Assembly (NCBI GenBank): GCA_902761145.1
Contig: CACWJA010000003.1
Span: 64,092-128,091 of the forward strand
Direction of reading: 5' to 3'
Origin: an uncultured bacterium
Lineage (GTDB): Bacteria; Patescibacteriota; Saccharimonadia; Saccharimonadales; Saccharimonadaceae
DNA: 64,000 nucleotides
This document shows positions 1 to 64,000 of this stretch, piece by piece. The translations under genes were made by a program, and so were the position numbers. Every line of letters begins with the position of its first letter. Position 1 is the first letter of the stretch. Under the pieces are notes generated by a model that was given only the letters and a program-made list of their open reading frames with translations, had not been told where the DNA came from and did not search any database.

Positions 1-478
1 ATAAGTAATAGTTTCTCTGATAATCCGCAATAAAATCTTCAGCAGATGCGTCTCGATCAGTAGTTTGATTATGATTAGCCGAAGCAATTCTAGCTAAAGC
101 CATAAAATCATCATAATTACCCTTCTTCCTATAATGATAGAAATCGTCATTTCCCGAAAGAAAAGTAGCTACCAAAGCAGCATCTTGATGCGACAAATCC
201 ACTGTAAAAGTCTTCGAATCTAAGTCCGGGTAGCTTACTTCTATCTCGTAAACCCCCGGGAACATACGATACTTGCCATTCGAAAAATTAGTGTCTCCGT
301 TAACCGAAATCTGAGAATCCAATGGGACAACATCCAACTCGAGAACTGCAGTTTTTTTGGAATCTATAATATATGCAACTATCAAAGCTATCACAATCAC
401 AACATTTATACCCAATGCAATCCTAACCCACTTATTCCGAAAAAACCTTTCTATAGGCGATATATGACCATCATACAT
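1..478 (-). CDS. Partial membrane-anchored protein of unknown function
   Basis: The reading frame starts at an ATG at 478 and stays open to the window edge, so the C-terminus is missing (about 159 residues visible). It begins MYDGHISPIERFF, followed by one hydrophobic segment at about residues 17-36. The rest is a soluble, acidic and aromatic extracellular-type region with no family I recognise. The segment at about residues 40-100 resembles a PEGA-like beta-sandwich (a conserved-looking FPGVYEIEVSYPD stretch), but this is a guess. There is no ribosome binding site: a TATAAT lies six bases upstream of the ATG, so a leaderless mRNA is expected. Confidence 0.6.
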   Translation of the reverse strand, partial: MYDGHISPIERFFRNKWVRIALGINVVIVIALIVAYIIDSKKTAVLELDVVPLDSQISVNGDTNFSNGKYRMFPGVYEIEVSYPDLDSKTFTVDLSHQDAALVATFLSGNDDFYHYRKKGNYDDFMALARIASANHNQTTDRDASAEDFIADYQRNYYL

Positions 479-484
479 ACTACC

Positions 485-490
485 ATTATA
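485..490 (-). promoter_or_regulatory. -10 box, leaderless promoter
   Basis: TATAAT on the minus strand, six bases before the ATG at 478. Transcription would start at or beside that ATG. Confidence 0.6.
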
Positions 491-540
491 ACATAAGAAT
501 AATCACACAAGTATACAACTCAGAAAAATAATTTAACTAC

Positions 541-1296
541 TTATTTCATCATACACGTATCATACGACTCAATCGTAAAATCATCTGGATCCATATATAT
601 AGACTTAATCCACTTCACAGTTCGCTTCATTGCCGCATCAATAACACCCTGATTTCTACATGCCTCTACCTTCACCAACAAACGATGCCCTCGCCCTACA
701 CTGCTTTCTTCAACATGTACCAATGTTCCATTATCGAGATACTCATTGTGTGGTAAATATCGTTTAATCTGCATTTCCGGAGTCTCCGCCACACACTTTG
801 TATCAGTGTATATTACATCCGTATAATACGGACACTGCACTTTCACATACAAGTCTTCCTTCTTCGTCCTGCCCTCCAGCCACGACATTGTCACTTCAAA
901 AGAATATCTCAACTCTTCTATATCTACTATGAAATGGGCCCTCTTTGTCTTCTTATCTGTTTCCTCAGAATACGACCCGTCTCTTATTGTTGCACTATAT
1001 TGCGACAGATCCTCCACATTGCCATTTTGTTCAGTCAGCATCCATATCAATTGCTCCGTATTAATTTGGTACTCTCCTGGAGCATCAGACACTTCGCTAA
1101 AATTAGTAATTGGCACTCCAGGAGCTCTTTCCTGATCTTTTATATTGGAAATAATAGCTAGCGCCACCGCCAAAATACACATTACGATAAATAGCACCAC
1201 CACTACTTTCATCCCCACAGTAGAATTATCTATAAAATTTCTCATTATACTCTGAGATTGCATACTCTGTTTTTTCGTCTTTCTTTTACCCTGCAT
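541..1296 (-). CDS. Membrane-anchored protein of unknown function
   Basis: A 251-residue protein with a basic N-terminus (MQGKRKTKK), one transmembrane helix at about residues 29-51, and a roughly 195-residue domain outside the membrane with several cysteines (for example in VQCPYYTDV and DTKCVAE). I do not recognise the family. The start is supported by an AAGGA ribosome binding site a few bases upstream, and a TATAAT lies about 30 bases further up. It sits in tandem with the partial gene at the window edge and with the multidomain wall hydrolase upstream, but each has its own promoter. A role in the cell envelope is inferred only from the anchor and neighbours. Confidence 0.65.
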   Translation of the reverse strand: MQGKRKTKKQSMQSQSIMRNFIDNSTVGMKVVVVLFIVMCILAVALAIISNIKDQERAPGVPITNFSEVSDAPGEYQINTEQLIWMLTEQNGNVEDLSQYSATIRDGSYSEETDKKTKRAHFIVDIEELRYSFEVTMSWLEGRTKKEDLYVKVQCPYYTDVIYTDTKCVAETPEMQIKRYLPHNEYLDNGTLVHVEESSVGRGHRLLVKVEACRNQGVIDAAMKRTVKWIKSIYMDPDDFTIESYDTCMMK

Positions 1297-1339
1297 CGTT
1301 TTCCTTGGTAGGTCTTTTCATTATAACAAAATCATCGTT

Positions 1340-4300
1340 CTAACGCTTGTTAATATACTCCGTTAGTTTAGCCGTATCAACTTTATCGCCAACATATGCA
1401 AATCTAGCATTACTACTAGCAAATTCTTGCTTACTTCGCCCCACTACTGCACCCGGCCACGACGGATAACCCGCCTCGACAGTATACACGGTATCACCAT
1501 CTATCCTTATTACTACCCCAGTATGACCACCAGCCTCAGTTGGATATGAAAATACGGAAAATACTTGTGGTTCAGTACCAGCATCAAAACCCATACCACT
1601 TAGTGTATTCACGATATCCCCACCGTTTGGCCATCCTTGTCGATCAATACCGTTGACGAACTTTTCCAAGAAGAAGGCAGAGAATAATACACAGTTACTA
1701 TACCTACTTGCACATTCTGCACTTTGACAATAATTTCCTTCCGCAGCCACCGTACCATCCCAATTCCCAACATTATTATTGTAATTATCCGCCAATCTTT
1801 CTGCTTGCTCCGACGTCAATCCGCCACCAAGATTACCTTTATATCGCCAAGCACTATTAGTAATGCCCTCGTTATAATAATCAGTAACCTGCCCAACTCT
1901 CTCATCAAGCGACGCACTAGCTATTGTTCCATAACTACCACCATATTCTCCTACATACAAGAATACATGCCCAGGACTAAACAACACATCTCCTGGCCTC
2001 AAATTCCCAACACTATAATCCGACAAATGTTCCCACATATCATTAGTTTCAAAATATGCCTCCAGACTATAGTGATCATCGCTATCCATAGCTCCAACAT
2101 ATCGCAAAACCGTTGTCACATAAATACCACAATCCAGAGCATTGCCACCAGGCAACCATGTATCCAATTGTTCTCTATAAAAATCCCTCGGATTTGTTGG
2201 ACAAGAAAACGGATAACTATCAGCACTATACGTTTCCCAAACACCACTTGAATTTTTACATTTCCCCACATGCGCATCATCACCCTGTCCAGACTGTACC
2301 GGCCAAGCCATCATTACTGCCGCTTGAGCAATCGAATCACCACCAGCAAGACCCCCCACACTTCCTTTATCATCTGGACAATTCCCCGTGTCTTTAGAGT
2401 TACTGGCTACCACAGTTTCCGTAGGCGGATTATCAGCAAAATAGCCCATTGGGTCACCCAACCCTGGCTCTCCTCCCATCCAATCATAAAACACCCAAGA
2501 GCCACTAAGTCCACCACTATCTTGCACAAGCACTGTTACGCCTCTTTGCCACTGACTATAATCATCAATTATATCCACCGAATGGCTCTCATCATTATAA
2601 GCATGGTCCACACCCGCACCACATTTTATACAGTCATGCTCCAATATCTGAGTAGGCAAAGTACGATTCCCATTCATTAGTACATCTCGAGTTGCATCAA
2701 TATACTGAGCATCAATATTCTCATCATGCGATCCATTCATATATCCAGAAGTCGCAAACCACCCGCCGTTAGCGATATAATTCACTAGATTATTTCCACT
2801 TGGCGGCTGACTCCCATTGGCTTCAGCCAAATTCGCCATTATTGACAACTCATTCTTAAACCCAGTCATATTTACGCCGTTTTCATTCATAGCCACCTCC
2901 GCCAAATCCCATATTTGATCATCTGTAAGATCACTATATTTTACAAATCCACCCGACGAAGCCGCAGTAATACTAGTTCCACCAGAGCTAGCCATGGTAG
3001 TGGTAGTAGGAGTAGTTATATTTGAATATTTCTTATAAAACTCTTCTGCATAGTCACCCCGACTTTTAGCCCCCTGCCACCTTTCATGACCCTGACTTAT
3101 ACCAAAAGCCCTCACGCCAGCATCCTGGGGTGCTTCACCACCTACACTTGACGTCTCATAAGCAATCTCAACCAATACCAAGAACAATTCAGCATAAGAT
3201 CTTGGACTATTCTTATCAGAAATAACACTAAAATTCTTCACAAAACTTTCAAATTCATTATGAAAAGATTGATCGCTTGCCTTCTGCCCATTTATTTCAC
3301 CCAACACTAGATAGTCCAATTCCATTTTTATAGCCGTATCTATTGCATCTTGTGGCACATTTTTTTGAGCCAACGCCCCATCCGCACAACTGCTACCACC
3401 AGAATAATCACTCGCTCCGCACCACCAACCATAAAATTCCCAATAATCTTTTCCTACCGTTGAAGTAATCGCACTCCATAGCTCACTACCATTATCACTA
3501 TTCAACATATAAAGCCCCCGATAATAGTCGCCCGTGCTTCCATTCATAAACGGATTTAATCCACTTTCCGTATAGAAATTACCAAGTATTCCGGCAATCG
3601 CTGCAGGATTGTCAGATACACCATCTATATTCGCCTGCACAAAATAATTCCAGATCTTTTCGCCTATGCTATTCCCCGCAAGCAAACCAGCCGTACAATT
3701 CTGTCCTATTGCTTCTTTTATTACCCTCACCCACTCATCAAATCCCCCATCACTCACGGGATGAGATTTCTCCGGATCGCCATCATAATAAGACGCCTTG
3801 TATGCAGTAGTCCAATCAGCCAACGCATAATTATTGTTCTCATTTACCATTTTCTTTAATATCTCATTACTTTCAGTATAGTCTTCCACCGGAGTCTGAG
3901 ATGCTACCAATACCACCTTTGTCTCAGGGTGTTTAGACATTATCTTATTAAATTCCTCTGCATCACTATTAGACCATCCGCCATTATCTCCAAGAGCAAA
4001 CACTAAATAAGGTTTTAAATTACCTGCGTCTATCACTCTCTGAAGTACTTTCAACCCAGAAGGGTTAGTAGGGTTAGCAAAGCAAGTAGTGTCCATTCCA
4101 ACAAATTTACAAACCTGTATAGTAGCCTGGTCAGTATTAACCTCGCCACCAAAATCAATTCCAGGAAATTCTCTCTCTATTATTTCCTGCGCGCCAGTAG
4201 AATTCGAATCTCCAATCCAGGTAATATTCTCACCAGATATGGGGGCACAAAAAGTAGTACCACTTGTACCATCATTACACGCATATGGGTCATAATAATA

Positions 4301-4438
4301 TGTGTTATTTAGGCCATATTGTCGCAAAGTTTCTCTTGGTAGCACAGCCCAAACTGCTACGCTGTTCAGAGGTAGCGAAAACAAAACGATCAAAATCGCA
4401 TACACAAGACTTAGTACTCTCTTGAATATCTTAGGCAT
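1340..4438 (-). CDS. Secreted multidomain cell-wall hydrolase (SGNH, lysozyme-like, NlpC/P60-like, CHAP-like)
   Basis: A 1032-residue exported protein. A signal sequence or anchor covers residues 5-32. A SGNH-hydrolase-like domain follows: GDSNS at 76-80 with probable Ser78, and a late His at about 226. Residues about 255-470 resemble the phage-tail lysozyme family, with a candidate acidic residue in NFYTESGLNP (Glu291). Residues 500-670 are an unassigned domain. An NlpC/P60- or CHAP-like peptidase has Cys770 (NALDCGIYV) and His824 (SPGHVFLYVG). A second has Cys916 (NCVLFSAFF) and His972 (GGHTGVVI). The likely role is cutting peptidoglycan glycan and peptide bonds and perhaps de-esterifying, either of its own wall or of a host bacterium. 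A GGAGG ribosome binding site precedes the start. Family calls are from motif reading. Confidence 0.7.
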   Translation of the reverse strand: MPKIFKRVLSLVYAILIVLFSLPLNSVAVWAVLPRETLRQYGLNNTYYYDPYACNDGTSGTTFCAPISGENITWIGDSNSTGAQEIIEREFPGIDFGGEVNTDQATIQVCKFVGMDTTCFANPTNPSGLKVLQRVIDAGNLKPYLVFALGDNGGWSNSDAEEFNKIMSKHPETKVVLVASQTPVEDYTESNEILKKMVNENNNYALADWTTAYKASYYDGDPEKSHPVSDGGFDEWVRVIKEAIGQNCTAGLLAGNSIGEKIWNYFVQANIDGVSDNPAAIAGILGNFYTESGLNPFMNGSTGDYYRGLYMLNSDNGSELWSAITSTVGKDYWEFYGWWCGASDYSGGSSCADGALAQKNVPQDAIDTAIKMELDYLVLGEINGQKASDQSFHNEFESFVKNFSVISDKNSPRSYAELFLVLVEIAYETSSVGGEAPQDAGVRAFGISQGHERWQGAKSRGDYAEEFYKKYSNITTPTTTTMASSGGTSITAASSGGFVKYSDLTDDQIWDLAEVAMNENGVNMTGFKNELSIMANLAEANGSQPPSGNNLVNYIANGGWFATSGYMNGSHDENIDAQYIDATRDVLMNGNRTLPTQILEHDCIKCGAGVDHAYNDESHSVDIIDDYSQWQRGVTVLVQDSGGLSGSWVFYDWMGGEPGLGDPMGYFADNPPTETVVASNSKDTGNCPDDKGSVGGLAGGDSIAQAAVMMAWPVQSGQGDDAHVGKCKNSSGVWETYSADSYPFSCPTNPRDFYREQLDTWLPGGNALDCGIYVTTVLRYVGAMDSDDHYSLEAYFETNDMWEHLSDYSVGNLRPGDVLFSPGHVFLYVGEYGGSYGTIASASLDERVGQVTDYYNEGITNSAWRYKGNLGGGLTSEQAERLADNYNNNVGNWDGTVAAEGNYCQSAECASRYSNCVLFSAFFLEKFVNGIDRQGWPNGGDIVNTLSGMGFDAGTEPQVFSVFSYPTEAGGHTGVVIRIDGDTVYTVEAGYPSWPGAVVGRSKQEFASSNARFAYVGDKVDTAKLTEYINKR

Positions 4439-4472
4439 TTATCACGTGCCTCCATTTTTATGCTATTTAGAC

Positions 4473-4517
4473 TTATACAATATACACCTGCCAAAACACA
4501 GCAAGTTTTACATGCAT
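4473..4517 (-). other. Possible 14-codon leaderless upstream ORF
   Basis: A TATAAT at 4524-4529 is followed after six bases by ATG and a 14-residue frame (MHVKLAVFWQVYIV) ending about 35 bases before the wall-hydrolase start. The spacing matches the leaderless genes of this window, so the hydrolase mRNA may begin with a translated leader peptide. The downstream gene has its own GGAGG site. Confidence 0.3.
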
Positions 4518-4562
4518 ACCTTCATTATAACATAAAATAGCCCAAAATACAAGCCCACCCCT

Positions 4563-6785
4563 CTACGCCCGACTCAGCTCGTCAAACTCCTCCATAGATG
4601 TTATCAATAGTTCTCTCGGCTTATTGCCGTTTTGTGGGCCTATCACTCCTATATCCTCAAACCATATCGCAAGCCCAGACACAAATCCATGTCCTTTACC
4701 CAGATATGTTTGCAACATCGCCGTAGAAAACTTTCCTTTACTGAGAGATATCTCCACTGCCTTCCTTACGATCGGATCGTCCGGGTCAAATCTCCTACCC
4801 AAATCTCCAGCACCACCAGATCCTCCCCCCATACCTTTAATTGCTACTTGCTGAGACACTACTTCATCATTATACTCAGGTGACCGTTGCGCACGCAGAA
4901 AATCTGTCACCTTAGCAATATCATCATCCGAAGCCCACGCACCCTGTATTCGCCGAGGCTTACCCATCATCTCAGTGGTCAGTAACAACATATCACCTTT
5001 TCCAAGCAATTTTTCTGCTCCACCTTGGTCCAACATTATTCTAGAGTCCATCTGTGACCCTACAGCAAACGCAATTCTTCCTGGAATATTTGCTTTAATA
5101 AGCCCAGTAATTACTTTTACCTCTGGTCGCTGAGTCGCTAGCACCAAATGTATACCCGCAGCACGCCCTTTCTGAGCAATACGCACTATCAACATCTCAA
5201 GATCTTTCCCGGCCATCATCATCAAATCCGCCATCTCATCGATAATTATTACTATATACGGCATCTTGCCTTCCTTCGTCGCCCCATCAGTCTTTCTAAT
5301 CTTATCATTATCAGACTTCGCTATCTTAGCATTATAATCACCAATATTCTTTACCTTTTCCTCAGCCATCAATGTGTATCGCCGTTCCATTTCCCCTACT
5401 GCCCACTTCATCGCAGATAAAGCCTTCTCGGTACTCGTAATTATCGGCGTAAGTAAATGTGGGATATCCTGATATTGAGCCATTTCTACCTGTTTTGGGT
5501 CAACTATTATCAGCTTCATGTCCGACGGTGCATTTCGATACAATAACGAGCTAATCAAAGTATTAGTCATTACAGATTTACCAGACCCAGTCGTACCAGC
5601 TATCAATAAGTGTGGCATCTTAGCAAGATTCGCCACCACGGCTTTACCAGATATGTCTTTACCTACTGCGAACGTCAATGAATCGGTACTTTTTTTCCAC
5701 TCGCTAGACTCTAGCACCCCACGCATTCTCACATCTGCACTCCTTGCATTTGGTATTTCCACGCCCACTGATCGTGTACCTGGGATCGGCGCCTCTATAC
5801 GTATTTTATCTACTGCTAGATTAAGCGCCAACTCTTTATCTCTTGCCAATATTTTGCTTAGATTCACACCTGCAGGCGGACGCATTGTATATTGAGTCAC
5901 CCTCGGACCTACATTAGCTCCTTCCATCTCTACTTCTATGCCGAACTCAGCCAAAGTCGACTTTATAATATACGCATTCTGTTGTATATTACCAGCATCC
6001 GCCGGCGATTGCTTTTTCTCCAACAAATCCGTAGATGGCATCTTCCAATCCGGATCCGACACCGCTATCAATGCGGTCGGCTCTTTCACTGGCTCCGGAG
6101 CCCTCGCAGGCGATTTTATGGCAGATTTCCTTAGCAATTTGCCCGTCGGCGCTGAGCTCGCGGGTTCACTAGCCCCCAGCCCAGAGTTTACCTTTATTTC
6201 TAGTCTACCTACTTTCTTCTTCTTACCATCACCATCTTCTTCATCTACAGACTTTTTACCACCAGACTTTACGTAATTCTTTGTCCCCTTAAAGAACGTC
6301 ACCGGGGATAATTGTAATATAAATGCCGTTGTTATAAATACTAGTACTATATATATCAATATCACCACCGCCTGGTCTAGCACATTGGTCATCAAAGAGT
6401 TTAGCCATCCCCCTACATATCCACCATTTTGCCATATCGCTGCTATCCCTGCTATCCATATTACCATCAAAAAGCTAGCAATATACACTGGCACTGCCAC
6501 CCTATTGTCTTCACTGCGAAATATTTTTACTGCCAGATACACCAATAAAACCGGCACAAAATACGCCGCAAACCCTATCACATTTAAGAATACTTGATGT
6601 ACGCTATTTAACACTGTCCCCCCGTGGCCAAACCACGTCACCACAAAAAATACTGCCAACGCAATCATCAATATCGCTACTATTTGTCGCCAAAATCCAC
6701 CCGGCAACTCATGCTCCGGTCGAACTTCTTTCGTAGTCTTCCGGGTACCTCGCTTCGCTGTTTTTTTGCGTTTTTTATTAGCCAT
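4563..6785 (-). CDS. ftsK: DNA translocase FtsK/SpoIIIE
   Basis: A 740-residue septal DNA pump that clears and segregates chromosome termini at division. The N-terminus has about four transmembrane helices (residues 33-160), followed by a short charged linker (165-260). The motor carries Walker A GTTGSGKS at 397-404 and Walker B IIIDEMAD at about 513-520, then a FtsK family loop rich in RPEVKVITG. The C-terminal gamma winged helix (about 670-735) contains the LQTYLGKGHGF region and would read KOPS-like sequences. All core motifs are intact. The start at 6785 is leaderless: TATAAT, six bases, ATG, with no ribosome binding site. Confidence 0.95.
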   Translation of the reverse strand: MANKKRKKTAKRGTRKTTKEVRPEHELPGGFWRQIVAILMIALAVFFVVTWFGHGGTVLNSVHQVFLNVIGFAAYFVPVLLVYLAVKIFRSEDNRVAVPVYIASFLMVIWIAGIAAIWQNGGYVGGWLNSLMTNVLDQAVVILIYIVLVFITTAFILQLSPVTFFKGTKNYVKSGGKKSVDEEDGDGKKKKVGRLEIKVNSGLGASEPASSAPTGKLLRKSAIKSPARAPEPVKEPTALIAVSDPDWKMPSTDLLEKKQSPADAGNIQQNAYIIKSTLAEFGIEVEMEGANVGPRVTQYTMRPPAGVNLSKILARDKELALNLAVDKIRIEAPIPGTRSVGVEIPNARSADVRMRGVLESSEWKKSTDSLTFAVGKDISGKAVVANLAKMPHLLIAGTTGSGKSVMTNTLISSLLYRNAPSDMKLIIVDPKQVEMAQYQDIPHLLTPIITSTEKALSAMKWAVGEMERRYTLMAEEKVKNIGDYNAKIAKSDNDKIRKTDGATKEGKMPYIVIIIDEMADLMMMAGKDLEMLIVRIAQKGRAAGIHLVLATQRPEVKVITGLIKANIPGRIAFAVGSQMDSRIMLDQGGAEKLLGKGDMLLLTTEMMGKPRRIQGAWASDDDIAKVTDFLRAQRSPEYNDEVVSQQVAIKGMGGGSGGAGDLGRRFDPDDPIVRKAVEISLSKGKFSTAMLQTYLGKGHGFVSGLAIWFEDIGVIGPQNGNKPRELLITSMEEFDELSRA

Positions 6786-6791
6786 ATCACC

Positions 6792-6797
6792 ATTATA
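6792..6797 (-). promoter_or_regulatory. -10 box of ftsK, leaderless
   Basis: TATAAT with exactly six bases (GGTGAT) to the ftsK ATG. Confidence 0.6.
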
Positions 6798-6853
6798 TCA
6801 TACTTTAAGATAGACATAAGCATCTGTCTCATAAATCCTATCTACATAGCAAA

Positions 6854-6876
6854 AGCGCCGCCTTCACGGCGACGCT
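6854..6876 (-). terminator. Hairpin terminator of the small unknown gene
   Basis: A nine-pair GC-rich stem (AGCGTCGCC / GGCGGCGCT, one wobble) with a five-base loop. On the minus strand a short T run follows, just after the stop at 6883. Confidence 0.6.
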
Positions 6877-6882
6877 AGCAGA

Positions 6883-7203
6883 TTATGCTCTCGTAAAAAC
6901 AAGGCGCGGAAGGCCCGCAATAATATAGTCATGTTTTACTTTCCACCCTGCAGCTTCATAGTCCGATATTATCTTATAAATCCAATCACTAGACTCAAAA
7001 ACTTCGGACAGCTGACACGCCCTCTCGCCGTCATTCTCGCAACGCGCAATTGTCGCTTCGATAATGTCACGATTCACATTAATGCGTACATTTTTGAAAT
7101 CATACCGGTCAATCAATATCTTATTAATCGTCGTATAGATTTCGCCAAATACTGGCAAGTAATGCTGTTCTATCTCTTGCGGCGTAATAGGTCCTACGCT
7201 CAT
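6883..7203 (-). CDS. Small soluble protein of unknown function
   Basis: A 106-residue acidic protein beginning MSVGPITPQEIEQ. I do not recognise it. It has no membrane segment. The region after residue 35 (KNVRINVNRDIIEATIARCE) looks like an alpha/beta fold and the C-terminus is basic. A longer frame starts at a GTG six codons upstream, but the AAAGGGGG ribosome binding site sits inside that extension and favours the ATG at 7203. A TATAAT at 7250-7255 and a strong hairpin after the stop make it a single-gene unit. Confidence 0.6.
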   Translation of the reverse strand: MSVGPITPQEIEQHYLPVFGEIYTTINKILIDRYDFKNVRINVNRDIIEATIARCENDGERACQLSEVFESSDWIYKIISDYEAAGWKVKHDYIIAGLPRLVFTRA

Positions 7204-7332
7204 ACTCTCGCCCCCTTTCACCTATATCTAGACTACAAACGTCAACTATATTATATACTAAATATCGTAATCAGTCAAATAGTAACCCTGAACTTTTTAA
7301 TGAGAGCAACAAACCTGAAGCCAAAGCACTCA

Positions 7333-7368
7333 AAACACGCTGCAAGCATAAACACCTGCAGCGTGTTT
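7333..7368. repeat. Perfect 12-bp inverted repeat
   Basis: AAACACGCTGCA and TGCAGCGTGTTT separated by 12 bases. There is no strong T run on either side, so it may be a protein binding site or an RNA hairpin rather than a classical terminator. Confidence 0.6.
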
Positions 7369-7458
7369 GATTTTACGGGCAATACCCCGTACTTAGGTGT
7401 CCACTGCACTTATCATTGCAATTCAACAAAAACGCCCCCTCTGTGGGTGCAGCAACGC

Positions 7459-7483
7459 TTTATTTTGGCGGAAAGGACAGGAT
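7459..7483 (-). repeat. Duplicate of the tRNA-Ser 3' end
   Basis: Nineteen bases (7465-7483) are identical to 7577-7595, the 3' end of tRNA-Ser including CCA plus one base. The match extends outward to about 24 of 25. It lies in the same orientation, about 112 bases downstream of the tRNA 3' end. Confidence 0.6.
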
Positions 7484-7550
7484 AGGGGAATCTCGCGCTT
7501 CGCGCTCGATGCGAACCTTGGCTCGAATCTATCTTCATCAAGATAAAAAC

Positions 7551-7567
7551 AAGCCCTTACAGGGCTT
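7551..7567. terminator. Hairpin terminator after tRNA-Ser
   Basis: AAGCCC / GGGCTT stem with T runs on both sides, so it can end transcripts from either strand. It most likely ends tRNA-Ser. Confidence 0.65.
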
Positions 7568-7577
7568 CTTTTTATCT

Positions 7578-7663
7578 TGGCGGAAAGGACAGGATTCGAA
7601 CCTGCGGACGTTTCCGTCTCTGGTTTTCAAGACCAGTGCCTTCAACCACTCGGCCACCTTTCC
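7578..7663 (-). tRNA. tRNA-Ser(UGA)
   Basis: An 86-base class II tRNA. The acceptor stem is GGAAAGG paired with CCTTTCC, with a G discriminator and encoded CCA. The anticodon loop CTTGAAA reads TGA. A long variable arm and a TTCGAAT T loop are present. Confidence 0.93.
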
Positions 7664-7681
7664 GCCTATTATTATACCATA

Positions 7682-8383
7682 TTACTCTGCATTCGTATAG
7701 ACATTCGTTACGTCATCAAGATCGTCTATAGCACCCAGCAGCTTTTCTAGCTTCTCTGCGTTATCACCTTCCACTGGTACGTAGTTATTTGGCACGTATT
7801 GCAACTCTGCCGAAGTCACCGTAAGCCCCACATCTATCAAAGCCTTTCGTACCTTCATCAGGTCCGAGGCCACAGTATATATCACTATACCCTCATCTTC
7901 TTCAGTGGCATCTTCTACACCTGCTTCAAGCGCCACCATCAAAGCGTCCTCACCTTTTTCGCTTATTTCTATCACCCCCTTACGTGCAAACTGAAACATC
8001 ACGCTCCCTGGATCTGCCATTCGTCCACCAGTCTTGTCTAGCGTATGTCTTACTTCTGGCATTGTGCGATTTTTATTGTCCGTCGCTACTTCTATTACTA
8101 TACCTACTCCACCTGGCCCATACGCTTCATACACTTCTTCTATCAATGCCGCTGCAGACTTATCCGCCGCACGCGCTATCGCGCGCTCGATATTTGCTTT
8201 TGGCATATTCGCATGCCTAGCCTTATCCAGCACCATAGCAAGACTCGGGTTCATCGCTGGATCCGTCCCAGCCCTTGCTGCAATCGCTATTTGATTTCCT
8301 ATCTTCGTAAACAATGCCCCTCTCTTGGCATCTACCACTGCTTTTTGGCGCTTAGTCGTCGCCCACTTACTATGTCCAGACAT
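7682..8383 (-). CDS. yebC: YebC/PmpR family protein
   Basis: A 233-residue cytoplasmic protein beginning MSGHSKWATTKRQK, the family hallmark, followed by the ALFTKIGNQIAIAARAG block and a YGPGGVGIVIEV motif. Length is slightly below the usual 240-250 residues, with all three YebC subdomains present. The family was long called a transcription regulator; more recent work on YebC/TACO1 links it to translation through proline stretches. A GGAG ribosome binding site supports the ATG at 8383. It stands between tRNA-Ser and a membrane-protein gene, all on the minus strand. Confidence 0.93.
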   Translation of the reverse strand: MSGHSKWATTKRQKAVVDAKRGALFTKIGNQIAIAARAGTDPAMNPSLAMVLDKARHANMPKANIERAIARAADKSAAALIEEVYEAYGPGGVGIVIEVATDNKNRTMPEVRHTLDKTGGRMADPGSVMFQFARKGVIEISEKGEDALMVALEAGVEDATEEDEGIVIYTVASDLMKVRKALIDVGLTVTSAELQYVPNNYVPVEGDNAEKLEKLLGAIDDLDDVTNVYTNAE

Positions 8384-8487
8384 ATTTTCTCCAATTATTA
8401 TTCTCTTTTCTTTATCATAACATCTTTTACATCAAAAATCCACTTACCTCACCATCTTCAAGCTATACCTCTATGCTCTAACTTTCC

Positions 8488-9396
8488 TTAGGCGGATTCT
8501 CCAGAATCCTTTACGCTTTTATCATTCTCTACGTCTTTACTACCGTCGCTACTAGTATTTTTCTCTGCCTCAATTTTCTCCCTTACCTCTTTTTCTATCA
8601 TTTCCCTACGCACCTGTTCTTCAATTTCCGCTCTCAATTCAGCCTCAGTCTTCTTTGGCTTGGAAGTATTACCTTCCGCATCGTCCTCCACCTTCTTTTC
8701 CGCAGCCGCTTTATTTTTTGATTTCTCATTACTGGATAATATTAGCGCCACTATCGTTATCGAAAACCAAGCAAACCCAGCAAAACCAGCCAGCATTCCT
8801 AGTCTACTCAAAAATTCACTTCTAAAATTAAAATCCAATGATACCGCTAGTATAAAAAACATCAGTTCATACGTAGCACATATAACAGCCGTTATTTTAA
8901 GAGGCCTTATCATGCCCCTCTTTTTTCCTTCGTAAATAGCCAGCACATTTGACCCCAGCAAACCAAGTGCCGACAAACTTGAAGATATCAACGCAAACTT
9001 AAATAGCACAGACATACCCGTAACACACGTCGAGCCAGCCGCTCTCATTTTTGTAGTTTCACATACCCATCCTAGCTCCGGATCCCAGCAAAGCAATGTC
9101 CACAGCACGGTCCAAGCCAAATTAGATATTAGCCCAATCAAAGCAAAAGTTTGAATCGATGGATCTTCTATCGCTATTTGTTTAAAATTATTCACACTAA
9201 TCATCATCATTAGGGCCACTATAAACATTGTCCCTATAAACTTACTTATAATCTCGCCGCTCGAGCTACCACCAATCAAAATCGTAATAGCCCCCAACAC
9301 TACCCCACCAACTAGCAGCCAAATTGCCGCCTTCAAAACATACTTACGTATACTCTCTAATTTTTCTAAACTTGTTTTGCTAATAATACTACTCAT
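8488..9396 (-). CDS. Multi-pass membrane protein with charged coiled-coil tail
   Basis: A 302-residue protein of unknown function. About six hydrophobic segments occupy residues 25-215. The C-terminal 80 residues are almost entirely charged (Lys/Glu/Ala), predicted to form a cytoplasmic coiled coil (KKTEAELRAEIEEQVRREM). A longer frame starts six codons upstream, but the ATG at 9396 lies six bases after a TACAAT and is the better, leaderless start. The -10 lies directly after the comEC stop codon, so the gene can be transcribed separately from comEC. Confidence 0.6.
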   Translation of the reverse strand: MSSIISKTSLEKLESIRKYVLKAAIWLLVGGVVLGAITILIGGSSSGEIISKFIGTMFIVALMMMISVNNFKQIAIEDPSIQTFALIGLISNLAWTVLWTLLCWDPELGWVCETTKMRAAGSTCVTGMSVLFKFALISSSLSALGLLGSNVLAIYEGKKRGMIRPLKITAVICATYELMFFILAVSLDFNFRSEFLSRLGMLAGFAGFAWFSITIVALILSSNEKSKNKAAAEKKVEDDAEGNTSKPKKTEAELRAEIEEQVRREMIEKEVREKIEAEKNTSSDGSKDVENDKSVKDSGESA

Positions 9397-9402
9397 ACGC
9401 AC

Positions 9403-9408
9403 ATTGTA
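9403..9408 (-). promoter_or_regulatory. -10 box, leaderless promoter
   Basis: TACAAT, then six bases (GTGCGT), then the ATG at 9396. It sets the start of the membrane protein. Confidence 0.55.
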
Positions 9409-9415
9409 CCACATT

Positions 9416-10894
9416 TTACAAAACGCTTCTGTATTTTACCGCATTTATTTTACGCCTCAATAGCCCTATTGCTAAAGGCACAATAATCAGAATATATATC
9501 AAAAACACCCACCACTGGTATGGCTCTATCTCTACCACAAAACTTTTCATCCCACCAAAAAAATCCACTACCGCCATATGAAAATCCAGCATTTTCGTCG
9601 CCACAAAAGACACTGCTATTTCTACCCCAGGCACCCCTGCCACCACGCCAGTCATAAATACTAATCCCATTGCAATAGACAATGTCGGCAGAATTAGCAA
9701 ATTCGCCGCCACACTAATTAGCGACACCATTCCGTAATAATATAATATTATAGGCAACGTCATCAAAGTAGCCGCCACCGTAGCCATAATAACGCCCATC
9801 ACAAACCCAGGTTTTTTCTCGCCATAAAAATATCTCGTAAACCCAGGCCCTAGTATCATTATCCCTGCAAAGCTCGCAAACGACAGCAGCCACCCCAAGT
9901 TATTAATATACATAGGATTAATCAGCAGGGTCACAGCCGCCACCAATAATATCAATCGCCAAGGCTCCACTTTCCTGCCCACCGCCCATGCTATCACAGC
10001 AATAATCGCCATTATCCCTGCACGCATAATAGATGGTGTCCACCCAATCATCGCCATAAAAAACACTATAAAAATCACCGAGAAAAACACTCCCGCAAAT
10101 CTCGACATTTTTCCAAATATCCTTCTTGCCACTTCTACCAGTATCGCCAAATGCGCCCCGCTCGCCACTACTATATGTACCAGCCCCACCGTACGCAATT
10201 TTTCATTCAATTCATCTGGCAGCCCAGATCTCATCCCCAGTAAATACGACAAGCCTAAGTTCACTTGCGGCTCCGACATCAATCCCTTCACACGCCCGGC
10301 GAACCAATTTCTCACACCCAGCACCCAGTCTCCCGGCTCTGGCCGTTCCCATTTTATAGTCTCTGGCTTATACATATATCCATTGTATGTACCAAATCCT
10401 TCTTTCATTTTTCCTTTTAGTGTTACTTTATCGCCACGCGCCAAGTCACCATTCTTCATTCCTGCTATAAATATACTCCCGCTAGCTGCATATTCTCCAT
10501 CTTCGCCAAATTTTAAATCCTTTAACTTATACTTCGTTGCATCATCCTCCACCTCTGGGTCCCCATCTATCACCCCACACACTATCACATTTTGTCCATA
10601 CAGTGTCGCTATATATCCCTCATTCACAAGTTCACCAGAACACCTCACAAAAGCAAGTATCATCCCAGCCACCAGTGTCACCACTACGAATACAACCTTT
10701 GGCCGAAAGTACACTATCATCATCACTGCCACCACACACCCTACCCATATTGGAGACACAAAATAATTAATCCTCAGCGCCACCGCTAGTATAGTGCCTA
10801 TCACCACACCCACACATAGCGCCACCACATGCCACGACTGGTGCAAACTTTTCCCTAACCATCTCCACATATACGTTTTATCTACCACGCCCAT
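9416..10894 (-). CDS. comEC: ComEC/Rec2-type DNA uptake channel, short form
   Basis: A 492-residue integral membrane protein. An N-terminal soluble OB-like region (about residues 95-195, after two or three helices) is followed by the competence domain with the conserved VHIVVASGAHLAIL stretch and about eight helices. The protein ends soon after the last helix (LLRRKINAVKYRSVL). The metallo-beta-lactamase-like domain found at the C-terminus of many ComEC proteins of about 750 residues is absent. The family carries single-stranded DNA across the inner membrane in natural transformation. No clear ribosome binding site precedes the ATG at 10894. Confidence 0.88.
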   Translation of the reverse strand: MGVVDKTYMWRWLGKSLHQSWHVVALCVGVVIGTILAVALRINYFVSPIWVGCVVAVMMIVYFRPKVVFVVVTLVAGMILAFVRCSGELVNEGYIATLYGQNVIVCGVIDGDPEVEDDATKYKLKDLKFGEDGEYAASGSIFIAGMKNGDLARGDKVTLKGKMKEGFGTYNGYMYKPETIKWERPEPGDWVLGVRNWFAGRVKGLMSEPQVNLGLSYLLGMRSGLPDELNEKLRTVGLVHIVVASGAHLAILVEVARRIFGKMSRFAGVFFSVIFIVFFMAMIGWTPSIMRAGIMAIIAVIAWAVGRKVEPWRLILLVAAVTLLINPMYINNLGWLLSFASFAGIMILGPGFTRYFYGEKKPGFVMGVIMATVAATLMTLPIILYYYGMVSLISVAANLLILPTLSIAMGLVFMTGVVAGVPGVEIAVSFVATKMLDFHMAVVDFFGGMKSFVVEIEPYQWWVFLIYILIIVPLAIGLLRRKINAVKYRSVL

Positions 10895-10946
10895 CTTTTA
10901 TTTTCAACCCACCGCACCTCATATACTATTATTTATTAAAATGTGA

Positions 10947-10952
10947 TATAAT
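10947..10952 (+). promoter_or_regulatory. -10 box upstream of tRNA-Arg(CCG)
   Basis: TATAAT about 90 bases before the tRNA. A 17-codon frame (ATG at 10957) and a hairpin lie between them, and could be a leader. Confidence 0.45.
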
Positions 10953-10997
10953 TACCATGTACACCATGGTTCTACTATATATGGATGTACCTCCCAG

Positions 10998-11031
10998 CAA
11001 AGGCAAATAGCGGCAACGTTGTTTGCCTTTG
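10998..11031 (+). repeat. Inverted repeat before tRNA-Arg(CCG)
   Basis: CAAAGGCAAA and TTTGCCTTTG, ten pairs with a 14-base loop, ending eight bases before the tRNA. It may be a processing or attenuation hairpin. No T run follows. Confidence 0.55.
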
Positions 11032-11038
11032 TAATTAC

Positions 11039-11115
11039 GCACTCGTAGCTCAGCTGGATAGAGCGTCAGTTTCCGGAACTGAAGGTCACACGTTCGAATC
11101 GTGCCGAGTGTACCA
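11039..11115 (+). tRNA. tRNA-Arg(CCG)
   Basis: A 77-base cloverleaf. The acceptor stem is GCACTCG/CGAGTGT with an A discriminator and encoded CCA. The anticodon loop TTCCGGA reads CCG, and the T loop is TTCGAAT. Confidence 0.93.
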
Positions 11116-11176
11116 AAAGCTAAAAATATAACTTGTTGTATTTTTAAGTTTTGGCTACCGCCCGGCTAGATCCCTC

Positions 11177-11196
11177 ATCGTGCCGAGTGTACCAAA
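11177..11196 (+). repeat. Duplicate of the tRNA-Arg(CCG) 3' end
   Basis: Twenty bases are identical to 11098-11117, that is the last 18 bases of the tRNA including CCA plus two more. It lies 79 bases downstream in the same orientation. The stretch between has an AT-rich hairpin followed by TTTT. Confidence 0.65.
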
Positions 11197-11208
11197 TAGT
11201 TTAATCAC

Positions 11209-11285
11209 GCACCGGTAGCTCAGTGGATTAGAGCATCTGTCTTCGGAACAGAGGGTCGTGGGTTCGAATCCCTCCCGGTGTACCA
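11209..11285 (+). tRNA. tRNA-Arg(TCG)
   Basis: A 77-base cloverleaf. The acceptor stem is GCACCGG/CCGGTGT with an A discriminator and encoded CCA. The anticodon loop CTTCGGA reads TCG, and the T loop is TTCGAAT. Confidence 0.93.
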
Positions 11286-11324
11286 TGAAATAAAAACAAG
11301 GCCAAAGGCCTTATTTTTATTTCA
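11285..11324 (+). terminator. Intrinsic terminator after tRNA-Arg(TCG)
   Basis: AAGGCC-AAA-GGCCTT core inside a longer AT stem (ATGAAATAAAAA pairing with the downstream ATTTTTATTTCAT), giving a T-rich tail. Confidence 0.75.
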
Positions 11325-11330
11325 TAATAT

Positions 11331-11552
11331 CTGGGAGGAATAAGAACCCGAAGGGTTCGCTAGTAGTAGGAGTTGAGTAAATATCCAGAGTTTACTCTGG
11401 ATATTTCGAAACGACGCCCTACGAATTGTTTTTACAAAGTAAAAACAAAATTCCTCCGAATTCACCAATTAATCCTAAAGCAAATTCGTACCAAGCAAAG
11501 CAAAATTATTTACCCCTCCGAGTATACCATCATAAGATTAGGCCCCTCCCAG
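11331..11552 (+). ncRNA. Candidate structured RNA in a gene-free stretch
   Basis: The gap 11286-11732 holds no convincing gene but is rich in structure. CTGGGAGG (11331-11338) can pair with CCTCCCAG (11545-11552) to close a roughly 220-base domain. Inside are a perfect 12-pair hairpin with a four-base loop (11379-11406) and an 8-13-pair hairpin (11423-11453). An intrinsic terminator follows at 11623. No match to RNase P, tmRNA, SRP or 6S hallmarks was seen. A near-copy of the tRNA-Arg(TCG) 3' end (CTCCGAGTATACCAT, near 11516) is also present. It could equally be decayed sequence. Confidence 0.25.
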
Positions 11553-11622
11553 GTCCTTTTTCATCTGTTGAGAGTCGGTTCGAGCAAGCTCAAATTATTA
11601 TTCTCACCATTTTCTCTTCGCC

Positions 11623-11646
11623 AACAAGCAAACCGCTTGTTTTTTA
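11623..11646 (+). terminator. Intrinsic terminator overlapping the subtilase promoter
   Basis: AACAAGC-AAACC-GCTTGTT followed by TTTTA and a T-rich run. Something upstream on the plus strand must be transcribed into it. The -35 of the next gene lies inside the stem. Confidence 0.65.
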
Positions 11647-11665
11647 TTTTTATTTTGTGTACAAT
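11637..11665 (+). promoter_or_regulatory. Promoter of the subtilase operon
   Basis: TTGTTT at 11637-11642, 17 bases, TACAAT at 11660-11665. About 65 bases of leader follow before the ATG at 11733, which has only a weak AGGGAT-like site. Confidence 0.6.
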
Positions 11666-11732
11666 ATATACAAGAGTAAAGAGTTTATTGGTTGTTACAA
11701 ACATAAAAAAGTAGTTTAAATAGGGATGCACA

Positions 11733-14700
11733 ATGAAGAAACGTAACATACCAGTTATTTTGGGAACTTTTCTATTAACAGCTGGAGCCTTTTTCGCTCT
11801 AGCACTGGCGTTTTCGCACAAAAAAATAGAAAGCCTTACCGACCTTATAAACATATCTAAACTTTCACAGGAATTTATGGACAATTATTTTGAAGGTATG
11901 AAACAAATCTCCGCAAATTATGACTCTAAAAACATCCTAATCGTTGTCTCATCGGACAATATAACAGAAACTTTTGGTGCACAGACAATTATAAAAGCCC
12001 CAAATAATACCTACATCCTTGGTTATGAAAGCAAAACTGATAAAATCGCAGCAAAGAAAGAACTAGAAAATATTAGTCACATATATAGCATAACAGAAAA
12101 CCAAAAATACACTCTAACTAATTACGATAATAATATTGCATATAATTCTTGGGGCATAGAAAGAACTGGGCTTAACCACACAATTAACCTTATCAATGAA
12201 AAAGGTGGCGAAAATGTCACTGCCGCCATCATAGATACCGGCTGCGATATGGATTTATTCAACAAATATTTCCCAGGCAAAATCGAGGAAACATATAATT
12301 TATACGACGTAGACACATATGGCCACGAAACAATGTTTGACAATTACGGGCACGGCACCCATATCGCCGGGACTATCGCCGAAGGCACACCAAACAATGT
12401 TAAAATACTGCCCGTTAAAACTACCGATGGGGATGATTTAACCACTATAGACTTTATCGCTGCAATTAATTACATTGCGTACAATCACAAAGCCGACGTA
12501 ATAAATATGAGCTTTAGCCTAGACGATATTGACACCGCCATCGACTACCATGCTAACCCCGCTTACCTAGCAATAGAAGCCGCAAATGAAGAAAATATCA
12601 TCAGCATAGTAGCAGCGGGAAACGAGTCAACAACAAATGTAAAATATCCAGCCGGATTTGATAACACCATCTCCATCGCCGCCGTTGATTCTACTCTTGA
12701 ACAAGCCGAATTCTCCAATATCGGTAATACAATTACCTTCTCCGCTCCCGGCGTAAACATCAAGAGTATAATGGGAAGCTATACTACCATCTCGAAGGCA
12801 CATAGTGCCATGCAAGGAGATGATGGCGACGCTGACCACGAAACACTAGATGGCACATCTATGGCAGCACCCCACGCAGTAAGCGCCGTAGCTACATTGA
12901 AAAGCTTTGATAGAACCCTATCACTAGACGATACCATTGAGATTTTGAAAGACCATGTCACGGACTTAGGACCAAAAGGTAAAGATCTGATTTTTGGCTA
13001 TGGTTTTATAGACCTATCGAATGTTGAGCTCTGCGAAGATCCTTTGACGCAATCTTGCGACGATTACTCAATCTTTAAAAAGAAAAGTTTATCAGGCATA
13101 ACTATAGAGGAAACTATACTAACCCCATACAATTATGGCAGTGTCACTAATATACTAGCTACCAGAGTGAGAATTAATGGAAATGATAATTCTTTTTGGA
13201 TTAAGCGACTGGATGAACTTGACGGTGTTACAATTTCTGGCTATGATCCATATGCCAACTCGGAGCAACTAATCACTATTAATTATAAAGGATATGAAAC
13301 CTCCTTTGCTATTACTAATCCAAATAATTACGAATCGGGATGGCAGTACACGCAGGACATCATAAATGAGCAAAATGTCTCCATCATTTCGGGATACAAC
13401 GATAACGATTTACAAATTAAAAAACTATACTTCCCAAATTATACAGACGAAAATCAACCAATATATGCGGTTAGCACACATACCTTCGATGGATCATCCG
13501 ATAAAATCTTCTACCAAGAGATTTATTTGCCAAATAATATCCGAAAACTAGGAGACCAAATCTTCATGAACTTTAACAATATGTACCAATTAAAAAGTGA
13601 TGCCGAAGACCTTGAAGTTTCCGACAGCACTTTTAAAAACTTAAGGTATCTCACCATCATAGATGCAAACATTTTATTCGGTAATAATAGCAAAGAAGCA
13701 TTCAGAGACGATCAGCTGCTAACAGGAATTCATCTTTCCCCCAATAATACATACATTCCTCCAGCCAGTTTCCTCAATTGCTACAATCTAAAAGAAATCA
13801 CTTTACCAGACAGTGTCACCAGAATAGATTCATCCGCATTTTTCTCCTCTGGCCTAGACTCCATTATTTTACCAAACGGCATACAAAAGATTGAAAGTGA
13901 CGCATTCAGCAACACCAAAATCCAAAGCGTCCTTATTCCAGCTTCTGTAACTAGCCTAGCTCCAGGGTCTTTCAACAGCCCCAGGCTCAAGAATATCACC
14001 GTATCAAATGAAAATTCCATCTATGACAGTCGTAATAATTGCAACGCCGTCATAGAAAGCAATACTGACACACTCATTATCGGCACTAACCAAACAATTA
14101 TACCAGACACAGTTAAGGTTATAAGCATGGACTCATTTAAACGCTCTGGACTATCAACTATTTCAATCCCAGAAGGCGTGGAATCTATAAAAAGATCCGC
14201 ATTTGGAGAAAACTCCAAGCTAAGCAAGGTTATTATCCCGCGTTCAGTCACTTCCATTGAACCGTATAACTTTGGAGCAGGGACAACAGGCGATCTTATA
14301 GCTGGAGGAACTAAACTTTACATCTACGATCAATCATACGCTCATAGTTATGCCCTAAATACCAATCTTGCTTATGTACTTTTGGATGAAACATCATCCG
14401 CACCAGACATTGAATATATTAAACCAATATCTTCCAGATCGGAATATTTCCCGTATGAGCAAGTAGACCCAGGCACTATAACTATAGAGATCAAATATTA
14501 TGGCATAGATGAGCCAGAAATAATAACTAACTTCAGTCAAATAATATATCCGCAGGCAAGCAGGGATAGTTTTCGCAGTGGTGATATGTTCTTCCGAGTT
14601 GTCTACGATACTTCCAGTGGTTACCACGATCTACGTAGCACCTTCCGAGCAGACGTCGCCAATAATGTAGATATTGAGGATAAAACTAGCGATAAAATAG

Positions 14701-15332
14701 TCGCATTCAATGGACTACCGCACACTATAAATACACATATAGATACAAAAAGTGACTACAATATCGAAATCAAATATATGGACACTAATGGCAATTATGT
14801 ATTAGAACAACCACCAAAGTATACGGAAATTGGTGAGTACACCATAGATTACAAGGTATATCTAAACGGAGAAGATGTGGAATATTATGGAGAACACATT
14901 CTCATCATAACATCAGAAGATATTATAAGTTTTGACGAAGATATCACTATAGATGATAACATTATCGTTGCCAACAAAAATGACAATTATGATAATATCA
15001 TCAATAAAATACACACTTATTCAAACAAAGGCACTTTCGAACACCTAGATAAAAATAGTACAATCCAAGAATCACAATCTTTTAGCACTGACGATACTAT
15101 AAAAATAAAAGTATATGACTATGAGCAAAATTACAAGATAGCCGTACTCGGTGATACCGACGGCAACGGGACAATTGCAGAAGCAGACTATTTAAATGTC
15201 AAAAACGATATCATGGACACAGAAAAACTATCCGGCGTCTACAAAAAAGCCGCCGATATGAATGACAATGATAAAATCGACATTATAGACTATATCAGAG
15301 TAAAGAAAATTATTATGGGAGGTAACTTATGA
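11733..15332 (+). CDS. Surface subtilisin-like protease with BspA-type LRRs and dockerin
   Basis: A 1199-residue exported protein. A signal anchor covers residues 7-27 and a possible inhibitor-like region about 65-120. A subtilase (S8) domain has its triad at Asp168 (IIDTG), His207 (GHGTHIAG) and Ser376 (GTSMAAPHA). Residues about 630-880 carry BspA-type leucine-rich repeats (LPDSVTRIDSSAF, IPEGVESIKRSAF). Two beta-rich segments follow. The C-terminal 55 residues form a type I dockerin with two calcium loops (DTDGNGTIAEAD and DMNDNDKIDIID). The protein likely cleaves proteins at the cell surface while bound through its dockerin. It overlaps the next gene by ATGA, so the two are translationally coupled. 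Confidence 0.85.
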   Translation: MKKRNIPVILGTFLLTAGAFFALALAFSHKKIESLTDLINISKLSQEFMDNYFEGMKQISANYDSKNILIVVSSDNITETFGAQTIIKAPNNTYILGYESKTDKIAAKKELENISHIYSITENQKYTLTNYDNNIAYNSWGIERTGLNHTINLINEKGGENVTAAIIDTGCDMDLFNKYFPGKIEETYNLYDVDTYGHETMFDNYGHGTHIAGTIAEGTPNNVKILPVKTTDGDDLTTIDFIAAINYIAYNHKADVINMSFSLDDIDTAIDYHANPAYLAIEAANEENIISIVAAGNESTTNVKYPAGFDNTISIAAVDSTLEQAEFSNIGNTITFSAPGVNIKSIMGSYTTISKAHSAMQGDDGDADHETLDGTSMAAPHAVSAVATLKSFDRTLSLDDTIEILKDHVTDLGPKGKDLIFGYGFIDLSNVELCEDPLTQSCDDYSIFKKKSLSGITIEETILTPYNYGSVTNILATRVRINGNDNSFWIKRLDELDGVTISGYDPYANSEQLITINYKGYETSFAITNPNNYESGWQYTQDIINEQNVSIISGYNDNDLQIKKLYFPNYTDENQPIYAVSTHTFDGSSDKIFYQEIYLPNNIRKLGDQIFMNFNNMYQLKSDAEDLEVSDSTFKNLRYLTIIDANILFGNNSKEAFRDDQLLTGIHLSPNNTYIPPASFLNCYNLKEITLPDSVTRIDSSAFFSSGLDSIILPNGIQKIESDAFSNTKIQSVLIPASVTSLAPGSFNSPRLKNITVSNENSIYDSRNNCNAVIESNTDTLIIGTNQTIIPDTVKVISMDSFKRSGLSTISIPEGVESIKRSAFGENSKLSKVIIPRSVTSIEPYNFGAGTTGDLIAGGTKLYIYDQSYAHSYALNTNLAYVLLDETSSAPDIEYIKPISSRSEYFPYEQVDPGTITIEIKYYGIDEPEIITNFSQIIYPQASRDSFRSGDMFFRVVYDTSSGYHDLRSTFRADVANNVDIEDKTSDKIVAFNGLPHTINTHIDTKSDYNIEIKYMDTNGNYVLEQPPKYTEIGEYTIDYKVYLNGEDVEYYGEHILIITSEDIISFDEDITIDDNIIVANKNDNYDNIINKIHTYSNKGTFEHLDKNSTIQESQSFSTDDTIKIKVYDYEQNYKIAVLGDTDGNGTIAEADYLNVKNDIMDTEKLSGVYKKAADMNDNDKIDIIDYIRVKKIIMGGNL

Positions 15333-15897
15333 AAAAAATACTTCTAGGGCTAGCGACTATTCTTATGGTAGCCGTATTGGCCCCACTAGCGTATCTACAC
15401 AGAATATAACCTTGCATCCAGGCGAGTCAGCATCTTTTTCTATCACAGCCTCCAACTCCGCCGGAAAGATTAATCTATCATCCTCCAATACTAACATAGC
15501 TTCAGTGGATACAGATACCGTCTTTTTGGATATAAACTCAGAGGACATAGCAGTCAAAGCTAATAACATAGGGACCGTATCCATCATAGTCACAGCATCC
15601 TCCAACTTCGCAACCTACGACGAAGAAATTCTAGAAGGTCAATCTTATGAAATTGCAGTCAACGTGATAGATAAAGACCCCGAAGCTAGTAGCAATACCC
15701 AAAACAATGATATTACCGTTAACCAAAACGAAACCAAAAATACAAATAGCACAATCAGCACACCAGACACCGGCAACAACCAGCAAGCAAACGACAGTCC
15801 TAGCCCAATTGTTCTATCAGGTATAATTGGAACGTCATTTGCCATCCTATTTTTTACTATATTTTATTTTTACAATCGCAATAAATCTATTAAGTAG
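15329..15897 (+). pseudogene. Ig-like wall or membrane anchor protein with TPDTG motif; frameshifted
   Basis: The ATG overlaps the subtilase stop and follows a GGAGG site. Frame 2 gives a signal peptide (MKKILLGLATILMVAVLAP) but stops after 26 codons. From about 15385 the downstream frame encodes a secreted protein: an Ig-like domain (NITLHPGESASFS to about YEIAVNV), an Asn/Thr-rich linker, a TPDTG sorting-like motif, a hydrophobic helix and a basic end (YNRNKSIK). One extra C in the C4 tract at 15381-15384 would join them into one 189-residue protein. Its position beside a dockerin protein makes it a candidate cohesin-like partner. The break may be a sequencing error, a phase-variation state or decay. 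Confidence 0.65.
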
Positions 15898-16036
15898 CCA
15901 ACACCACATCCTCGTCTCGCCAATAATTTCGTAATCTTTCACGAGCAAATTCTCCCCTCAATAATCCTCTACCATTCCACCTCGTACCCTCTTCATACTT
16001 ACTTGAAATAACTATCCATTTTCTCCATCGCACCAT
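15890..16036 (-). CDS. Possible small arginine/tryptophan-rich protein
   Basis: A 48-codon frame starting MVRWRKWIVISSKYEEG and ending WRDEDVVLAT, directly downstream of tRNA-Met on the same strand. A GGAGAG lies immediately before the ATG, which is too close for a normal ribosome binding site, though it would suit the GTG at codon 2. It overlaps the end of the anchor gene by eight bases. No known family. It may be a chance frame. Confidence 0.25.
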   Translation of the reverse strand: MVRWRKWIVISSKYEEGTRWNGRGLLRGEFARERLRNYWRDEDVVLAT

Positions 16037-16065
16037 CTCTCCAAAATAAACTACTGCAACAAAAA

Positions 16066-16142
16066 TGGTAGTACCGACTGGGCTTGAACCAGTGACCTTG
16101 GGCTTATGAGTCCCACGCTCTAACCAGCTGAGCTACGGTACC
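16066..16142 (-). tRNA. tRNA with CAU anticodon (elongator Met or Ile2)
   Basis: A 77-base cloverleaf. The acceptor stem is GGTACCG/CGGTACT with an A discriminator and encoded CCA. The anticodon loop CTCATAA reads CAT. It lacks the initiator C1:A72 mismatch. The last pair of the anticodon stem is an A:G mismatch. Sequence alone does not separate elongator methionine from lysidine-modified isoleucine. Confidence 0.9.
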
Positions 16143-16172
16143 ACTCTTTCCATATTGTACCATAAAGTATGG

Positions 16173-16178
16173 TATAAT
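16173..16178 (+). promoter_or_regulatory. -10 box of the pilin gene, leaderless
   Basis: TATAAT, six bases (CAAAGC), ATG at 16185. Confidence 0.6.
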
Positions 16179-16184
16179 CAAAGC

Positions 16185-16574
16185 ATGAAAGCAAAAAAAG
16201 GGTTCACTATACTAGAAATCATTGTCGTTGCCACTTTCGCAACATTACTATTAGTTCTATTCTTTATTCAGAAGTCAAATATCGACGCCATGCAGCGTGA
16301 TGACAACCGCAAGACCGCCATCAATGCCATGTATTATGCATTAGAAGAAAGCTACTACCCAGCACACGGCTACTATCCAGAATCTATCTCAGAAGACAAT
16401 ATCAAAGTAATCGATCCTGCCCTTTGGACCGACCCTTCTGGCTTCAATATAGGAGACAGCTTTAGCTCCTATTCATACGAACCAGCCAATTGCACCGAAG
16501 GCAAATGCAAAGAATACACTCTCAAGGCCGAACTAGAAAAAGAAGACGCTTACGTCAAATACAACCGCAACTAG
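16185..16574 (+). CDS. Type IV pilin-like protein
   Basis: A 129-residue prepilin. The N-terminus MKAKKG/FTILEIIVVATF is a class III signal: a short basic leader, Gly at -1, Phe at +1 and Glu at +5, followed by a roughly 20-residue hydrophobic helix. The globular part is Tyr- and Glu-rich (EESYYPAHGYYPES) with two cysteines near the end (NCTEGKC) that could form a disulphide. A frame with ten more codons exists upstream, but the ATG at 16185 lies six bases after a TATAAT. No pilus assembly genes are near. The gene ends base-to-base against the convergent PH-domain gene. Confidence 0.8.
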   Translation: MKAKKGFTILEIIVVATFATLLLVLFFIQKSNIDAMQRDDNRKTAINAMYYALEESYYPAHGYYPESISEDNIKVIDPALWTDPSGFNIGDSFSSYSYEPANCTEGKCKEYTLKAELEKEDAYVKYNRN

Positions 16575-17171
16575 CTATTGCTCTTCCTCACTCTGCTCCT
16601 TTTTCCTATGCCCACGTTTTTTAGCGCGCGATATCAAATCAGTTACCGCCTTCAGATCTTCACCACTAATGTCAGAATATTTAAATGTATACGTAGTTTC
16701 ATCACCCACAGTAGCCAAGCGCAGAGTACCGTAATGAAAAAGATTTTGTAATATACCTTCCTGGCGAAAACTCGCATCCTCCACTGATACCAAATCTATA
16801 ACATTGACCGAATTCGCAAACGGCGACAACATTATCATTTGGATAGCTCGTTTATTCGTAATAAACAACTTATTCCCACCATATATCCTCAATGATACTA
16901 AGCCTATCAGCACTGCAGCCGCCAGCAAAGCCGCAAGTATTATAAAGATATAATTCTGCCCCATCTCATCTATCATAGACTGCCCCATTAGCACCAATAA
17001 AAATGCCAATAGCAAAATAATCATTGCTATACCAGTACCACATATTATCAGCATCAAGCATACCTTCGCCCTCCGAAAAGCGAATTCCACATACTCATCC
17101 TCATCTAGCCTTAATCCCGGAAAATCCTTCTTGCTTCGTTCATGGCGAATCTTAGCCAAGTTCTCGTCCAT
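16575..17171 (-). CDS. Membrane protein with bacterial PH-like domain
   Basis: A 198-residue protein with two transmembrane helices (about residues 36-63 and 72-94), then a bacterial PH-like domain: LFITNKRAIQM, the VNVIDLVSVED segment and LRLATVG. A basic/acidic tail ends the protein. The pattern (tandem helices, then a NKR-containing PH strand) is typical of the bPH_2 family, whose precise role is unknown. An AAGGAG ribosome binding site and an upstream TATAAT support the start. It follows ruvB by 18 bases on the same strand, so it may be in an operon with it. Confidence 0.7.
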   Translation of the reverse strand: MDENLAKIRHERSKKDFPGLRLDEDEYVEFAFRRAKVCLMLIICGTGIAMIILLLAFLLVLMGQSMIDEMGQNYIFIILAALLAAAVLIGLVSLRIYGGNKLFITNKRAIQMIMLSPFANSVNVIDLVSVEDASFRQEGILQNLFHYGTLRLATVGDETTYTFKYSDISGEDLKAVTDLISRAKKRGHRKKEQSEEEQ

Positions 17172-17189
17172 TATGACTCCTTTTTATTA

Positions 17190-18209
17190 TTATACCTTAT
17201 TTTTAGCATTTTGTAAATGTTTTCTCCCCTTCTCTGTTACCACTCTCCCCCGTGGAGTCCGTGCCAATAAACCTAATTGTAATAAATATGGTTCATAATA
17301 GTCTTCTATCGTAGCGGCTTCATCGCCAGTAAGTGCTGCTATAGTAGTCAGTCCTACAGGCCTGTCACCATAATTCTCATACATTAATTCCAACATATTA
17401 CGATCCGCTGGATCCAGCCCGAGGTAATCTATTTCCATCAGCCGCATTGCCCCTCGAGCAACTTCCACATCTACAATGCCATCCCCATTGACATCAGCAT
17501 AGTCACGCACCCGTTTAAATATCCGGTTCGCTATCCTTGGCGTAAGCCGCGATCTAGTAGCCAGCAGCTCCGTGGCCTCTGGCTGAATTTTAGTATTAAG
17601 TATCCCCGCCGTACGATTAATTATCCGTTCTATCTCCGGCTCTTTATAATATTCCAATCTATGAATTATCCCAAATCTATCCCTGAGTGGCCCCGCCAAA
17701 GACCCAGTCCTCGTAGTGGCCCCTATCACAGTAAATTTCGGCAAATCTAGTCGCACACTTCGCGCTGCTGGGCCTTTGCCTATTACTATATCCAGTTTGT
17801 AATCTTCCATCGCAGAATAAAGCACTTCTTCCACCGCTCGCCTCAATCGATGAATCTCATCGATAAACAATACATCACCATCTTTTAAATTCGTGAGTAT
17901 CGATGCCAAATCCCCTGCTCTCTCTATTGCCGGCCCACTCGTTACCCTAAGAGATGCGCCTAGTTCATGTGCTATCACCCCCGCCATTGTAGTTTTTCCT
18001 AGTCCTGGTGGGCCATACAGTAACACGTGGTCAAGCGTACTTCCATCACCGCGCTTTTTTACTGCTTCTATGGCTAACTTAATATTCCTCTTCAAATGCT
18101 CTTGCCCAATGTATTCATCAAAAGTAACAGGACGAAGCGATATTTCGATCTTCTCCTCTTCAGTATCGTCACTGGCCATCGTCGGCTCTACTACCCTCTC
18201 TATTGCCAT
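17190..18209 (-). CDS. ruvB: Holliday junction branch migration helicase RuvB
   Basis: A 339-residue AAA+ motor that drives branch migration with RuvA. Visible are [17 protein letters not shown], Walker [10 protein letters not shown], Walker B FIDEIHRL, sensor 1 (IGATTRTG), the arginine-finger region GPLRDRFG and a C-terminal winged helix with GLTTIAAL. Length is normal. The start is leaderless: TATAAT, six bases (GTAAAT), ATG. ruvA and ruvC are not in the window. Confidence 0.96.
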
Positions 18210-18215
18210 ATTTAC

Positions 18216-18221
18216 ATTATA
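18216..18221 (-). promoter_or_regulatory. -10 box of ruvB, leaderless
   Basis: TATAAT six bases before the ruvB ATG. Confidence 0.6.
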
Positions 18222-18236
18222 TCAAATCAAGGCTTA

Positions 18237-18308
18237 TTCTCAAAAGAAGATGACGCCACTTCCGAGACATCATCTTCTGAGAAAAGGAATTAGCTGCCTA
18301 AAATTCCT
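18237..18308 (-). terminator. Tandem hairpins after the CBM26-type surface gene
   Basis: A first stem, AGGAATT/AATTCCT (18285-18308), begins at the stop codon and is followed on the minus strand by TTTTCT. A second, longer imperfect stem pairs AGAAGATGA with TCATCTTCT and TTCTCA with TGAGAA. Confidence 0.6.
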
Positions 18309-20002
18309 TAAGCTTTTTTACGCTTCATAGCCACTAGAACTATAGCAAGAACTACTGCAGTAGTCAAACATCCGACAAGGCTTGCAGCGGTAGTGCGATA
18401 TATATTTTGCCCTACACCTGTATTTGGCACTGCTAGATCGGATCCTTCATCGTTATCTGGAACCGCCGATTCAGAACTTTCTTCGTCATCAGGAGATATT
18501 TTTTCATACACCGCTGTGAATTCGGCGTCTTCAAGCACCACAAAACTTGAGTCGACTTCATTCCCATCTTTGTCAATAAGGTACATGAACTTATAGCCGC
18601 TCTTTTCTAAATCTAATCCTTCCATCATCTGCTCATAAGTTGTACCGTAGCCAAAGCTATATGTTCTTCCGTCAACAGATACGGTTAGCATCTTCAGCGT
18701 AAAAGATATTTGTACTTCTAGATCGTCTTTGATGTCGTCAAGCGTCAAAACCCCATCTTCCATTTCATATTCTTCACCATTTACTAGGATCTTGTCGATA
18801 TCATATCCTTCATTTGTAACAATTCTCAGAGAATAATCATCTCCATAGTACAAATTTACTGGTGATTCAATGTCATCCCCCGATAAAGTCTTGATTGTAC
18901 CGTTTTCGCCCACAATGAATGTTATATGGTATATTCTCGCTTCAAATTCTGCATCGAAATATAGCCCGATAAAATTACCGTCATTAAAAGAGTACTGATA
19001 ATTGTCTTCTCCTGGTACGCCATCAATGGTAGTTATATCGCTCTCGTCAAATTGTGGTACGCCCTGGTCATAAGACAAAATCTTTTTTACCGTAATATTC
19101 TTAATCTGATATCCAGGGTTCGGTGTAACTTTGATATTAATATCATTATCACTGTCTTCTGGATATGTAGCGCTCAAAGTGCCGTTAACAATGTCGTCAC
19201 TTATTACGATGTCCTTTCTCTCTTCTAACTCATTCATAGCCTTGCCAAGTGCATTGTAGGCGTCCAGATATTCGCTACCGAAGGTCTCACCCTCATTAGA
19301 GATTGATAGCTTGTGAAGAACATCATTGTTTAAGTTTAATTTAGAGATATAATACGCACCAAGATTATAATCACCTTGGTTGTCCTCAGTCACATCTTCT
19401 ATATTTTCAATCTTATCTCCCAATGCAGCCTTTACCGCCCCCCAAGTCTCTGCCGTATATTTGTTGCCGTCTAGGCTATCTGCTTCTTCTACCATAGCTA
19501 CCAAAGCACTGACATCATTTACGGCCCACTCACCTTTGTATTTGCCGTTGCCCTGCCTGTCGCTTTCTTCAAATAAATATGCTAATGAATTTACTAAATC
19601 TTTAGTATCGTTGATTACGCTTAGATCAATGGTTTGTCTGCCGCCCCCATCAAAAATTACTTTGTTATAATGTTTTCCATAGCTATCGGTAAGAGTATAG
19701 CAATATACATCTCCTCCGTCGTCGGTCATCAATACGCCTGGCCAACCCGCCAACTCGCCATCACTGTTAGAAGTATCCCAAGCATACATGTTGTAAGAGT
19801 TTTGCTCCTTCAAGACATTAGACTTAGTACACATTTTAAAGCCTGTCTTTATGTAAGTATTGTCATTCCATGAAGCAGATTCGGTGCCTCTTGCTGTGAA
19901 TTCAACCGTCGTAGGATAATTGTAAGCATTCACATTATTAGTACCAATAAATGTGCCAATAATCAAAGCGCCAACGACAGCCTTCGATCCAATGATTTTC
20001 AT
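18308..20002 (-). CDS. Wall-anchored surface protein with CBM26-like domain and VPNTG sorting signal
   Basis: A 564-residue surface protein. A Sec signal peptide ends near residue 26 (NNVNA/YNYP). Residues about 55-130 resemble starch-binding module CBM26: MYAWDTSNSDGELAGWPG, VIFDGGGRQTIDL. An alpha-helical FIVAR-like region follows (about 145-265), then beta-rich repeats of the InlB/Listeria-Bacteroides kind (about 268-490). The C-terminus is a canonical sorting signal: VPNTG, a hydrophobic helix and KRKKA. The protein probably binds glucan or host glycans on the outside of the cell. A strong AAGGAGG site and a consensus promoter precede it. No sortase gene is in the window. Confidence 0.75.
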   Translation of the reverse strand: MKIIGSKAVVGALIIGTFIGTNNVNAYNYPTTVEFTARGTESASWNDNTYIKTGFKMCTKSNVLKEQNSYNMYAWDTSNSDGELAGWPGVLMTDDGGDVYCYTLTDSYGKHYNKVIFDGGGRQTIDLSVINDTKDLVNSLAYLFEESDRQGNGKYKGEWAVNDVSALVAMVEEADSLDGNKYTAETWGAVKAALGDKIENIEDVTEDNQGDYNLGAYYISKLNLNNDVLHKLSISNEGETFGSEYLDAYNALGKAMNELEERKDIVISDDIVNGTLSATYPEDSDNDINIKVTPNPGYQIKNITVKKILSYDQGVPQFDESDITTIDGVPGEDNYQYSFNDGNFIGLYFDAEFEARIYHITFIVGENGTIKTLSGDDIESPVNLYYGDDYSLRIVTNEGYDIDKILVNGEEYEMEDGVLTLDDIKDDLEVQISFTLKMLTVSVDGRTYSFGYGTTYEQMMEGLDLEKSGYKFMYLIDKDGNEVDSSFVVLEDAEFTAVYEKISPDDEESSESAVPDNDEGSDLAVPNTGVGQNIYRTTAASLVGCLTTAVVLAIVLVAMKRKKA

Positions 20003-20045
20003 ATATAACCTCCTTTTTATATTAATATGACCTTTTCTTTGTTTT

Positions 20046-20074
20046 AATATATCATCACAAAATTCTTATGTCAA
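20046..20074 (-). promoter_or_regulatory. Consensus promoter of the CBM26-type gene
   Basis: TTGACA (20074-20069), a 17-base spacer, TATATT (20051-20046). About 45 bases of leader precede the ATG. Confidence 0.75.
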
Positions 20075-20190
20075 TACTTTTTGCTCAAATTTTGATCTTA
20101 TTATATAAGAGCTTTGTTCTACTTAAAGAACAAAATAGATATCGATTTCTACGTCTTCCAATATTGGCAAATAAAGTAACGTTTTTTTGC

Positions 20191-20217
20191 TTAGCACTCT
20201 TGCATTGTAAGTGCTAA
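20191..20217 (+). promoter_or_regulatory. CIRCE operator 1 of dnaK (one mismatch)
   Basis: TTAGCACTC, nine bases, AAGTGCTAA: an HrcA binding site with one deviation in the second arm. The -35 of dnaK lies across its spacer. Confidence 0.85.
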
Positions 20218-20228
20218 TGTGCTATACT
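20200..20228 (+). promoter_or_regulatory. dnaK promoter
   Basis: TTGCAT (20200-20205), 17 bases, TATACT (20223-20228), placed between and across the two CIRCE sites. Binding of HrcA at either site would block polymerase or initiation. Confidence 0.75.
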
Positions 20229-20237
20229 AGAGGTAGA

Positions 20238-20264
20238 TTAGCACTCACGTGCCACGAGTGCTAA
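20238..20264 (+). promoter_or_regulatory. CIRCE operator 2 of dnaK (perfect)
   Basis: TTAGCACTC, nine bases, GAGTGCTAA: a perfect match to the consensus HrcA operator, just downstream of the -10. The rest of the gap 20003-20303 is AT-rich with nothing else seen. Confidence 0.95.
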
Positions 20265-20303
20265 GCACAAGAAAAATAATAAATAATTAAAAGGAGGATT
20301 ATA

Positions 20304-22193
20304 ATGAGTAAAATAATCGGCATAGACCTCGGTACCACCAACTCAGCATTTGCCTATATGGTAGCTGGCAAGCCAGAAGTTATCACCAACAGTGAAGGCG
20401 ATCGCACTACCCCATCAGTAGTAGCCGTCACTAAGAAAGGTGAGCGCTTAGTAGGTAAAGTAGCTCAACGTCAGCGCGTCACCAACCCCAAAAATACTAT
20501 TTATGGTATCAAGCGTCTCATCGGTCGCAAGTTCGACGACGAAGAGGTTCAGCGCGATATCAAGATTAGTCCATACAAAATAGTTAAAAAAGGCCACGGT
20601 GTGGCCGTAGAAATGGACGGCAAAGAATACACCCCAGAAGAAATCAGCGCTATGATCTTGTCAAAGATCAAGGCCGACGCAGAAGCCTTCCTGGGCGAGC
20701 CAGTCACGGAGGCTATCATTACTGTACCAGCCTACTTCGACGACTCTCAGCGCCAGGCCACCAAGGATGCTGGCAAGATCGCTGGCCTCGAAGTCAAACG
20801 TATTATCAACGAGCCTACCGCAGCTGCCTTGGCCTACGGTCTAGAGAGCAAAAAAGACGAAAAAATCGCCGTATTCGACCTAGGTGGTGGCACATTTGAC
20901 GTGTCCGTTCTGGAACTCGGTGATGGAGTATTCGAAGTAATGTCCACCAATGGTGACACACACCTCGGTGGTGAAGACTTCGATAATATCATCGTTAATT
21001 TCCTAGTCGACGAATTCAAAAAAGAATCCGGTATAGATATCAAAGGCGACGCCGCCGCTATGCAGCGCGTCAAAGACGAAGCCGAGAAAGCCAAAAAAGA
21101 GCTCTCCAGCAGTACTTCTACCGATATCAACCTTCCCTTCTTGTCTGCTGATGCTGATGGCCCTAAGCATTTCGAATACACCCTTACTCGTGCTAAGCTA
21201 GAAGAGCTAGTACAGCCTCTGCTAGATCGCTTAGCCAGCCCAGTAGAGAAAGCTCTAAAAGACGCTAAGTTGAATACTAAAGATATAGATGAAATAGTAA
21301 TGGTAGGCGGTATGACTCGCATGCCAGCCGTAGTAGAAAAAGTCAAATCTATCTTCGGCAAAGACCCAATGCAAGGCGTAAACCCAGACGAAGTTGTAGC
21401 CGTAGGCGCAGCTATCCAGGGCGGCGTACTCCAAGGTGATGTCAAAGACGTATTGCTTCTAGATGTCACTCCGCTTACCCTCGGTATCGAGACCATGGGC
21501 GGTGTTCGCACTCCACTTATCGATCGCAACACTACTATTCCTACATCTAAGTCCGAAGTATTCTCTACTGCTAGCGACAACCAGCCACAGGTAGAGATCC
21601 ACGTGCTCCAGGGTGAGCGTGAATTCGCCAAAGACAACAAGTCCCTTGGTAGATTTATCCTAGATGGCATCGCACCAGCGCCACGTGGCGTGCCTCAGAT
21701 AGAAGTCACCTTCAATCTAGACGCCAACGGTATCCTTAATGTCACCGCCAAGGACAAGGGTACTGGCAAAGAGCAGTCTATTACTATCCAAAACTCCGGC
21801 AACATGAGCAAAGAAGATATCGAAAAAGCTCAGAAAGAAGCTGAAATGCACGCCGAAGAGGATAAGAAGAAAAAGGAATCCATCGACGCGAAAAACCACC
21901 TAGAAAACGCCATCTATCAGGCAGAAAAAATGCCAGATGAGTTCAAGGACAAAATCAGCGACGAAGACAAAGAGACCATCAAAAAAGCCGTAGAAGATGC
22001 CAAAAAGACACTTAGCGACGAGTCCGCCGGCAAAGATGCCTACGAGCAAGCCGTCAAAGATCTAAATGACCGCATCATGCCTATCGGCGCCAAGATGTAT
22101 CAGTCCGATAGCAGCGACGCCAAGGCCAAGGATGATAAGAAAGACGACAAGTCTGACGACGAACCAGTCGAAGGCGAAGTGGTAGATAAATAA
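20304..22193 (+). CDS. dnaK: Chaperone DnaK (Hsp70)
   Basis: A 629-residue Hsp70. The ATPase domain carries [23 protein letters not shown] and [12 protein letters not shown]. The substrate domain begins after the [14 protein letters not shown] linker region. The acidic, disordered C-terminus ([19 protein letters not shown]) follows the helical lid. It has a strong AAGGAGG ribosome binding site. It works with GrpE, encoded at the right end of the window, and with DnaJ, which is not seen here. Two CIRCE operators place it under HrcA, whose partial gene is also in this window, about 41 kb away. Confidence 0.98.
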
Positions 22194-22220
22194 TTTACAA
22201 TCTACCTACCCACCTCACAC

Positions 22221-22252
22221 AAAATATAGCCACTTTACGGTGGCTATATTTT
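22221..22252. terminator. Bidirectional terminator between dnaK and the FISUMP gene
   Basis: A 13-pair stem (AAAATATAGCCAC / GTGGCTATATTTT) with T-rich sides both ways, placed between convergent genes. Confidence 0.75.
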
Positions 22253-22268
22253 ACTGCAATCTAGCAAA

Positions 22269-24251
22269 TTATTCAGCTAGACAACGGATAGTTTCACCAT
22301 TACCTCTATCGCTTATGCCTGCTGGGCCAACGTTGCTAGAACCGAAATACAAAGCATACGCATCGACACTATTGTAGCTTGTGCTAGACCAATAATTACC
22401 GTAACCGCCGGAACTCTCCAATGAACCATAGCTAATTTGTCCAGACCGAACTAACCATAATGGCACCGTACGGATCTTACTAAAGCCGCCATCTAAGTAC
22501 TCGTGATAATAACAATACCCATCACAGCCCTCACGGATAGTATCTTCTATGAAGTTACTACTTACGATCAAGTTAGCCATATCGCTATAATTAATATCAT
22601 TAGCATTTGGGCCAGTGGGTAGTCTCCATCCAGCAGGGCAAATAGATGTAGACATATCATCATATTGTGCGACAACCTCAGTTGTATCATTATTTGCTAC
22701 CGCAGCAGACCAGGTATAGTAGTTGCCAGCATGGTTATGTGCACTACAGTCCGAATGGGCGGCCTGACAAGCCTCCAATGAAGCATACCGCGTATCACCA
22801 TCTGCAGTACCAGAGCTATAGTAATACACACCACCAGGATCGGCAGAATATGGCACACGAGCGCTATTTCTCCACTCACTTACTGATGTGCCATTGAAAC
22901 TAATCGTACTGTTTGCAGGCGTCCATTCTTCAACAATATTTGTATCAGCTGGAGTAAAAGTAGTCTCTGTACTCAAGTCTAAGTCCAGGTTCTGGGTCAT
23001 CCAGATATTACCATCTGCTAGTTTAGAGATGTAGTAATTCTTTTGATCACGATTATCTTTTAGCTGGTACTCATCTCCTTCTGCCATAGATTCTATTACG
23101 CTAGCTTTATCTGTTTCAGACAATGTAGCGAAGTCTTGCATATAGGTAAGGTCGCCTATGACTGGTAGTGCTTCCTCCCATTGGGCATAGAGAGTGACAT
23201 TTTGCGTTTCGTCTATGGCGGCAGTAAACTCTGTTTCATCAGCATATGCTTCACTAGTACCATCTGCTGCCGTATTCCAGCCAGTGAAGTTATAGCCATC
23301 TTTGGTGTAAGTGTTTGCTGGAAGAGTGATAGTATCTCCTGCTATGATAGTCATTCCTTCCATATCTACTCCGCCATCATTACCATTGCCATTGAAGGAT
23401 AGGTTGGTGATGTAGTTTGGCTCTGCTTCGTAGTTTATCTCACTTCCTTCATAGGTACCATATGGAACATCTGGAGTGATGTAGAATCCATAGTAGATGG
23501 TGGTAGTGTCATTAGCTTCTGTTTCTACATAGTCTGTAGCTTTAAGGACAGTAGGAACATCTGAATCTATGGAGAGAGGCATATATACTTCAGCATCTTT
23601 GGTGGTAGGTTTTTCGTCTAGAGCTAAGCCATAGGTATTGTCTGTGAGGGGAGCTAGTTCACCTTCGCTTGCTGCTACCATAGGAATTACTTTAGAAGAA
23701 TCCGTGGTAGATACTAGGTCTGTGTTATCCGTATAGGCAGTGAGAGTATAGCCTGCTTCGGTAGCTTCTTTTACTGTAGCTTTTACTTCTGCTACGGCGA
23801 ATACTGGCTCGTCTGCTACTTCTATAGTGATATCTCCTCCAGTAACGTCTAGTGTTAAACCATCTCCTTCTACTGCATTGGTATTATTCTTATTAGCACT
23901 AGCAAGGAGAGTGGTAAGTGTACCAGCACTAGCTAGAAGTGCTATGGCAGATAGACCTGCTGCAATACGCTTCTTAGACTTAAGTACTGCCTTGGTACTA
24001 TCTATGGTATGTACTAGTTTAGTTACTTTGCCGGATTTCTTTTGTTTTCTATACAGAATAGCTACTACAATAGCAGCTATAGTTAGTATTAATACTGCAC
24101 CTATGGCAGTAGCTTCTGGGCCTCCTATACTGTGAGTAAATAAACCCGTGTCTGGGACTGATATATCTGTAGTGCCAGTAGCATGATCTACTGGAGTAGA
24201 ACCACCTGGTTCTACTATATTAATTTTGATATTAGTATTTGTAGCAGCCAT
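22269..24251 (-). CDS. FISUMP-domain adhesin-like protein with N-terminal VPDTG motif
   Basis: A 660-residue protein. Unusually, a sorting-like sequence lies at the N-terminus: VPDTG at residues 32-36, a hydrophobic helix (about 47-66) and RKQKKSGK. A second hydrophobic segment follows after a basic stretch (about 95-115). Then come an extracellular beta-rich region, one InlB B-repeat (Flg_new type: ITLPANTYTKDGYNFTGWNT) and a C-terminal FISUMP domain with NIWMTQNLDLDL, SICPAGWRLPTG and NYWSSTSYNS. Repeat and FISUMP parts closely resemble the protein at 56477-59239. The start is backed by a GGAGGCGAG site. Its promoter contains a (TA)12 tract. Probable role: adhesion, possibly to the host cell. 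Confidence 0.75.
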   Translation of the reverse strand: MAATNTNIKINIVEPGGSTPVDHATGTTDISVPDTGLFTHSIGGPEATAIGAVLILTIAAIVVAILYRKQKKSGKVTKLVHTIDSTKAVLKSKKRIAAGLSAIALLASAGTLTTLLASANKNNTNAVEGDGLTLDVTGGDITIEVADEPVFAVAEVKATVKEATEAGYTLTAYTDNTDLVSTTDSSKVIPMVAASEGELAPLTDNTYGLALDEKPTTKDAEVYMPLSIDSDVPTVLKATDYVETEANDTTTIYYGFYITPDVPYGTYEGSEINYEAEPNYITNLSFNGNGNDGGVDMEGMTIIAGDTITLPANTYTKDGYNFTGWNTAADGTSEAYADETEFTAAIDETQNVTLYAQWEEALPVIGDLTYMQDFATLSETDKASVIESMAEGDEYQLKDNRDQKNYYISKLADGNIWMTQNLDLDLSTETTFTPADTNIVEEWTPANSTISFNGTSVSEWRNSARVPYSADPGGVYYYSSGTADGDTRYASLEACQAAHSDCSAHNHAGNYYTWSAAVANNDTTEVVAQYDDMSTSICPAGWRLPTGPNANDINYSDMANLIVSSNFIEDTIREGCDGYCYYHEYLDGGFSKIRTVPLWLVRSGQISYGSLESSGGYGNYWSSTSYNSVDAYALYFGSSNVGPAGISDRGNGETIRCLAE

Positions 24252-24302
24252 AATGTATTACTCGCCTCCTATATATGGTTATTTATTGTTATTATGCTTA
24301 CA

Positions 24303-24334
24303 ATTATATATATATATATATATATATAAGTCAA
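24303..24334 (-). promoter_or_regulatory. (TA)12 tract between -35 and -10 of the FISUMP gene
   Basis: On the minus strand TTGACT (24334-24329) is followed by an uninterrupted TA run (24328-24305) that merges into TATAAT (24308-24303). The spacer to TATAAT is 20 bases; one or two TA units fewer would give 18 or 16. A second TTGACT overlaps five bases further upstream. Gain or loss of TA units by slipped pairing would switch promoter strength. Confidence 0.7.
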
Positions 24335-24546
24335 GTCAAGATTTTGTATGCGCCCATAGCATATTGGCCTCTATCGCGTCACGCTTATGTTACATAAGCA
24401 ACCACGCACCAATGCAGCATTATTATATCTATTATCACCACTACTATACTCTCTACGATCAACATTTCTGGCTTTCTCCATCTAGCATTCCTCTATCGCA
24501 GATATGCAAAATATATGGACTCTGTCCAGTCAAAATCGTAATATGT
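24335..24546. other. Intergenic region with a palindrome
   Basis: Between the TA promoter and the phosphotransacetylase-like gene no further gene is seen. At 24383-24399 lies a perfect palindrome, GCTTATGT-T-ACATAAGC, a possible operator for either divergent gene. Confidence 0.45.
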
Positions 24547-24552
24547 TATAAT
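24547..24552 (+). promoter_or_regulatory. -10 box of the pta-like operon, leaderless
   Basis: TATAAT, six bases (TTACCC), ATG at 24559. It argues against a longer frame that begins at 24226. Confidence 0.6.
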
Positions 24553-24558
24553 TTACCC

Positions 24559-25320
24559 ATGAAAATCATTTTTCCAGAACTAAATAATCCATTGGCCCAA
24601 AAAGCTATCCAAGGGTTTCCCGATATAGACTTCCTTCCCGCACCAAACTTGCATACTGCCGTACATCTACTCGCTTCTGGCCAGGCAGATACTATGATTT
24701 CTGGCCTAGATTATTCCTCTCGCGACGTTCTTTTAGCTTACAAAGATCAGTTACCGCTAAAGTCCAAATACTTTTCCAGCTGCTTTATCTGCGAGCGGGG
24801 AAATACGCATTTTGCCCTCGCCGACGGCGGCGTCAATAAACTCCCCACCAAGGAACAGCTCTATACTATAGTCGAAGACACAGCTATTACTTATAGCAAT
24901 TATTACCACGAACAGCCCATCATCGCCATGCTTTCCTATTCCACTAATGGCAGCGGCGGCAAAAACCCAGATCTCGACAAAATCCACTATGTCATAGAGC
25001 AGATTCGCTTATCTCATCCAGACTGGATTATCGATGGCGAAATGCAGCTAGATGCCGCCATTAATCCAGATATTAGCCACAAAAAATTCCCCGCCTCTCA
25101 AGTAGCCGGCCGCGCCAATATCTTAATTGTGCCAGATCTTAATACTGGCAACATCCTCTACAAAGCCTTGGAATATCTCGGCAGTTTTACCATAGCTGGA
25201 CCCATGATTCAAGGCTTCAGCATCCCCCTCGCCGATCTCTCACGTGGCAGCACGGTAGAAGATATTGTTTTAACGATCAAAATCCTCAGCAATCAAGTGC
25301 TAAAAGAAAGGAACAAATGA
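24559..25320 (+). CDS. Phosphate acetyl/butyryltransferase-like protein
   Basis: A 253-residue protein of the PTA_PTB fold, converting acetyl phosphate and CoA to acetyl-CoA if active. Family features are LSYSTNGSGGKNPDLDK, DGEMQLDAAINP and the C-terminal block from GRANILIVPDLNTGN to GPMIQGFSIPLADLSRGS. It is shorter than typical enzymes (about 330 residues), mainly in the N-terminal half. The leaderless promoter sets the start at MKIIFPELNN. Its stop overlaps the glmM start (ATGA), so it is the first gene of a three-gene operon. Substrate specificity cannot be told from sequence. Confidence 0.8.
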   Translation: MKIIFPELNNPLAQKAIQGFPDIDFLPAPNLHTAVHLLASGQADTMISGLDYSSRDVLLAYKDQLPLKSKYFSSCFICERGNTHFALADGGVNKLPTKEQLYTIVEDTAITYSNYYHEQPIIAMLSYSTNGSGGKNPDLDKIHYVIEQIRLSHPDWIIDGEMQLDAAINPDISHKKFPASQVAGRANILIVPDLNTGNILYKALEYLGSFTIAGPMIQGFSIPLADLSRGSTVEDIVLTIKILSNQVLKERNK

Positions 25321-26636
25321 AATATTTTGGAACCGACGGCATCCGTCAACCAGCCGACAAATTCACTCCCAAGTTTATCGCGTCAATAGTAAAAGGTTTA
25401 TCGGACTACGCTAGCGACACTGCCAAAGTCCTCATCGCTGGCGACACTCGCGAATCCACCGAATGGATCTTGGCAGATCTAGAGTCAGCCCTCGAGACCT
25501 TTGGCCTAGACTACGGCAACGCCGATGTGCTCCCTACCCCAGCCATCAATTATTGTTTTCCAGAAATGGGCTTCGACTACGCTATCGATGTTACCGCCTC
25601 ACACAATCCTTACACAGACAACGGCATCAAAATATTCGAACGTGGCCCTAACGGCACAGGCGTAAAGCTCAGCAAAAAAGGCCGCGAGGCCATAGAGCAA
25701 TCTCTAGAATCTGGTCAAACTTATACTATGGTATCTCCCACCATCAGGGAAGACCTGCATACAGATACTATTACCCTCTACCAAAATCACCTCATAGATT
25801 ATCTCGGCTCTGCCAATTTCGCAGATCTCAGTATTGGTATGGACTGCGCCAATGGTGCTACCAGCGTAATCAATAAATCTATTTTCGAACAGCTCGGTGC
25901 CAACGTTACCCTTATCAATGTGAACGATACTTACAATACGAATATTAATAAAGATTGCGGCAGCACACATCTAGAGCAATTACAGCATCTCGTCACCACT
26001 AATTCCCTAGATTTCGGCGTAGCCTTTGACGGCGACGGCGATCGCGTGCTGATGGTGGATCATGTTGGCAATATCGTTGATGGCGATCAAATCATCGCCA
26101 TATTGGCAGAATACTTGCACCTAGATTCTATTGCTGCGTCCGTCATGGCTAATCAAGGTCTGCTAAACTGGGCATCCTCCGCAGGCATCAAAATAGAAAT
26201 CACGCCAGTAGGAGATTCCAATGTTGCCGAAGCTATGCAAAAAAACAATATCCCTATCGGCGGGGAACAGTCTGGCCACATCATCTTGCCAAAACAAGCC
26301 ACAGGCGACGGTATGCTTACCGCCCTTATGGTCACCAAAGCCATCGCTGCCACTGGTAAATCTTTGCAAGATCTCGCCAGTATTATAGCTAAATCCCCCC
26401 AAGTAAACCTCACCATGTCTGCCACGCCAGCACAAAAAACTAGCCTAGCGACATCAGATGTCGTTAAATCCACTATATCACATTATAAGCAAAAAGTCAA
26501 GTCGGTAAATGGTCGCCTCCTCGTCCGTCCCTCCGGCACCGAGCCTCTCATCCGCATCACAATTTGGGGTGACGACGAAAAGGTTATCACCATCCTCGCA
26601 GAAGAATTAAAAACTAAATTGGAAGAAACACTATGA
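25317..26636 (+). CDS. glmM: Phosphoglucosamine mutase GlmM-type
   Basis: A 439-residue alpha-D-phosphohexomutase. It opens with KYFGTDGIR, as in GlmM. The active serine lies in VTASHNPYTDNGIKIF, the metal loop is DGDGDR, the sugar-binding loop GGEQSGH and the phosphate-binding loop RPSGTEPLIRI. GlmM interconverts glucosamine-6-phosphate and glucosamine-1-phosphate for UDP-GlcNAc synthesis. It overlaps both neighbours by ATGA. A phosphoacetylglucosamine mutase activity is possible given the GNAT gene that follows. Confidence 0.92.
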   Translation: MKYFGTDGIRQPADKFTPKFIASIVKGLSDYASDTAKVLIAGDTRESTEWILADLESALETFGLDYGNADVLPTPAINYCFPEMGFDYAIDVTASHNPYTDNGIKIFERGPNGTGVKLSKKGREAIEQSLESGQTYTMVSPTIREDLHTDTITLYQNHLIDYLGSANFADLSIGMDCANGATSVINKSIFEQLGANVTLINVNDTYNTNINKDCGSTHLEQLQHLVTTNSLDFGVAFDGDGDRVLMVDHVGNIVDGDQIIAILAEYLHLDSIAASVMANQGLLNWASSAGIKIEITPVGDSNVAEAMQKNNIPIGGEQSGHIILPKQATGDGMLTALMVTKAIAATGKSLQDLASIIAKSPQVNLTMSATPAQKTSLATSDVVKSTISHYKQKVKSVNGRLLVRPSGTEPLIRITIWGDDEKVITILAEELKTKLEETL

Positions 26637-27070
26637 AAATCACTACATTGCAAAATTACACCCTAGAATCAGCCTCTCGCATTCGCGAGCTCATGACTCA
26701 ACTATCTCGCAGTGGCAAAGACCGCGGCGAAATAACTAAAGAGTGGCTAGAAGAAATCATCGCCTCTCCATATCACGACATCCTCATCGCCACGAATGAC
26801 GGCGGCACAATCATCGGCATGGCCTCTCTATCTATTATCATCAACCTACGCGACAAAAAAGCCTACCTAGAAGATTTCGTCACCGACACCACACTCCGCG
26901 GCCAAGGCATCGGTTCTGCACTTTGGGATGCCATGCTAGACTGGAGCAGAAGAAAAGGCTGCACAGAGCTAGATTTCACCTCTGGCTACGACCGCGAAGC
27001 CGCACACCGCTTCTATCTCGGCCACGATGCAAAAATTTACGATACCGCCTTCTTCCGCAAAACATTATAA
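26633..27070 (+). CDS. GNAT family N-acetyltransferase
   Basis: A 145-residue acetyltransferase. The acetyl-CoA site is in YLEDFVTDTTLRGQGIGSAL, the R/Q-x-x-G-x-G/A motif A of GNATs, followed by a GCTELDFTSGYDREAAHRFY motif B. It is the last gene of the pta-like/glmM operon, with an ATGA overlap. The motif A/B arrangement is compatible with glucosamine-6-phosphate N-acetyltransferase (GNA1-like). That substrate is inferred from context only; protein or small-molecule targets are also possible. Confidence 0.8.
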   Translation: MKITTLQNYTLESASRIRELMTQLSRSGKDRGEITKEWLEEIIASPYHDILIATNDGGTIIGMASLSIIINLRDKKAYLEDFVTDTTLRGQGIGSALWDAMLDWSRRKGCTELDFTSGYDREAAHRFYLGHDAKIYDTAFFRKTL

Positions 27071-27133
27071 GTAAAATCTATTATTGTATTATTCGCTAGT
27101 ATTGAGGAACATAAAGAAAAAATCTCAGATTTT

Positions 27134-27205
27134 TTCGCCGAAGGGGCGGAGTGATGTGATATGATCTTCGATCATCACATCACGCAGCTTCCGAAATACG
27201 GCGAA
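27134..27205. repeat. Long multi-stem hairpin between convergent operons
   Basis: TTCGCCG (27134-27140) pairs with CGGCGAA (27199-27205). Inside, CGGA pairs with TCCG, then GTGATGTG-(AT)-ATGATC pairs with GATCATCACATCAC around a TTC loop (27151-27183). Just before it, AAAAAATCT/AGATTTTTT (about 27117-27135) forms an AT-rich terminator-like stem. It probably ends both converging operons. Confidence 0.6.
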
Positions 27206-28654
27206 TTATGCAATATTACTGTTACCCAATGATGAATTACGCGAAATCACCACGAATAGCCCCGTCAGCAAATATATATGCAGTGCATTCGGCAATCCCG
27301 AAAAGAATAATAACGACACCATATAAGCAATAATCAAAGAGGAAAGGAGTAATTTATCTCGAGTTTTGCAGACCACTCTAAATACTAATACCAAAGATAC
27401 TATTAGCAAAACAGTCCCCACAATACCACCTTCCAAGAGCAAACTCACATATTGATTATTGACAATCTCTCTAGACGTGTTCATCGCGCCGCTCTCATAC
27501 ATCGATATAAGCCCACTACCAATCCCTACACCAAATAGCATAGTCGCAGGATCCTTACTCCAAGTCTTCAAAGCACTCTGCCAAAGATTAACCCTACTAC
27601 TCGTAGATACCTCTACATACCCATCGAATATCGCATCCTCACTGTTCTCTTTCGGCACCGCTTCAGCAACATCCTCATCCATATTATGAAGACCATCACC
27701 AGCACTCTCTCTGGTATTCTCTAGATTTTCCTTCTTTACCTGGCTCCCCCCAAAATCCACAATGCCTAGTGTCAACTGATTTACCACCTTGCTCACTCCC
27801 GATATATAGGTGTCATCAGTTTTAGAAACTTCTGAGAAAATTCCTTGCAAATTCAGCGTAAACAAAAATGCCAGAAATACTATCGCCCAAATCCACATCA
27901 CTCTCCAAGTCTTTTTTATACCCCACGCCATCGTAAAGACAGCCATAGCCACCACAAAAGCATAAATTGCTCCACGTGACAAAGTCAAAAACAAAGTTGC
28001 CACGAAAATAGAGAACAGTACCAACAAACTTTTTCTGCTAAAACAACTTTTTTTCTTGACCAAAAGATATAACGACACAAAAATTGGCGCTAGCAGCAAA
28101 TTACCCATAAACTGAGGCTCCGCAGCAAACCCATTAGGGTGAGGAAACCCGAAAATTTTATACACACACCCATTGCAAAGCAGCGTATTTGCTTGCGCCA
28201 ACCCAGCTACATCCATAATACACTGAACCAAGCACCATCCACACGCAAAAAGCCCCACACCAAAAAATACTCTCAAAAAATTCCGCAAAAATTTCTTGTC
28301 ACTAATCTCGTCTCTTAAAACATAAAAGGCAAAAACCGCAAAATACAAAAGCCACAAAATCCCCATTATTAGAATACTTCTTAGTTTGTCATGGGACCAG
28401 AGAATTGAAACCGTCAAAAAACCAGGGAACAAAAGCCACACCCATTTACCCAGCACCTCTTTTAACAATTTCTTTTTGATAATCAATACAAAAGCCGAAC
28501 AATCAAACAACACCAACCATATCAACGACATAGAAATATCAAAGTTCATAGTACTGTTGGCGCCAAAATTTATCCAAGGCCAAAAAGAGAAAAACAGCAC
28601 CACAGGCATGGCATAGATAAAAGCCCTATACATCTTTTTTAAATTAATCTTCAT
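27206..28654 (-). CDS. O-antigen ligase/polymerase-like membrane protein
   Basis: A 482-residue protein with about ten to twelve transmembrane helices and a large extracellular loop near residues 270-375. Features of the Wzy/WaaL (Wzy_C) family are LFLTLSRGAIYAF and the loop end VNLWQSALKTWSKDPATMLFGVGIGSG. The family transfers or polymerises undecaprenyl-linked glycans outside the membrane. It is the last gene of a minus-strand operon starting with the priming sugar transferase; its start lies two bases after the stop of the GT4 gene, with a GAGGGG site inside that gene's end. Confidence 0.8.
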   Translation of the reverse strand: MKINLKKMYRAFIYAMPVVLFFSFWPWINFGANSTMNFDISMSLIWLVLFDCSAFVLIIKKKLLKEVLGKWVWLLFPGFLTVSILWSHDKLRSILIMGILWLLYFAVFAFYVLRDEISDKKFLRNFLRVFFGVGLFACGWCLVQCIMDVAGLAQANTLLCNGCVYKIFGFPHPNGFAAEPQFMGNLLLAPIFVSLYLLVKKKSCFSRKSLLVLFSIFVATLFLTLSRGAIYAFVVAMAVFTMAWGIKKTWRVMWIWAIVFLAFLFTLNLQGIFSEVSKTDDTYISGVSKVVNQLTLGIVDFGGSQVKKENLENTRESAGDGLHNMDEDVAEAVPKENSEDAIFDGYVEVSTSSRVNLWQSALKTWSKDPATMLFGVGIGSGLISMYESGAMNTSREIVNNQYVSLLLEGGIVGTVLLIVSLVLVFRVVCKTRDKLLLSSLIIAYMVSLLFFSGLPNALHIYLLTGLFVVISRNSSLGNSNIA

Positions 28655-28655
28655 C

Positions 28656-29810
28656 TTATTCGCCCCTCTTCTTCACGCATTCTTTTACATATTTCTTTAT
28701 TTCCTTGTCGAATCTCTCCACCCCAAACTTATCCACCGAATTCGCTACCTTTACGCGATCAAAATCCATTTTCTCAAATTTCAACATCGCATCAGCCATA
28801 GCTTCCACCGTCTGCGGTTCAAAAAGCACCCCATTTTTACCGTCCTTCACATAATCGCGCGCACCACCCACTCCATACGCTATCACTGGGCATCCCGCCG
28901 CCAATGCTTCTACTGGCGCTATCCCAAAAGGCTCCAGACTAGGGAACAAATACCCTTTAGCGTCTGCCAAATACTCCACCAATTCCTTTTTGTCCATTAA
29001 CGGTAAAAATTCTATCAAGCTCGACCCATCAGCCATCTTTACAAGTTTTTTATGCTCTGGTCCCTCGCCTATTACCTTCAGTCTCCTTTGCGTCAGAAAA
29101 CACGCCCTCACTGCTAAGTCAATCTTTTTCCAATTTACCTGCCTACTAGTCACTATATAATATGGGTTTTCCACAAGTTTTCCACAAGTTTCACTCTTAA
29201 AATCTGCTATCTCTACTGGTGGATGTATTATCTTTGCTTCCCTCCCATAATACTTTTTTATTGCGTCCTTAGCATATTCCGATATTGTTACAAAATAGTC
29301 AGGATTTTGTGCCGCTTTCAAATCAGCTTTTCTTAACGGTACTACTAATAATCTAAAAAAGAATCTTACAAAAGGGTTCAATATATTAAACCCAGGATTC
29401 TTCATATAATCATCGTACATCTGCCAATAGTATTGCGTAGGAACATGGCAATACGAGATATGTATTCCATTTGGGTTCTTCGCTTTTTTCTTCCCCTCCT
29501 TATTTAGCCTACGTCCAGATTTTACACTTTTTGCCTCCGCCCCAGTCACCGATATAATCAAATCATATTCAGACAAATCCAGTCGCGAAAAATACCTTTG
29601 CCTAAGCGGTCCAAGCACACGCCTCATCTTGCTAGGAAATTTCTGTAACCATCCAGTCCTAATGTCTGCATCCCCAAACCAGTCAATCCCCTTTGGATCA
29701 TATTTAGATGTATATATAGGAGCATCTGGGTACATCCGATGTAGCCTCAATAGCACTTTCTCGGCTCCACCAACATTAGTTAGCCAATCGCATACCAACG
29801 CAACTTTCAC
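28656..29810 (-). CDS. Glycosyltransferase family 4
   Basis: A 384-residue GT-B fold enzyme. The N-terminal domain starts VALVCDWLTNVGGAEKVLL. The C-terminal domain carries FPSLEPFGIAPVEALAAGCPVIAYGVGGARDYV, the E-x7-E nucleotide-sugar site of GT4 enzymes. It would add a sugar to the lipid-linked intermediate made by the priming transferase upstream. The start codon is GTG and overlaps the TAG stop of that gene (TAGTG), with GGAGCTAAG as ribosome binding site. Sugar donor unknown. Confidence 0.87.
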   Translation of the reverse strand: MKVALVCDWLTNVGGAEKVLLRLHRMYPDAPIYTSKYDPKGIDWFGDADIRTGWLQKFPSKMRRVLGPLRQRYFSRLDLSEYDLIISVTGAEAKSVKSGRRLNKEGKKKAKNPNGIHISYCHVPTQYYWQMYDDYMKNPGFNILNPFVRFFFRLLVVPLRKADLKAAQNPDYFVTISEYAKDAIKKYYGREAKIIHPPVEIADFKSETCGKLVENPYYIVTSRQVNWKKIDLAVRACFLTQRRLKVIGEGPEHKKLVKMADGSSLIEFLPLMDKKELVEYLADAKGYLFPSLEPFGIAPVEALAAGCPVIAYGVGGARDYVKDGKNGVLFEPQTVEAMADAMLKFEKMDFDRVKVANSVDKFGVERFDKEIKKYVKECVKKRGE

Positions 29811-31234
29811 TACTTAGCTCCTTCCCCTCTAAATACGGCTGCTATGGTTTTGAAAAATATCGAAAGATCCAACATTAATGACCAATTTTTTACATAATAT
29901 ATATCGAGCGCCCTTCTTTCTTCAAAAGAAATATTTCTTCGTCCACTCACCTGTGCAAATCCAGTCAGCCCAGATTTCACCGTAAGCAGCAGTGACCTAT
30001 CACCATAATCTCTCAGCTCTCCAGGCAATAATGCCCTTGGCCCTATTAACGATATGTCACCTTTTAAGATATTAAACAACTGCGGCAACTCATCCAAGGA
30101 TGCCCTACGTATAAAATGCCCTAGCCTAGTAATACGCGGATCGTTCTTCATGTAGTCACCATCGCGCCTATATTTTTTTATTAGTTCTGGTTTTCCCATT
30201 TTAATAAACGCCTCTTCCGCAGTCATTCCGCTATATTCTGATTTCATCGATCTAAATTTGTAGCATCTAAACTTCCTATTATACTGCGTCAGTCTATCAT
30301 CTACATATATTGGTGAATGTTTGATGTCCGATAATTTTGAAATTATCCAAATAATCATCATTGGTATTATTGTCAAAACAATCGCCACCAAGCTAAACAC
30401 TATATCAAATGCTCTCTTTACCACGGCATACCCACCGGAAAGAGGCGTCACTTTAACCAGCACTGCTGGAGTATTCCCCACCAACTCCAAATCCCCAAAA
30501 TGCGACGACAATGCAGTTTCACTAGGCACAAAGTAGTATAATAAGTGTCTCGAGACTGCCTGTCTATACACATACTTAGTAGATTTCTCATCCGTCTGAA
30601 AAATCACATCAGCTCTAGCTTTTCGTAAAGCGTCTTTAAGCGATGAATACTGATGTGTTTTTAAATCTCTCGGGATAAATCTACGATTCGCCACCACTCC
30701 CGCCAATCTATATCCAGACTCTGGCGTCGCAGCAATATAATCTGCCAGATACTCTGTATTTTTATGGTTCCCAATTATTATCGCCCTTTTTGCCCCATAT
30801 TCATTCCTAAACATTTGCCTCACTATAAATCTCACGAGTATTCGCTCACACAGCAAAAAAACAAAACACAACGCTACTGCTGTTACCGCCATTACTCTTA
30901 CTGGAAACAAATTCTCCCCTACAAAAAAATCGTATACAATCAACGCCGACACAGTAAGCATTGCCGCCAGTACCAGTCTAGCCCTTTCTGGCAGCCTAGC
31001 CTTTCCTAAAAAAATCGATTTTTTATACAACCCAAGCGCTGCCAAAATAACTAGCATTATCGGTACTAGTAGTACAATAGTCACGGTGAAATCAAGCAAC
31101 TGCGCCTCAAATACATACGGCCGTGGGTCCACGTGTACTCGTATAAAATAAGCCATTGCAAACGATAGTATTAATGCAAGCGCATCACCTATCACCAAAC
31201 ATAACCTTAAAATAAAATCGGATTTCTTCCGCAT
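29810..31234 (-). CDS. Polyprenyl-phosphate sugar-1-phosphate transferase (priming enzyme)
   Basis: A 474-residue membrane enzyme of the WbaP/CpsE class. About four or five N-terminal helices are followed by a nucleotide-binding-like middle region (AKRAIIIGNHKNTEYL) and a C-terminal Bac_transf catalytic domain with a membrane helix, YKFRSMKSEYSG, RRASLDELPQLFNILKGD and SLIGPRALLPGE. It puts the first sugar phosphate on undecaprenyl phosphate. An ATG two codons earlier exists, but the ATG at 31234 lies six bases after TATAAT, matching the leaderless rule. It heads the operon of GT4 and O-antigen ligase. Confidence 0.9.
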   Translation of the reverse strand: MRKKSDFILRLCLVIGDALALILSFAMAYFIRVHVDPRPYVFEAQLLDFTVTIVLLVPIMLVILAALGLYKKSIFLGKARLPERARLVLAAMLTVSALIVYDFFVGENLFPVRVMAVTAVALCFVFLLCERILVRFIVRQMFRNEYGAKRAIIIGNHKNTEYLADYIAATPESGYRLAGVVANRRFIPRDLKTHQYSSLKDALRKARADVIFQTDEKSTKYVYRQAVSRHLLYYFVPSETALSSHFGDLELVGNTPAVLVKVTPLSGGYAVVKRAFDIVFSLVAIVLTIIPMMIIWIISKLSDIKHSPIYVDDRLTQYNRKFRCYKFRSMKSEYSGMTAEEAFIKMGKPELIKKYRRDGDYMKNDPRITRLGHFIRRASLDELPQLFNILKGDISLIGPRALLPGELRDYGDRSLLLTVKSGLTGFAQVSGRRNISFEERRALDIYYVKNWSLMLDLSIFFKTIAAVFRGEGAK

Positions 31235-31240
31235 ATACAT

Positions 31241-31246
31241 ATTATA
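31241..31246 (-). promoter_or_regulatory. -10 box of the priming transferase operon, leaderless
   Basis: TATAAT followed by ATGTAT and then ATG. The first ATG abuts the -10 and so cannot be inside the transcript. Confidence 0.55.
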
Positions 31247-31325
31247 ACATAATAGAAATAACCAGACTATCCAGGGTCTCTTTAAGCAGTCAATTTCTCA
31301 ACCAAAAAACAGCAAAACTAACCCA

Positions 31326-33152
31326 CTATTCCACTGTTACAGATTTAGCCAAATTTCTCGGTTGATCCACATCATAACCCTTTTCAATTGTTATATAATA
31401 AGCCAATAACTGCGACACCAAGTTCATCAAAATAGGCACAAATAACTCAATAGAAGTTGTAATTTTTACAACACTCTCTACAGGCATATCAAATGCATCA
31501 TCATTTGTTACTACCACTACATGCCCCCCTCGTGCCATTACCTCTTGTACATTAGATATAGATTTATCATATAACGGTCCCTTGGGCAGAAAAGCCAATT
31601 CAAAAAATCTGTCATCCACCAATGCCAACGGTCCATGCTTCAGTTCACCAAATGCATACGCATTTGCATCTACATAAGACACCTCTTTTAACTTCAGAGC
31701 ACCTTCCATGGCAGTCGGATAAGCAGTATCTCGGCCCAAATATATCGAATGTTCATATTTTGCATATTTTTTCGAAATTTTCTCCACCTCTTGCGGTGCC
31801 GTTTCTAACACTCTGCTGATTTCCTCTGGTAGCTTCACTATTTCATCTATATATGGCTTCAAAATCACATTTTTTACACCTTTTGCTTGTGCAATAGTTA
31901 ATCCAAACATCACCATTGCTATGGTTTGCGAAGTAAATGCCTTCGTAGAAGCCACCGATATTTCCGGACCTACATGCACATATGTACCACCATCCACCTC
32001 ACGTGCTATTGTAGAACCTATTGCATTTACTATACCTATGGTCTTAATTCCCTGCTTCTTTATTTCCCTAAGACAAGCCAAAGTATCCGCAGTTTCACCA
32101 GATTGTGATACGATCAAAGCCACCGAATCTTTCGGAATATATGCAGCACGGTATCTATATTCACTAGCTATCACCGTTTCTATAGTAATCTCTGGCGTAA
32201 ATTGTTCTATATAATAACCCGCAAGCAATCCAGCATGATACGCTGTGCCGCATCCCACTATTATTAAATGTTTAATTTTACGTAGCTCTGCTTCGCTAAG
32301 CTCTGGTCCACCCAAATGCACAGTGTGATTCTTCGAATTAACTCTTCCACGTAGAGTCTCCGCCAAAGATTTTGGTTGTTCCATTATCTCTTTCAACAAG
32401 AAATGCTCATATCCACCCTTTTGTATTGCAGCCAAATTAGTCTCAATTTCCTCAACCTTAGCCGACACTGGCTCAGAATTTAACGTCCTCACCTCAATAC
32501 TATTACTAGTAAGCTTCGCTACCTCACCATCATTTAGATATATCGCCCGTTTTGTATGCCCCACTAAAGCCGACGCATCACTGGCAATCAAAGTCTCGTC
32601 GTGCCCTACACCTATTACTAATGGCGACCCACTTCTTGCCACTACTATCTCTTCTGGACTTCTGCCTGATATTACTGCTATGCCATACGTTCCTCGCACT
32701 AGTTTTAATGCTTGCACCACAGCATCTGTCAATGAATATTTTCCTTGTCCATAGAAAGAGTCAATCAACGCCGCCAACACCTCAGAATCAGTTTCAGAAG
32801 CAAACTCATACCCACTCAGTGCTTTCTTCAGTTCCTTGTAATTTTCAATTATACCGTTATGTACCAAATAGATATCACCAGCCCTATGTGGGTGAGCATT
32901 CTTCTCATCCGGTTCACCATGCGTAGCCCATCTAGTATGGCCTATACCTACATTATCCTGTCGCCGATTCTCCGCCAATCTTTCTTCCAAATTATCTATC
33001 TTTCCCTTCGCCCGAATCAAAGTCACAGTACCATCATTCGCTACAGTTGCTATTCCAGCCGAATCATATCCTCTATATTCCAACCTCCTCAGCCCCGACA
33101 GCAAAAACCCCTGCGCCTTATTCTTACCGACATATCCCACTATTCCACACAT
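31326..33152 (-). CDS. glmS: Glutamine-fructose-6-phosphate aminotransferase GlmS
   Basis: A 608-residue enzyme making glucosamine-6-phosphate from fructose-6-phosphate and glutamine. The N-terminal glutaminase begins MCGIVGYVG with catalytic Cys2. Two SIS isomerase domains follow (VGCGTAYHAGLLAGYYIE, QSGETADTL, and a second near SIYLGRDTAYPTAMEGALKLKE). The end DQPRNLAKSVTVE is family-typical. An AAGGAGA site and an upstream TATAAT support the start. No glmS ribozyme hallmark fits in the short leader. It supplies precursor for GlmM at 25.3 kb. Confidence 0.97.
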   Translation of the reverse strand: MCGIVGYVGKNKAQGFLLSGLRRLEYRGYDSAGIATVANDGTVTLIRAKGKIDNLEERLAENRRQDNVGIGHTRWATHGEPDEKNAHPHRAGDIYLVHNGIIENYKELKKALSGYEFASETDSEVLAALIDSFYGQGKYSLTDAVVQALKLVRGTYGIAVISGRSPEEIVVARSGSPLVIGVGHDETLIASDASALVGHTKRAIYLNDGEVAKLTSNSIEVRTLNSEPVSAKVEEIETNLAAIQKGGYEHFLLKEIMEQPKSLAETLRGRVNSKNHTVHLGGPELSEAELRKIKHLIIVGCGTAYHAGLLAGYYIEQFTPEITIETVIASEYRYRAAYIPKDSVALIVSQSGETADTLACLREIKKQGIKTIGIVNAIGSTIAREVDGGTYVHVGPEISVASTKAFTSQTIAMVMFGLTIAQAKGVKNVILKPYIDEIVKLPEEISRVLETAPQEVEKISKKYAKYEHSIYLGRDTAYPTAMEGALKLKEVSYVDANAYAFGELKHGPLALVDDRFFELAFLPKGPLYDKSISNVQEVMARGGHVVVVTNDDAFDMPVESVVKITTSIELFVPILMNLVSQLLAYYITIEKGYDVDQPRNLAKSVTVE

Positions 33153-33202
33153 ATTGTCTCCTTTTACACTAAAATTATAGCACCAGCTTTCAGCTATTCA
33201 AA

Positions 33203-34735
33203 TCAAAACTTCAAATCATACCTAACGTCATTTTTAAATTTCACCAAAATAGCCTCATCATTCCCATAAATCTCGTACAAAACAGTATCTTTTAGCAAAG
33301 GCAAATTTGCTTCTTTCAAATCTGTCCCTGGGTCATAGTAAATATTATCAAACCAACGACCCTGTGTTAACTTGTATTCCATCCAAGGCACATTATCACT
33401 AAAACTCGGCATCATTAATCTATACAGCACCCTATAATCCTCAATCGGCATATGGCGAATCACTGGACTCAAGCCTATCTCTCCATCTATCTGTATTGTT
33501 TTTACCCCTTCCGTCATCATTTCTGGAAGATGGTTAAGATCATTCGCCACCATATCTATTCTGCTGTTTCTAAACTCATTCTGCTCTTTCAAAGCATTCC
33601 CATATGTAAGAGCAAAAGTCACAAAACAATATCCCAACACTACCACAGGAATCTTCGTCGCAATATTACTATACTCTCCATAAGCCACATATACCGATAT
33701 CACCGCTATAAACGCTCCAATTGCATACATCGCTCTAGGCGCATACAATGGTCTATCTAATGCCGCATATATCACCAATGTCGCTATCGCCATTAATATT
33801 ACTCCGACTACCCCAATCACGCCAGCCACAATCTTATTCCTTTTGCTCCTAGCTGCAAAAATACCAACAAATATTATAGAAATAATTATTATTAAAATCT
33901 TCCAGAACAATCGCAAATCACCGACTATTAGCTCAAAATATTGCATTAAATGATCAACCAACGACGGCAAAAACTCACCAATTCCTGGTAAACTATTAGA
34001 TGCATATGCTTCCCTTGGCCTCATCATGAATTTCTGAAATATAACCATCGTCAATACAAAAATCACCATAGAGAAAATAAAAAACTTTATTATCTCCTTA
34101 TTTTTCATCTCCCTTTTATTCCATTCACGCATAGTTATGAACAATACCAACATCGGGAATACCCCAATTGCCGCCTGATACGTCATGCAAACGATCAATA
34201 TTCCAATCAAAATAGCTCCTCCAAAAGCCCACCTATTCTTTCTCCACAATAATAACGGCGCTATCACAAAAAACACAGACATGGCCATATATGGAGCATC
34301 ATATTGATAAGATAAACACTCCAGCATGTATGGCGACAACACTAGCGGCACAACTGCCACCATCACCCATATCCATTTTGTCCACTTTTGTCTTAGACAT
34401 TCTTTCCCTACCACGACAATCACAAAAAACACACTTGCTGCCGCAAATAACACCACCGCTAATAACTGTGGAAATGGCGCAATATTAGTTAAATACCAAT
34501 CACCATGCAGCCCATGTGATACTATTGTACTAATATATCGACTAAACCCCGCCCACTCCGCATATCCATAGTTTGTCCTAGCCACATCATCAGCATAATG
34601 CACCCCAGACAATATTATCGCAGACACCCCCACCAAATAAATTGCGAGTATCACCAAAAAAGGTTTCAACAAAAAGCTATTGTTTTTCCAAACCCTCTTC
34701 ATAAAACCATTGCATCTAATCATTATATTTTTCAT
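33203..34735 (-). CDS. GtrII-like glucosyltransferase, membrane protein
   Basis: A protein of about 510 residues with around ten or eleven helices and a soluble C-terminal domain. The early loop HYADDVARTNYGYAEWAGFSRY resembles GtrII-type GT-C enzymes that move glucose from a polyprenyl carrier to a surface glycan. A longer frame starts at 34762, but the ATG at 34735 gives an ATGA overlap with the deacetylase upstream and follows an AAGG site. GtrB- and GtrA-like genes lie just upstream and divergent, as in glucosylation cassettes. Confidence 0.75.
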   Translation of the reverse strand: MKNIMIRCNGFMKRVWKNNSFLLKPFLVILAIYLVGVSAIILSGVHYADDVARTNYGYAEWAGFSRYISTIVSHGLHGDWYLTNIAPFPQLLAVVLFAAASVFFVIVVVGKECLRQKWTKWIWVMVAVVPLVLSPYMLECLSYQYDAPYMAMSVFFVIAPLLLWRKNRWAFGGAILIGILIVCMTYQAAIGVFPMLVLFITMREWNKREMKNKEIIKFFIFSMVIFVLTMVIFQKFMMRPREAYASNSLPGIGEFLPSLVDHLMQYFELIVGDLRLFWKILIIIISIIFVGIFAARSKRNKIVAGVIGVVGVILMAIATLVIYAALDRPLYAPRAMYAIGAFIAVISVYVAYGEYSNIATKIPVVVLGYCFVTFALTYGNALKEQNEFRNSRIDMVANDLNHLPEMMTEGVKTIQIDGEIGLSPVIRHMPIEDYRVLYRLMMPSFSDNVPWMEYKLTQGRWFDNIYYDPGTDLKEANLPLLKDTVLYEIYGNDEAILVKFKNDVRYDLKF

Positions 34736-35535
34736 TTTTCCTTCTTTCTGGTCTTTTTCCATATTTCATAACACTCCCCATAAGTGATACAACTGTATCC
34801 ATTTTTTAACATCTCGCATATCAGCCCTTCTAATCTACCAGCCATCTTCATCCCACTGTTATGTTTTATATATCCAGGCACTGCACTATATTCTGCAAGA
34901 TTAGCAAACTCCCACGGATGAAAATAAGTCGCAAAATATCCATCACTTTTTACAGTCATCTTTGCCATCTTGTAATATATTTTCTTCGGAAAAAGGTGTA
35001 GTGCTAGCCAAAACATCGGCACCCTCATTCTAGTAGCCACAGACGTAGGTATTTCCAATATTCCGCCTTTTACAAAAGGTCGCCTCGGGACTTTTCTATT
35101 ATCATATCTTCCAGGAATATATGCCGGATTTACACTAGAATCATATTTATATCCACACCGTCTTAGTTCCTTATAATCAATTTTTTGCATCCGAGGTTGG
35201 CGATATCCCTGCACTTTTATCTTGGCAATTTTCTCTACAATTTCCTTAGATCTTTCCAAGTCAGTCTCTTGTGGCGAAAAATGATCTACCCCATGACAAG
35301 CCACTTCATGACCACTCTTTATAATTTTAGTGATCAGCTCTGGCTTACCCTCCGCAAAATTTCCCGTGCAGAAAAACGTCGCCTTGGCACCAACCCTATC
35401 TAATACTCTTAAGATTCTTTCTAGTCCCTGCGCCGACACTTCTATCCCTTCCTCCAAAGAAATACTCGCACCGTGTTCTCTGGGTAAATCAAATTCCTCC
35501 ACATCAAAACTCAATAACACTTTATTTTTTATCAT
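34732..35535 (-). CDS. Polysaccharide deacetylase (NodB-like, CE4)
   Basis: A 267-residue cytoplasmic-looking NodB-fold protein. Metal-site candidates are Asp/Glu in SFDVEEFDLP and the histidines in CHGVDHFSPQ. RQPRMQKIDY and FHPWEF supply the other loops. There is no signal peptide. CE4 enzymes remove N-acetyl groups from polysaccharides or sugar-lipid intermediates. It overlaps the GtrB-like gene by 14 bases upstream and the GtrII-like gene by ATGA downstream, so it likely acts on the same lipid-linked glycan. Confidence 0.82.
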   Translation of the reverse strand: MIKNKVLLSFDVEEFDLPREHGASISLEEGIEVSAQGLERILRVLDRVGAKATFFCTGNFAEGKPELITKIIKSGHEVACHGVDHFSPQETDLERSKEIVEKIAKIKVQGYRQPRMQKIDYKELRRCGYKYDSSVNPAYIPGRYDNRKVPRRPFVKGGILEIPTSVATRMRVPMFWLALHLFPKKIYYKMAKMTVKSDGYFATYFHPWEFANLAEYSAVPGYIKHNSGMKMAGRLEGLICEMLKNGYSCITYGECYEIWKKTRKKEK

Positions 35536-36478
35536 TTTTCAATCCTATACTTTTCCTTTTATCCACTACATAAAGTGGCCGCCCTTTCGCCTCCGTATGT
35601 ATCTGCGAAATATACAATGCAGTTATAGCCTGTGACACTAATACCAGCCCCACTAGAAAAGACACAAACACACTCATCGCCACTGCACCACTCCAATCCA
35701 ATTTTAACGGATCGCCCAATATATATTGTTGTATCAATATGAATACTCCCAATATCAGCGATACCACAGTTATAGCCACCCCTATATAACCAAACAATAC
35801 AAGCGGTGTCCTAGAAGAAGACGCCAGCCCATCTATCGTCAACGTCACCAATTTTTTATGACTATATGTGGGCTTCCCATCCACCCTATTTTTCGTATGG
35901 ACTTTTACATATTCCTGCGGATATCCCAACCAGTCTACTAGCCCTCTAGCTAATCTATTATGCTCCGGCATCTTATTAAACTCGTCTACTACACTCCTGT
36001 CCAACAGTCTATAGTCCATCGCCCCCACCACAATATCTTTATTTCCGCATATTCTCATAACCCGATAATAAATTCTAGATCCCATCTTATGTCTAGTAGT
36101 ATTTTCACCGCGTACAGCAGTTACGATATACGCACCTTCTTCCCATTTCTTTATCATTTGTGGAATTATTTCTACTGGGTGCTGCCCATCCGCATCTATC
36201 ATTATTACCGCATCGCCAGTCGCATAGGTCAGTCCTGCTGTTAATGCTATTTCCTTACCGAAATTTCTTGTTAGAGCCACCACCTTGATCTTCTCATTAC
36301 TGCCATACTTTTTAACAACTTTTTCCACAGTTTTATCCACCGACCCATCATCTACCAATATCACCTCCACATCATAGCTAAGCTTATTCAATACTGGCAT
36401 TAATTGGCCATCCAAAAAACCTACGATTCCAGTTGCCTCATTAAACATCGGCACCACCACAGAAACCTTCATCTTCAT
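35522..36478 (-). CDS. GtrB-like polyprenyl-phosphate glycosyltransferase (GT2)
   Basis: A 318-residue protein. The GT2 domain has VVPMFNEATGI, VDDGSVDKT and MIDADGQHPVE (DAD nucleotide-metal site). Two C-terminal helices (about residues 225-290) anchor it, as in GtrB and Alg5/DPM1-like enzymes that load a sugar on polyprenyl phosphate. The ATG at 36478 is leaderless (TATAAT, six bases). It is the first gene of the deacetylase/GtrII operon and diverges from the gtrA gene. Confidence 0.87.
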   Translation of the reverse strand: MKMKVSVVVPMFNEATGIVGFLDGQLMPVLNKLSYDVEVILVDDGSVDKTVEKVVKKYGSNEKIKVVALTRNFGKEIALTAGLTYATGDAVIMIDADGQHPVEIIPQMIKKWEEGAYIVTAVRGENTTRHKMGSRIYYRVMRICGNKDIVVGAMDYRLLDRSVVDEFNKMPEHNRLARGLVDWLGYPQEYVKVHTKNRVDGKPTYSHKKLVTLTIDGLASSSRTPLVLFGYIGVAITVVSLILGVFILIQQYILGDPLKLDWSGAVAMSVFVSFLVGLVLVSQAITALYISQIHTEAKGRPLYVVDKRKSIGLKNDKK

Positions 36479-36484
36479 ACCATG

Positions 36485-36530
36485 ATTATATCACCCAATC
36501 TTTAGTGTAATCCCCAAAAAATGTTACAAT
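36485..36530. promoter_or_regulatory. Divergent leaderless promoters of the GtrB- and GtrA-like genes
   Basis: Minus strand: TATAAT at 36490-36485, six bases to ATG 36478. Plus strand: TACAAT at 36525-36530, six bases to ATG 36537. Both genes share a 58-base control region with no ribosome binding sites. Confidence 0.6.
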
Positions 36531-36536
36531 TAAAAA

Positions 36537-37052
36537 ATGGAAACAGAAAAACCCAAGGCCCAAGATACCCCCACAGACGTCAAAACCTCCAAGCATGCCC
36601 TTCGCTATCTCATAGTAGGCATCTGCGTTACTGGCTTTAATTATGCCCTCTTTGCGGTTCTCTCCAACCTTATCATCAAAAACAACGACCTTATTTGGCT
36701 TTCTAGTTTCATCGCCACCGCCATTACTACTATCGTTGCCTATCTTGCCCATTCAAAAATCACTTGGAAAGAACGTACTGTCACCAAACACTCCATTATC
36801 AGATTCTTTATTTGGAATGCTATTCTTACCGTCGCCATCGCACCAGGATTTACACAACTTTTTAGCCTCTTTACTCCACTATACGAACTCGCCCATAATA
36901 TTACTAGCGCCATACATCTACCATTTACCTATGAATTCGTTCTCACTACCGGCGCCTTTGTTCTCACCTCCATCGTTATTATGATTCTCAATTTCCTCTT
37001 CTACGACCGCTTCGTCTTTGGTAAAAGAAAGGCCGCCAATAATGGAAAATAA
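36537..37052 (+). CDS. GtrA-like flippase
   Basis: A 171-residue protein with four transmembrane helices and a polar N-terminal tail of about 22 residues. FLIVG-like opening (LRYLIVGICVTGFNYALF), AHSKITWKERT after helix 2 and FYDRFVFGK at the end are typical of the GtrA/DPMS family, thought to flip polyprenyl-phosphate sugars. It pairs functionally with the divergent GtrB-like gene. Its end overlaps the start of the next glycosyltransferase. Confidence 0.85.
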   Translation: METEKPKAQDTPTDVKTSKHALRYLIVGICVTGFNYALFAVLSNLIIKNNDLIWLSSFIATAITTIVAYLAHSKITWKERTVTKHSIIRFFIWNAILTVAIAPGFTQLFSLFTPLYELAHNITSAIHLPFTYEFVLTTGAFVLTSIVIMILNFLFYDRFVFGKRKAANNGK

Positions 37053-37998
37053 CCCTCTCATATCCATAATCGTCCCAATCTACAACACTGCCAAATTCCT
37101 CTCTCGTTGTCTTGATTCTGTTATCCATCAAACTTATCCCAATGTCGAAATAATCATAGTCGATGATGGCTCCACTGATAATTCATACGACATTGCCAAA
37201 CAATACGCTCAGAAAGACCCCCGCATCAAACTTATTCATCAAAAAAATCAAGGGCTATCTGGCGCACGTAATACTGGCATTACAAAGTCCACTGGCACCT
37301 ACCTCACCTTTGTGGATTCTGATGACAAACTAAAACCCGAGTTCACTGAAAAACTCCTTACCGCCTTACAGAAAAACAACGCCGATATCTCCATTTGCTC
37401 TTTCAAAGAAGTTTATCCTAATGGGAAAAACACTCATTTCAGCAATAATTATCCTGCCAAGATTTACGACACAAAAAGCGCCTTGCAAGCCATGCTGCAA
37501 GAAAACGGTTTTATGCTTTCTGCCACTATGAAGCTTTTTCCAAAAGCCTATTTCAAAAACATACGCTTCCCAGTCGGTAAGCTTCACGAAGATATTGGCA
37601 CAACCTACAAATTAATTATGCAAGCAGACAAAATATCTTTCATTCCAGACGAACTCTACATTTACCACCATCACGATAGCTCTATAATCTCAACCAAAAA
37701 TTTTAACCCCCGCAAACTAGATATTATTACTCTCACCGACCAAATGTGCAACGATATAGACCACAAATATCCAGAGCTCAAAAACATCACCAACGAACGC
37801 CGCATACGCGCTAGATTTTCCATCCTTCGCCAAATCCCACTGCAACACTCAGAGGTTAAGAATATTATTAACTATCTCAAAGCTCATCAAGCCTATATCA
37901 CCAAAAACCCCACCGCCACCAAAGCCGACAAAATCGCTCTTAAACTCGCTCTCATCAGCCCGTGGCTTCTTCAAATCGCCTACAAACTATTCAAATAG
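37042..37998 (+). CDS. Glycosyltransferase family 2
   Basis: A 318-residue soluble GT-A enzyme: ISIIVPIYNTAKFLSRCLDSV, VDDGSTDNS, FVDSDDKLKPEF (DSD metal site). The ATG at 37042 lies inside the gtrA 3' end and follows GAAAGG; a longer TTG start at 37018 is less likely. It has no membrane helix and adds a sugar to the surface glycan; donor and acceptor are unknown. The 3' end overlaps convergent galE by 19 bases. Confidence 0.87.
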   Translation: MENNPLISIIVPIYNTAKFLSRCLDSVIHQTYPNVEIIIVDDGSTDNSYDIAKQYAQKDPRIKLIHQKNQGLSGARNTGITKSTGTYLTFVDSDDKLKPEFTEKLLTALQKNNADISICSFKEVYPNGKNTHFSNNYPAKIYDTKSALQAMLQENGFMLSATMKLFPKAYFKNIRFPVGKLHEDIGTTYKLIMQADKISFIPDELYIYHHHDSSIISTKNFNPRKLDIITLTDQMCNDIDHKYPELKNITNERRIRARFSILRQIPLQHSEVKNIINYLKAHQAYITKNPTATKADKIALKLALISPWLLQIAYKLFK

Positions 37999-38978
37999 CG
38001 TATTGTATCTCGCATTGCATCCCCCACGGTTAATTCGGTTTCCCATCCCAATTCCTCCTTTGCTTTTGTTGGATCTGCATACATCTCAGCAAGGTCACCA
38101 GCCCTTCTTCCCACTACCTTATAAGGTAACTTCTTTTTACCAGCCTCCTCAAAAGCAGCAATCATTTCGAATACCGAAGTACCCTTACCTGTACCTAAAT
38201 TATAAATCAATACGCCTGGCTTCATATGCTCAATAGCCGCGACGTGTCCTTTCGCCAAATCTACCACATGAATATAATCGCGCACGCCACTCCCATCTTC
38301 AGTCGGATAATCGTCACCATACACACTTAATTCCGCAATTTCCCCACGTGATACCTTCATTATTATAGGCATCAGATTATTCGGGATGTCATTTGGATCT
38401 TCACCCAGTAACCCAGACGGATGATTCCCCACCGGGTTGAAATATCTCAATATAACGGCTTCAAACTTCGGATCCGACTCAGCTACATCTTTAAGCATCT
38501 CCTCTATTATATGTTTAGTCTCACCATACGGATTCGTAATCCCTACCCCAGTTTGCAACGTTTCATCAAATTTAGAAACCGACTGGTCACCATATACAGT
38601 AGCAGAAGACGAAAAAATTATCTTGTTTACACCATTTTCTTGCATACATTTCAACAAATTAATCGTCCCACCCACATTATTTTCGTAATACTTTAAAGGT
38701 TTTTCCACTGATTCCCCCACGGCCTTCAACCCAGCAAAGTGCATAACCAAATCATACTTATTCTTTTTAAACAGATCATTCATAGCATCAAAGTCACAAA
38801 GATCTATCTTATAAAACCCTGGCTTTTTACCACATATTTCTTTTATCTTATCAAGTACAGTTATTTTAGAATTAAAGAGATTGTCTAGCACGTCAATCTC
38901 ATATCCTTTTTTGTATAACTCTATTATTGTATGTGACCCTATATATCCGGTCCCCCCCGTTACTAGTATTCGTTCCAT
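37980..38978 (-). CDS. galE: UDP-glucose 4-epimerase GalE
   Basis: A 332-residue short-chain dehydrogenase-type epimerase interconverting UDP-glucose and UDP-galactose. The NAD site is GGTGYIGSHT, the catalytic pair lies in SSSATVYG and Tyr-x3-Lys in YGETK, followed by RYFNPVGNHPSG. It supplies UDP-galactose to Glf (40.6 kb) for galactofuranose. The ATG is leaderless (TATAAT, six bases). Confidence 0.96.
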   Translation of the reverse strand: MERILVTGGTGYIGSHTIIELYKKGYEIDVLDNLFNSKITVLDKIKEICGKKPGFYKIDLCDFDAMNDLFKKNKYDLVMHFAGLKAVGESVEKPLKYYENNVGGTINLLKCMQENGVNKIIFSSSATVYGDQSVSKFDETLQTGVGITNPYGETKHIIEEMLKDVAESDPKFEAVILRYFNPVGNHPSGLLGEDPNDIPNNLMPIIMKVSRGEIAELSVYGDDYPTEDGSGVRDYIHVVDLAKGHVAAIEHMKPGVLIYNLGTGKGTSVFEMIAAFEEAGKKKLPYKVVGRRAGDLAEMYADPTKAKEELGWETELTVGDAMRDTIRYLNSL

Positions 38979-38984
38979 ATGACA

Positions 38985-39007
38985 ATTATATCATTTTATG
39001 CTACAAT
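38985..39007. promoter_or_regulatory. Divergent promoters of galE and the Wzm-like gene
   Basis: Minus strand: TATAAT at 38990-38985, six bases to galE ATG. Plus strand: TACAAT at 39002-39007, eight bases to the Wzm-like ATG at 39016. Confidence 0.55.
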
Positions 39008-39015
39008 ATTACAAT

Positions 39016-39834
39016 ATGAATATACCTCATATATTTAACAAGAGAAACCGTATCCTCTTAGCAGAGCTTACTAAGACAGATTTCAAGCTCCGCTACCAGG
39101 GTTCAGTACTCGGTTATTTATGGGCACTTCTTCGCCCACTTATGATGTTTGCTATTCTCTACATCGTTTTTGCTAAACTTCTCAAATTCGGTAGTGACAT
39201 CCCCCATTACCCAGTATACTTACTTTGTGGTACTACCATGTGGAGCTTTTTTACCGAATGTACATCTCAAGGCATTCAAGCCATGGTAGTGCGCGGTGAT
39301 CTTATTCGCAAAATCAGCTTTCCCAAATATATCGTAGTAGTATCAGCTACTCTCACCGCAGTTATAAACATGCTCATAAATGTAGTAGTTATCATCATCT
39401 TTGCTCTCATCAATGGGGTAGAATTCAGCTTCGCCTGGTTCCTTATTATTCCGGCCATTTTCGAATTATACATCCTTTCTCTCGGTATAGCACTTTTATT
39501 GGGTTCCATCAACGTAAAATACCGCGACATTACATCTATATGGGACGTCTGCATCCAGGCATTGTTCTACGCCGTACCAATCATCTATCCTATTTCCCTA
39601 ATTGCCGAAAGTAGCATAGCCGCCGCAAAAATCATCCTCATCAATCCTATATCACAAGCCATTCAAGACATACGTTATCTACTTATTACTAACGAAACCA
39701 TCACGACCTGGGACTACGTAGGAGAACAAAACTTTTTTTGGAAACTCTTACCAATCATTATCACCATAGCCATCTTTATCATAGGCGCTCTCGTTTTTCG
39801 TAAAAAATCTAAATTCTTTGCAGAGGAAGTATAA
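39016..39834 (+). CDS. ABC-2 polysaccharide exporter permease (Wzm/TagG-like)
   Basis: A 272-residue permease with six helices. LTKTDFKLRYQGSVLGYLWALLRPL at the N-terminus is typical of Wzm/TagG, as is the final basic KKSKFFAEEV. With the ATPase that follows (stop/start TAATG) it exports a lipid-linked polysaccharide. A frame begins six codons earlier at 38998, but the -10 at 39002-39007 lies downstream of that ATG, so 39016 is preferred. Confidence 0.9.
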   Translation: MNIPHIFNKRNRILLAELTKTDFKLRYQGSVLGYLWALLRPLMMFAILYIVFAKLLKFGSDIPHYPVYLLCGTTMWSFFTECTSQGIQAMVVRGDLIRKISFPKYIVVVSATLTAVINMLINVVVIIIFALINGVEFSFAWFLIIPAIFELYILSLGIALLLGSINVKYRDITSIWDVCIQALFYAVPIIYPISLIAESSIAAAKIILINPISQAIQDIRYLLITNETITTWDYVGEQNFFWKLLPIIITIAIFIIGALVFRKKSKFFAEEV

Positions 39835-40610
39835 TGAAACGCAACATCGGCACACGTACAGAAATTTTCGACACCACCAGCAACGTGGCTATAAAAGTAA
39901 CAGACCTACACAAAAAATTTAAACTCCCAACGGAACAAGCTTTCGGTCTTAAACAAGCCATTTTCAATCGCTTGCGAGGAATTAAAGGCTATAAAGAGCA
40001 AAAAGTCCTCAAAGGATTAGACTTCGAAATCAAAAAAGGAGAATTTATTGGCATCGTAGGACGCAACGGCTCCGGCAAATCTACGCTACTCAAAATCTTA
40101 GCCGGAATCTATCATCCGGAAAAAGGCACTATCATCGTTAATGGCAATTTAGTCCCTTTCATAGAGCTAGGCGTAGGATTCAACCCAGAGCTTACCGGTC
40201 GTGAGAATGTCTACCTTAATGGTGCCCTGCTCGGATTTTCTAACGAAGAAATGGACAAAATGTACAACGACATCTGGAAATTCGCAGAATTAGAACAGTT
40301 TCAAGATCAAAAACTAAAAAATTATTCTTCTGGAATGCAAGTTCGCCTAGCCTTTTCTATCGCTATTCGTGCACGTGGTGATATCTTGCTACTAGACGAA
40401 GTGTTGGCAGTAGGCGATGCGGCCTTCCAGCAAAAATGCAATGATTATTTTGCTTCCCTCCATGGCAACCAGACAGTCATCCTGGTTACTCACTCCATGG
40501 AAAACGTCACTAAATTCTGCGACCGTGCCATTCTCATAGAAAACGGTAAAATCACCCTAGAAGGTAATCCTAAGATTGTCGCCAAAGCCTACGAGAGCCT
40601 TTGGGATTAA
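39834..40610 (+). CDS. ABC polysaccharide exporter ATPase (Wzt/TagH-like)
   Basis: A 258-residue ATPase. Walker A GRNGSGKST, the Q-loop region PFIELGVGFNPELTGREN (typical of Wzt/TagH), signature YSSGMQVRLAFS, Walker B LLLDEVLAVGD, and switch His in VTHSMENV. It has no C-terminal carbohydrate-binding domain of the Wzt O9a type, so chain-end recognition is not expected. It is coupled to the permease by a one-base overlap (TAATG). Confidence 0.93.
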   Translation: MKRNIGTRTEIFDTTSNVAIKVTDLHKKFKLPTEQAFGLKQAIFNRLRGIKGYKEQKVLKGLDFEIKKGEFIGIVGRNGSGKSTLLKILAGIYHPEKGTIIVNGNLVPFIELGVGFNPELTGRENVYLNGALLGFSNEEMDKMYNDIWKFAELEQFQDQKLKNYSSGMQVRLAFSIAIRARGDILLLDEVLAVGDAAFQQKCNDYFASLHGNQTVILVTHSMENVTKFCDRAILIENGKITLEGNPKIVAKAYESLWD

Positions 40611-40615
40611 ATAAA

Positions 40616-41767
40616 TCAATCAGACACCAAATCTTCAGCCAGCTTCAATGCATTTTTTATAGCCACGTCCATATCCCAATACTTATACGCGCCAAGCCTA
40701 CCCCCCAAAATCATATTTGGATATTGTTCTTTGCATAGCTCTATATACCTACCATATAACTCTCGAGATTCTTCATTATCCACTGGATAATACGCCTCCC
40801 CGCCCTTTTCAAAATCCGCCGGATATTCACGCGCCACTATAGACACTTTCTGTGCTACTACTTCTGGCTGATCTACTTGATAATATTTATAATCATGCGC
40901 TCTAGTGTATGGTACATCTTTGTCCGCCTCATTGATCACTGCTTCACCAAGCCCATCCTCAGTTTTTTCTTCTTCAAATCTTAACGATCTCCACGGCAAC
41001 ACCCCCAGTTCATAGTTAAACAATTCATCTACCTGTCCACAATAAATTATTCTTACTTCTTCAGACAGTTCATCTTTCATGTCCTTAAAATCTACGCCTA
41101 ACTTTACCCCTATATTCCTATTATCTAGCATATTTTCCACTATTTTTGTATATCCATTTTTAGGAATACCCTGGTGCCTTGCAGTTATAAAATACCTATT
41201 ATCGTGTGAAAATCTAACCGGAATACGCTTCAAAATCTCTGCCGATAAATTTCTTGCCGATGTATGCCACTGTTTTTCCGTGTAATTTTTAAGAAACGCG
41301 TCATATAATTTCTCACCTACCAAGCTAATTCCCTTTTCTTCGAAATTCTTAGGTTCTGTTATACCAAGCCTTTCTGCATCTTTCCTTGCCTCGGCTTCTA
41401 CAAATTTTTCTGCCTCCTTAGCGCCCATATCAGTACCATACAATAAATTTATCGTATCAAGGTTTATCGGCATTGGGTACAATTTGCCGTCATGCCTCGT
41501 ATTTACAGTGTGTATATAGTCATTAAAATCAATAAATTGTGTTATATAACCCCACACTTCCTCCATTTCAGTATGAAATATATGTGACCCATACTTATGA
41601 ACTTCTATCCCAGTCGCTTCATCGGTATAAGAATATATATTCCCTGCTAAATGATCGCGCCTGTCTATCACAAGTACCTTTTTTCCGGCATTCGCCAATC
41701 TTTCTGCAACAGTCGCCCCAAATATCCCCGCCCCCACTACAAGATAATCACATTCAAATTCTCCCAT
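40616..41767 (-). CDS. glf: UDP-galactopyranose mutase
   Basis: A 383-residue flavoenzyme converting UDP-galactopyranose to UDP-galactofuranose. The FAD site is DYLVVGAGIFGATVAERLA followed by VIDRRDHLAGN; HKYGSHIFHT and the ILGGRLGAYKYWDMD end are family signatures. A GAAAGGAG site precedes the ATG. Together with galE it shows that the surface glycan contains galactofuranose, as in actinobacterial envelopes. It is convergent with the exporter genes. Confidence 0.96.
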   Translation of the reverse strand: MGEFECDYLVVGAGIFGATVAERLANAGKKVLVIDRRDHLAGNIYSYTDEATGIEVHKYGSHIFHTEMEEVWGYITQFIDFNDYIHTVNTRHDGKLYPMPINLDTINLLYGTDMGAKEAEKFVEAEARKDAERLGITEPKNFEEKGISLVGEKLYDAFLKNYTEKQWHTSARNLSAEILKRIPVRFSHDNRYFITARHQGIPKNGYTKIVENMLDNRNIGVKLGVDFKDMKDELSEEVRIIYCGQVDELFNYELGVLPWRSLRFEEEKTEDGLGEAVINEADKDVPYTRAHDYKYYQVDQPEVVAQKVSIVAREYPADFEKGGEAYYPVDNEESRELYGRYIELCKEQYPNMILGGRLGAYKYWDMDVAIKNALKLAEDLVSD

Positions 41768-41803
41768 CTTTCTCCTTTCTTCTTAAGACTAACCTTACTA
41801 CCA

Positions 41804-42814
41804 TCATATTCCATTCTTAGAAAAATGTCTACATATCCTGCTAAACAAACTGTATATTTTTAGCACACCTTTTAAAACAATACCATCTGTCATAATATAC
41901 ATTACGTCCGCTCTTACGCCCACCATATCTGGTCTCCATTTATCATAGTTCTCTCTTGCAAAGCTTCTTGCCTCTCCAATAATCTCATTTTTATATTTCT
42001 CCGAGGAATGCGTTACCGAAAACCAAACACTCATCGTCCATTGCTTCCAAAAAAGATTTTTATGGCCTATTAAAAAGTTAGTCCTTTCGTAAAACCAAAA
42101 CAGCTCTTCTGCCACCTTTAAATGATCCATAGATTTATTTTCTGCCTCAAAATTCTCAGACATAATTGAACCCTGACGCCTAACATAGTTATAAAGTTTC
42201 TCCTCTACATAAAAAGCCGTTTTCGACACACTCATATAGGCGTTATAAAAATAGTAGTCTTCATTGTTCAATCCTAACGGAAACAGTATCTGATTTTTTT
42301 TGATAGTATCTACTCGAAAAATCTTATCCAATACCGACACGTCAGTTCGTAGCATCAACTTATCACTAATATTATTTTTACCGCTGTATTTCAACCTATA
42401 ATACGCTTCGTCACTTTTCCTCATTTCGCTATGCGCTTCGTAAATTACATTTATTCCACAGGCAGCTACGTCACTGCCGCTTTCTTCTATGGCGCGCAAC
42501 ATTATTTCGCACATTTTCGGAGAATAAAAGTCATCGCCATCGCAAAACATTACATACTTTGTATCACACCTTTTTAGCCCAGCATTCCTCGCGGAAGACA
42601 ACCCCTCGTTTTTCTTCGTTATCAGGATTATTCGTTTGTCTTTTTTCAAATAATCTCTCAAAATTTTCTTAGAATTATCAGTTGAACCATCATCTACGCA
42701 TATTATCTTAATATTCTTCAATGTTTGCCCCACTAAAGCATCGAGACATCTCGGTAAAAACCTTTCGACATTATATACAGAAACGACAACAGTAACCTTA
42801 GTCTTCATGTGCAT
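41804..42814 (-). CDS. Glycosyltransferase family 2
   Basis: A 336-residue enzyme: VVVSVYNVERFLPRCLDALVGQT, VDDGSTDNSKK, FCDGDDFYSP (DGD metal site). It has no membrane helix. Its start overlaps the end of the upstream GT2 gene by 17 bases and has an AAGGATGAG site inside that gene, so the pair is co-translated. Donor sugar unknown. Confidence 0.87.
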   Translation of the reverse strand: MHMKTKVTVVVSVYNVERFLPRCLDALVGQTLKNIKIICVDDGSTDNSKKILRDYLKKDKRIILITKKNEGLSSARNAGLKRCDTKYVMFCDGDDFYSPKMCEIMLRAIEESGSDVAACGINVIYEAHSEMRKSDEAYYRLKYSGKNNISDKLMLRTDVSVLDKIFRVDTIKKNQILFPLGLNNEDYYFYNAYMSVSKTAFYVEEKLYNYVRRQGSIMSENFEAENKSMDHLKVAEELFWFYERTNFLIGHKNLFWKQWTMSVWFSVTHSSEKYKNEIIGEARSFARENYDKWRPDMVGVRADVMYIMTDGIVLKGVLKIYSLFSRICRHFSKNGI

Positions 42815-43856
42815 GTCTCATCCTTTCCTTAACATCAGAAATCAACCCACGCAATTTATTCCTACACTCATGCAATGGACGAAAAGTCACATAAAAGTTA
42901 GGATGCTTAATAACAAAACTTTTTGCATTATTTCTTCCAACATTATCCATTTTTTTAGCATTCAAATATCCTTCGCTTTTTATTCGCTCATAATCCTTCC
43001 TCGCTATAGCGCCAAACTCTCTAGCAGCTTTGCTAGTTAATCTCCTCATGTTCCAAATGTAACCGCCAAATCTCACTGTTGCTAACGTTGCGCCGTATTC
43101 GTCCATCAATCCTTTTTTCCTCAAAAAACGTTCTACCTCATCATACTCTTCTTTTACTGCATTAATCTTACCGCTGCTCTTCACTGAAGAATTAGGATTA
43201 TCCTGCCTATAATGCAAAAACATTTTATTCATGAGAAAAGCCCTTTTAGCTGACGCCCAAACCTTAAAGCTAAACCCGGCATCTTGGTAAGATGCACCAG
43301 GTGATGGCAAAAACCAAATATCATTATCTCTTAGAAAATCTCTTCGGTATATCGCACTCCATATGCTTGGCTGCATATAAAAAACATTCCTATGATCTTT
43401 TGGATCGATAACTTTTCCAACCTCTTCAGGCAAAAACATATTACTTTTTCCGATATCATGTTTCTTTACAGTTGAATATTCGTAAAAATTACATTTTACA
43501 ACATCCAAGCTTCTCCCATTCGCAATTTTATACATTTCTTCAAAAGTACTTAAATCAACAAAATCATCCGGCTCGACTATCCCTACATATTCCCCAACGG
43601 CCTCCTTCAAACCAATATTCATAGAATCACCATACCCAGTGTTCTTCTTATTGATTATCCTTAGTCTATTATCTTTTTTCGCATATTCCTTCAAAATCCT
43701 CAACGAACCATCAGTAGACCCATCATTAATGCATATTATCTCAATATTCTTCATAGTCTGGCCTACTAAACTATCCAAACACTCCGATAAATAATCTTCC
43801 ACATTATATACTGGCACTAGCACAGATACAAAGATACGTTTCATTTTTTCCGCCAT
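42798..43856 (-). CDS. Glycosyltransferase family 2
   Basis: A 352-residue enzyme: VSVLVPVYNVEDYLSECLDSLVGQT, INDGSTDGS, VEPDDFVDLSTF (a divergent metal loop, EPDD instead of DxD). The arrangement with KKNTGYGDSMNIGL resembles glycosyltransferases of capsule loci. It is the first gene of the GT2-GT2-Glf minus-strand group. The start could also be four codons later at MKRIFVS; no ribosome binding site decides between them. Confidence 0.85.
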   Translation of the reverse strand: MAEKMKRIFVSVLVPVYNVEDYLSECLDSLVGQTMKNIEIICINDGSTDGSLRILKEYAKKDNRLRIINKKNTGYGDSMNIGLKEAVGEYVGIVEPDDFVDLSTFEEMYKIANGRSLDVVKCNFYEYSTVKKHDIGKSNMFLPEEVGKVIDPKDHRNVFYMQPSIWSAIYRRDFLRDNDIWFLPSPGASYQDAGFSFKVWASAKRAFLMNKMFLHYRQDNPNSSVKSSGKINAVKEEYDEVERFLRKKGLMDEYGATLATVRFGGYIWNMRRLTSKAAREFGAIARKDYERIKSEGYLNAKKMDNVGRNNAKSFVIKHPNFYVTFRPLHECRNKLRGLISDVKERMRHAHED

Positions 43857-44073
43857 CTTACAAAGATAATATCACAGAATAACAAACAATGTCCACATAA
43901 TGTATTGCATGAGTCCATAGCATACTAGGTTCCTCCTAACTAATAATATCTAAATATAAACTTTTTTGATTATTCAAAAAATCAAAGTTAACCACAATGA
44001 ACAAAACCGTCTAGTAATACATCATCCGCTAAACGTATCTAGACAAAGTCTATCCATACTACAAAAAACCTGA

Positions 44074-44079
44074 TATAAT
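44074..44079 (+). promoter_or_regulatory. -10 box of the DUF4422-GT8 gene
   Basis: TATAAT, eight bases, ATG at 44088: nearly leaderless. The rest of the gap from 43857 is AT-rich, with one small inverted repeat TAGAC-AAA-GTCTA near 44040. Confidence 0.5.
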
Positions 44080-44087
44080 TAACCAAT

Positions 44088-45950
44088 ATGAGTAAACAAC
44101 AGAGTCCAAATATCAAGATCTACATCTCCTGTCATAAGCCTTCGGCTTTTATCGATAGTAGCATTTTTCAGCCAATCAAAGTCGGCGCCGACAGCAACAA
44201 GGCTATCATCCCAAAGTCAATATCTGACAATACTGGTAATAACATATCAAAGCTCAACCCAAAATTTTGCGAACTAACAGCTCAATATTGGGCATGGAAA
44301 AATTCCAAACATGATTTCTACGGTTTCTTCCATTATCGACGTTATTTATCATTCTCCACCGACCAATCCTTTCCTACCGATGCTTGGGGATCAGTCATTG
44401 AAGAATATCCCAACGAAATCGCCGTAGAAAAATACACATTAACAAAAACAGCCATTGAAAATCTAGTTACAGAATACGACATTATCCTGCCAGAAAAGCG
44501 CGACATCACTTCTATGCCAGAAAAATGCGAAAGCAATAAAGAACAGTTTCTTTCCTCAGGTTTTTTACACAAAAAAGATCTAGATATAATGATGGACGTT
44601 ATTCAAAAAAAATATCCAGATTATTACTCTTATGCCGAAAAATATCTACAAGACTCAAAAACATATTTAAATAATATGTTTATTATGAAGAAAGATTTAT
44701 TCAATCAATATTGCACATGGTTGTTTGATATTCTCTTTGAATGTGAAAAGCGAATAGACTACAAAGATTACTCAGTTGAAGCAATTCGTACCCCCGGCCA
44801 TTTAGCAGAAAGGCTCTTAAACATATATTTAATGAAGTTATTCAATGATAATCCAGATATCAAAATAAAAGAATTACAGACAATCGTTTTTGCAAATACG
44901 GAGCCAATTATCAATCCAAAACCAGCTTTTGAAAAGAACAACATCCCTATTGCGTTATCAGCGGATAACTATTATGTACCATACATCTCCACCCTTATCA
45001 ATTCTATTAAGGCTAACGCATCCAAAAACAACAACTATGACATAATTATTATGCATAAAGATATTTCTCCGCAGAACCAAAACAGAATACAACGAGTCTT
45101 TTCAGACATAGATAATATTAAAATCCGCTTCATCAATGTAATCGGGTTTAACGGTAAATTTGAGAAACTCTTTTTACGTGGTCACTTCACTATAGAAACT
45201 TGGTTTAGGCTATTAATGCCAGACCTCTTCATTCATTACGATAAAATCCTATATCTTGATTCAGACCTAGTAGCAAATGCCGATATAGCTGAATTATATA
45301 AAACCAATATCAACGACTACCTTCTTGCCGCCTGCCACGATGCCGACACTGCTGGGCTATATAACGGCTTTGAACCAAAGAAAAAGCGTTACATGGATAA
45401 AAACCTTCAACTAGACAGCCCTTATGATTACTTCCAGGCAGGCGTCATACTATTCAATTTGCAGAATTTTAGAAGAACATACACCGTAGAATACATGCTC
45501 AAACTAGCAGCATCAAAAAAATGGGAGTTACTAGATCAAGACGTTCTAAATGTTCTAGCAAAAAATAAAGTCAAATATGTAGATATGTGTTGGAACGTTA
45601 TGTTCGACTGGCGATATATCCGCAGGCAAGACATTATCAGTCTTGCGCCGAAGTATCTTTCCGACGAATATGACAAAGCCCACTCAAATCCAAAGATCAT
45701 CCATTTTGCTGGCCCAGACAAACCTTGGAGCGATCCATGCGCCGACTATGCAGATTTATTTTGGGCATATTCAAAAGGAAGCGGTTTTTATGAAGAAATA
45801 ATTAGAAGAATGGCACAACCATGCACAACACGCACAAAAAGAAACCTCTCGCCGAAGTTTCTCCTTAGAAGGCACGTCATCGACAAATTATTCCCATATG
45901 ACACTAGACGCAGAGAAAAAGCAATCAAGTTTTATTTAAAAATCAGATAA
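44088..45950 (+). CDS. Two-domain glycosyltransferase: DUF4422 + GT8
   Basis: A 620-residue fusion. Residues about 10-235 match the DUF4422 glycosyltransferase-like family (KIYISCHKPSAF, LTAQYWAWKN, YGFFHYRRYL). Residues about 285-560 are a GT8 domain (IPIALSADNYYVPYISTLINSI, ILYLDSDLVANADI with the DSD metal site, LLDQDVLNVL, HFAGPDKPW). Both parts look complete, so one polypeptide may add two sugars. No membrane helix. It starts a plus-strand group within the polysaccharide locus. Confidence 0.87.
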   Translation: MSKQQSPNIKIYISCHKPSAFIDSSIFQPIKVGADSNKAIIPKSISDNTGNNISKLNPKFCELTAQYWAWKNSKHDFYGFFHYRRYLSFSTDQSFPTDAWGSVIEEYPNEIAVEKYTLTKTAIENLVTEYDIILPEKRDITSMPEKCESNKEQFLSSGFLHKKDLDIMMDVIQKKYPDYYSYAEKYLQDSKTYLNNMFIMKKDLFNQYCTWLFDILFECEKRIDYKDYSVEAIRTPGHLAERLLNIYLMKLFNDNPDIKIKELQTIVFANTEPIINPKPAFEKNNIPIALSADNYYVPYISTLINSIKANASKNNNYDIIIMHKDISPQNQNRIQRVFSDIDNIKIRFINVIGFNGKFEKLFLRGHFTIETWFRLLMPDLFIHYDKILYLDSDLVANADIAELYKTNINDYLLAACHDADTAGLYNGFEPKKKRYMDKNLQLDSPYDYFQAGVILFNLQNFRRTYTVEYMLKLAASKKWELLDQDVLNVLAKNKVKYVDMCWNVMFDWRYIRRQDIISLAPKYLSDEYDKAHSNPKIIHFAGPDKPWSDPCADYADLFWAYSKGSGFYEEIIRRMAQPCTTRTKRNLSPKFLLRRHVIDKLFPYDTRRREKAIKFYLKIR

Positions 45951-45996
45951 CCATCTGCCCATAGTTAATCAACTCAACTTCTTCAATCAAATGTGA

Positions 45997-46002
45997 TACA
46001 AT
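45997..46002 (+). promoter_or_regulatory. -10 box of the DPM1-like gene, leaderless
   Basis: TACAAT, six bases (ATTAAT), ATG at 46009. Confidence 0.55.
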
Positions 46003-46008
46003 ATTAAT

Positions 46009-46944
46009 ATGATCCTATACTGTGTAATACCGTGTTTCAATGAGTCCAAATGCCTAAAAGAAACCACGCATCGCCTCAATACCAAATTCGATAGCCTCAT
46101 TAAAGCAAAAAAAATCAATTCCCGTAGTAAAATTGTCTACATCGATGATGGTTCCAAAGATGACACTTGGACTATCATAAAAAACTTCGGCCACCGCATA
46201 ATTGGCATCAAATTATCCAGAAATCAAGGCCATCAAAACGCCTTACTAGCAGGCTTAATGTATGCCAGGGGAAAATGTGACGCAGCTATCTCAATGGACG
46301 CAGATCTTCAAGACGACATCGACGCCATCGACAACTTTATCGACGAATACAACAAAGGAGCAGAAATCGTCTATGGAGTACGCTCAGAACGCAAAAAAGA
46401 TTCATTTTTCAAACGAAACACGGCGTTAGCTTTCTATAAGATAATGAACTTATTCGGAGCCCAAACTATTTATAACCATGCGGACTATCGACTTATGAGC
46501 AATCGAGCACTCGAAGAACTTTCCCGCTTCAATGAAGTAAATCTATTTCTTCGTGGGATTGTGCCGTTAATTGGTCTTAAGACCGCCACCGTCAAATATA
46601 AACGCGCTGAACGTTTTGCTGGAGAATCTAAGTACCCACTCAAAAAAATGATCAATTTTGCCTTAGACGGTATTACTTCGTTCTCCATAAAACCAATTCG
46701 CCTTATTTTCTTTTTAGGCCTCGCCGTTTCGATAGTATCATTTTTGGTCCTTGCCTACGCATTAATAGTTAAACTAATTGGCCAGGCAATTTCTGGCTGG
46801 ACATTTACAATCTGCTCCATCTGGCTACTTGGTGGAATCCAAATGATCGCGCTCGGAATAATTGGCGAATATATAGGCAAAATCTACTCCGAAGTTAAAG
46901 CACGGCCTCATTATATTATAGAGGAGATCAAAGAAAACAAATGA
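46009..46944 (+). CDS. Polyprenyl-phosphate glycosyltransferase (GT2, GtrB/DPM1-like)
   Basis: A 311-residue GT2 enzyme: IPCFNESKCLKETTHRL, IDDGSKDDTW, SMDADLQDDI (DAD site), followed by two C-terminal helices (about residues 230-290) and a short EVKARPHYIIEE tail. It is a second paralogue of the GtrB-like protein at 35.5 kb. It overlaps the next gene by ATGA, so it probably loads the sugar used by that membrane enzyme. Confidence 0.87.
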   Translation: MILYCVIPCFNESKCLKETTHRLNTKFDSLIKAKKINSRSKIVYIDDGSKDDTWTIIKNFGHRIIGIKLSRNQGHQNALLAGLMYARGKCDAAISMDADLQDDIDAIDNFIDEYNKGAEIVYGVRSERKKDSFFKRNTALAFYKIMNLFGAQTIYNHADYRLMSNRALEELSRFNEVNLFLRGIVPLIGLKTATVKYKRAERFAGESKYPLKKMINFALDGITSFSIKPIRLIFFLGLAVSIVSFLVLAYALIVKLIGQAISGWTFTICSIWLLGGIQMIALGIIGEYIGKIYSEVKARPHYIIEEIKENK

Positions 46945-48737
46945 AAACGCTCCTAGCATTCTTAATCGGGCTAATATCAATCATATTTTTCTATTTTATT
47001 TTTTATCGCTCCTATATTCTAGCCTTTGGAAAAAAATTCATAAAAACTAATTTCAGAAAAAAGACCTGGATTATATTCGGCGCAATAGTTTTATTAGGAT
47101 TTATTCTTTGTATATTTTCACTTTCCAAGAATTCCTTTATATATTACTGGGACTATGGTGGATACTGGACTTACAGTTTTGACTACATGGATACATTATA
47201 TAGGTCACCGTCCGACGGAATAGCTCTTTTATGGGAATCCATCTTAAACTCAGATTACAACCTAATACTCCCGCTCATTATAAGTCTACCTCTTAAAATA
47301 TTCGGCATAACATTCTCTAGATATGTAATCATTAATTATTTCATGTTCTGCGTACCGGCAATGTTTATCGCATTCTCACTCTTTATTAAAATATCAAAAC
47401 AAAAAAAGCTTTTTTCTCATTTAGCCGGTTTTTTAATCCTAGCTACCTTTATCATTCCTCTTAAAGCCATGCTGATGGGCTATATAGATATAGCCATAAT
47501 GATTCCAGCTGTTCTACTTCTTTCGCTTATTATCGACTACAAATCAACAGATAGTCCAAAAAGAAATATGGCAAAAAATATCTCCATAGGTCTCCTACTA
47601 GTCATTTCCTTTTTATTCCGTAGATATTCAGCATTCTTCCTAGTGGGCTTAATCCTGAGTTTCTTCTTAGTAGAACTAGCAAAAAATCTAAAAAACACCC
47701 ATAAAAACAAACTTCTCAAGACCAATATAAAACAACTCCTTTTAAATTTCTCATCAATAGGCGTAACAACATTAGGTACTCTGCTCATATTCTTCTCTCC
47801 ACTTGTCTTTAGGGTACTAAATGATAACTATAGCGAAATGTATGTTGGATACGATACTGATCTAATAACAAAAATACAGAGCATATTCAATTACAGTGGT
47901 TGGGTCTTCATTGCTTTATCATCATTTGGCTTTATATATTCACACTATAAAAAAATAAACCGCAAAATTGCCACAGTTTCCATTTTATCAATACTTTTTA
48001 CATGCATTCTTTTCTTTAGAGTACAAAGAATGGATCCGCATCACTTCTACACAATCCTTGCACCAATTATGCTTCTTTCATACCTAGGCCTATATTATCT
48101 CCTAAATCTTAAAAAATGGATTCTTTCCATACCAGTCGTTATGGTTATACTCTTAAATCCCATATATTTCTTCTCCACAACAGCACAAAATACATTATCA
48201 CCAATCGCGCCACTTTTTAGCGCTCATCACGAACCATTAGTTAGAAACGATATCAATTCCCTAAAAAGCTTAGAAGAATACCTCAAAAACGACACAACCG
48301 GAAGCATCTTTGTTCTTGCCAGTGGTAGCATTCTAAATGCCGACATTGTCAGATCATTAGACAAACCATACAAAAAAATTGCCATAGACAGACAACTTAC
48401 CACAAACGACGTAGATCTAAGAGATGGGTTCCATTCAGATTTTCTAAGGGCAGACCTAATTATAACTACAGACCCAATACAGACACATCTTGCAAATAAC
48501 TCTCAAGAAATTATCAGATATCTAGCCGAGCAAATTCAAGACCCAAACTCATACATTGGCAAACACTTCGAAAAGGCATCTGCTACTTTTGCCCTTGATT
48601 CAAATACAACCGTTTACATTTATCACAAGACCTCCGAGTTTAGCCATCAAGATCTAGAGCAGATCTCAGACTACTACATGGAACTTTACCCCACACATCC
48701 AGAATTATTTAAAGAACGTATTTTACAAAGCAACTAA
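46941..48737 (+). CDS. Large membrane protein, probable GT-C glycosyltransferase
   Basis: A 598-residue protein with about twelve helices and a C-terminal soluble domain (about residues 430-598). The first large loop, YYWDYGGYWTYSFDYMD, carries acidic and aromatic residues typical of the active-site loop of GT-C enzymes using polyprenyl-phosphate sugars. I assign no named family. Coupling with the DPM1-like gene supports transfer of that sugar to an outside acceptor. It is convergent with the lectin fragment, seven bases away. Confidence 0.6.
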   Translation: MKTLLAFLIGLISIIFFYFIFYRSYILAFGKKFIKTNFRKKTWIIFGAIVLLGFILCIFSLSKNSFIYYWDYGGYWTYSFDYMDTLYRSPSDGIALLWESILNSDYNLILPLIISLPLKIFGITFSRYVIINYFMFCVPAMFIAFSLFIKISKQKKLFSHLAGFLILATFIIPLKAMLMGYIDIAIMIPAVLLLSLIIDYKSTDSPKRNMAKNISIGLLLVISFLFRRYSAFFLVGLILSFFLVELAKNLKNTHKNKLLKTNIKQLLLNFSSIGVTTLGTLLIFFSPLVFRVLNDNYSEMYVGYDTDLITKIQSIFNYSGWVFIALSSFGFIYSHYKKINRKIATVSILSILFTCILFFRVQRMDPHHFYTILAPIMLLSYLGLYYLLNLKKWILSIPVVMVILLNPIYFFSTTAQNTLSPIAPLFSAHHEPLVRNDINSLKSLEEYLKNDTTGSIFVLASGSILNADIVRSLDKPYKKIAIDRQLTTNDVDLRDGFHSDFLRADLIITTDPIQTHLANNSQEIIRYLAEQIQDPNSYIGKHFEKASATFALDSNTTVYIYHKTSEFSHQDLEQISDYYMELYPTHPELFKERILQSN

Positions 48738-48744
48738 TATTTTC

Positions 48745-49158
48745 TCAACTAGTTTTTCTTATTACCCACTTTTGATTATCTCCACCATGCCTATAATATA
48801 CTTGTATATTTCTTTCGTTCTCAGCTATCCCGCTATATACATCCAAACACGCAGATTGAATAAAATATGTTCCATCAGAATTTCTATCCAATCGCCAATA
48901 GCCAGCACAACTACCATCTCTATCCCATAACTGGACATTCGTTTCTGCATCTACAAAACCACCATAAACATTCAGCGATTTACCCGTCGCCGGATTAATT
49001 ATCTCATAAAAACCGTTGTCGTTATACACGAATTTAAATTGTTGGTTTTCGCTGTTATGGCTTCCATATAACTGAATATTTGTCCCATTCACCATCCGGC
49101 TAGCGCCACCATAGATATCTACAGCATAGCTATTATCGATCTCAGAGGTAATAGTATA
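48745..49158 (-). pseudogene. Ricin-type lectin domain, cut off by a frameshift from the upstream gene
   Basis: About 137 codons of an open frame beginning YTITSEIDNSYAVDIYGG. It is a beta-trefoil ricin B-type lectin with repeats YGGASRMVNGTNIQLY, NVYGGFVDAETNVQLWD and VYSGIAENERNIQVY. An ATG exists at 49095, but translation from it would cut the first repeat. The domain continues the neighbouring lysozyme-like protein in another frame: inserting one T near 49157-49160 gives ..PGDS/YTITSE.. as one protein of about 430 residues. Confidence 0.75.
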
Positions 49159-50036
49159 CTATCTCCTGGTCTTGCCGGATCCACCGCTCTGCGTTCTCTA
49201 GTTATCCCCCCAAACCAATCTTCAAAATACAAATAAAAATTCCTATTCCCATACGCGCTACAACTATCACCGGTGCCATATCCAGCTGACAGTGCTGCCC
49301 CATTCGGCTGATATGGCGTATATCTGTACAACGCAGAAGTTGCCAATGATCGTATATTCACCCAATCCCCACCACAATCAGAATTCGGATTATATTGCAC
49401 GTAGTTCCACCCTAGTGGATAGTTAGTCCACCCGCCATCTAGCACAGTGCGAAACATCGCCGCAGCTTTACGCACCTGGTTCTTAAAACCATAGTATTGC
49501 GAATCACATGCCGCCGTATCTGGACATCCATATCCAGTCGCCGATCTATATTGCCTATTATTTGGCCATGAGTCAGTAATAAGTCCTTGTTCTTTTTGTA
49601 GCAGCACTATTAATGCTTGCGGATTAATCCTATAGTCTTGCGCAGCCTGCCATATTATATGTGCCGCACTCTCCCCATGTGGCGCAGCATCACCATACGC
49701 CGTTCCGTCCCCAAAAGTTTCATCCGCCAGACATACAAAATGCCCATCTTTAATATGATAGGAGTAGCTAGTATAACGATCCGCCAAATACGTCCGCGTA
49801 TCGTTGCAATTACCTTTTTGCTTCAAAAAATCCCATATCTCCCCCTCATTCATGGCATTATAATTCCCCATCTGATAGTCAGACATTATATTCCCAGCAT
49901 CAAAAGCCCCCAAATCTGCAGCATCTACCGTTGTACCATCTTTATACTTGGTCACCAAGAAAGAAAACACGAATATCACCACAAACACACCTAGAAGCAT
50001 TATCCATTTCTGCCGCCCTTGTCCTCTTACCCTCAT
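49119..50036 (-). CDS. Membrane-anchored lysozyme/hemagglutinin-like protein, C-terminus frameshifted
   Basis: A 305-residue protein. A basic N-terminus and one helix (about residues 11-27) precede an extracellular domain with IDP-like PQALIVLLQKEQGLITDSW, ATGYGCPDTAACDSQYYGF, TNYPLGWNYVQYNPN and the end GTGDSCSAYGNRNFYLYFEDWFG. I recognise this block from secreted actinobacterial proteins annotated as hemagglutinin-like; the QKEQ segment could be a lytic transglycosylase-like acid. The last 13 residues (ILLPLRSIIAML) are out-of-frame reading of the lectin domain that follows. It overlaps the upstream gene by ATGA. Confidence 0.7.
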   Translation of the reverse strand: MRVRGQGRQKWIMLLGVFVVIFVFSFLVTKYKDGTTVDAADLGAFDAGNIMSDYQMGNYNAMNEGEIWDFLKQKGNCNDTRTYLADRYTSYSYHIKDGHFVCLADETFGDGTAYGDAAPHGESAAHIIWQAAQDYRINPQALIVLLQKEQGLITDSWPNNRQYRSATGYGCPDTAACDSQYYGFKNQVRKAAAMFRTVLDGGWTNYPLGWNYVQYNPNSDCGGDWVNIRSLATSALYRYTPYQPNGAALSAGYGTGDSCSAYGNRNFYLYFEDWFGGITRERRAVDPARPGDSILLPLRSIIAML

Positions 50037-50626
50037 ACGCTTACTTCTCCTTCAATTGTTCCTTTTCTATCACCAGAATTCAAATCTATTATTATCTTAT
50101 AAGTACCCGACGCAAGCTCACTCACTGGAATATCAAACCCTTCTTCGCAAGTAGAAGTGGCCGCACCGCCCACCACATTTGCCACATCACTATACTCAGT
50201 CCCACCCTCCAGGCTCAATCTGCATGTTCCACTGTCCAAATATTGATCAATATTCACCCGAATCACCAATATTCCGCCATTCACCCCAGCATACGTTAAA
50301 GCACCCGTTAATTGATTATTATAATTCGGATTATTCCCCTCATATGCCGCTACTTGTTCTTTCTCTTTTTCTCTTTCCGCCTCGTTAGCATTGCTATCAT
50401 TACCAGCACTAACACTATCCTGCTTTATATCACTATTACTAGTATCGCTCTCTTCTTTATTCTTGTCCTCAGCGACTTCTACAACATTATCTTCATGAAC
50501 GTCCGCATTCTTAGGCTTAAAATAACTATTCCATACCAAATAGACTATTACTCCTGCCGCCACCAACAATAGTAATATCACAAACCAATATACCCATTTC
50601 CTTCTGTTTTTACGTTTTTGTGCCAT
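50033..50626 (-). CDS. Membrane-anchored protein of unknown function
   Basis: A 197-residue protein: basic start (MAQKRKNRRKW), one helix (residues 12-33), a charged Asp/Glu/Lys/Ser linker to about residue 95, and a compact beta-sandwich-like domain (about 100-197) with a possible disulphide (TCRLSL and TCEEGF). I do not recognise the family. An AGGAGA site and an upstream TATAAT support the start. ATGA overlap with the lysozyme-like gene suggests the two products act together at the surface. Confidence 0.65.
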   Translation of the reverse strand: MAQKRKNRRKWVYWFVILLLLVAAGVIVYLVWNSYFKPKNADVHEDNVVEVAEDKNKEESDTSNSDIKQDSVSAGNDSNANEAEREKEKEQVAAYEGNNPNYNNQLTGALTYAGVNGGILVIRVNIDQYLDSGTCRLSLEGGTEYSDVANVVGGAATSTCEEGFDIPVSELASGTYKIIIDLNSGDRKGTIEGEVSV

Positions 50627-50737
50627 AAATTACATTCTCCTATTTTTATTATAAGCGCTTTCCCTATTTTTGTAAACCCTCTCTCTTATCAATACCGCAC
50701 ATAAAACACTATTTTGCAAACTTCCGTTCGGCCGCTA

Positions 50738-51064
50738 TTATTCTACATCTATCCCCAATATATCTGCAGCCCGCAATAATACTTCTTTCTCGTCACTATT
50801 ACACTCCATCATTCTTACCTTAAACAACTCTACCGTATCTTCATGCTTATAATCCAATATCTCCAAAGATCTAGCTGCCCCTGGCACCTTTTTTAATACG
50901 CCTTTTTCCACAAGGTTTTCCACATGCTCAGCCACCGCTGACACACTGGTAAGCCCCAGTCCCGACATTATCTCACGATAAGACGGAGAATACCCCTTTT
51001 CCTCTGTAAAATCCTGCAAATATTCCAATAATGCTAATTGTTTTTTCGTTAGCTTAGTTTTCAT
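50738..51064 (-). CDS. LexA-like DNA-binding domain protein without peptidase
   Basis: A 108-residue protein. Residues 1-66 match the LexA winged-helix domain: LTKKQLALLEYLQDF, KGYSPSYREIMSGLGLTSVSAVAEHVENL, KGVLKKVPGAARSLEI. The remaining 40 residues are an acidic helix, not the Ser-Lys self-cleaving domain, so RecA-triggered autocleavage is not expected. A longer frame reaches 51217 but would overlap the LCP gene; the ATG at 51064 lies six bases after TATAAT. Likely a repressor of itself and of the divergent LCP gene, with which it shares the promoter region. Confidence 0.8.
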   Translation of the reverse strand: MKTKLTKKQLALLEYLQDFTEEKGYSPSYREIMSGLGLTSVSAVAEHVENLVEKGVLKKVPGAARSLEILDYKHEDTVELFKVRMMECNSDEKEVLLRAADILGIDVE

Positions 51065-51066
51065 GC

Positions 51067-51076
51067 TATAATTATA
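51067..51076. promoter_or_regulatory. Overlapping divergent -10 boxes of the lexA-like and LCP genes
   Basis: TATAATTATA reads as TATAAT on both strands. Minus: six bases to ATG 51064. Plus: eight bases to ATG 51081. The two genes compete for one promoter site. Confidence 0.55.
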
Positions 51077-51080
51077 TACA

Positions 51081-52793
51081 ATGGATAATAATAAATCAAT
51101 CGATGGGCTCAAACCACGTCGCTCCGCAAAAGCGACTTCTTCCAGAACATCATCCAAGGTTCCTATGCCCAAGTCAGCAAAATCCCCCAAGAGCCCCAGC
51201 CACACCAACACCGCCAACCATCATACAAAGACCACAAAGCCCAAAAAAGCACCCAAAACAACTTCTACCACAAAAACCGCAAAACCCACCAAATCTACCC
51301 CTCCCACCACTACACAACCTACCGCCAAACCATCATCGATCGATATCAATGAGGATTTTCTCAGTCCTTCACAGATCTTCGATTTTGATGACGCCAGCGG
51401 CGAGCTAAAAGCCGCAGATATTACCTCGTCGCCCGATCCTCAAGACCCCAGCAGTTCAAAAAAACACAAAAAAGGAAAAAAGCAGAAAAAACCTATGTCT
51501 AAAAAACGCAAAATCATCCTCTGGATTATATCTATATTCATACTTCTGATAGTCGGTGGCGTTGTCTGGTTCATCCTCTGGGGCAATAGTATCATCGCCA
51601 AAATTACAGACGGCCAAGGCAACCTATTCGATCTTATCACTGAAACATACGCCCCCCTCAAAACAGACGCCAATGGCCGCACCAATATTCTCGCCTTTGG
51701 TACCAGTGGCTACAATATGGACGGTGACGAAGGTGACGGCACCCACGACGGGGCTCAACTCACCGATTCTATTATGGTTATTAGTCTAGATCAAGAAACA
51801 GGTGATACAGCCATGCTTTCAGTGCCTCGCGATCTCAAAGCCTCTCCTACCTGCACTGCCACCGGCAAAATCAACGAAGTCTACTGGTGTAACAATATGG
51901 AAGGCAACGCCGAACAAGCTGGCGCCGAAGCCCTCATAGCAGAAGTTAGCGATATTCTTGACATAGAAATCCAATATTATGCCCACGTCAACTGGGGCTC
52001 ATTAGTGCAAATAGTTGATACATTAGGCGGTATCACAGTTACAGTAGACGAAGATATCGATGATTATTATAGATACGAAGCAGGCGGTACCTATACCATG
52101 GGCGGCGAAGAAGCCCTTTGGCTAGCCCGTATCAGACACGGCACCGCACACGGCGATTTCACCAGAACTGCCTCTCAACAGAAAATCCTTATCGCCATCA
52201 AAAACCGTATCTTCGAAAAATCTCTTTCAATTACAGATCTATTAAGCCTGGCTTCCACCCTTGGCGACAACCTTCGCACCAATTTCTCTATCGACGAAAT
52301 GAAAACTCTTGCCCATCTCTCTTCCTCATTCGATTTCGACACTATGCGTCAAGTCTCACTTATAGACCCAGTTATGCTTGTCACTACTGGCACTATTAAT
52401 GGCATATCCTATGTTCTCCCAGCAGCCGGTGCCAATAATTATCTTGCCATCCAAAATTATGTTGCCAAAATGTTCTCCAGCGATCCACGCTCTTACGAAA
52501 ATTACACTATATTAGTCCTCAATGCCACCGACACCCCTGGTCTTGCATCTTCCGAACAAATTATTCTCAAAGATTCCGGCTACGACAATATTTATATAGA
52601 CGACGCCCCAGAAGGCACATATACCGAAGGTTATACACTCTATAATCTCACAGATGCTGCTCCTGGCACGCGTAAACTCCTAGAAGAAAAATACGGCGCC
52701 GCCCTACCACTAGAGTCTCTCCCCGCTAATATCTCTACAGACTACGATTTTATACTCATCGTCAACCCCGCCGACACCGATAGCAACAACTAG
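51081..52793 (+). CDS. LytR-CpsA-Psr (LCP) family glycan ligase
   Basis: A 570-residue membrane protein. A Thr/Lys/Pro-rich cytoplasmic tail (1-143) precedes one helix (144-166). The LCP domain (about 200-395) carries TNILAFGTSG, DSIMVISLD, the catalytic Arg in SVPRDLK (Arg250) and WLARIRHGTAHGDFTRTASQQ. A LytR_C domain is at the C-terminus (YTILVLNATDTPGLASSEQ). LCP enzymes join undecaprenyl-linked glycans to peptidoglycan, so this is the probable wall-attachment step for the polysaccharide made in the preceding 20 kb. The unusually long Thr-rich cytoplasmic tail is a possible phosphorylation region. Confidence 0.92.
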   Translation: MDNNKSIDGLKPRRSAKATSSRTSSKVPMPKSAKSPKSPSHTNTANHHTKTTKPKKAPKTTSTTKTAKPTKSTPPTTTQPTAKPSSIDINEDFLSPSQIFDFDDASGELKAADITSSPDPQDPSSSKKHKKGKKQKKPMSKKRKIILWIISIFILLIVGGVVWFILWGNSIIAKITDGQGNLFDLITETYAPLKTDANGRTNILAFGTSGYNMDGDEGDGTHDGAQLTDSIMVISLDQETGDTAMLSVPRDLKASPTCTATGKINEVYWCNNMEGNAEQAGAEALIAEVSDILDIEIQYYAHVNWGSLVQIVDTLGGITVTVDEDIDDYYRYEAGGTYTMGGEEALWLARIRHGTAHGDFTRTASQQKILIAIKNRIFEKSLSITDLLSLASTLGDNLRTNFSIDEMKTLAHLSSSFDFDTMRQVSLIDPVMLVTTGTINGISYVLPAAGANNYLAIQNYVAKMFSSDPRSYENYTILVLNATDTPGLASSEQIILKDSGYDNIYIDDAPEGTYTEGYTLYNLTDAAPGTRKLLEEKYGAALPLESLPANISTDYDFILIVNPADTDSNN

Positions 52794-52905
52794 TTACTAC
52801 CTTGACCATCCATACTCTAAGTCTCCATCCCTACTTGATTTTATTTCAAAAATATGGTATAACCACACTAAGGGTGAGTGTATCTTTATATTGGAGGTGT
52901 TTTAA

Positions 52906-53538
52906 GTGACAGAGACTTACAGGACAGATATCAACATCATGTTTACCTATCTCAGAGGCAGACTTACAGGAGCTGGCTACGAGCAGTCCAGACGGGCATT
53001 GGAGTTCGCACGCGAAGCGCACAGCGAGCAAACACGCAAAGACGGCAGACCATATATCATCCATCCATTATCAATGGCATGCGACGCAATAGCTTGCAAG
53101 GGTATCACCGACGAAATCATCGCAACCATACTCTTGCATGACGTCTGCGAAGATTGCAACATACCGCTCTCCGCTCTGCCAGTAAATGACATCGTCAAAC
53201 ATGGCGTAAAGCTAATGACTATCAAGCCTCTGCATGGCGAAGTCAAATCCGAAACCAAACGTAGATACTACAATGAGCTACTCGACTCAAAAGAAGCCAT
53301 AGTCACAAAAGCTTTCGATAGATACTTCAACCTAAACGATATGGAAGGAGTACTTTCCGAAGAAGCAATCGTAAAAAACATCAAAGAAACACACTTGTTA
53401 CTAATGCCAGCTTTAAAAGAAGCAAAATACAAATACCTCGAGCTGTCAGATGTACTACACATCATCAGGACGTCCCTCAAAAACACCGTCACGATGATGG
53501 CGTATTACCACAAAATAGATCTAACAAGCCTGCAATAA
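52906..53538 (+). CDS. HD-domain (p)ppGpp hydrolase-like protein
   Basis: A 210-residue protein starting at GTG behind GGAGGTG. The HD domain matches the RelA/SpoT hydrolase: FAREAHSEQTRKDGRPYIIHPLSMA, catalytic HDVCED, and KAFDRYFNLNDM (the K-x2-D-R-x2-N motif). The synthetase, TGS and ACT domains of full RelA/SpoT are absent, as in small alarmone hydrolases. The role is probably hydrolysis of (p)ppGpp, with other nucleotides possible. A strong terminator follows. Confidence 0.82.
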   Translation: MTETYRTDINIMFTYLRGRLTGAGYEQSRRALEFAREAHSEQTRKDGRPYIIHPLSMACDAIACKGITDEIIATILLHDVCEDCNIPLSALPVNDIVKHGVKLMTIKPLHGEVKSETKRRYYNELLDSKEAIVTKAFDRYFNLNDMEGVLSEEAIVKNIKETHLLLMPALKEAKYKYLELSDVLHIIRTSLKNTVTMMAYYHKIDLTSLQ

Positions 53539-53562
53539 TATCATTTACACCACCTCACCCTT

Positions 53563-53588
53563 AGCCTTCTCCCCGGAGAAGGCTTTTT
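53563..53588 (+). terminator. Intrinsic terminator
   Basis: AGCCTTCTCC/GGAGAAGGCT, ten pairs, followed by a T run, after the HD-domain gene. Confidence 0.85.
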
Positions 53589-53592
53589 ACAG

Positions 53593-54393
53593 CTACTTTC
53601 CAGTATGGATATCCAGCTGTTGATACGGTATATGCATATTGTGCGATTCCAGCGTAGTGACAACAGTTCGCAAAGCATCACGTCGCACCTGTAGCTGATT
53701 CATGGGGTCACAGGTAACCACTATTTGATAATTAAGCGAAGATTCCGCCATAGCTGTCACACCCTGATACTTGGCACTCGTTACCTCTTCCTTTCGCCCC
53801 AGATGTTTCACAATATCATGCATGGCCACCTCAGCATCCTCCACACTCACATCATACGATAGCGGTATCGGAATATAAATATACCCAGACACTATCTCTA
53901 CCTGATCAATATTACGATTTGCTATAGATACTATATTCATAGTATTAATATCCTGAAGCTTAGTGGTGCGCAAAGTCACCGACAACACCTGACCAACATT
54001 ACTACCATACTTTATCACATCGCCAATCCCATAATAATTATCGGACACAATCTCAAACCCACGAATAATATCTTTTAAAGCATCCTGCAATGCAAAGCCT
54101 ACCACAATTCCAGCTATACCTACACCAGCCAGCATAGATGTCACATCTATACCAAAAATCTGCAAAATGGTAAGAGCCGCCATAATAGCTAGCCCTGCGC
54201 CCACTATACTCTTAAACATCCTGATTAATGTCTTGTTCTTTTTCTGAGACATTATCTTGGTGTTTTTCTTTTCTCTAGAATCAAGAAATTTCGCAATAGC
54301 ACGATATATTATCAGACTCACAAGCGCAACAACTATAGACCAAAATATACGCTGAAACCAGACATTACCAATAATATCCTGCAATAGCTCCAT
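53593..54393 (-). CDS. MscS-type mechanosensitive channel
   Basis: A 266-residue protein with three helices: TM1 (about 13-32), TM2 (about 52-72) and a pore-lining TM3 with LAGVGIAGIVVGFALQDALKDIIRG, the Ala/Gly-rich MscS signature. The beta domain (NYYGIGDVIKYGSNVGQVLSVTLRTTKLQD) and alpha/beta tail follow. It releases solutes on osmotic downshift. The ATG is leaderless (TATAAT, six bases) and lies seven bases beyond the end of the thioredoxin-like gene. Confidence 0.93.
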   Translation of the reverse strand: MELLQDIIGNVWFQRIFWSIVVALVSLIIYRAIAKFLDSREKKNTKIMSQKKNKTLIRMFKSIVGAGLAIMAALTILQIFGIDVTSMLAGVGIAGIVVGFALQDALKDIIRGFEIVSDNYYGIGDVIKYGSNVGQVLSVTLRTTKLQDINTMNIVSIANRNIDQVEIVSGYIYIPIPLSYDVSVEDAEVAMHDIVKHLGRKEEVTSAKYQGVTAMAESSLNYQIVVTCDPMNQLQVRRDALRTVVTTLESHNMHIPYQQLDIHTGK

Positions 54394-54399
54394 ACCAAT

Positions 54400-54405
54400 A
54401 TTATA
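54400..54405 (-). promoter_or_regulatory. -10 box of the mscS-type gene, leaderless
   Basis: TATAAT, six bases (ATTGGT), ATG at 54393. It overlaps the stop codon region of the upstream gene. Confidence 0.6.
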
Positions 54406-54655
54406 TCATATAATACAGCACTTCATCCACAAGCGGCATACTACTACCCCGCCAGCTAGCACGCACATCTCCACTCTCGCCCAGCGCAAGTATTGTAGGA
54501 TATTCCACCACATCATAGGCCTCACAAAATCCTACATTTGTATCCGGATCCATAGTCTCTATTTCCCTACCAGTCTGACGCCGAAAAGTCTCCAACCATT
54601 CATCCACAGTACGAGAATAGTCCTGTTTATCACGATATATACATACTACTCGCAT
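54401..54655 (-). CDS. Small thioredoxin-fold-like protein without CxxC
   Basis: An 84-residue protein. The strand VVCIYRDKQDYSRTVDEWL, the middle CEAYDVVEYPTILALGESG (with a cis-Pro-like YPT) and the final helix resemble a thioredoxin fold. The usual CxxC is replaced (RDKQDY), so classic disulphide exchange is not expected. It overlaps the nrdR stop by ten bases and is translated with it. Function unknown. Confidence 0.6.
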   Translation of the reverse strand: MRVVCIYRDKQDYSRTVDEWLETFRRQTGREIETMDPDTNVGFCEAYDVVEYPTILALGESGDVRASWRGSSMPLVDEVLYYMI

Positions 54656-55125
54656 TCTTCTTTCTCAATCCCATTTTTACGTTTACTATTTTGTTCTCGT
54701 AAAATATTTTCAAAATCTTCCAACGTGCGAAACTCACGAAACACACTAGCAAATCTCACATAAGCCACTTCATTTATTTCTGCTAGCACATCTAGCACTG
54801 CCTCCCCTATCTGTTTGCTAGTAATCTGATCATTGCCATAACTATATAGTATATCCGTAGCACGGTTTACCACATCCTCTACCTCTAGCTCCGAATTAAA
54901 GAATTTTCCCACACTTCGTTTCACGGCTAGTAGTAGCTTGTCACGATCATAAATCTCTTTGTTGCCACTACGTTTAGCTACAGTAAGTTGCGGCATTTCT
55001 ATCCGCTCATAAGTAGTAAATCTATGCCCGTCGCTAGACACACGCCTACGACGAATCATAGTGCCATCTACCGTCTCGCGGCTTTCCAGAACTTTGCTAT
55101 CTCCAATACGAATTTTTCGTTCCAT
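54646..55125 (-). CDS. nrdR: NrdR-like repressor lacking the zinc ribbon cysteines
   Basis: A 159-residue protein. The N-terminus keeps the shape of NrdR (SRETVDGTMIRRRR, then HRFTTYERIE), but the four zinc cysteines of the usual CPxC...CxxC ribbon are gone: MERKIRIGDSK and VSSDGHRFTTYE stand in their place. The ATP-cone (residues about 50-140: VAKRSGNKEIYDRDKLLLAVKRS) is intact. NrdR represses ribonucleotide reductase genes in response to ATP/dATP; here DNA binding would have to work without zinc. It lies between ftsZ and a thioredoxin-like gene. Confidence 0.87.
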   Translation of the reverse strand: MERKIRIGDSKVLESRETVDGTMIRRRRVSSDGHRFTTYERIEMPQLTVAKRSGNKEIYDRDKLLLAVKRSVGKFFNSELEVEDVVNRATDILYSYGNDQITSKQIGEAVLDVLAEINEVAYVRFASVFREFRTLEDFENILREQNSKRKNGIEKEECE

Positions 55126-55143
55126 CCGCGCTTCCCTTATCTA

Positions 55144-56313
55144 TTATTTTTTCTTCTTACCTTTAAGTCGCTCACGCAGTGATGGCGGCACGTCCATGTC
55201 GTCATCATTTACTATAGGCTCAGGCTCTGGTTCATTTTTTATAGAATCCCACATATTCGTACGATTCTCTATTGCAAAATCTTTCGATTCCGATACAGGC
55301 TTAGCATCACGGAATCCGCTCGTAGTCATAGGCTCTGGCTCTGGCGCACTCACTGGCTCATCGTAGTAATCCGAGTCAAATCCAGTAGCCACCACCGTAA
55401 CGATTATTTCATCCTCAAGCTCTGGACGAATAGACGCCCCAAAGATGATATTAGCGTCAGGTGATACAGCACCAGTTATTACTTCTGCGGCCTCCTGTAT
55501 TTCGCTCATAGACATATCATATCCACCAGCCACAGAGAATAGCACACCTCTAGCCCCCTCTATCTTTACTTCAATCAGCGGTGATTCCACAGCCTGTTGA
55601 GCAGCTATCACAGCACGGTTTTCCCCACTAGCCCGGCCGATACCCATCAGAGCAGAGCCAGCATTTTTCATAATAGCCTTCACATCAGCAAAGTCTAGGT
55701 TGATCAACGAATGCTCGGTGATCAGCTCAGATATTCCCTGCACACCCTGGCGCAGTACATCATCGGCTATCTTAAATGTCTCTAGCAAAGGCGTGCGAGG
55801 ATCAATGGTCTGAAGCAATCGGTCATTCGGTATAGTAATAAGTGCATCCACCTGACGAGCGAGCTTGTCTATAGCCAGCTCAGCATTAGCCCTTCGACGT
55901 GCGCCTTCAAAAGTAAACGGCTTCGTGGCTACGCCCACAGTAAGTATATCTTTTTTGCGAGCCTCCTCAGCCACTATAGGCCCAGCACCCGAACCAGTAC
56001 CACCACCAGCACCGAGGGTAATGAATACCATATCAGCCCCGTCTAGCGCCTTTTCTATGGCTTCACGCCCTTCCTCGGCGGCCTCGCGTCCTTTCTCTGG
56101 GTCACCACCAGCGCCAAGCCCCTTACCTATATGTACTTTTACATCGGCAGGAGAATGATGCAAAGCCTGCGCATCGGTATTAATAGCTACAAATTCCACG
56201 CCAGCAAGTCCTACTTCTTTCATACGTTCTACTGCAGATCCACCGGCACCACCAACACCCACTACCTTGATACTTGCTTTACTTTCCACTTCCGTAGGTT
56301 TAACTTCTGGCAT
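55144..56313 (-). CDS. ftsZ: Cell division protein FtsZ
   Basis: A 389-residue tubulin-like GTPase forming the division ring. [28 protein letters not shown], the GTP loop [12 protein letters not shown] and the T7 loop ([12 protein letters not shown]) are present. The acidic linker ends in a C-terminal [14 protein letters not shown], which resembles the family's conserved tail only loosely. A GAGG site precedes the ATG. ftsA is not seen nearby. Confidence 0.97.
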
Positions 56314-56376
56314 AATATATTCCTCGCTTTAATATATTATCAGTATACATCTATTCGCAATTTTTAGCAAGGGCTA

Positions 56377-56476
56377 TTATTCATTGATGGTCCAGGGGTT
56401 GGTGGCGGTATTGGGGCCGCTAATAACTACAGTTTCAAATGAGTTTCGGAGAGGCTGGAGGTAAGAAATGCTAAAC
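56377..56476 (-). other. Out-of-frame coding-like tail after the FISUMP gene
   Basis: Directly after the FISUMP stop, another frame stays open for about 33 codons (SISYLQPLRNSFETVV, then ISGPNTATNPWTINE, stop). It looks protein-like and could be a former C-terminal extension lost by frameshift, or chance. Nothing else is seen between here and ftsZ. Confidence 0.3.
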
Positions 56477-59239
56477 CTACCTAGCTACACAACGTAACGA
56501 GAAGCCGCTATCCCTATAGCCGAGACTCCGAGAGTCCAGATATCCACTCGCATTGAAACCGAGCCGGTACGAATCACTACTGTTTTTAACTACACTAGAC
56601 CAGTAGCCCCCGTTGCTGCCTACGCTGCCCGAGCTGCCATTCCAGCGGCCACCATATACGAAATAGGTAGGGCTGCTCTGGATATTGCCACTAGTGCCAG
56701 AAGTAAAGCCTTGGGTGTTTACTAGGTTTTGGTAAGACTTATCACCGCTATAGGTAGGTAGTCTCCAGCCAGCAGGGCAGATAGATTGATTTACGTCTTG
56801 CCGACCGGTAGTATATGAGCTAGAGTCATTCATAGCTACTGCAGCAGTCCAGTTGTAGTAGTTACCTACATGATAGTGAGTACCACCAGACGTAGCGGAT
56901 GGGTCTGTTGTGGTTCTGTTGCTAAGGCTGCCACCACTAGTAGTTACATTGCCATTCCAGTAAAGATTGCCTGGGTCGTAGGAGGATGGGGCGGTATTAG
57001 AGCTAGTCCAGCTAGAAGTGGTGCTGGTAGATACAGTAGGTGTCCAGCTAGTACCGATAGTAGAATTAGCTAGGTCTGTATCTGCACTGGTGTAAGTCCT
57101 GCCAGCTTCTATATCTAGGTCTAGGTTTTGAGTCATCCAGATGTTGTTGTCTGCGAGTTTGGCTACCCAGTAGGATTTACCATCACGAGTGTCTGGTACC
57201 TGCATGGTATCGCCTCGGCTAAGCGTACTGCCCCACAATGCTACATTTTGCATGGTAGGTTGCATCCACTGCGCGTAAAGGGTGACGTTTTCTGACTGGG
57301 TAGCACTAGCGGCGTATTCCGCTTGGTCTACATATGATGTGCCGCTACCGTCCGCTGCTGTGTTCCAGCCGTTAAATACGTAGCCTTCCCTGGTATATGT
57401 ATTAGCTGGAAGATTTACCGTGTCGCCTGCTGGTATATTTATACTATCCATAGCTTCTCCACCATCACTGCCATTACCATTAAATGTTATAACGGTAGTA
57501 GCCCACTGAGCATGCAGGGTTATACTATGCGAGCCAGCCTCAGCCGTATAGTCACCCTGATTTGGGTATGAAGTGCCTGGATCTTGCTCAGTAGGAGTAG
57601 CTACTGTATTCCAGCCAATAAATCCATAACCTTCTTTGGTGAATACATTCGCAGGCAGCACTTGAGCCTGCCCCGCCTCTATGGTGATAGGCTCCATTGT
57701 ACCACTATCAGCACCATTACCGTCAAAGGTGATCACTGTGGTATAGGCCCATATAGCATAGAGGGCAATAGCATCATCTGCATTTAAATTTATATTGTTC
57801 ATGATGTCTTGTTCGTCCATGTAGGTAGCTTCTGTAGCGTTCTGGTCTGCACTCCAGCCTTTAAAGATATAGTTTTCTGTTGTGGATAGAATTGGGGTTC
57901 TATATATGCCTGTTTCTATCACGTTTACTTTATTGCTGGTTACTTTACCATCTGCATAGGTAGGGATGAATGTCATTATATTTTCTGTTGCTGTAGCAGC
58001 GTCATTAAATACTAAGCCATTACTATTAAATATAACTGCTGCAGGTGCTCCCCACACTGCATATAATATCTGGGTGTTTTCTGTTGTTTGATCTATACCA
58101 AAGTTATCACCTGGTTGGAAGAGTCTTGCTTGGTCTGGCTGTTGTTGATCTACTGGGCAGGTTTGGTAGCCAGTGGTTTGGTCTTTTGTAGGCTGTACTG
58201 TGCACCAGCCAGCAAATACATAGCCGGCATATTCGTATTCTCCTGTAGATGGATTAATGCTACCAAGTGTTGGTACTTTAGTACTTAGTATTACTGCTAC
58301 AGTGTCTCCACCTTGGACATTACCAGTCTGAGCAGTAGGCATGTTGGTGACTGATGCATCATCTATAAGTCCTGTTGGTATATTAGCATTGTAGGATACA
58401 CTGTATGGTACTGGATTACCTACTGCAGTGATGATGTAGGATTGGTTGTTGTAATTAGTAGAATAAGTACCAGTATATGGAGTGTAGTCTATACGTATGC
58501 CATAGTCTATGGTGTATTCATCTTCTAGTAAAGCGCCATCATTGGTTGTAGTGTTTTCTTGGTTAGGTGCATCTGTAGTAGCTATAGTATCTCCATTTAC
58601 AGGAGCTGGGTAGTAATTGATGGGAGATGTGGTAGTGATGTTTTCGTTAGTATTAGGATCTAGTGTAGTAGTGGTAGTAGTATTAGGAGCAGAGTTGTAT
58701 TTACTAGGTGCATAGCCCCAGGTGTTGTTTAGATCTATACCTTCTATTGTATTATCTATGTAGTCTTCTGATGATACTGGTTGAGATAGAGAGCTAATAG
58801 CACATTTATTTGAGGTGGGCGTATTCTCGCATTTCTCGTTATTACTAATGAGTTTGTCTGCAGATGATGATGCTGGGTTAGAGGCTTTAATACCTAGGGT
58901 GTAGCCTGTGATATTATTAGTGGCTACATGTATTACTGCAGTACTAGCTTTCGTATCGTCATCTGCCGTACTAACAAAAGTACCATTACTAGATGTAGGG
59001 GTAATATCTAGTGGTAATTCACTATTAGATAAAGAGATAGATAGAGTAGTGTCGCTGGCTACAGATGTACCAGTGATGGCATGAGAGTCATTATCATGTA
59101 CTGGTGGGCAGATGAAACACAGCGCATATATAGCCATAGCAGCGATGCCAGTATAAGTAGTAGCACGCCCCACTTGCCTGCTAATATCACTATTTTTCAA
59201 AAACAATGTTCGTATCTTATTTATATTGTTTTTTATCAT
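56477..59239 (-). CDS. Large FISUMP-domain surface protein with InlB-type repeats
   Basis: A 920-residue exported protein. One N-terminal hydrophobic helix (about residues 29-46) precedes a roughly 250-residue beta-rich region with Thr-rich stretches. Four Flg_new/InlB B-type repeats follow (for example VITFNGNGSDGGEAMDSINI; NTYTREGYVFNGWNTAADGS), then a C-terminal FISUMP domain (NIWMTQNLDLDIEAG, SICPAGWRLPTY, NGGYWSSVVKNSSDSYRLGF, SLRCVAR). It is a paralogue of the protein at 22269-24251 but lacks its N-terminal VPDTG element. An AAAGGGAG site and a TATAAT upstream support the start. Probable adhesin; ligand unknown. Confidence 0.75.
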   Translation of the reverse strand: MIKNNINKIRTLFLKNSDISRQVGRATTYTGIAAMAIYALCFICPPVHDNDSHAITGTSVASDTTLSISLSNSELPLDITPTSSNGTFVSTADDDTKASTAVIHVATNNITGYTLGIKASNPASSSADKLISNNEKCENTPTSNKCAISSLSQPVSSEDYIDNTIEGIDLNNTWGYAPSKYNSAPNTTTTTTLDPNTNENITTTSPINYYPAPVNGDTIATTDAPNQENTTTNDGALLEDEYTIDYGIRIDYTPYTGTYSTNYNNQSYIITAVGNPVPYSVSYNANIPTGLIDDASVTNMPTAQTGNVQGGDTVAVILSTKVPTLGSINPSTGEYEYAGYVFAGWCTVQPTKDQTTGYQTCPVDQQQPDQARLFQPGDNFGIDQTTENTQILYAVWGAPAAVIFNSNGLVFNDAATATENIMTFIPTYADGKVTSNKVNVIETGIYRTPILSTTENYIFKGWSADQNATEATYMDEQDIMNNINLNADDAIALYAIWAYTTVITFDGNGADSGTMEPITIEAGQAQVLPANVFTKEGYGFIGWNTVATPTEQDPGTSYPNQGDYTAEAGSHSITLHAQWATTVITFNGNGSDGGEAMDSINIPAGDTVNLPANTYTREGYVFNGWNTAADGSGTSYVDQAEYAASATQSENVTLYAQWMQPTMQNVALWGSTLSRGDTMQVPDTRDGKSYWVAKLADNNIWMTQNLDLDIEAGRTYTSADTDLANSTIGTSWTPTVSTSTTSSWTSSNTAPSSYDPGNLYWNGNVTTSGGSLSNRTTTDPSATSGGTHYHVGNYYNWTAAVAMNDSSSYTTGRQDVNQSICPAGWRLPTYSGDKSYQNLVNTQGFTSGTSGNIQSSPTYFVYGGRWNGSSGSVGSNGGYWSSVVKNSSDSYRLGFNASGYLDSRSLGYRDSGFSLRCVAR

Positions 59240-59426
59240 ATACTCCCTTTGGCACTAGCCACATTACCCTATACATGCCTTATAAGCATATGTTCATTAT
59301 ATATAATTTATCACAATAAAACAATAGCTTTATCCCGTACAATCTTAATCCCAATTTAAAACCAGACCCCCAAATAGTTCCCCAAGTACTACCTTACAGC
59401 ATTAATCAAGTGTTTGCAGAATAATA

Positions 59427-62400
59427 TTATTTTAGATCAAATACAACAGTGTTCGTATGGATACGGGAATCATTGTTTATATCCGTCCAATGATCGTACA
59501 AAAGTGAGTCTGCCGAGCTGTCGTCTAAAATTATTTTCGTAGCGGCCTTATCGACAACGGCGCCGCCCAGATCCGCACCGGATTTTATCAACGACATAAA
59601 TATCGCTCGCCCATTGGGATATTCTTCCAGATTAATCGTACCATCTTGAGATTTTTTAAGCTCATAATGATAATCTTTTAGCCCTATCCCCCATCTCATA
59701 TCCTCAGATAAATCCAAAACACTGTATATATTATTTAATTCTTCTTCTGTAAAATTATAGTCAGTTGAGATATTAATAGAGATATACTGACGATTAAGCC
59801 CTCGTTGGCCCTGCATTGATGCTAATGCCAAATTAGCATATTCATTCCAATCTGGATTACCTGCTAAATTTATATTAATTAATTTATCGACTGCTGAATA
59901 GTCAATTTCTTTTATACCGCAATTTTCTAGGTTGATCACCGTAACAGACCTAGGAATCACTGCCTTCTCGATAGGGTTGCTTTCGAGCGCAAGATAAACA
60001 TCTGGTTGATTGCCAAAACTTGGGACTGATGTAAGGTTATTGCCATTAAGCGATACAAAATTGAGATTTTCTAGCCCCAATAGCTCACCAGCATCGGCGA
60101 TCATGTTATTGTCTGCCGAGATGGAGCCTAAGTTCGCCAACTCCAATATACCATCCAGCGATGCAAGTTGGTTATTATCAACTGATAGGTATAGTAGTTT
60201 TTTAAAGTTTTCTATGCCCTCGAGCGAGGCAATCTCATTGTTATCCAAGGTAAGGGATTTCATATCACTAAGCTCACCGATCTCCGATATGGAGGTTATC
60301 CCGCAACCAGAAAGATTAAGACCTTTTAACGTGCTAAGTGTTGATAAATTAGAAAGATTCTTGCTGCCCGAAAGATCAAGGCTAGCAATTTCGTCATTAT
60401 GAAAACCAGACAAATCACCAAAGTTGTTTCCGCTAGCAGAAACAATAGTTGCCTTGATATTATTGAAAACCGAAATATCCGTTAGGTCCGCATCGTTTAC
60501 TATAAAATAATGTACTGGCTTATCGAGTGTCATATCTACTAAACCTTTATTCCCTGATAAATCAATACCATAGAATGACTCTTCGTTTGTATTTAACCCC
60601 GTTAGGCTTTTGATGTTATTATTCCGAACAGTGAGCTGTGTTAGCTTGGTTAGGCCGCTGAGGGGCTCTAAGCTTTCTAGGCCTATTCCATTTGCGGTCA
60701 GACTAGAAAGATTAGTTAGCTTTTCAAAACCTTTAATTCCAACATTCCCAGAAATGTCAATATAAGCATAATCATTCAATTTCCCTTCAAGACAGCTAAT
60801 ATCAGCTATCTTGTTATAGCTCAAGTCAAAATTATATATTTCATCCATGTCACAGAGGACAGAAATATCCTTAACATTGTTTTTTGAAAACTCAACTCCA
60901 TGGAGATTTTTCAAGTTAGCAAGCGGCGATAAGTCTGAAATATGATTATCCGTAATATTTAACGATGATATGCCAGGAAGTGATTCTAAGATCTCAACTA
61001 GGTCATCATCACCTAGATTACGAGACGAAAGATCCAAATACGAAACACGGCCTAACGCATAGTCAGTGATATATTTTTCTCCATCATTATCGATAATATA
61101 AAAACCAAGCTTTTCTTCAATCAAATCTTTTACAAGCTTAGAATCTATAGTATCAATTCTTGTAGCATTATTTTCTAGTGTGGTAGAAACAACGCCGGAT
61201 AGCTGAGACTCTATATCATATTCGTCGTACGATACCCAAAAGTATCCACCTTCCCCCCACCAGTCTCCCCAAGAATTTAGTACTAAATATGCGCCATCAT
61301 GAATTGGCTTTTCATAACCCTCACCGGTACCAGTTCCTCTGAAATTATCTTTCGAGAAATTGTCGTCCCACCCCACGATAGCCATTGCGTGTTTCCCTCT
61401 CGTAGTGTTAGAATGGTCAGAGTCTGGTGTGTAATAATAAGTGGTTGTTCCGTCTCCGTTTTTAAAGACAAACCAATCTGGTGCATCCATTACCATATAA
61501 AGTGCACCATTTGTCATAATATGTGCTTTCACCAAATCACGAAACTCCTTAACCTCTTCGTCCGTCTTACCCCTGGCTTTACCAGCAGTTTTATACATCG
61601 ACGGAAAATCAACAGTTTTCGTAATATAAAGCGGCGTATCATTATTGACCAATTTATAGTAGTTGTAATTGGTACTACTACCGCCATACTGCCCACCTGG
61701 ATTAATCCCAAGACTAGAAAATTTTTCCTCTGAAATTGTGCCTATTGATGAAGCTATGTCAGCAAACATTTGAAAGGTTCCACCATCATGCAATTCACGA
61801 CCACCGTACATCAAGTTGGACGCTAAGAAATCAATCTGAAACTCAGAAGGATCGTAATCCACCCCATGCAACTTCATGTGAGTTTCTAATGCCTTGCCAG
61901 AAGCATAATCCCAACAAAGCCCATATCTACCCTGATCGCCCACAGTAACATTAATCACATCGCGCAGATCAAACTTCTTTGGAAGCTTGGAGAGAGTGTT
62001 ATCATCAGTGTCGTCTCTAATCTCTTCAATTACTCCATCCGGTATTTTTTCCTTTCGCGGAATAACTTCAAGCTTGGCTTTTTCCTCGTCGGAGAGTTCT
62101 AGATACTTTTTGTACTCATCGGAATAATTATCCTTGTCTTCTATCCGGGAAGGGTCTTCGTCTTTTGCTTTATTTGTCTCAACGCCAAGTTTTTCTCTCT
62201 GCTCGTCTGTCAAATCGTCTATAGTGACAGCTGGTTCACTGTCTTTGCTGGAATTGGAATTCAAAATCGCAATAGTGATACCAATGGCGGCGACGATAAT
62301 AACGCAAATTACAGAGATGATGGCAGTCTTGTGAGACTTCTTGGCTGGAGCAAAAGTAGCTTTATTGCTACTTTCTTCATCTATACTCTCGGACACCTCT

Positions 62401-62717
62401 AGCTTTTCTTTGCTTTCCAACATTGGATCGACAAAAGCAGCGGCAACTTCTTTGGCTACTGGTATTCCACTATCCGCGTCGCTAGAATCGCCGTTACTAC
62501 CAGCGTGCACAGATGACTCGCTATCCTGCGGCTTCGAGTCCACAAACGCTGCAGCGAGCTCGTCTTTAGTCGATGGCCCGCCATCTTTCGTACTGATTGT
62601 TTTATCTTGTTTTGCTAGATCACCTTGTGCCGGCCCGCCGCCAGTCGACTTGTGTTTTCTAGTATTTTTTGAATTTTTCTCGCTGCCCATAATCCCTCTT
62701 TTTTTAATTACGCTCAT
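59427..62717 (-). CDS. Membrane-anchored papain-like protease with internalin-type LRRs
   Basis: A 1096-residue type II membrane protein. A cytoplasmic tail (1-130) holds two copies of the motif E(L/V)AAAFVD (residues about 53-60 and 90-97). One helix spans 131-152. A C1 (papain) protease domain has Gln262, Cys268 (GRYGLCWDYAS), His443 (GKHAMAIVGW) and Asn481 (LVLNSWGDWWGEGGYFWVSY), the full catalytic set. About 16 internalin-like leucine-rich repeats (565-910) and a C-terminal domain follow. It could cut proteins on, or bound to, a neighbouring cell. The start may also be nine codons later (MGSEKNSK); neither has a clear ribosome binding site. Confidence 0.85.
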   Translation of the reverse strand: MSVIKKRGIMGSEKNSKNTRKHKSTGGGPAQGDLAKQDKTISTKDGGPSTKDELAAAFVDSKPQDSESSVHAGSNGDSSDADSGIPVAKEVAAAFVDPMLESKEKLEVSESIDEESSNKATFAPAKKSHKTAIISVICVIIVAAIGITIAILNSNSSKDSEPAVTIDDLTDEQREKLGVETNKAKDEDPSRIEDKDNYSDEYKKYLELSDEEKAKLEVIPRKEKIPDGVIEEIRDDTDDNTLSKLPKKFDLRDVINVTVGDQGRYGLCWDYASGKALETHMKLHGVDYDPSEFQIDFLASNLMYGGRELHDGGTFQMFADIASSIGTISEEKFSSLGINPGGQYGGSSTNYNYYKLVNNDTPLYITKTVDFPSMYKTAGKARGKTDEEVKEFRDLVKAHIMTNGALYMVMDAPDWFVFKNGDGTTTYYYTPDSDHSNTTRGKHAMAIVGWDDNFSKDNFRGTGTGEGYEKPIHDGAYLVLNSWGDWWGEGGYFWVSYDEYDIESQLSGVVSTTLENNATRIDTIDSKLVKDLIEEKLGFYIIDNDGEKYITDYALGRVSYLDLSSRNLGDDDLVEILESLPGISSLNITDNHISDLSPLANLKNLHGVEFSKNNVKDISVLCDMDEIYNFDLSYNKIADISCLEGKLNDYAYIDISGNVGIKGFEKLTNLSSLTANGIGLESLEPLSGLTKLTQLTVRNNNIKSLTGLNTNEESFYGIDLSGNKGLVDMTLDKPVHYFIVNDADLTDISVFNNIKATIVSASGNNFGDLSGFHNDEIASLDLSGSKNLSNLSTLSTLKGLNLSGCGITSISEIGELSDMKSLTLDNNEIASLEGIENFKKLLYLSVDNNQLASLDGILELANLGSISADNNMIADAGELLGLENLNFVSLNGNNLTSVPSFGNQPDVYLALESNPIEKAVIPRSVTVINLENCGIKEIDYSAVDKLININLAGNPDWNEYANLALASMQGQRGLNRQYISINISTDYNFTEEELNNIYSVLDLSEDMRWGIGLKDYHYELKKSQDGTINLEEYPNGRAIFMSLIKSGADLGGAVVDKAATKIILDDSSADSLLYDHWTDINNDSRIHTNTVVFDLK

Positions 62718-62849
62718 AACTAAGCAAACTACCCGTTATGCACTATCCTGACCTTCATTTCCTATAGGAATCTACCATAGAATTGAAAACAGTTTTATGA
62801 CATAATTGTACCATATTTCACACAAGCACAATAACGATATATAGTCACA

Positions 62850-63332
62850 CTACATTTTGCTAACACGGACCATAGCTGGGCGCAATACTTCCCCCTCGTA
62901 ATAATACCCTGGGCGTAATGTCTCAGCTATGATCTCTTTGTCACCATCACCTTCTACCATCACAGCGTCATGAATATCCGGATTAAATTCGGTGCCCTGA
63001 ACAGAGTTTATCTTAGACAAGCTGAGATCTTTAAGAGTCTTTTCTAGAGACTTCGCAAGCGGAGCAAGCTCGGCGTAAGTGCTTATTGCTCTATCAATAT
63101 CGTCTAACAAAGGTAGAGCTTTGTAAACAGTAGCTAACTTGGTAGCCTTACGATCGTTGGCTTTTTGTAAATCTACTTGCTTACGAAAGTTCTCAAAATC
63201 CGCGCGAGTGCGCTGGAGATCATTGGTCAGTTCGGTGATTTGCTGAGAGAGTTTAACATCAGCCGAGCCCTGTGGCTCACCCTCGTGGCTAGGATCTACT
63301 GCCTTACCTAAATCCTTGTATGATTTTTTCAT
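62850..63332 (-). CDS. grpE: Nucleotide exchange factor GrpE
   Basis: A 160-residue GrpE. A long N-terminal coiled coil (LSQQITELTNDLQRTRADFENFRKQ) is followed by the beta-wing domain ending FNPDIHDAVMVEGDGDKEIIAETLRPGYYYEGEVLRPAMVRVSK-like text read in segments: HDAVM, RPGYYYEGEVLRPAMVRVS. It releases ADP from DnaK. It lies 15 bases after hrcA and has an AAGGAAA site. dnaK is at 20.3 kb, not next to it. Confidence 0.95.
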   Translation of the reverse strand: MKKSYKDLGKAVDPSHEGEPQGSADVKLSQQITELTNDLQRTRADFENFRKQVDLQKANDRKATKLATVYKALPLLDDIDRAISTYAELAPLAKSLEKTLKDLSLSKINSVQGTEFNPDIHDAVMVEGDGDKEIIAETLRPGYYYEGEVLRPAMVRVSKM

Positions 63333-63347
63333 AATTTCCTTTCTGTG

Positions 63348-64000
63348 TTACCTATTATAATAAATATCTTCTAGCATATTACCAGCATGCCGCACTAATG
63401 ACATCACCCTAGAATAATTTTGCCGCGTAGGACCAAGTACGCCTATATAGCTACGATCCGAAAATGGCGAGCGGAATTTAGATATGATCAGCGACACGTC
63501 AGAATTCTTACCAATAGGATTTTCGTGCCCGATAAAGATATTCAACGCTTCACCCGGAGCAGCCTCGCGTAGCCATGGTTCTAGATTATCCAACAATTTT
63601 GCTACAGCCTGCACGCGCTTGGTGTCACCAAATTCTGGCTGCGTAAAAAGACGCGAAATACCAGATAAGTATAGCTGTGCGCCAATAGTAGCCAAACCCA
63701 AGTTGCCGGTAAGTTCTACCAAAGTATCTGTTGCTCGCTTGATGGCCGCATCAGCACGAGATTGTGAGCTAGTGCGTACTTCTAATACATGTATACCTCG
63801 TTCCACATTACCACGCCTCGGCAGAAAAGGATTATCCTCATATCCTACCTCATAGTAACTATCGGCAACGGCGCGTACCTGCGGAGCACGAGGAGACGTG
63901 TAGGTGTTTCTATTGTATAGATCTTCATCGGTGTCGCATTCTAGATTGTTTACATAATATCTGTATCCAGCATCTGTAGGGACACGGCCAGCCGAAGTAT
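63348..64000 (-). CDS. hrcA: Heat-inducible repressor HrcA, partial (N-terminus beyond the window)
   Basis: About 217 C-terminal residues are visible and the frame is open at the edge. It begins with TSAGRVPTDAGYRYYVNNL, the link after the HrcA winged helix, and ends with FSDRSYIGVLGPTRQNYSRVM and a final helix. HrcA represses chaperone genes by binding CIRCE, of which two copies precede dnaK in this window. The region between RYYVNNL and VLEVRTSSQ is shorter than in most HrcA proteins. grpE follows as the next gene. Confidence 0.93.
   Translation of the reverse strand, partial: TSAGRVPTDAGYRYYVNNLECDTDEDLYNRNTYTSPRAPQVRAVADSYYEVGYEDNPFLPRRGNVERGIHVLEVRTSSQSRADAAIKRATDTLVELTGNLGLATIGAQLYLSGISRLFTQPEFGDTKRVQAVAKLLDNLEPWLREAAPGEALNIFIGHENPIGKNSDVSLIISKFRSPFSDRSYIGVLGPTRQNYSRVMSLVRHAGNMLEDIYYNR

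Follow-up and report, generated by a model that had tools for sequence, protein, structure and literature searches.

In the 64-kb stretch of DNA analysed here (hereafter the window), from an uncultured bacterium of the family Saccharimonadaceae, a perfect run of TA units separates -35-like from -10-like boxes upstream of a gene encoding a FISUMP-domain protein. We consider this run likely to be a hypermutable spacer microsatellite, in which slippage would shift the -35/-10 spacing and so alter transcription of the FISUMP gene. The initial annotation had already read the site as a likely phase-variable promoter, and this reading gains support from a sister-species ortholog whose tract differs in length (12 versus 9 units), from paralogs with 7, 5 and 7 units, from three further promoter families (P2–P4), from frame-switching tracts in related surface genes, and from the lack of detectable MutS and MutL.

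A TA microsatellite between putative promoter boxes of a FISUMP gene

The minus strand of this region reads ...AAAATC TTGAC TTGACT (TA)12 ATTGTAAGCATAATAACAATAAATAACCATATATAGGAGGCGAGTAATACATT ATG, with the tract 53 nt upstream of the ATG of the FISUMP gene (Table 1). The TTGACT box, the TA run and TATAAT are located exactly where the initial annotation had placed them, and the sequence confirms its spacer of 20 nt to TATAAT. The value given for the proximal TTGACT thus stands, but a second, overlapping TTGACT had been missed and, because there are two -35 boxes, the tract lengths expected to be ON differ from those first proposed. Likewise, the ribosome-binding site that had been described as strong is real (AGGAGG), but it is located 13 nt from the ATG. 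Transcription is predicted to start around position 24295 on the minus strand.

Table 1. Features of the (TA)12 promoter region and its flanking genes (window coordinates; P1 is the promoter family of the window site).
Feature	Position	Strand	Remarks
660-aa FISUMP-domain protein, gene presumed switched	22269..24251	-	List_Bact repeat and two N-terminal hydrophobic stretches
Ribosome-binding site AGGAGG	24265..24270	-	
TGTAAGCATAAYAACAATA, conserved, putative initially transcribed region	24284..24302	-	
-10-like box TATAAT	24303..24308	-	last two TA units plus AT; kept in all P1 copies
(TA)12 microsatellite, putative variable spacer	24305..24328	-	perfect repeat
Proximal -35-like box TTGACT	24329..24334	-	spacer 2n-4 = 20; unchanged in 5/5 P1 copies
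Second -35-like box TTGACT	24334..24339	-	shares one T with the proximal TTGACT; spacer 2n+1 = 25; unchanged in 5/5 P1 copies
Divergent pta-like gene (PTA_PTB)	24559..25320	+	own TATAAT at 24547-24552, 6 nt before ATG

Other TA/AT runs within the window reach 8 bp at most, and a pattern search identified (TA)12 as the sole run of at least eight TA units in the 872-kb genome. A short tandem repeat is present between -35 and -10 boxes, the boxes being consensus matches. A consensus promoter scan with a 16–18 nt spacer did not call the TTGACT-(TA)12-TATAAT site, because its 20-nt spacer falls outside that range. The scan returned nine matches, compared with 7.8 in shuffled sequences; therefore, the boxes alone constitute weak evidence, and the support comes from relatives.

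The assignment of the downstream gene as FISUMP, made in the initial annotation, is borne out by a TIGR02145 score of 47 bits, above the NCBIfam cut-off of 41.65; the Pfam model PF09603 scored 28.7, below its cut-off of 33.9. The product, characterised by its domain content, is predicted to be a surface protein, and the adhesin-like role suggested in the initial annotation is putative. Close to the N-terminus, its leader (window 24000-24251), like those of its paralogs, combines a VPDTG motif with a hydrophobic stretch and RKQKK, an arrangement that resembles a sortase signal at the wrong end of the protein; a second hydrophobic stretch follows. Elsewhere in the window, positions 18308-20002 encode a 564-aa protein with a CBM26 starch-binding module and a C-terminal VPNTG-hydrophobic-KRKK end that is sortase-signal-like.

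Several other roles for the tract and its surroundings were considered and rejected. The tract does not double as a promoter of the divergent pta-like gene, since that gene is served by a separate promoter about 220 bp away. A long plus-strand open frame (24226-25320) was discarded as a gene start upstream of pta, since it is not kept in the sister species (genome G061), where pta begins at the same ATG. Nor does the tract lie within the FISUMP coding frame, as stop codons occur in all minus-strand frames between the tract and the ATG; the repeat inside a reading frame that characterises translational contingency loci is thus absent at the window tract and present in relatives. A TATAAT about 6 nt before the ATG is found at pta (window 24547-24561) and at five genes of other species that carry TA tracts in their coding sequence (L085, L086, L087, L089 and L097), which suggests leaderless transcripts. 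Neither scans of viral contigs, by pattern and by protein, nor a tblastn search against phage records found a relative.

Tract length differs between orthologs and among paralogs

A genus-wide search found the window promoter in two genomes only: its own (G000) and G061, a metagenome-assembled genome (MAG) from dairy cattle duodenum named Candidatus Saccharibacteria bacterium RGIG524. The neighbourhood is the same in both: the promoter is flanked by a FISUMP-type gene and, on the opposite side, by the pta-like gene and a phosphoglucomutase gene. As the initial annotation had proposed, TA units were counted in related genomes, and their number differs at the same locus, (TA)12 in the window versus (TA)9 in G061, in what is a comparison between species based, like the whole analysis, on assemblies, mostly of uncultured genomes and one per species. 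The alignment of the two contains no gap column either in the 560 bp upstream, where identity is 92–95%, or over the 53 bp that separate the tract from the ATG, so that the tract is the single indel over 613 bp.

The genome has about nine copies of the leader type seen in the FISUMP gene of the window (MAATNTNIKINIVEPG...), and their promoters differ. The P1 layout is TTGACTTGACT-(TA)n-ATTGTAAGCATAA, with TTGACTTGACT and ATTGTAAGCATAA identical in five of five copies. Besides the window site, this TA promoter occurs in two further G000 copies, one with n=7, belonging to a 686-aa FISUMP protein, and one with n=5 (L021 4008-4421); G061 also carries a second P1 copy, with n=7. Because the n=5 copy is frameshifted just after the leader, its FISUMP part continuing in another frame, short tracts may mark decaying copies. 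Another FISUMP gene (L035, G000:C2:91363) is preceded, at a distance of about 130 bp, by TTGACTTGACTAATATATATATTGG, with a separate TATAAT nearer the gene; this locus weakens the notion that TTGACTTGACT is specific to TA promoters.

Spacers to TATAAT from the proximal and second -35 boxes (2n-4/2n+1) are 20/25, 10/15, 6/11, 14/19 and 10/15 in the five P1 copies, and the 16–18 nt optimum is reached by none of them. This shortfall is the chief difficulty in reading the tract as a switch; on a strict model, all five promoters would be weak at their assembled lengths.

Proposed slipped-strand mechanism

In the proposed mechanism, replication slippage, uncorrected where mismatch repair is apparently lacking, would add or remove TA units; each unit gained or lost would move the spacer by 2 bp, and the altered spacer would raise or lower transcription of the surface protein in a fraction of the cells. 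With the -35 box doubled at a 5-bp offset, the spacers to TATAAT would be 2n-4 or 2n+1. An approximate score of the E. coli type, with parameters not fitted to this organism, peaked at n=8, 10 and 11, was intermediate at n=7 and 9, and fell at n of 12 and above, where a TATATA inside the tract took over; three of the five P1 copies (n=9, 7 and 7) scored as intermediate. The promoter would be strongest at the three peak lengths, intermediate at n=7 and 9, and weaker at the n=12 of the window, a state predicted to be weak and one slip from a stronger one. According to this model, a TATATA within a long tract can substitute for the -10, which would blunt the switch at n of 12 and above. We infer that the TTGACT/TATAAT boxes are used, that expression changes with n, that switching takes place within one population, and that it is of benefit at the host surface.

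TA spacers in other promoter families

A gapped pattern of TTGA, a TA run and TAYAAT was found at 11 places in 6 of 174 genus genomes, versus one place for a reversed control. In three further promoter families of the genus (P2–P4), the -35 and -10 boxes are likewise separated by a TA run. P2 (TTGATA-TACAAT) is located upstream of a 482-aa secreted protein; G078 has three copies with nearly identical flanks and n=8, 10 and 12 (spacers of 13, 17 and 21), and G169 has one copy with n=10 and a spacer of 17. P3 (TTGACC-TACAAT) is present in three copies in G181, with spacers of 18, 18 and 22, and P4 (TTGACA-TATAAT) shows a spacer of 15 in G144 and of 11 in G105, the latter with a shorter tract and recovered by a second pattern. 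The boxes at the tract edges thus differ between families, as a spacer switch predicts. In another genus of the family, locus L135 (G427:C24:28057-28084) presents TTGACA-(TA)8-TATAAT, a full consensus with a spacer of 16, upstream of a 441-aa gene in which no obvious secretion signal was seen.

Dinucleotide tracts at the 5' ends of reading frames

The (TA)9 search was positive in 30 of 174 genus genomes; among 252 genomes from other genera of the order, it was positive in 2. Of the long TA tracts examined, about half occupy the 5' end of a reading frame, which in most cases encodes a secreted protein. Among the other species of the genus, 23 tracts (L050, L054, L060, L062, L065, L067, L068, L073, L074, L077, L080, L084-L093, L095 and L097) follow shortly after an ATG and encode Tyr-Ile repeats, which for the most part precede or fall inside a hydrophobic, signal-like stretch; the genes include several FISUMP proteins, one glycosyltransferase and secreted proteins. 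In the assemblies, 10 of these tracts are in frame and 13 out of frame. The out-of-frame tracts soon run into a stop codon, and a change of one or two units restores a longer frame, in some cases followed only to the contig end.

Similarly, (AG)9 or (CT)9 tracts are present in 12 of 174 genomes. Six such tracts were inspected, four of them at the 5' end of a reading frame (L131, L132, L133 and L134), three in frame and one out of frame; in L133, n=9 would open 516 aa. To judge from sequence, TA and CT tracts that occur both in and out of frame match what is typical of translational contingency loci. No other long TA tract exists in the window species, and its putative switch would be of the promoter kind. 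At four loci (L051, L056, L070 and L076), a long TA tract separates a stop codon from a terminator; L070 and L076 share flanks and have n=15 and n=10, respectively.

We regard it as quite probable that these loci form a genus-wide set of dinucleotide contingency loci, with TA in promoter spacers and TA or CT in signal-peptide ends, each locus independently switching a FISUMP or other secreted protein in cells without MutS and MutL.

Mismatch repair genes and contig ends

Loss of mismatch repair raises dinucleotide slippage. The MutS family was found in none of the 50 genus genomes searched, and MutL was not found in the window genome; the controls of these searches were positive in 11 of 14 reference genomes. 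A published survey likewise reports neither MutS nor MutL in Saccharibacteria (PMC8406219).

Of 46 TA tracts, seven are no more than 10 nt away from the end of a contig (G064:C4, G111:C1, G117:C19, G143:C23, G148:C4, G053:C11 and G177:C26), compared with 0.045 expected. Tract lengths that vary within the sampled populations may explain these breaks, because reads would then disagree on length; repeated flanks could be an alternative cause.

Alternative explanations

The tract could be unstable and yet neutral, TA runs drifting in AT-rich intergenic DNA without mismatch repair while transcription starts elsewhere or proceeds independently of n. The mismatch repair genes that were not found, the long tracts at sites without obvious function, such as those between stop codon and terminator, and the optimal spacer missing from every P1 copy would all fit such drift. 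Against it, no P1 copy shows a change in the -35-like and -10-like boxes that border the tract, the same layout is found again in other promoter families in excess of the reversed control, and about half of the long tracts examined occupy 5' ends of reading frames, chiefly those encoding secreted proteins. On balance, we consider neutral drift unlikely, though it is the explanation to be taken most seriously among the alternatives.

It is improbable, in our judgement, that the TA run acts as an AT-rich or flexible operator or UP-like element, or sets the distance to a regulator bound at TTGACTTGACT in the manner of nadA, rather than serving as the -35/-10 spacer. Such a role would account for the TTGACTTGACT copy at L035, which is accompanied by an imperfect AATATATATATT run, and for the conservation further downstream of CATAAT, a possible -10 at n=4–5. 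In P2–P4, however, one tract edge carries different -35-like words (TTGATA, TTGACC and TTGACA) while the other is always TATAAT or TACAAT, so that a σ70-type promoter fits better than one operator. An assembly error, by which the repeat number in a MAG would not be a biological length, might be suspected from the 11 contigs of G000 and the tracts at contig ends in the genus; it appears highly improbable, as the 24-bp tract is shorter than ordinary short reads and long tracts are found at the same place in the independent G061 MAG and in paralogs. A slippage-variable spacer therefore remains our preferred reading.

Relation to known systems and significance

In the hifA/hifB fimbrial promoter of Haemophilus influenzae, (TA)9-11 is held to alter the -10/-35 spacing (PMC2651432). 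The initial annotation had equated the window layout with this system, and the likeness holds as regards a TA run between -35 and -10 boxes, proposed to alter their spacing, upstream of a surface-structure gene. It does not extend to the combined divergent promoter of two surface genes: the hif tract serves both, whereas the window tract would serve one direction, the divergent gene here being pta-like with its own TATAAT. The window site further differs in its doubled -35 box and its FISUMP gene, and its effect on expression is predicted.

Genus relatives have loci that resemble translational contingency loci, namely secreted and FISUMP genes with (TA)n or (CT)n inside their 5' end, some in frame and some not. 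The window tract, unlike these, is outside the reading frame and would therefore change transcript level, not frame. At nadA of Neisseria meningitidis, a repeat changes the spacing of distal promoter elements (PMC2791445); repeat number there likewise alters the geometry upstream of a surface gene, but the nadA repressor binds operators flanking the repeat, whereas the window repeat lies in the putative core promoter spacer. Within the CPR, a hypervariable PTD-repeat gene of Gracilibacterium contains a 9-mer coding array with mainly synonymous variation (PMC6851277). It shares with the window gene its origin in a CPR bacterium and a repeat-containing predicted surface protein, but it is neither an on/off nor a promoter switch.

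No paper on phase variation in Saccharibacteria or Patescibacteria was found in the literature searched, which includes only a minority of subscription papers. The window site would thus represent a mechanism of the hifA/hifB kind in a group without an earlier report in that literature, and the genus-wide set is the more interesting claim. Saccharibacteria are known as very small symbionts that live on other bacteria, and little of their adaptation to host strains has been explained. The proposed set of switches can be checked in existing metagenome reads, through repeat lengths at a few dozen named sites. If true, and to judge from the literature searched, no phase-variation system would have been described in these episymbionts before it, and slippage-driven switches of surface genes would let a tiny genome make many surface types.
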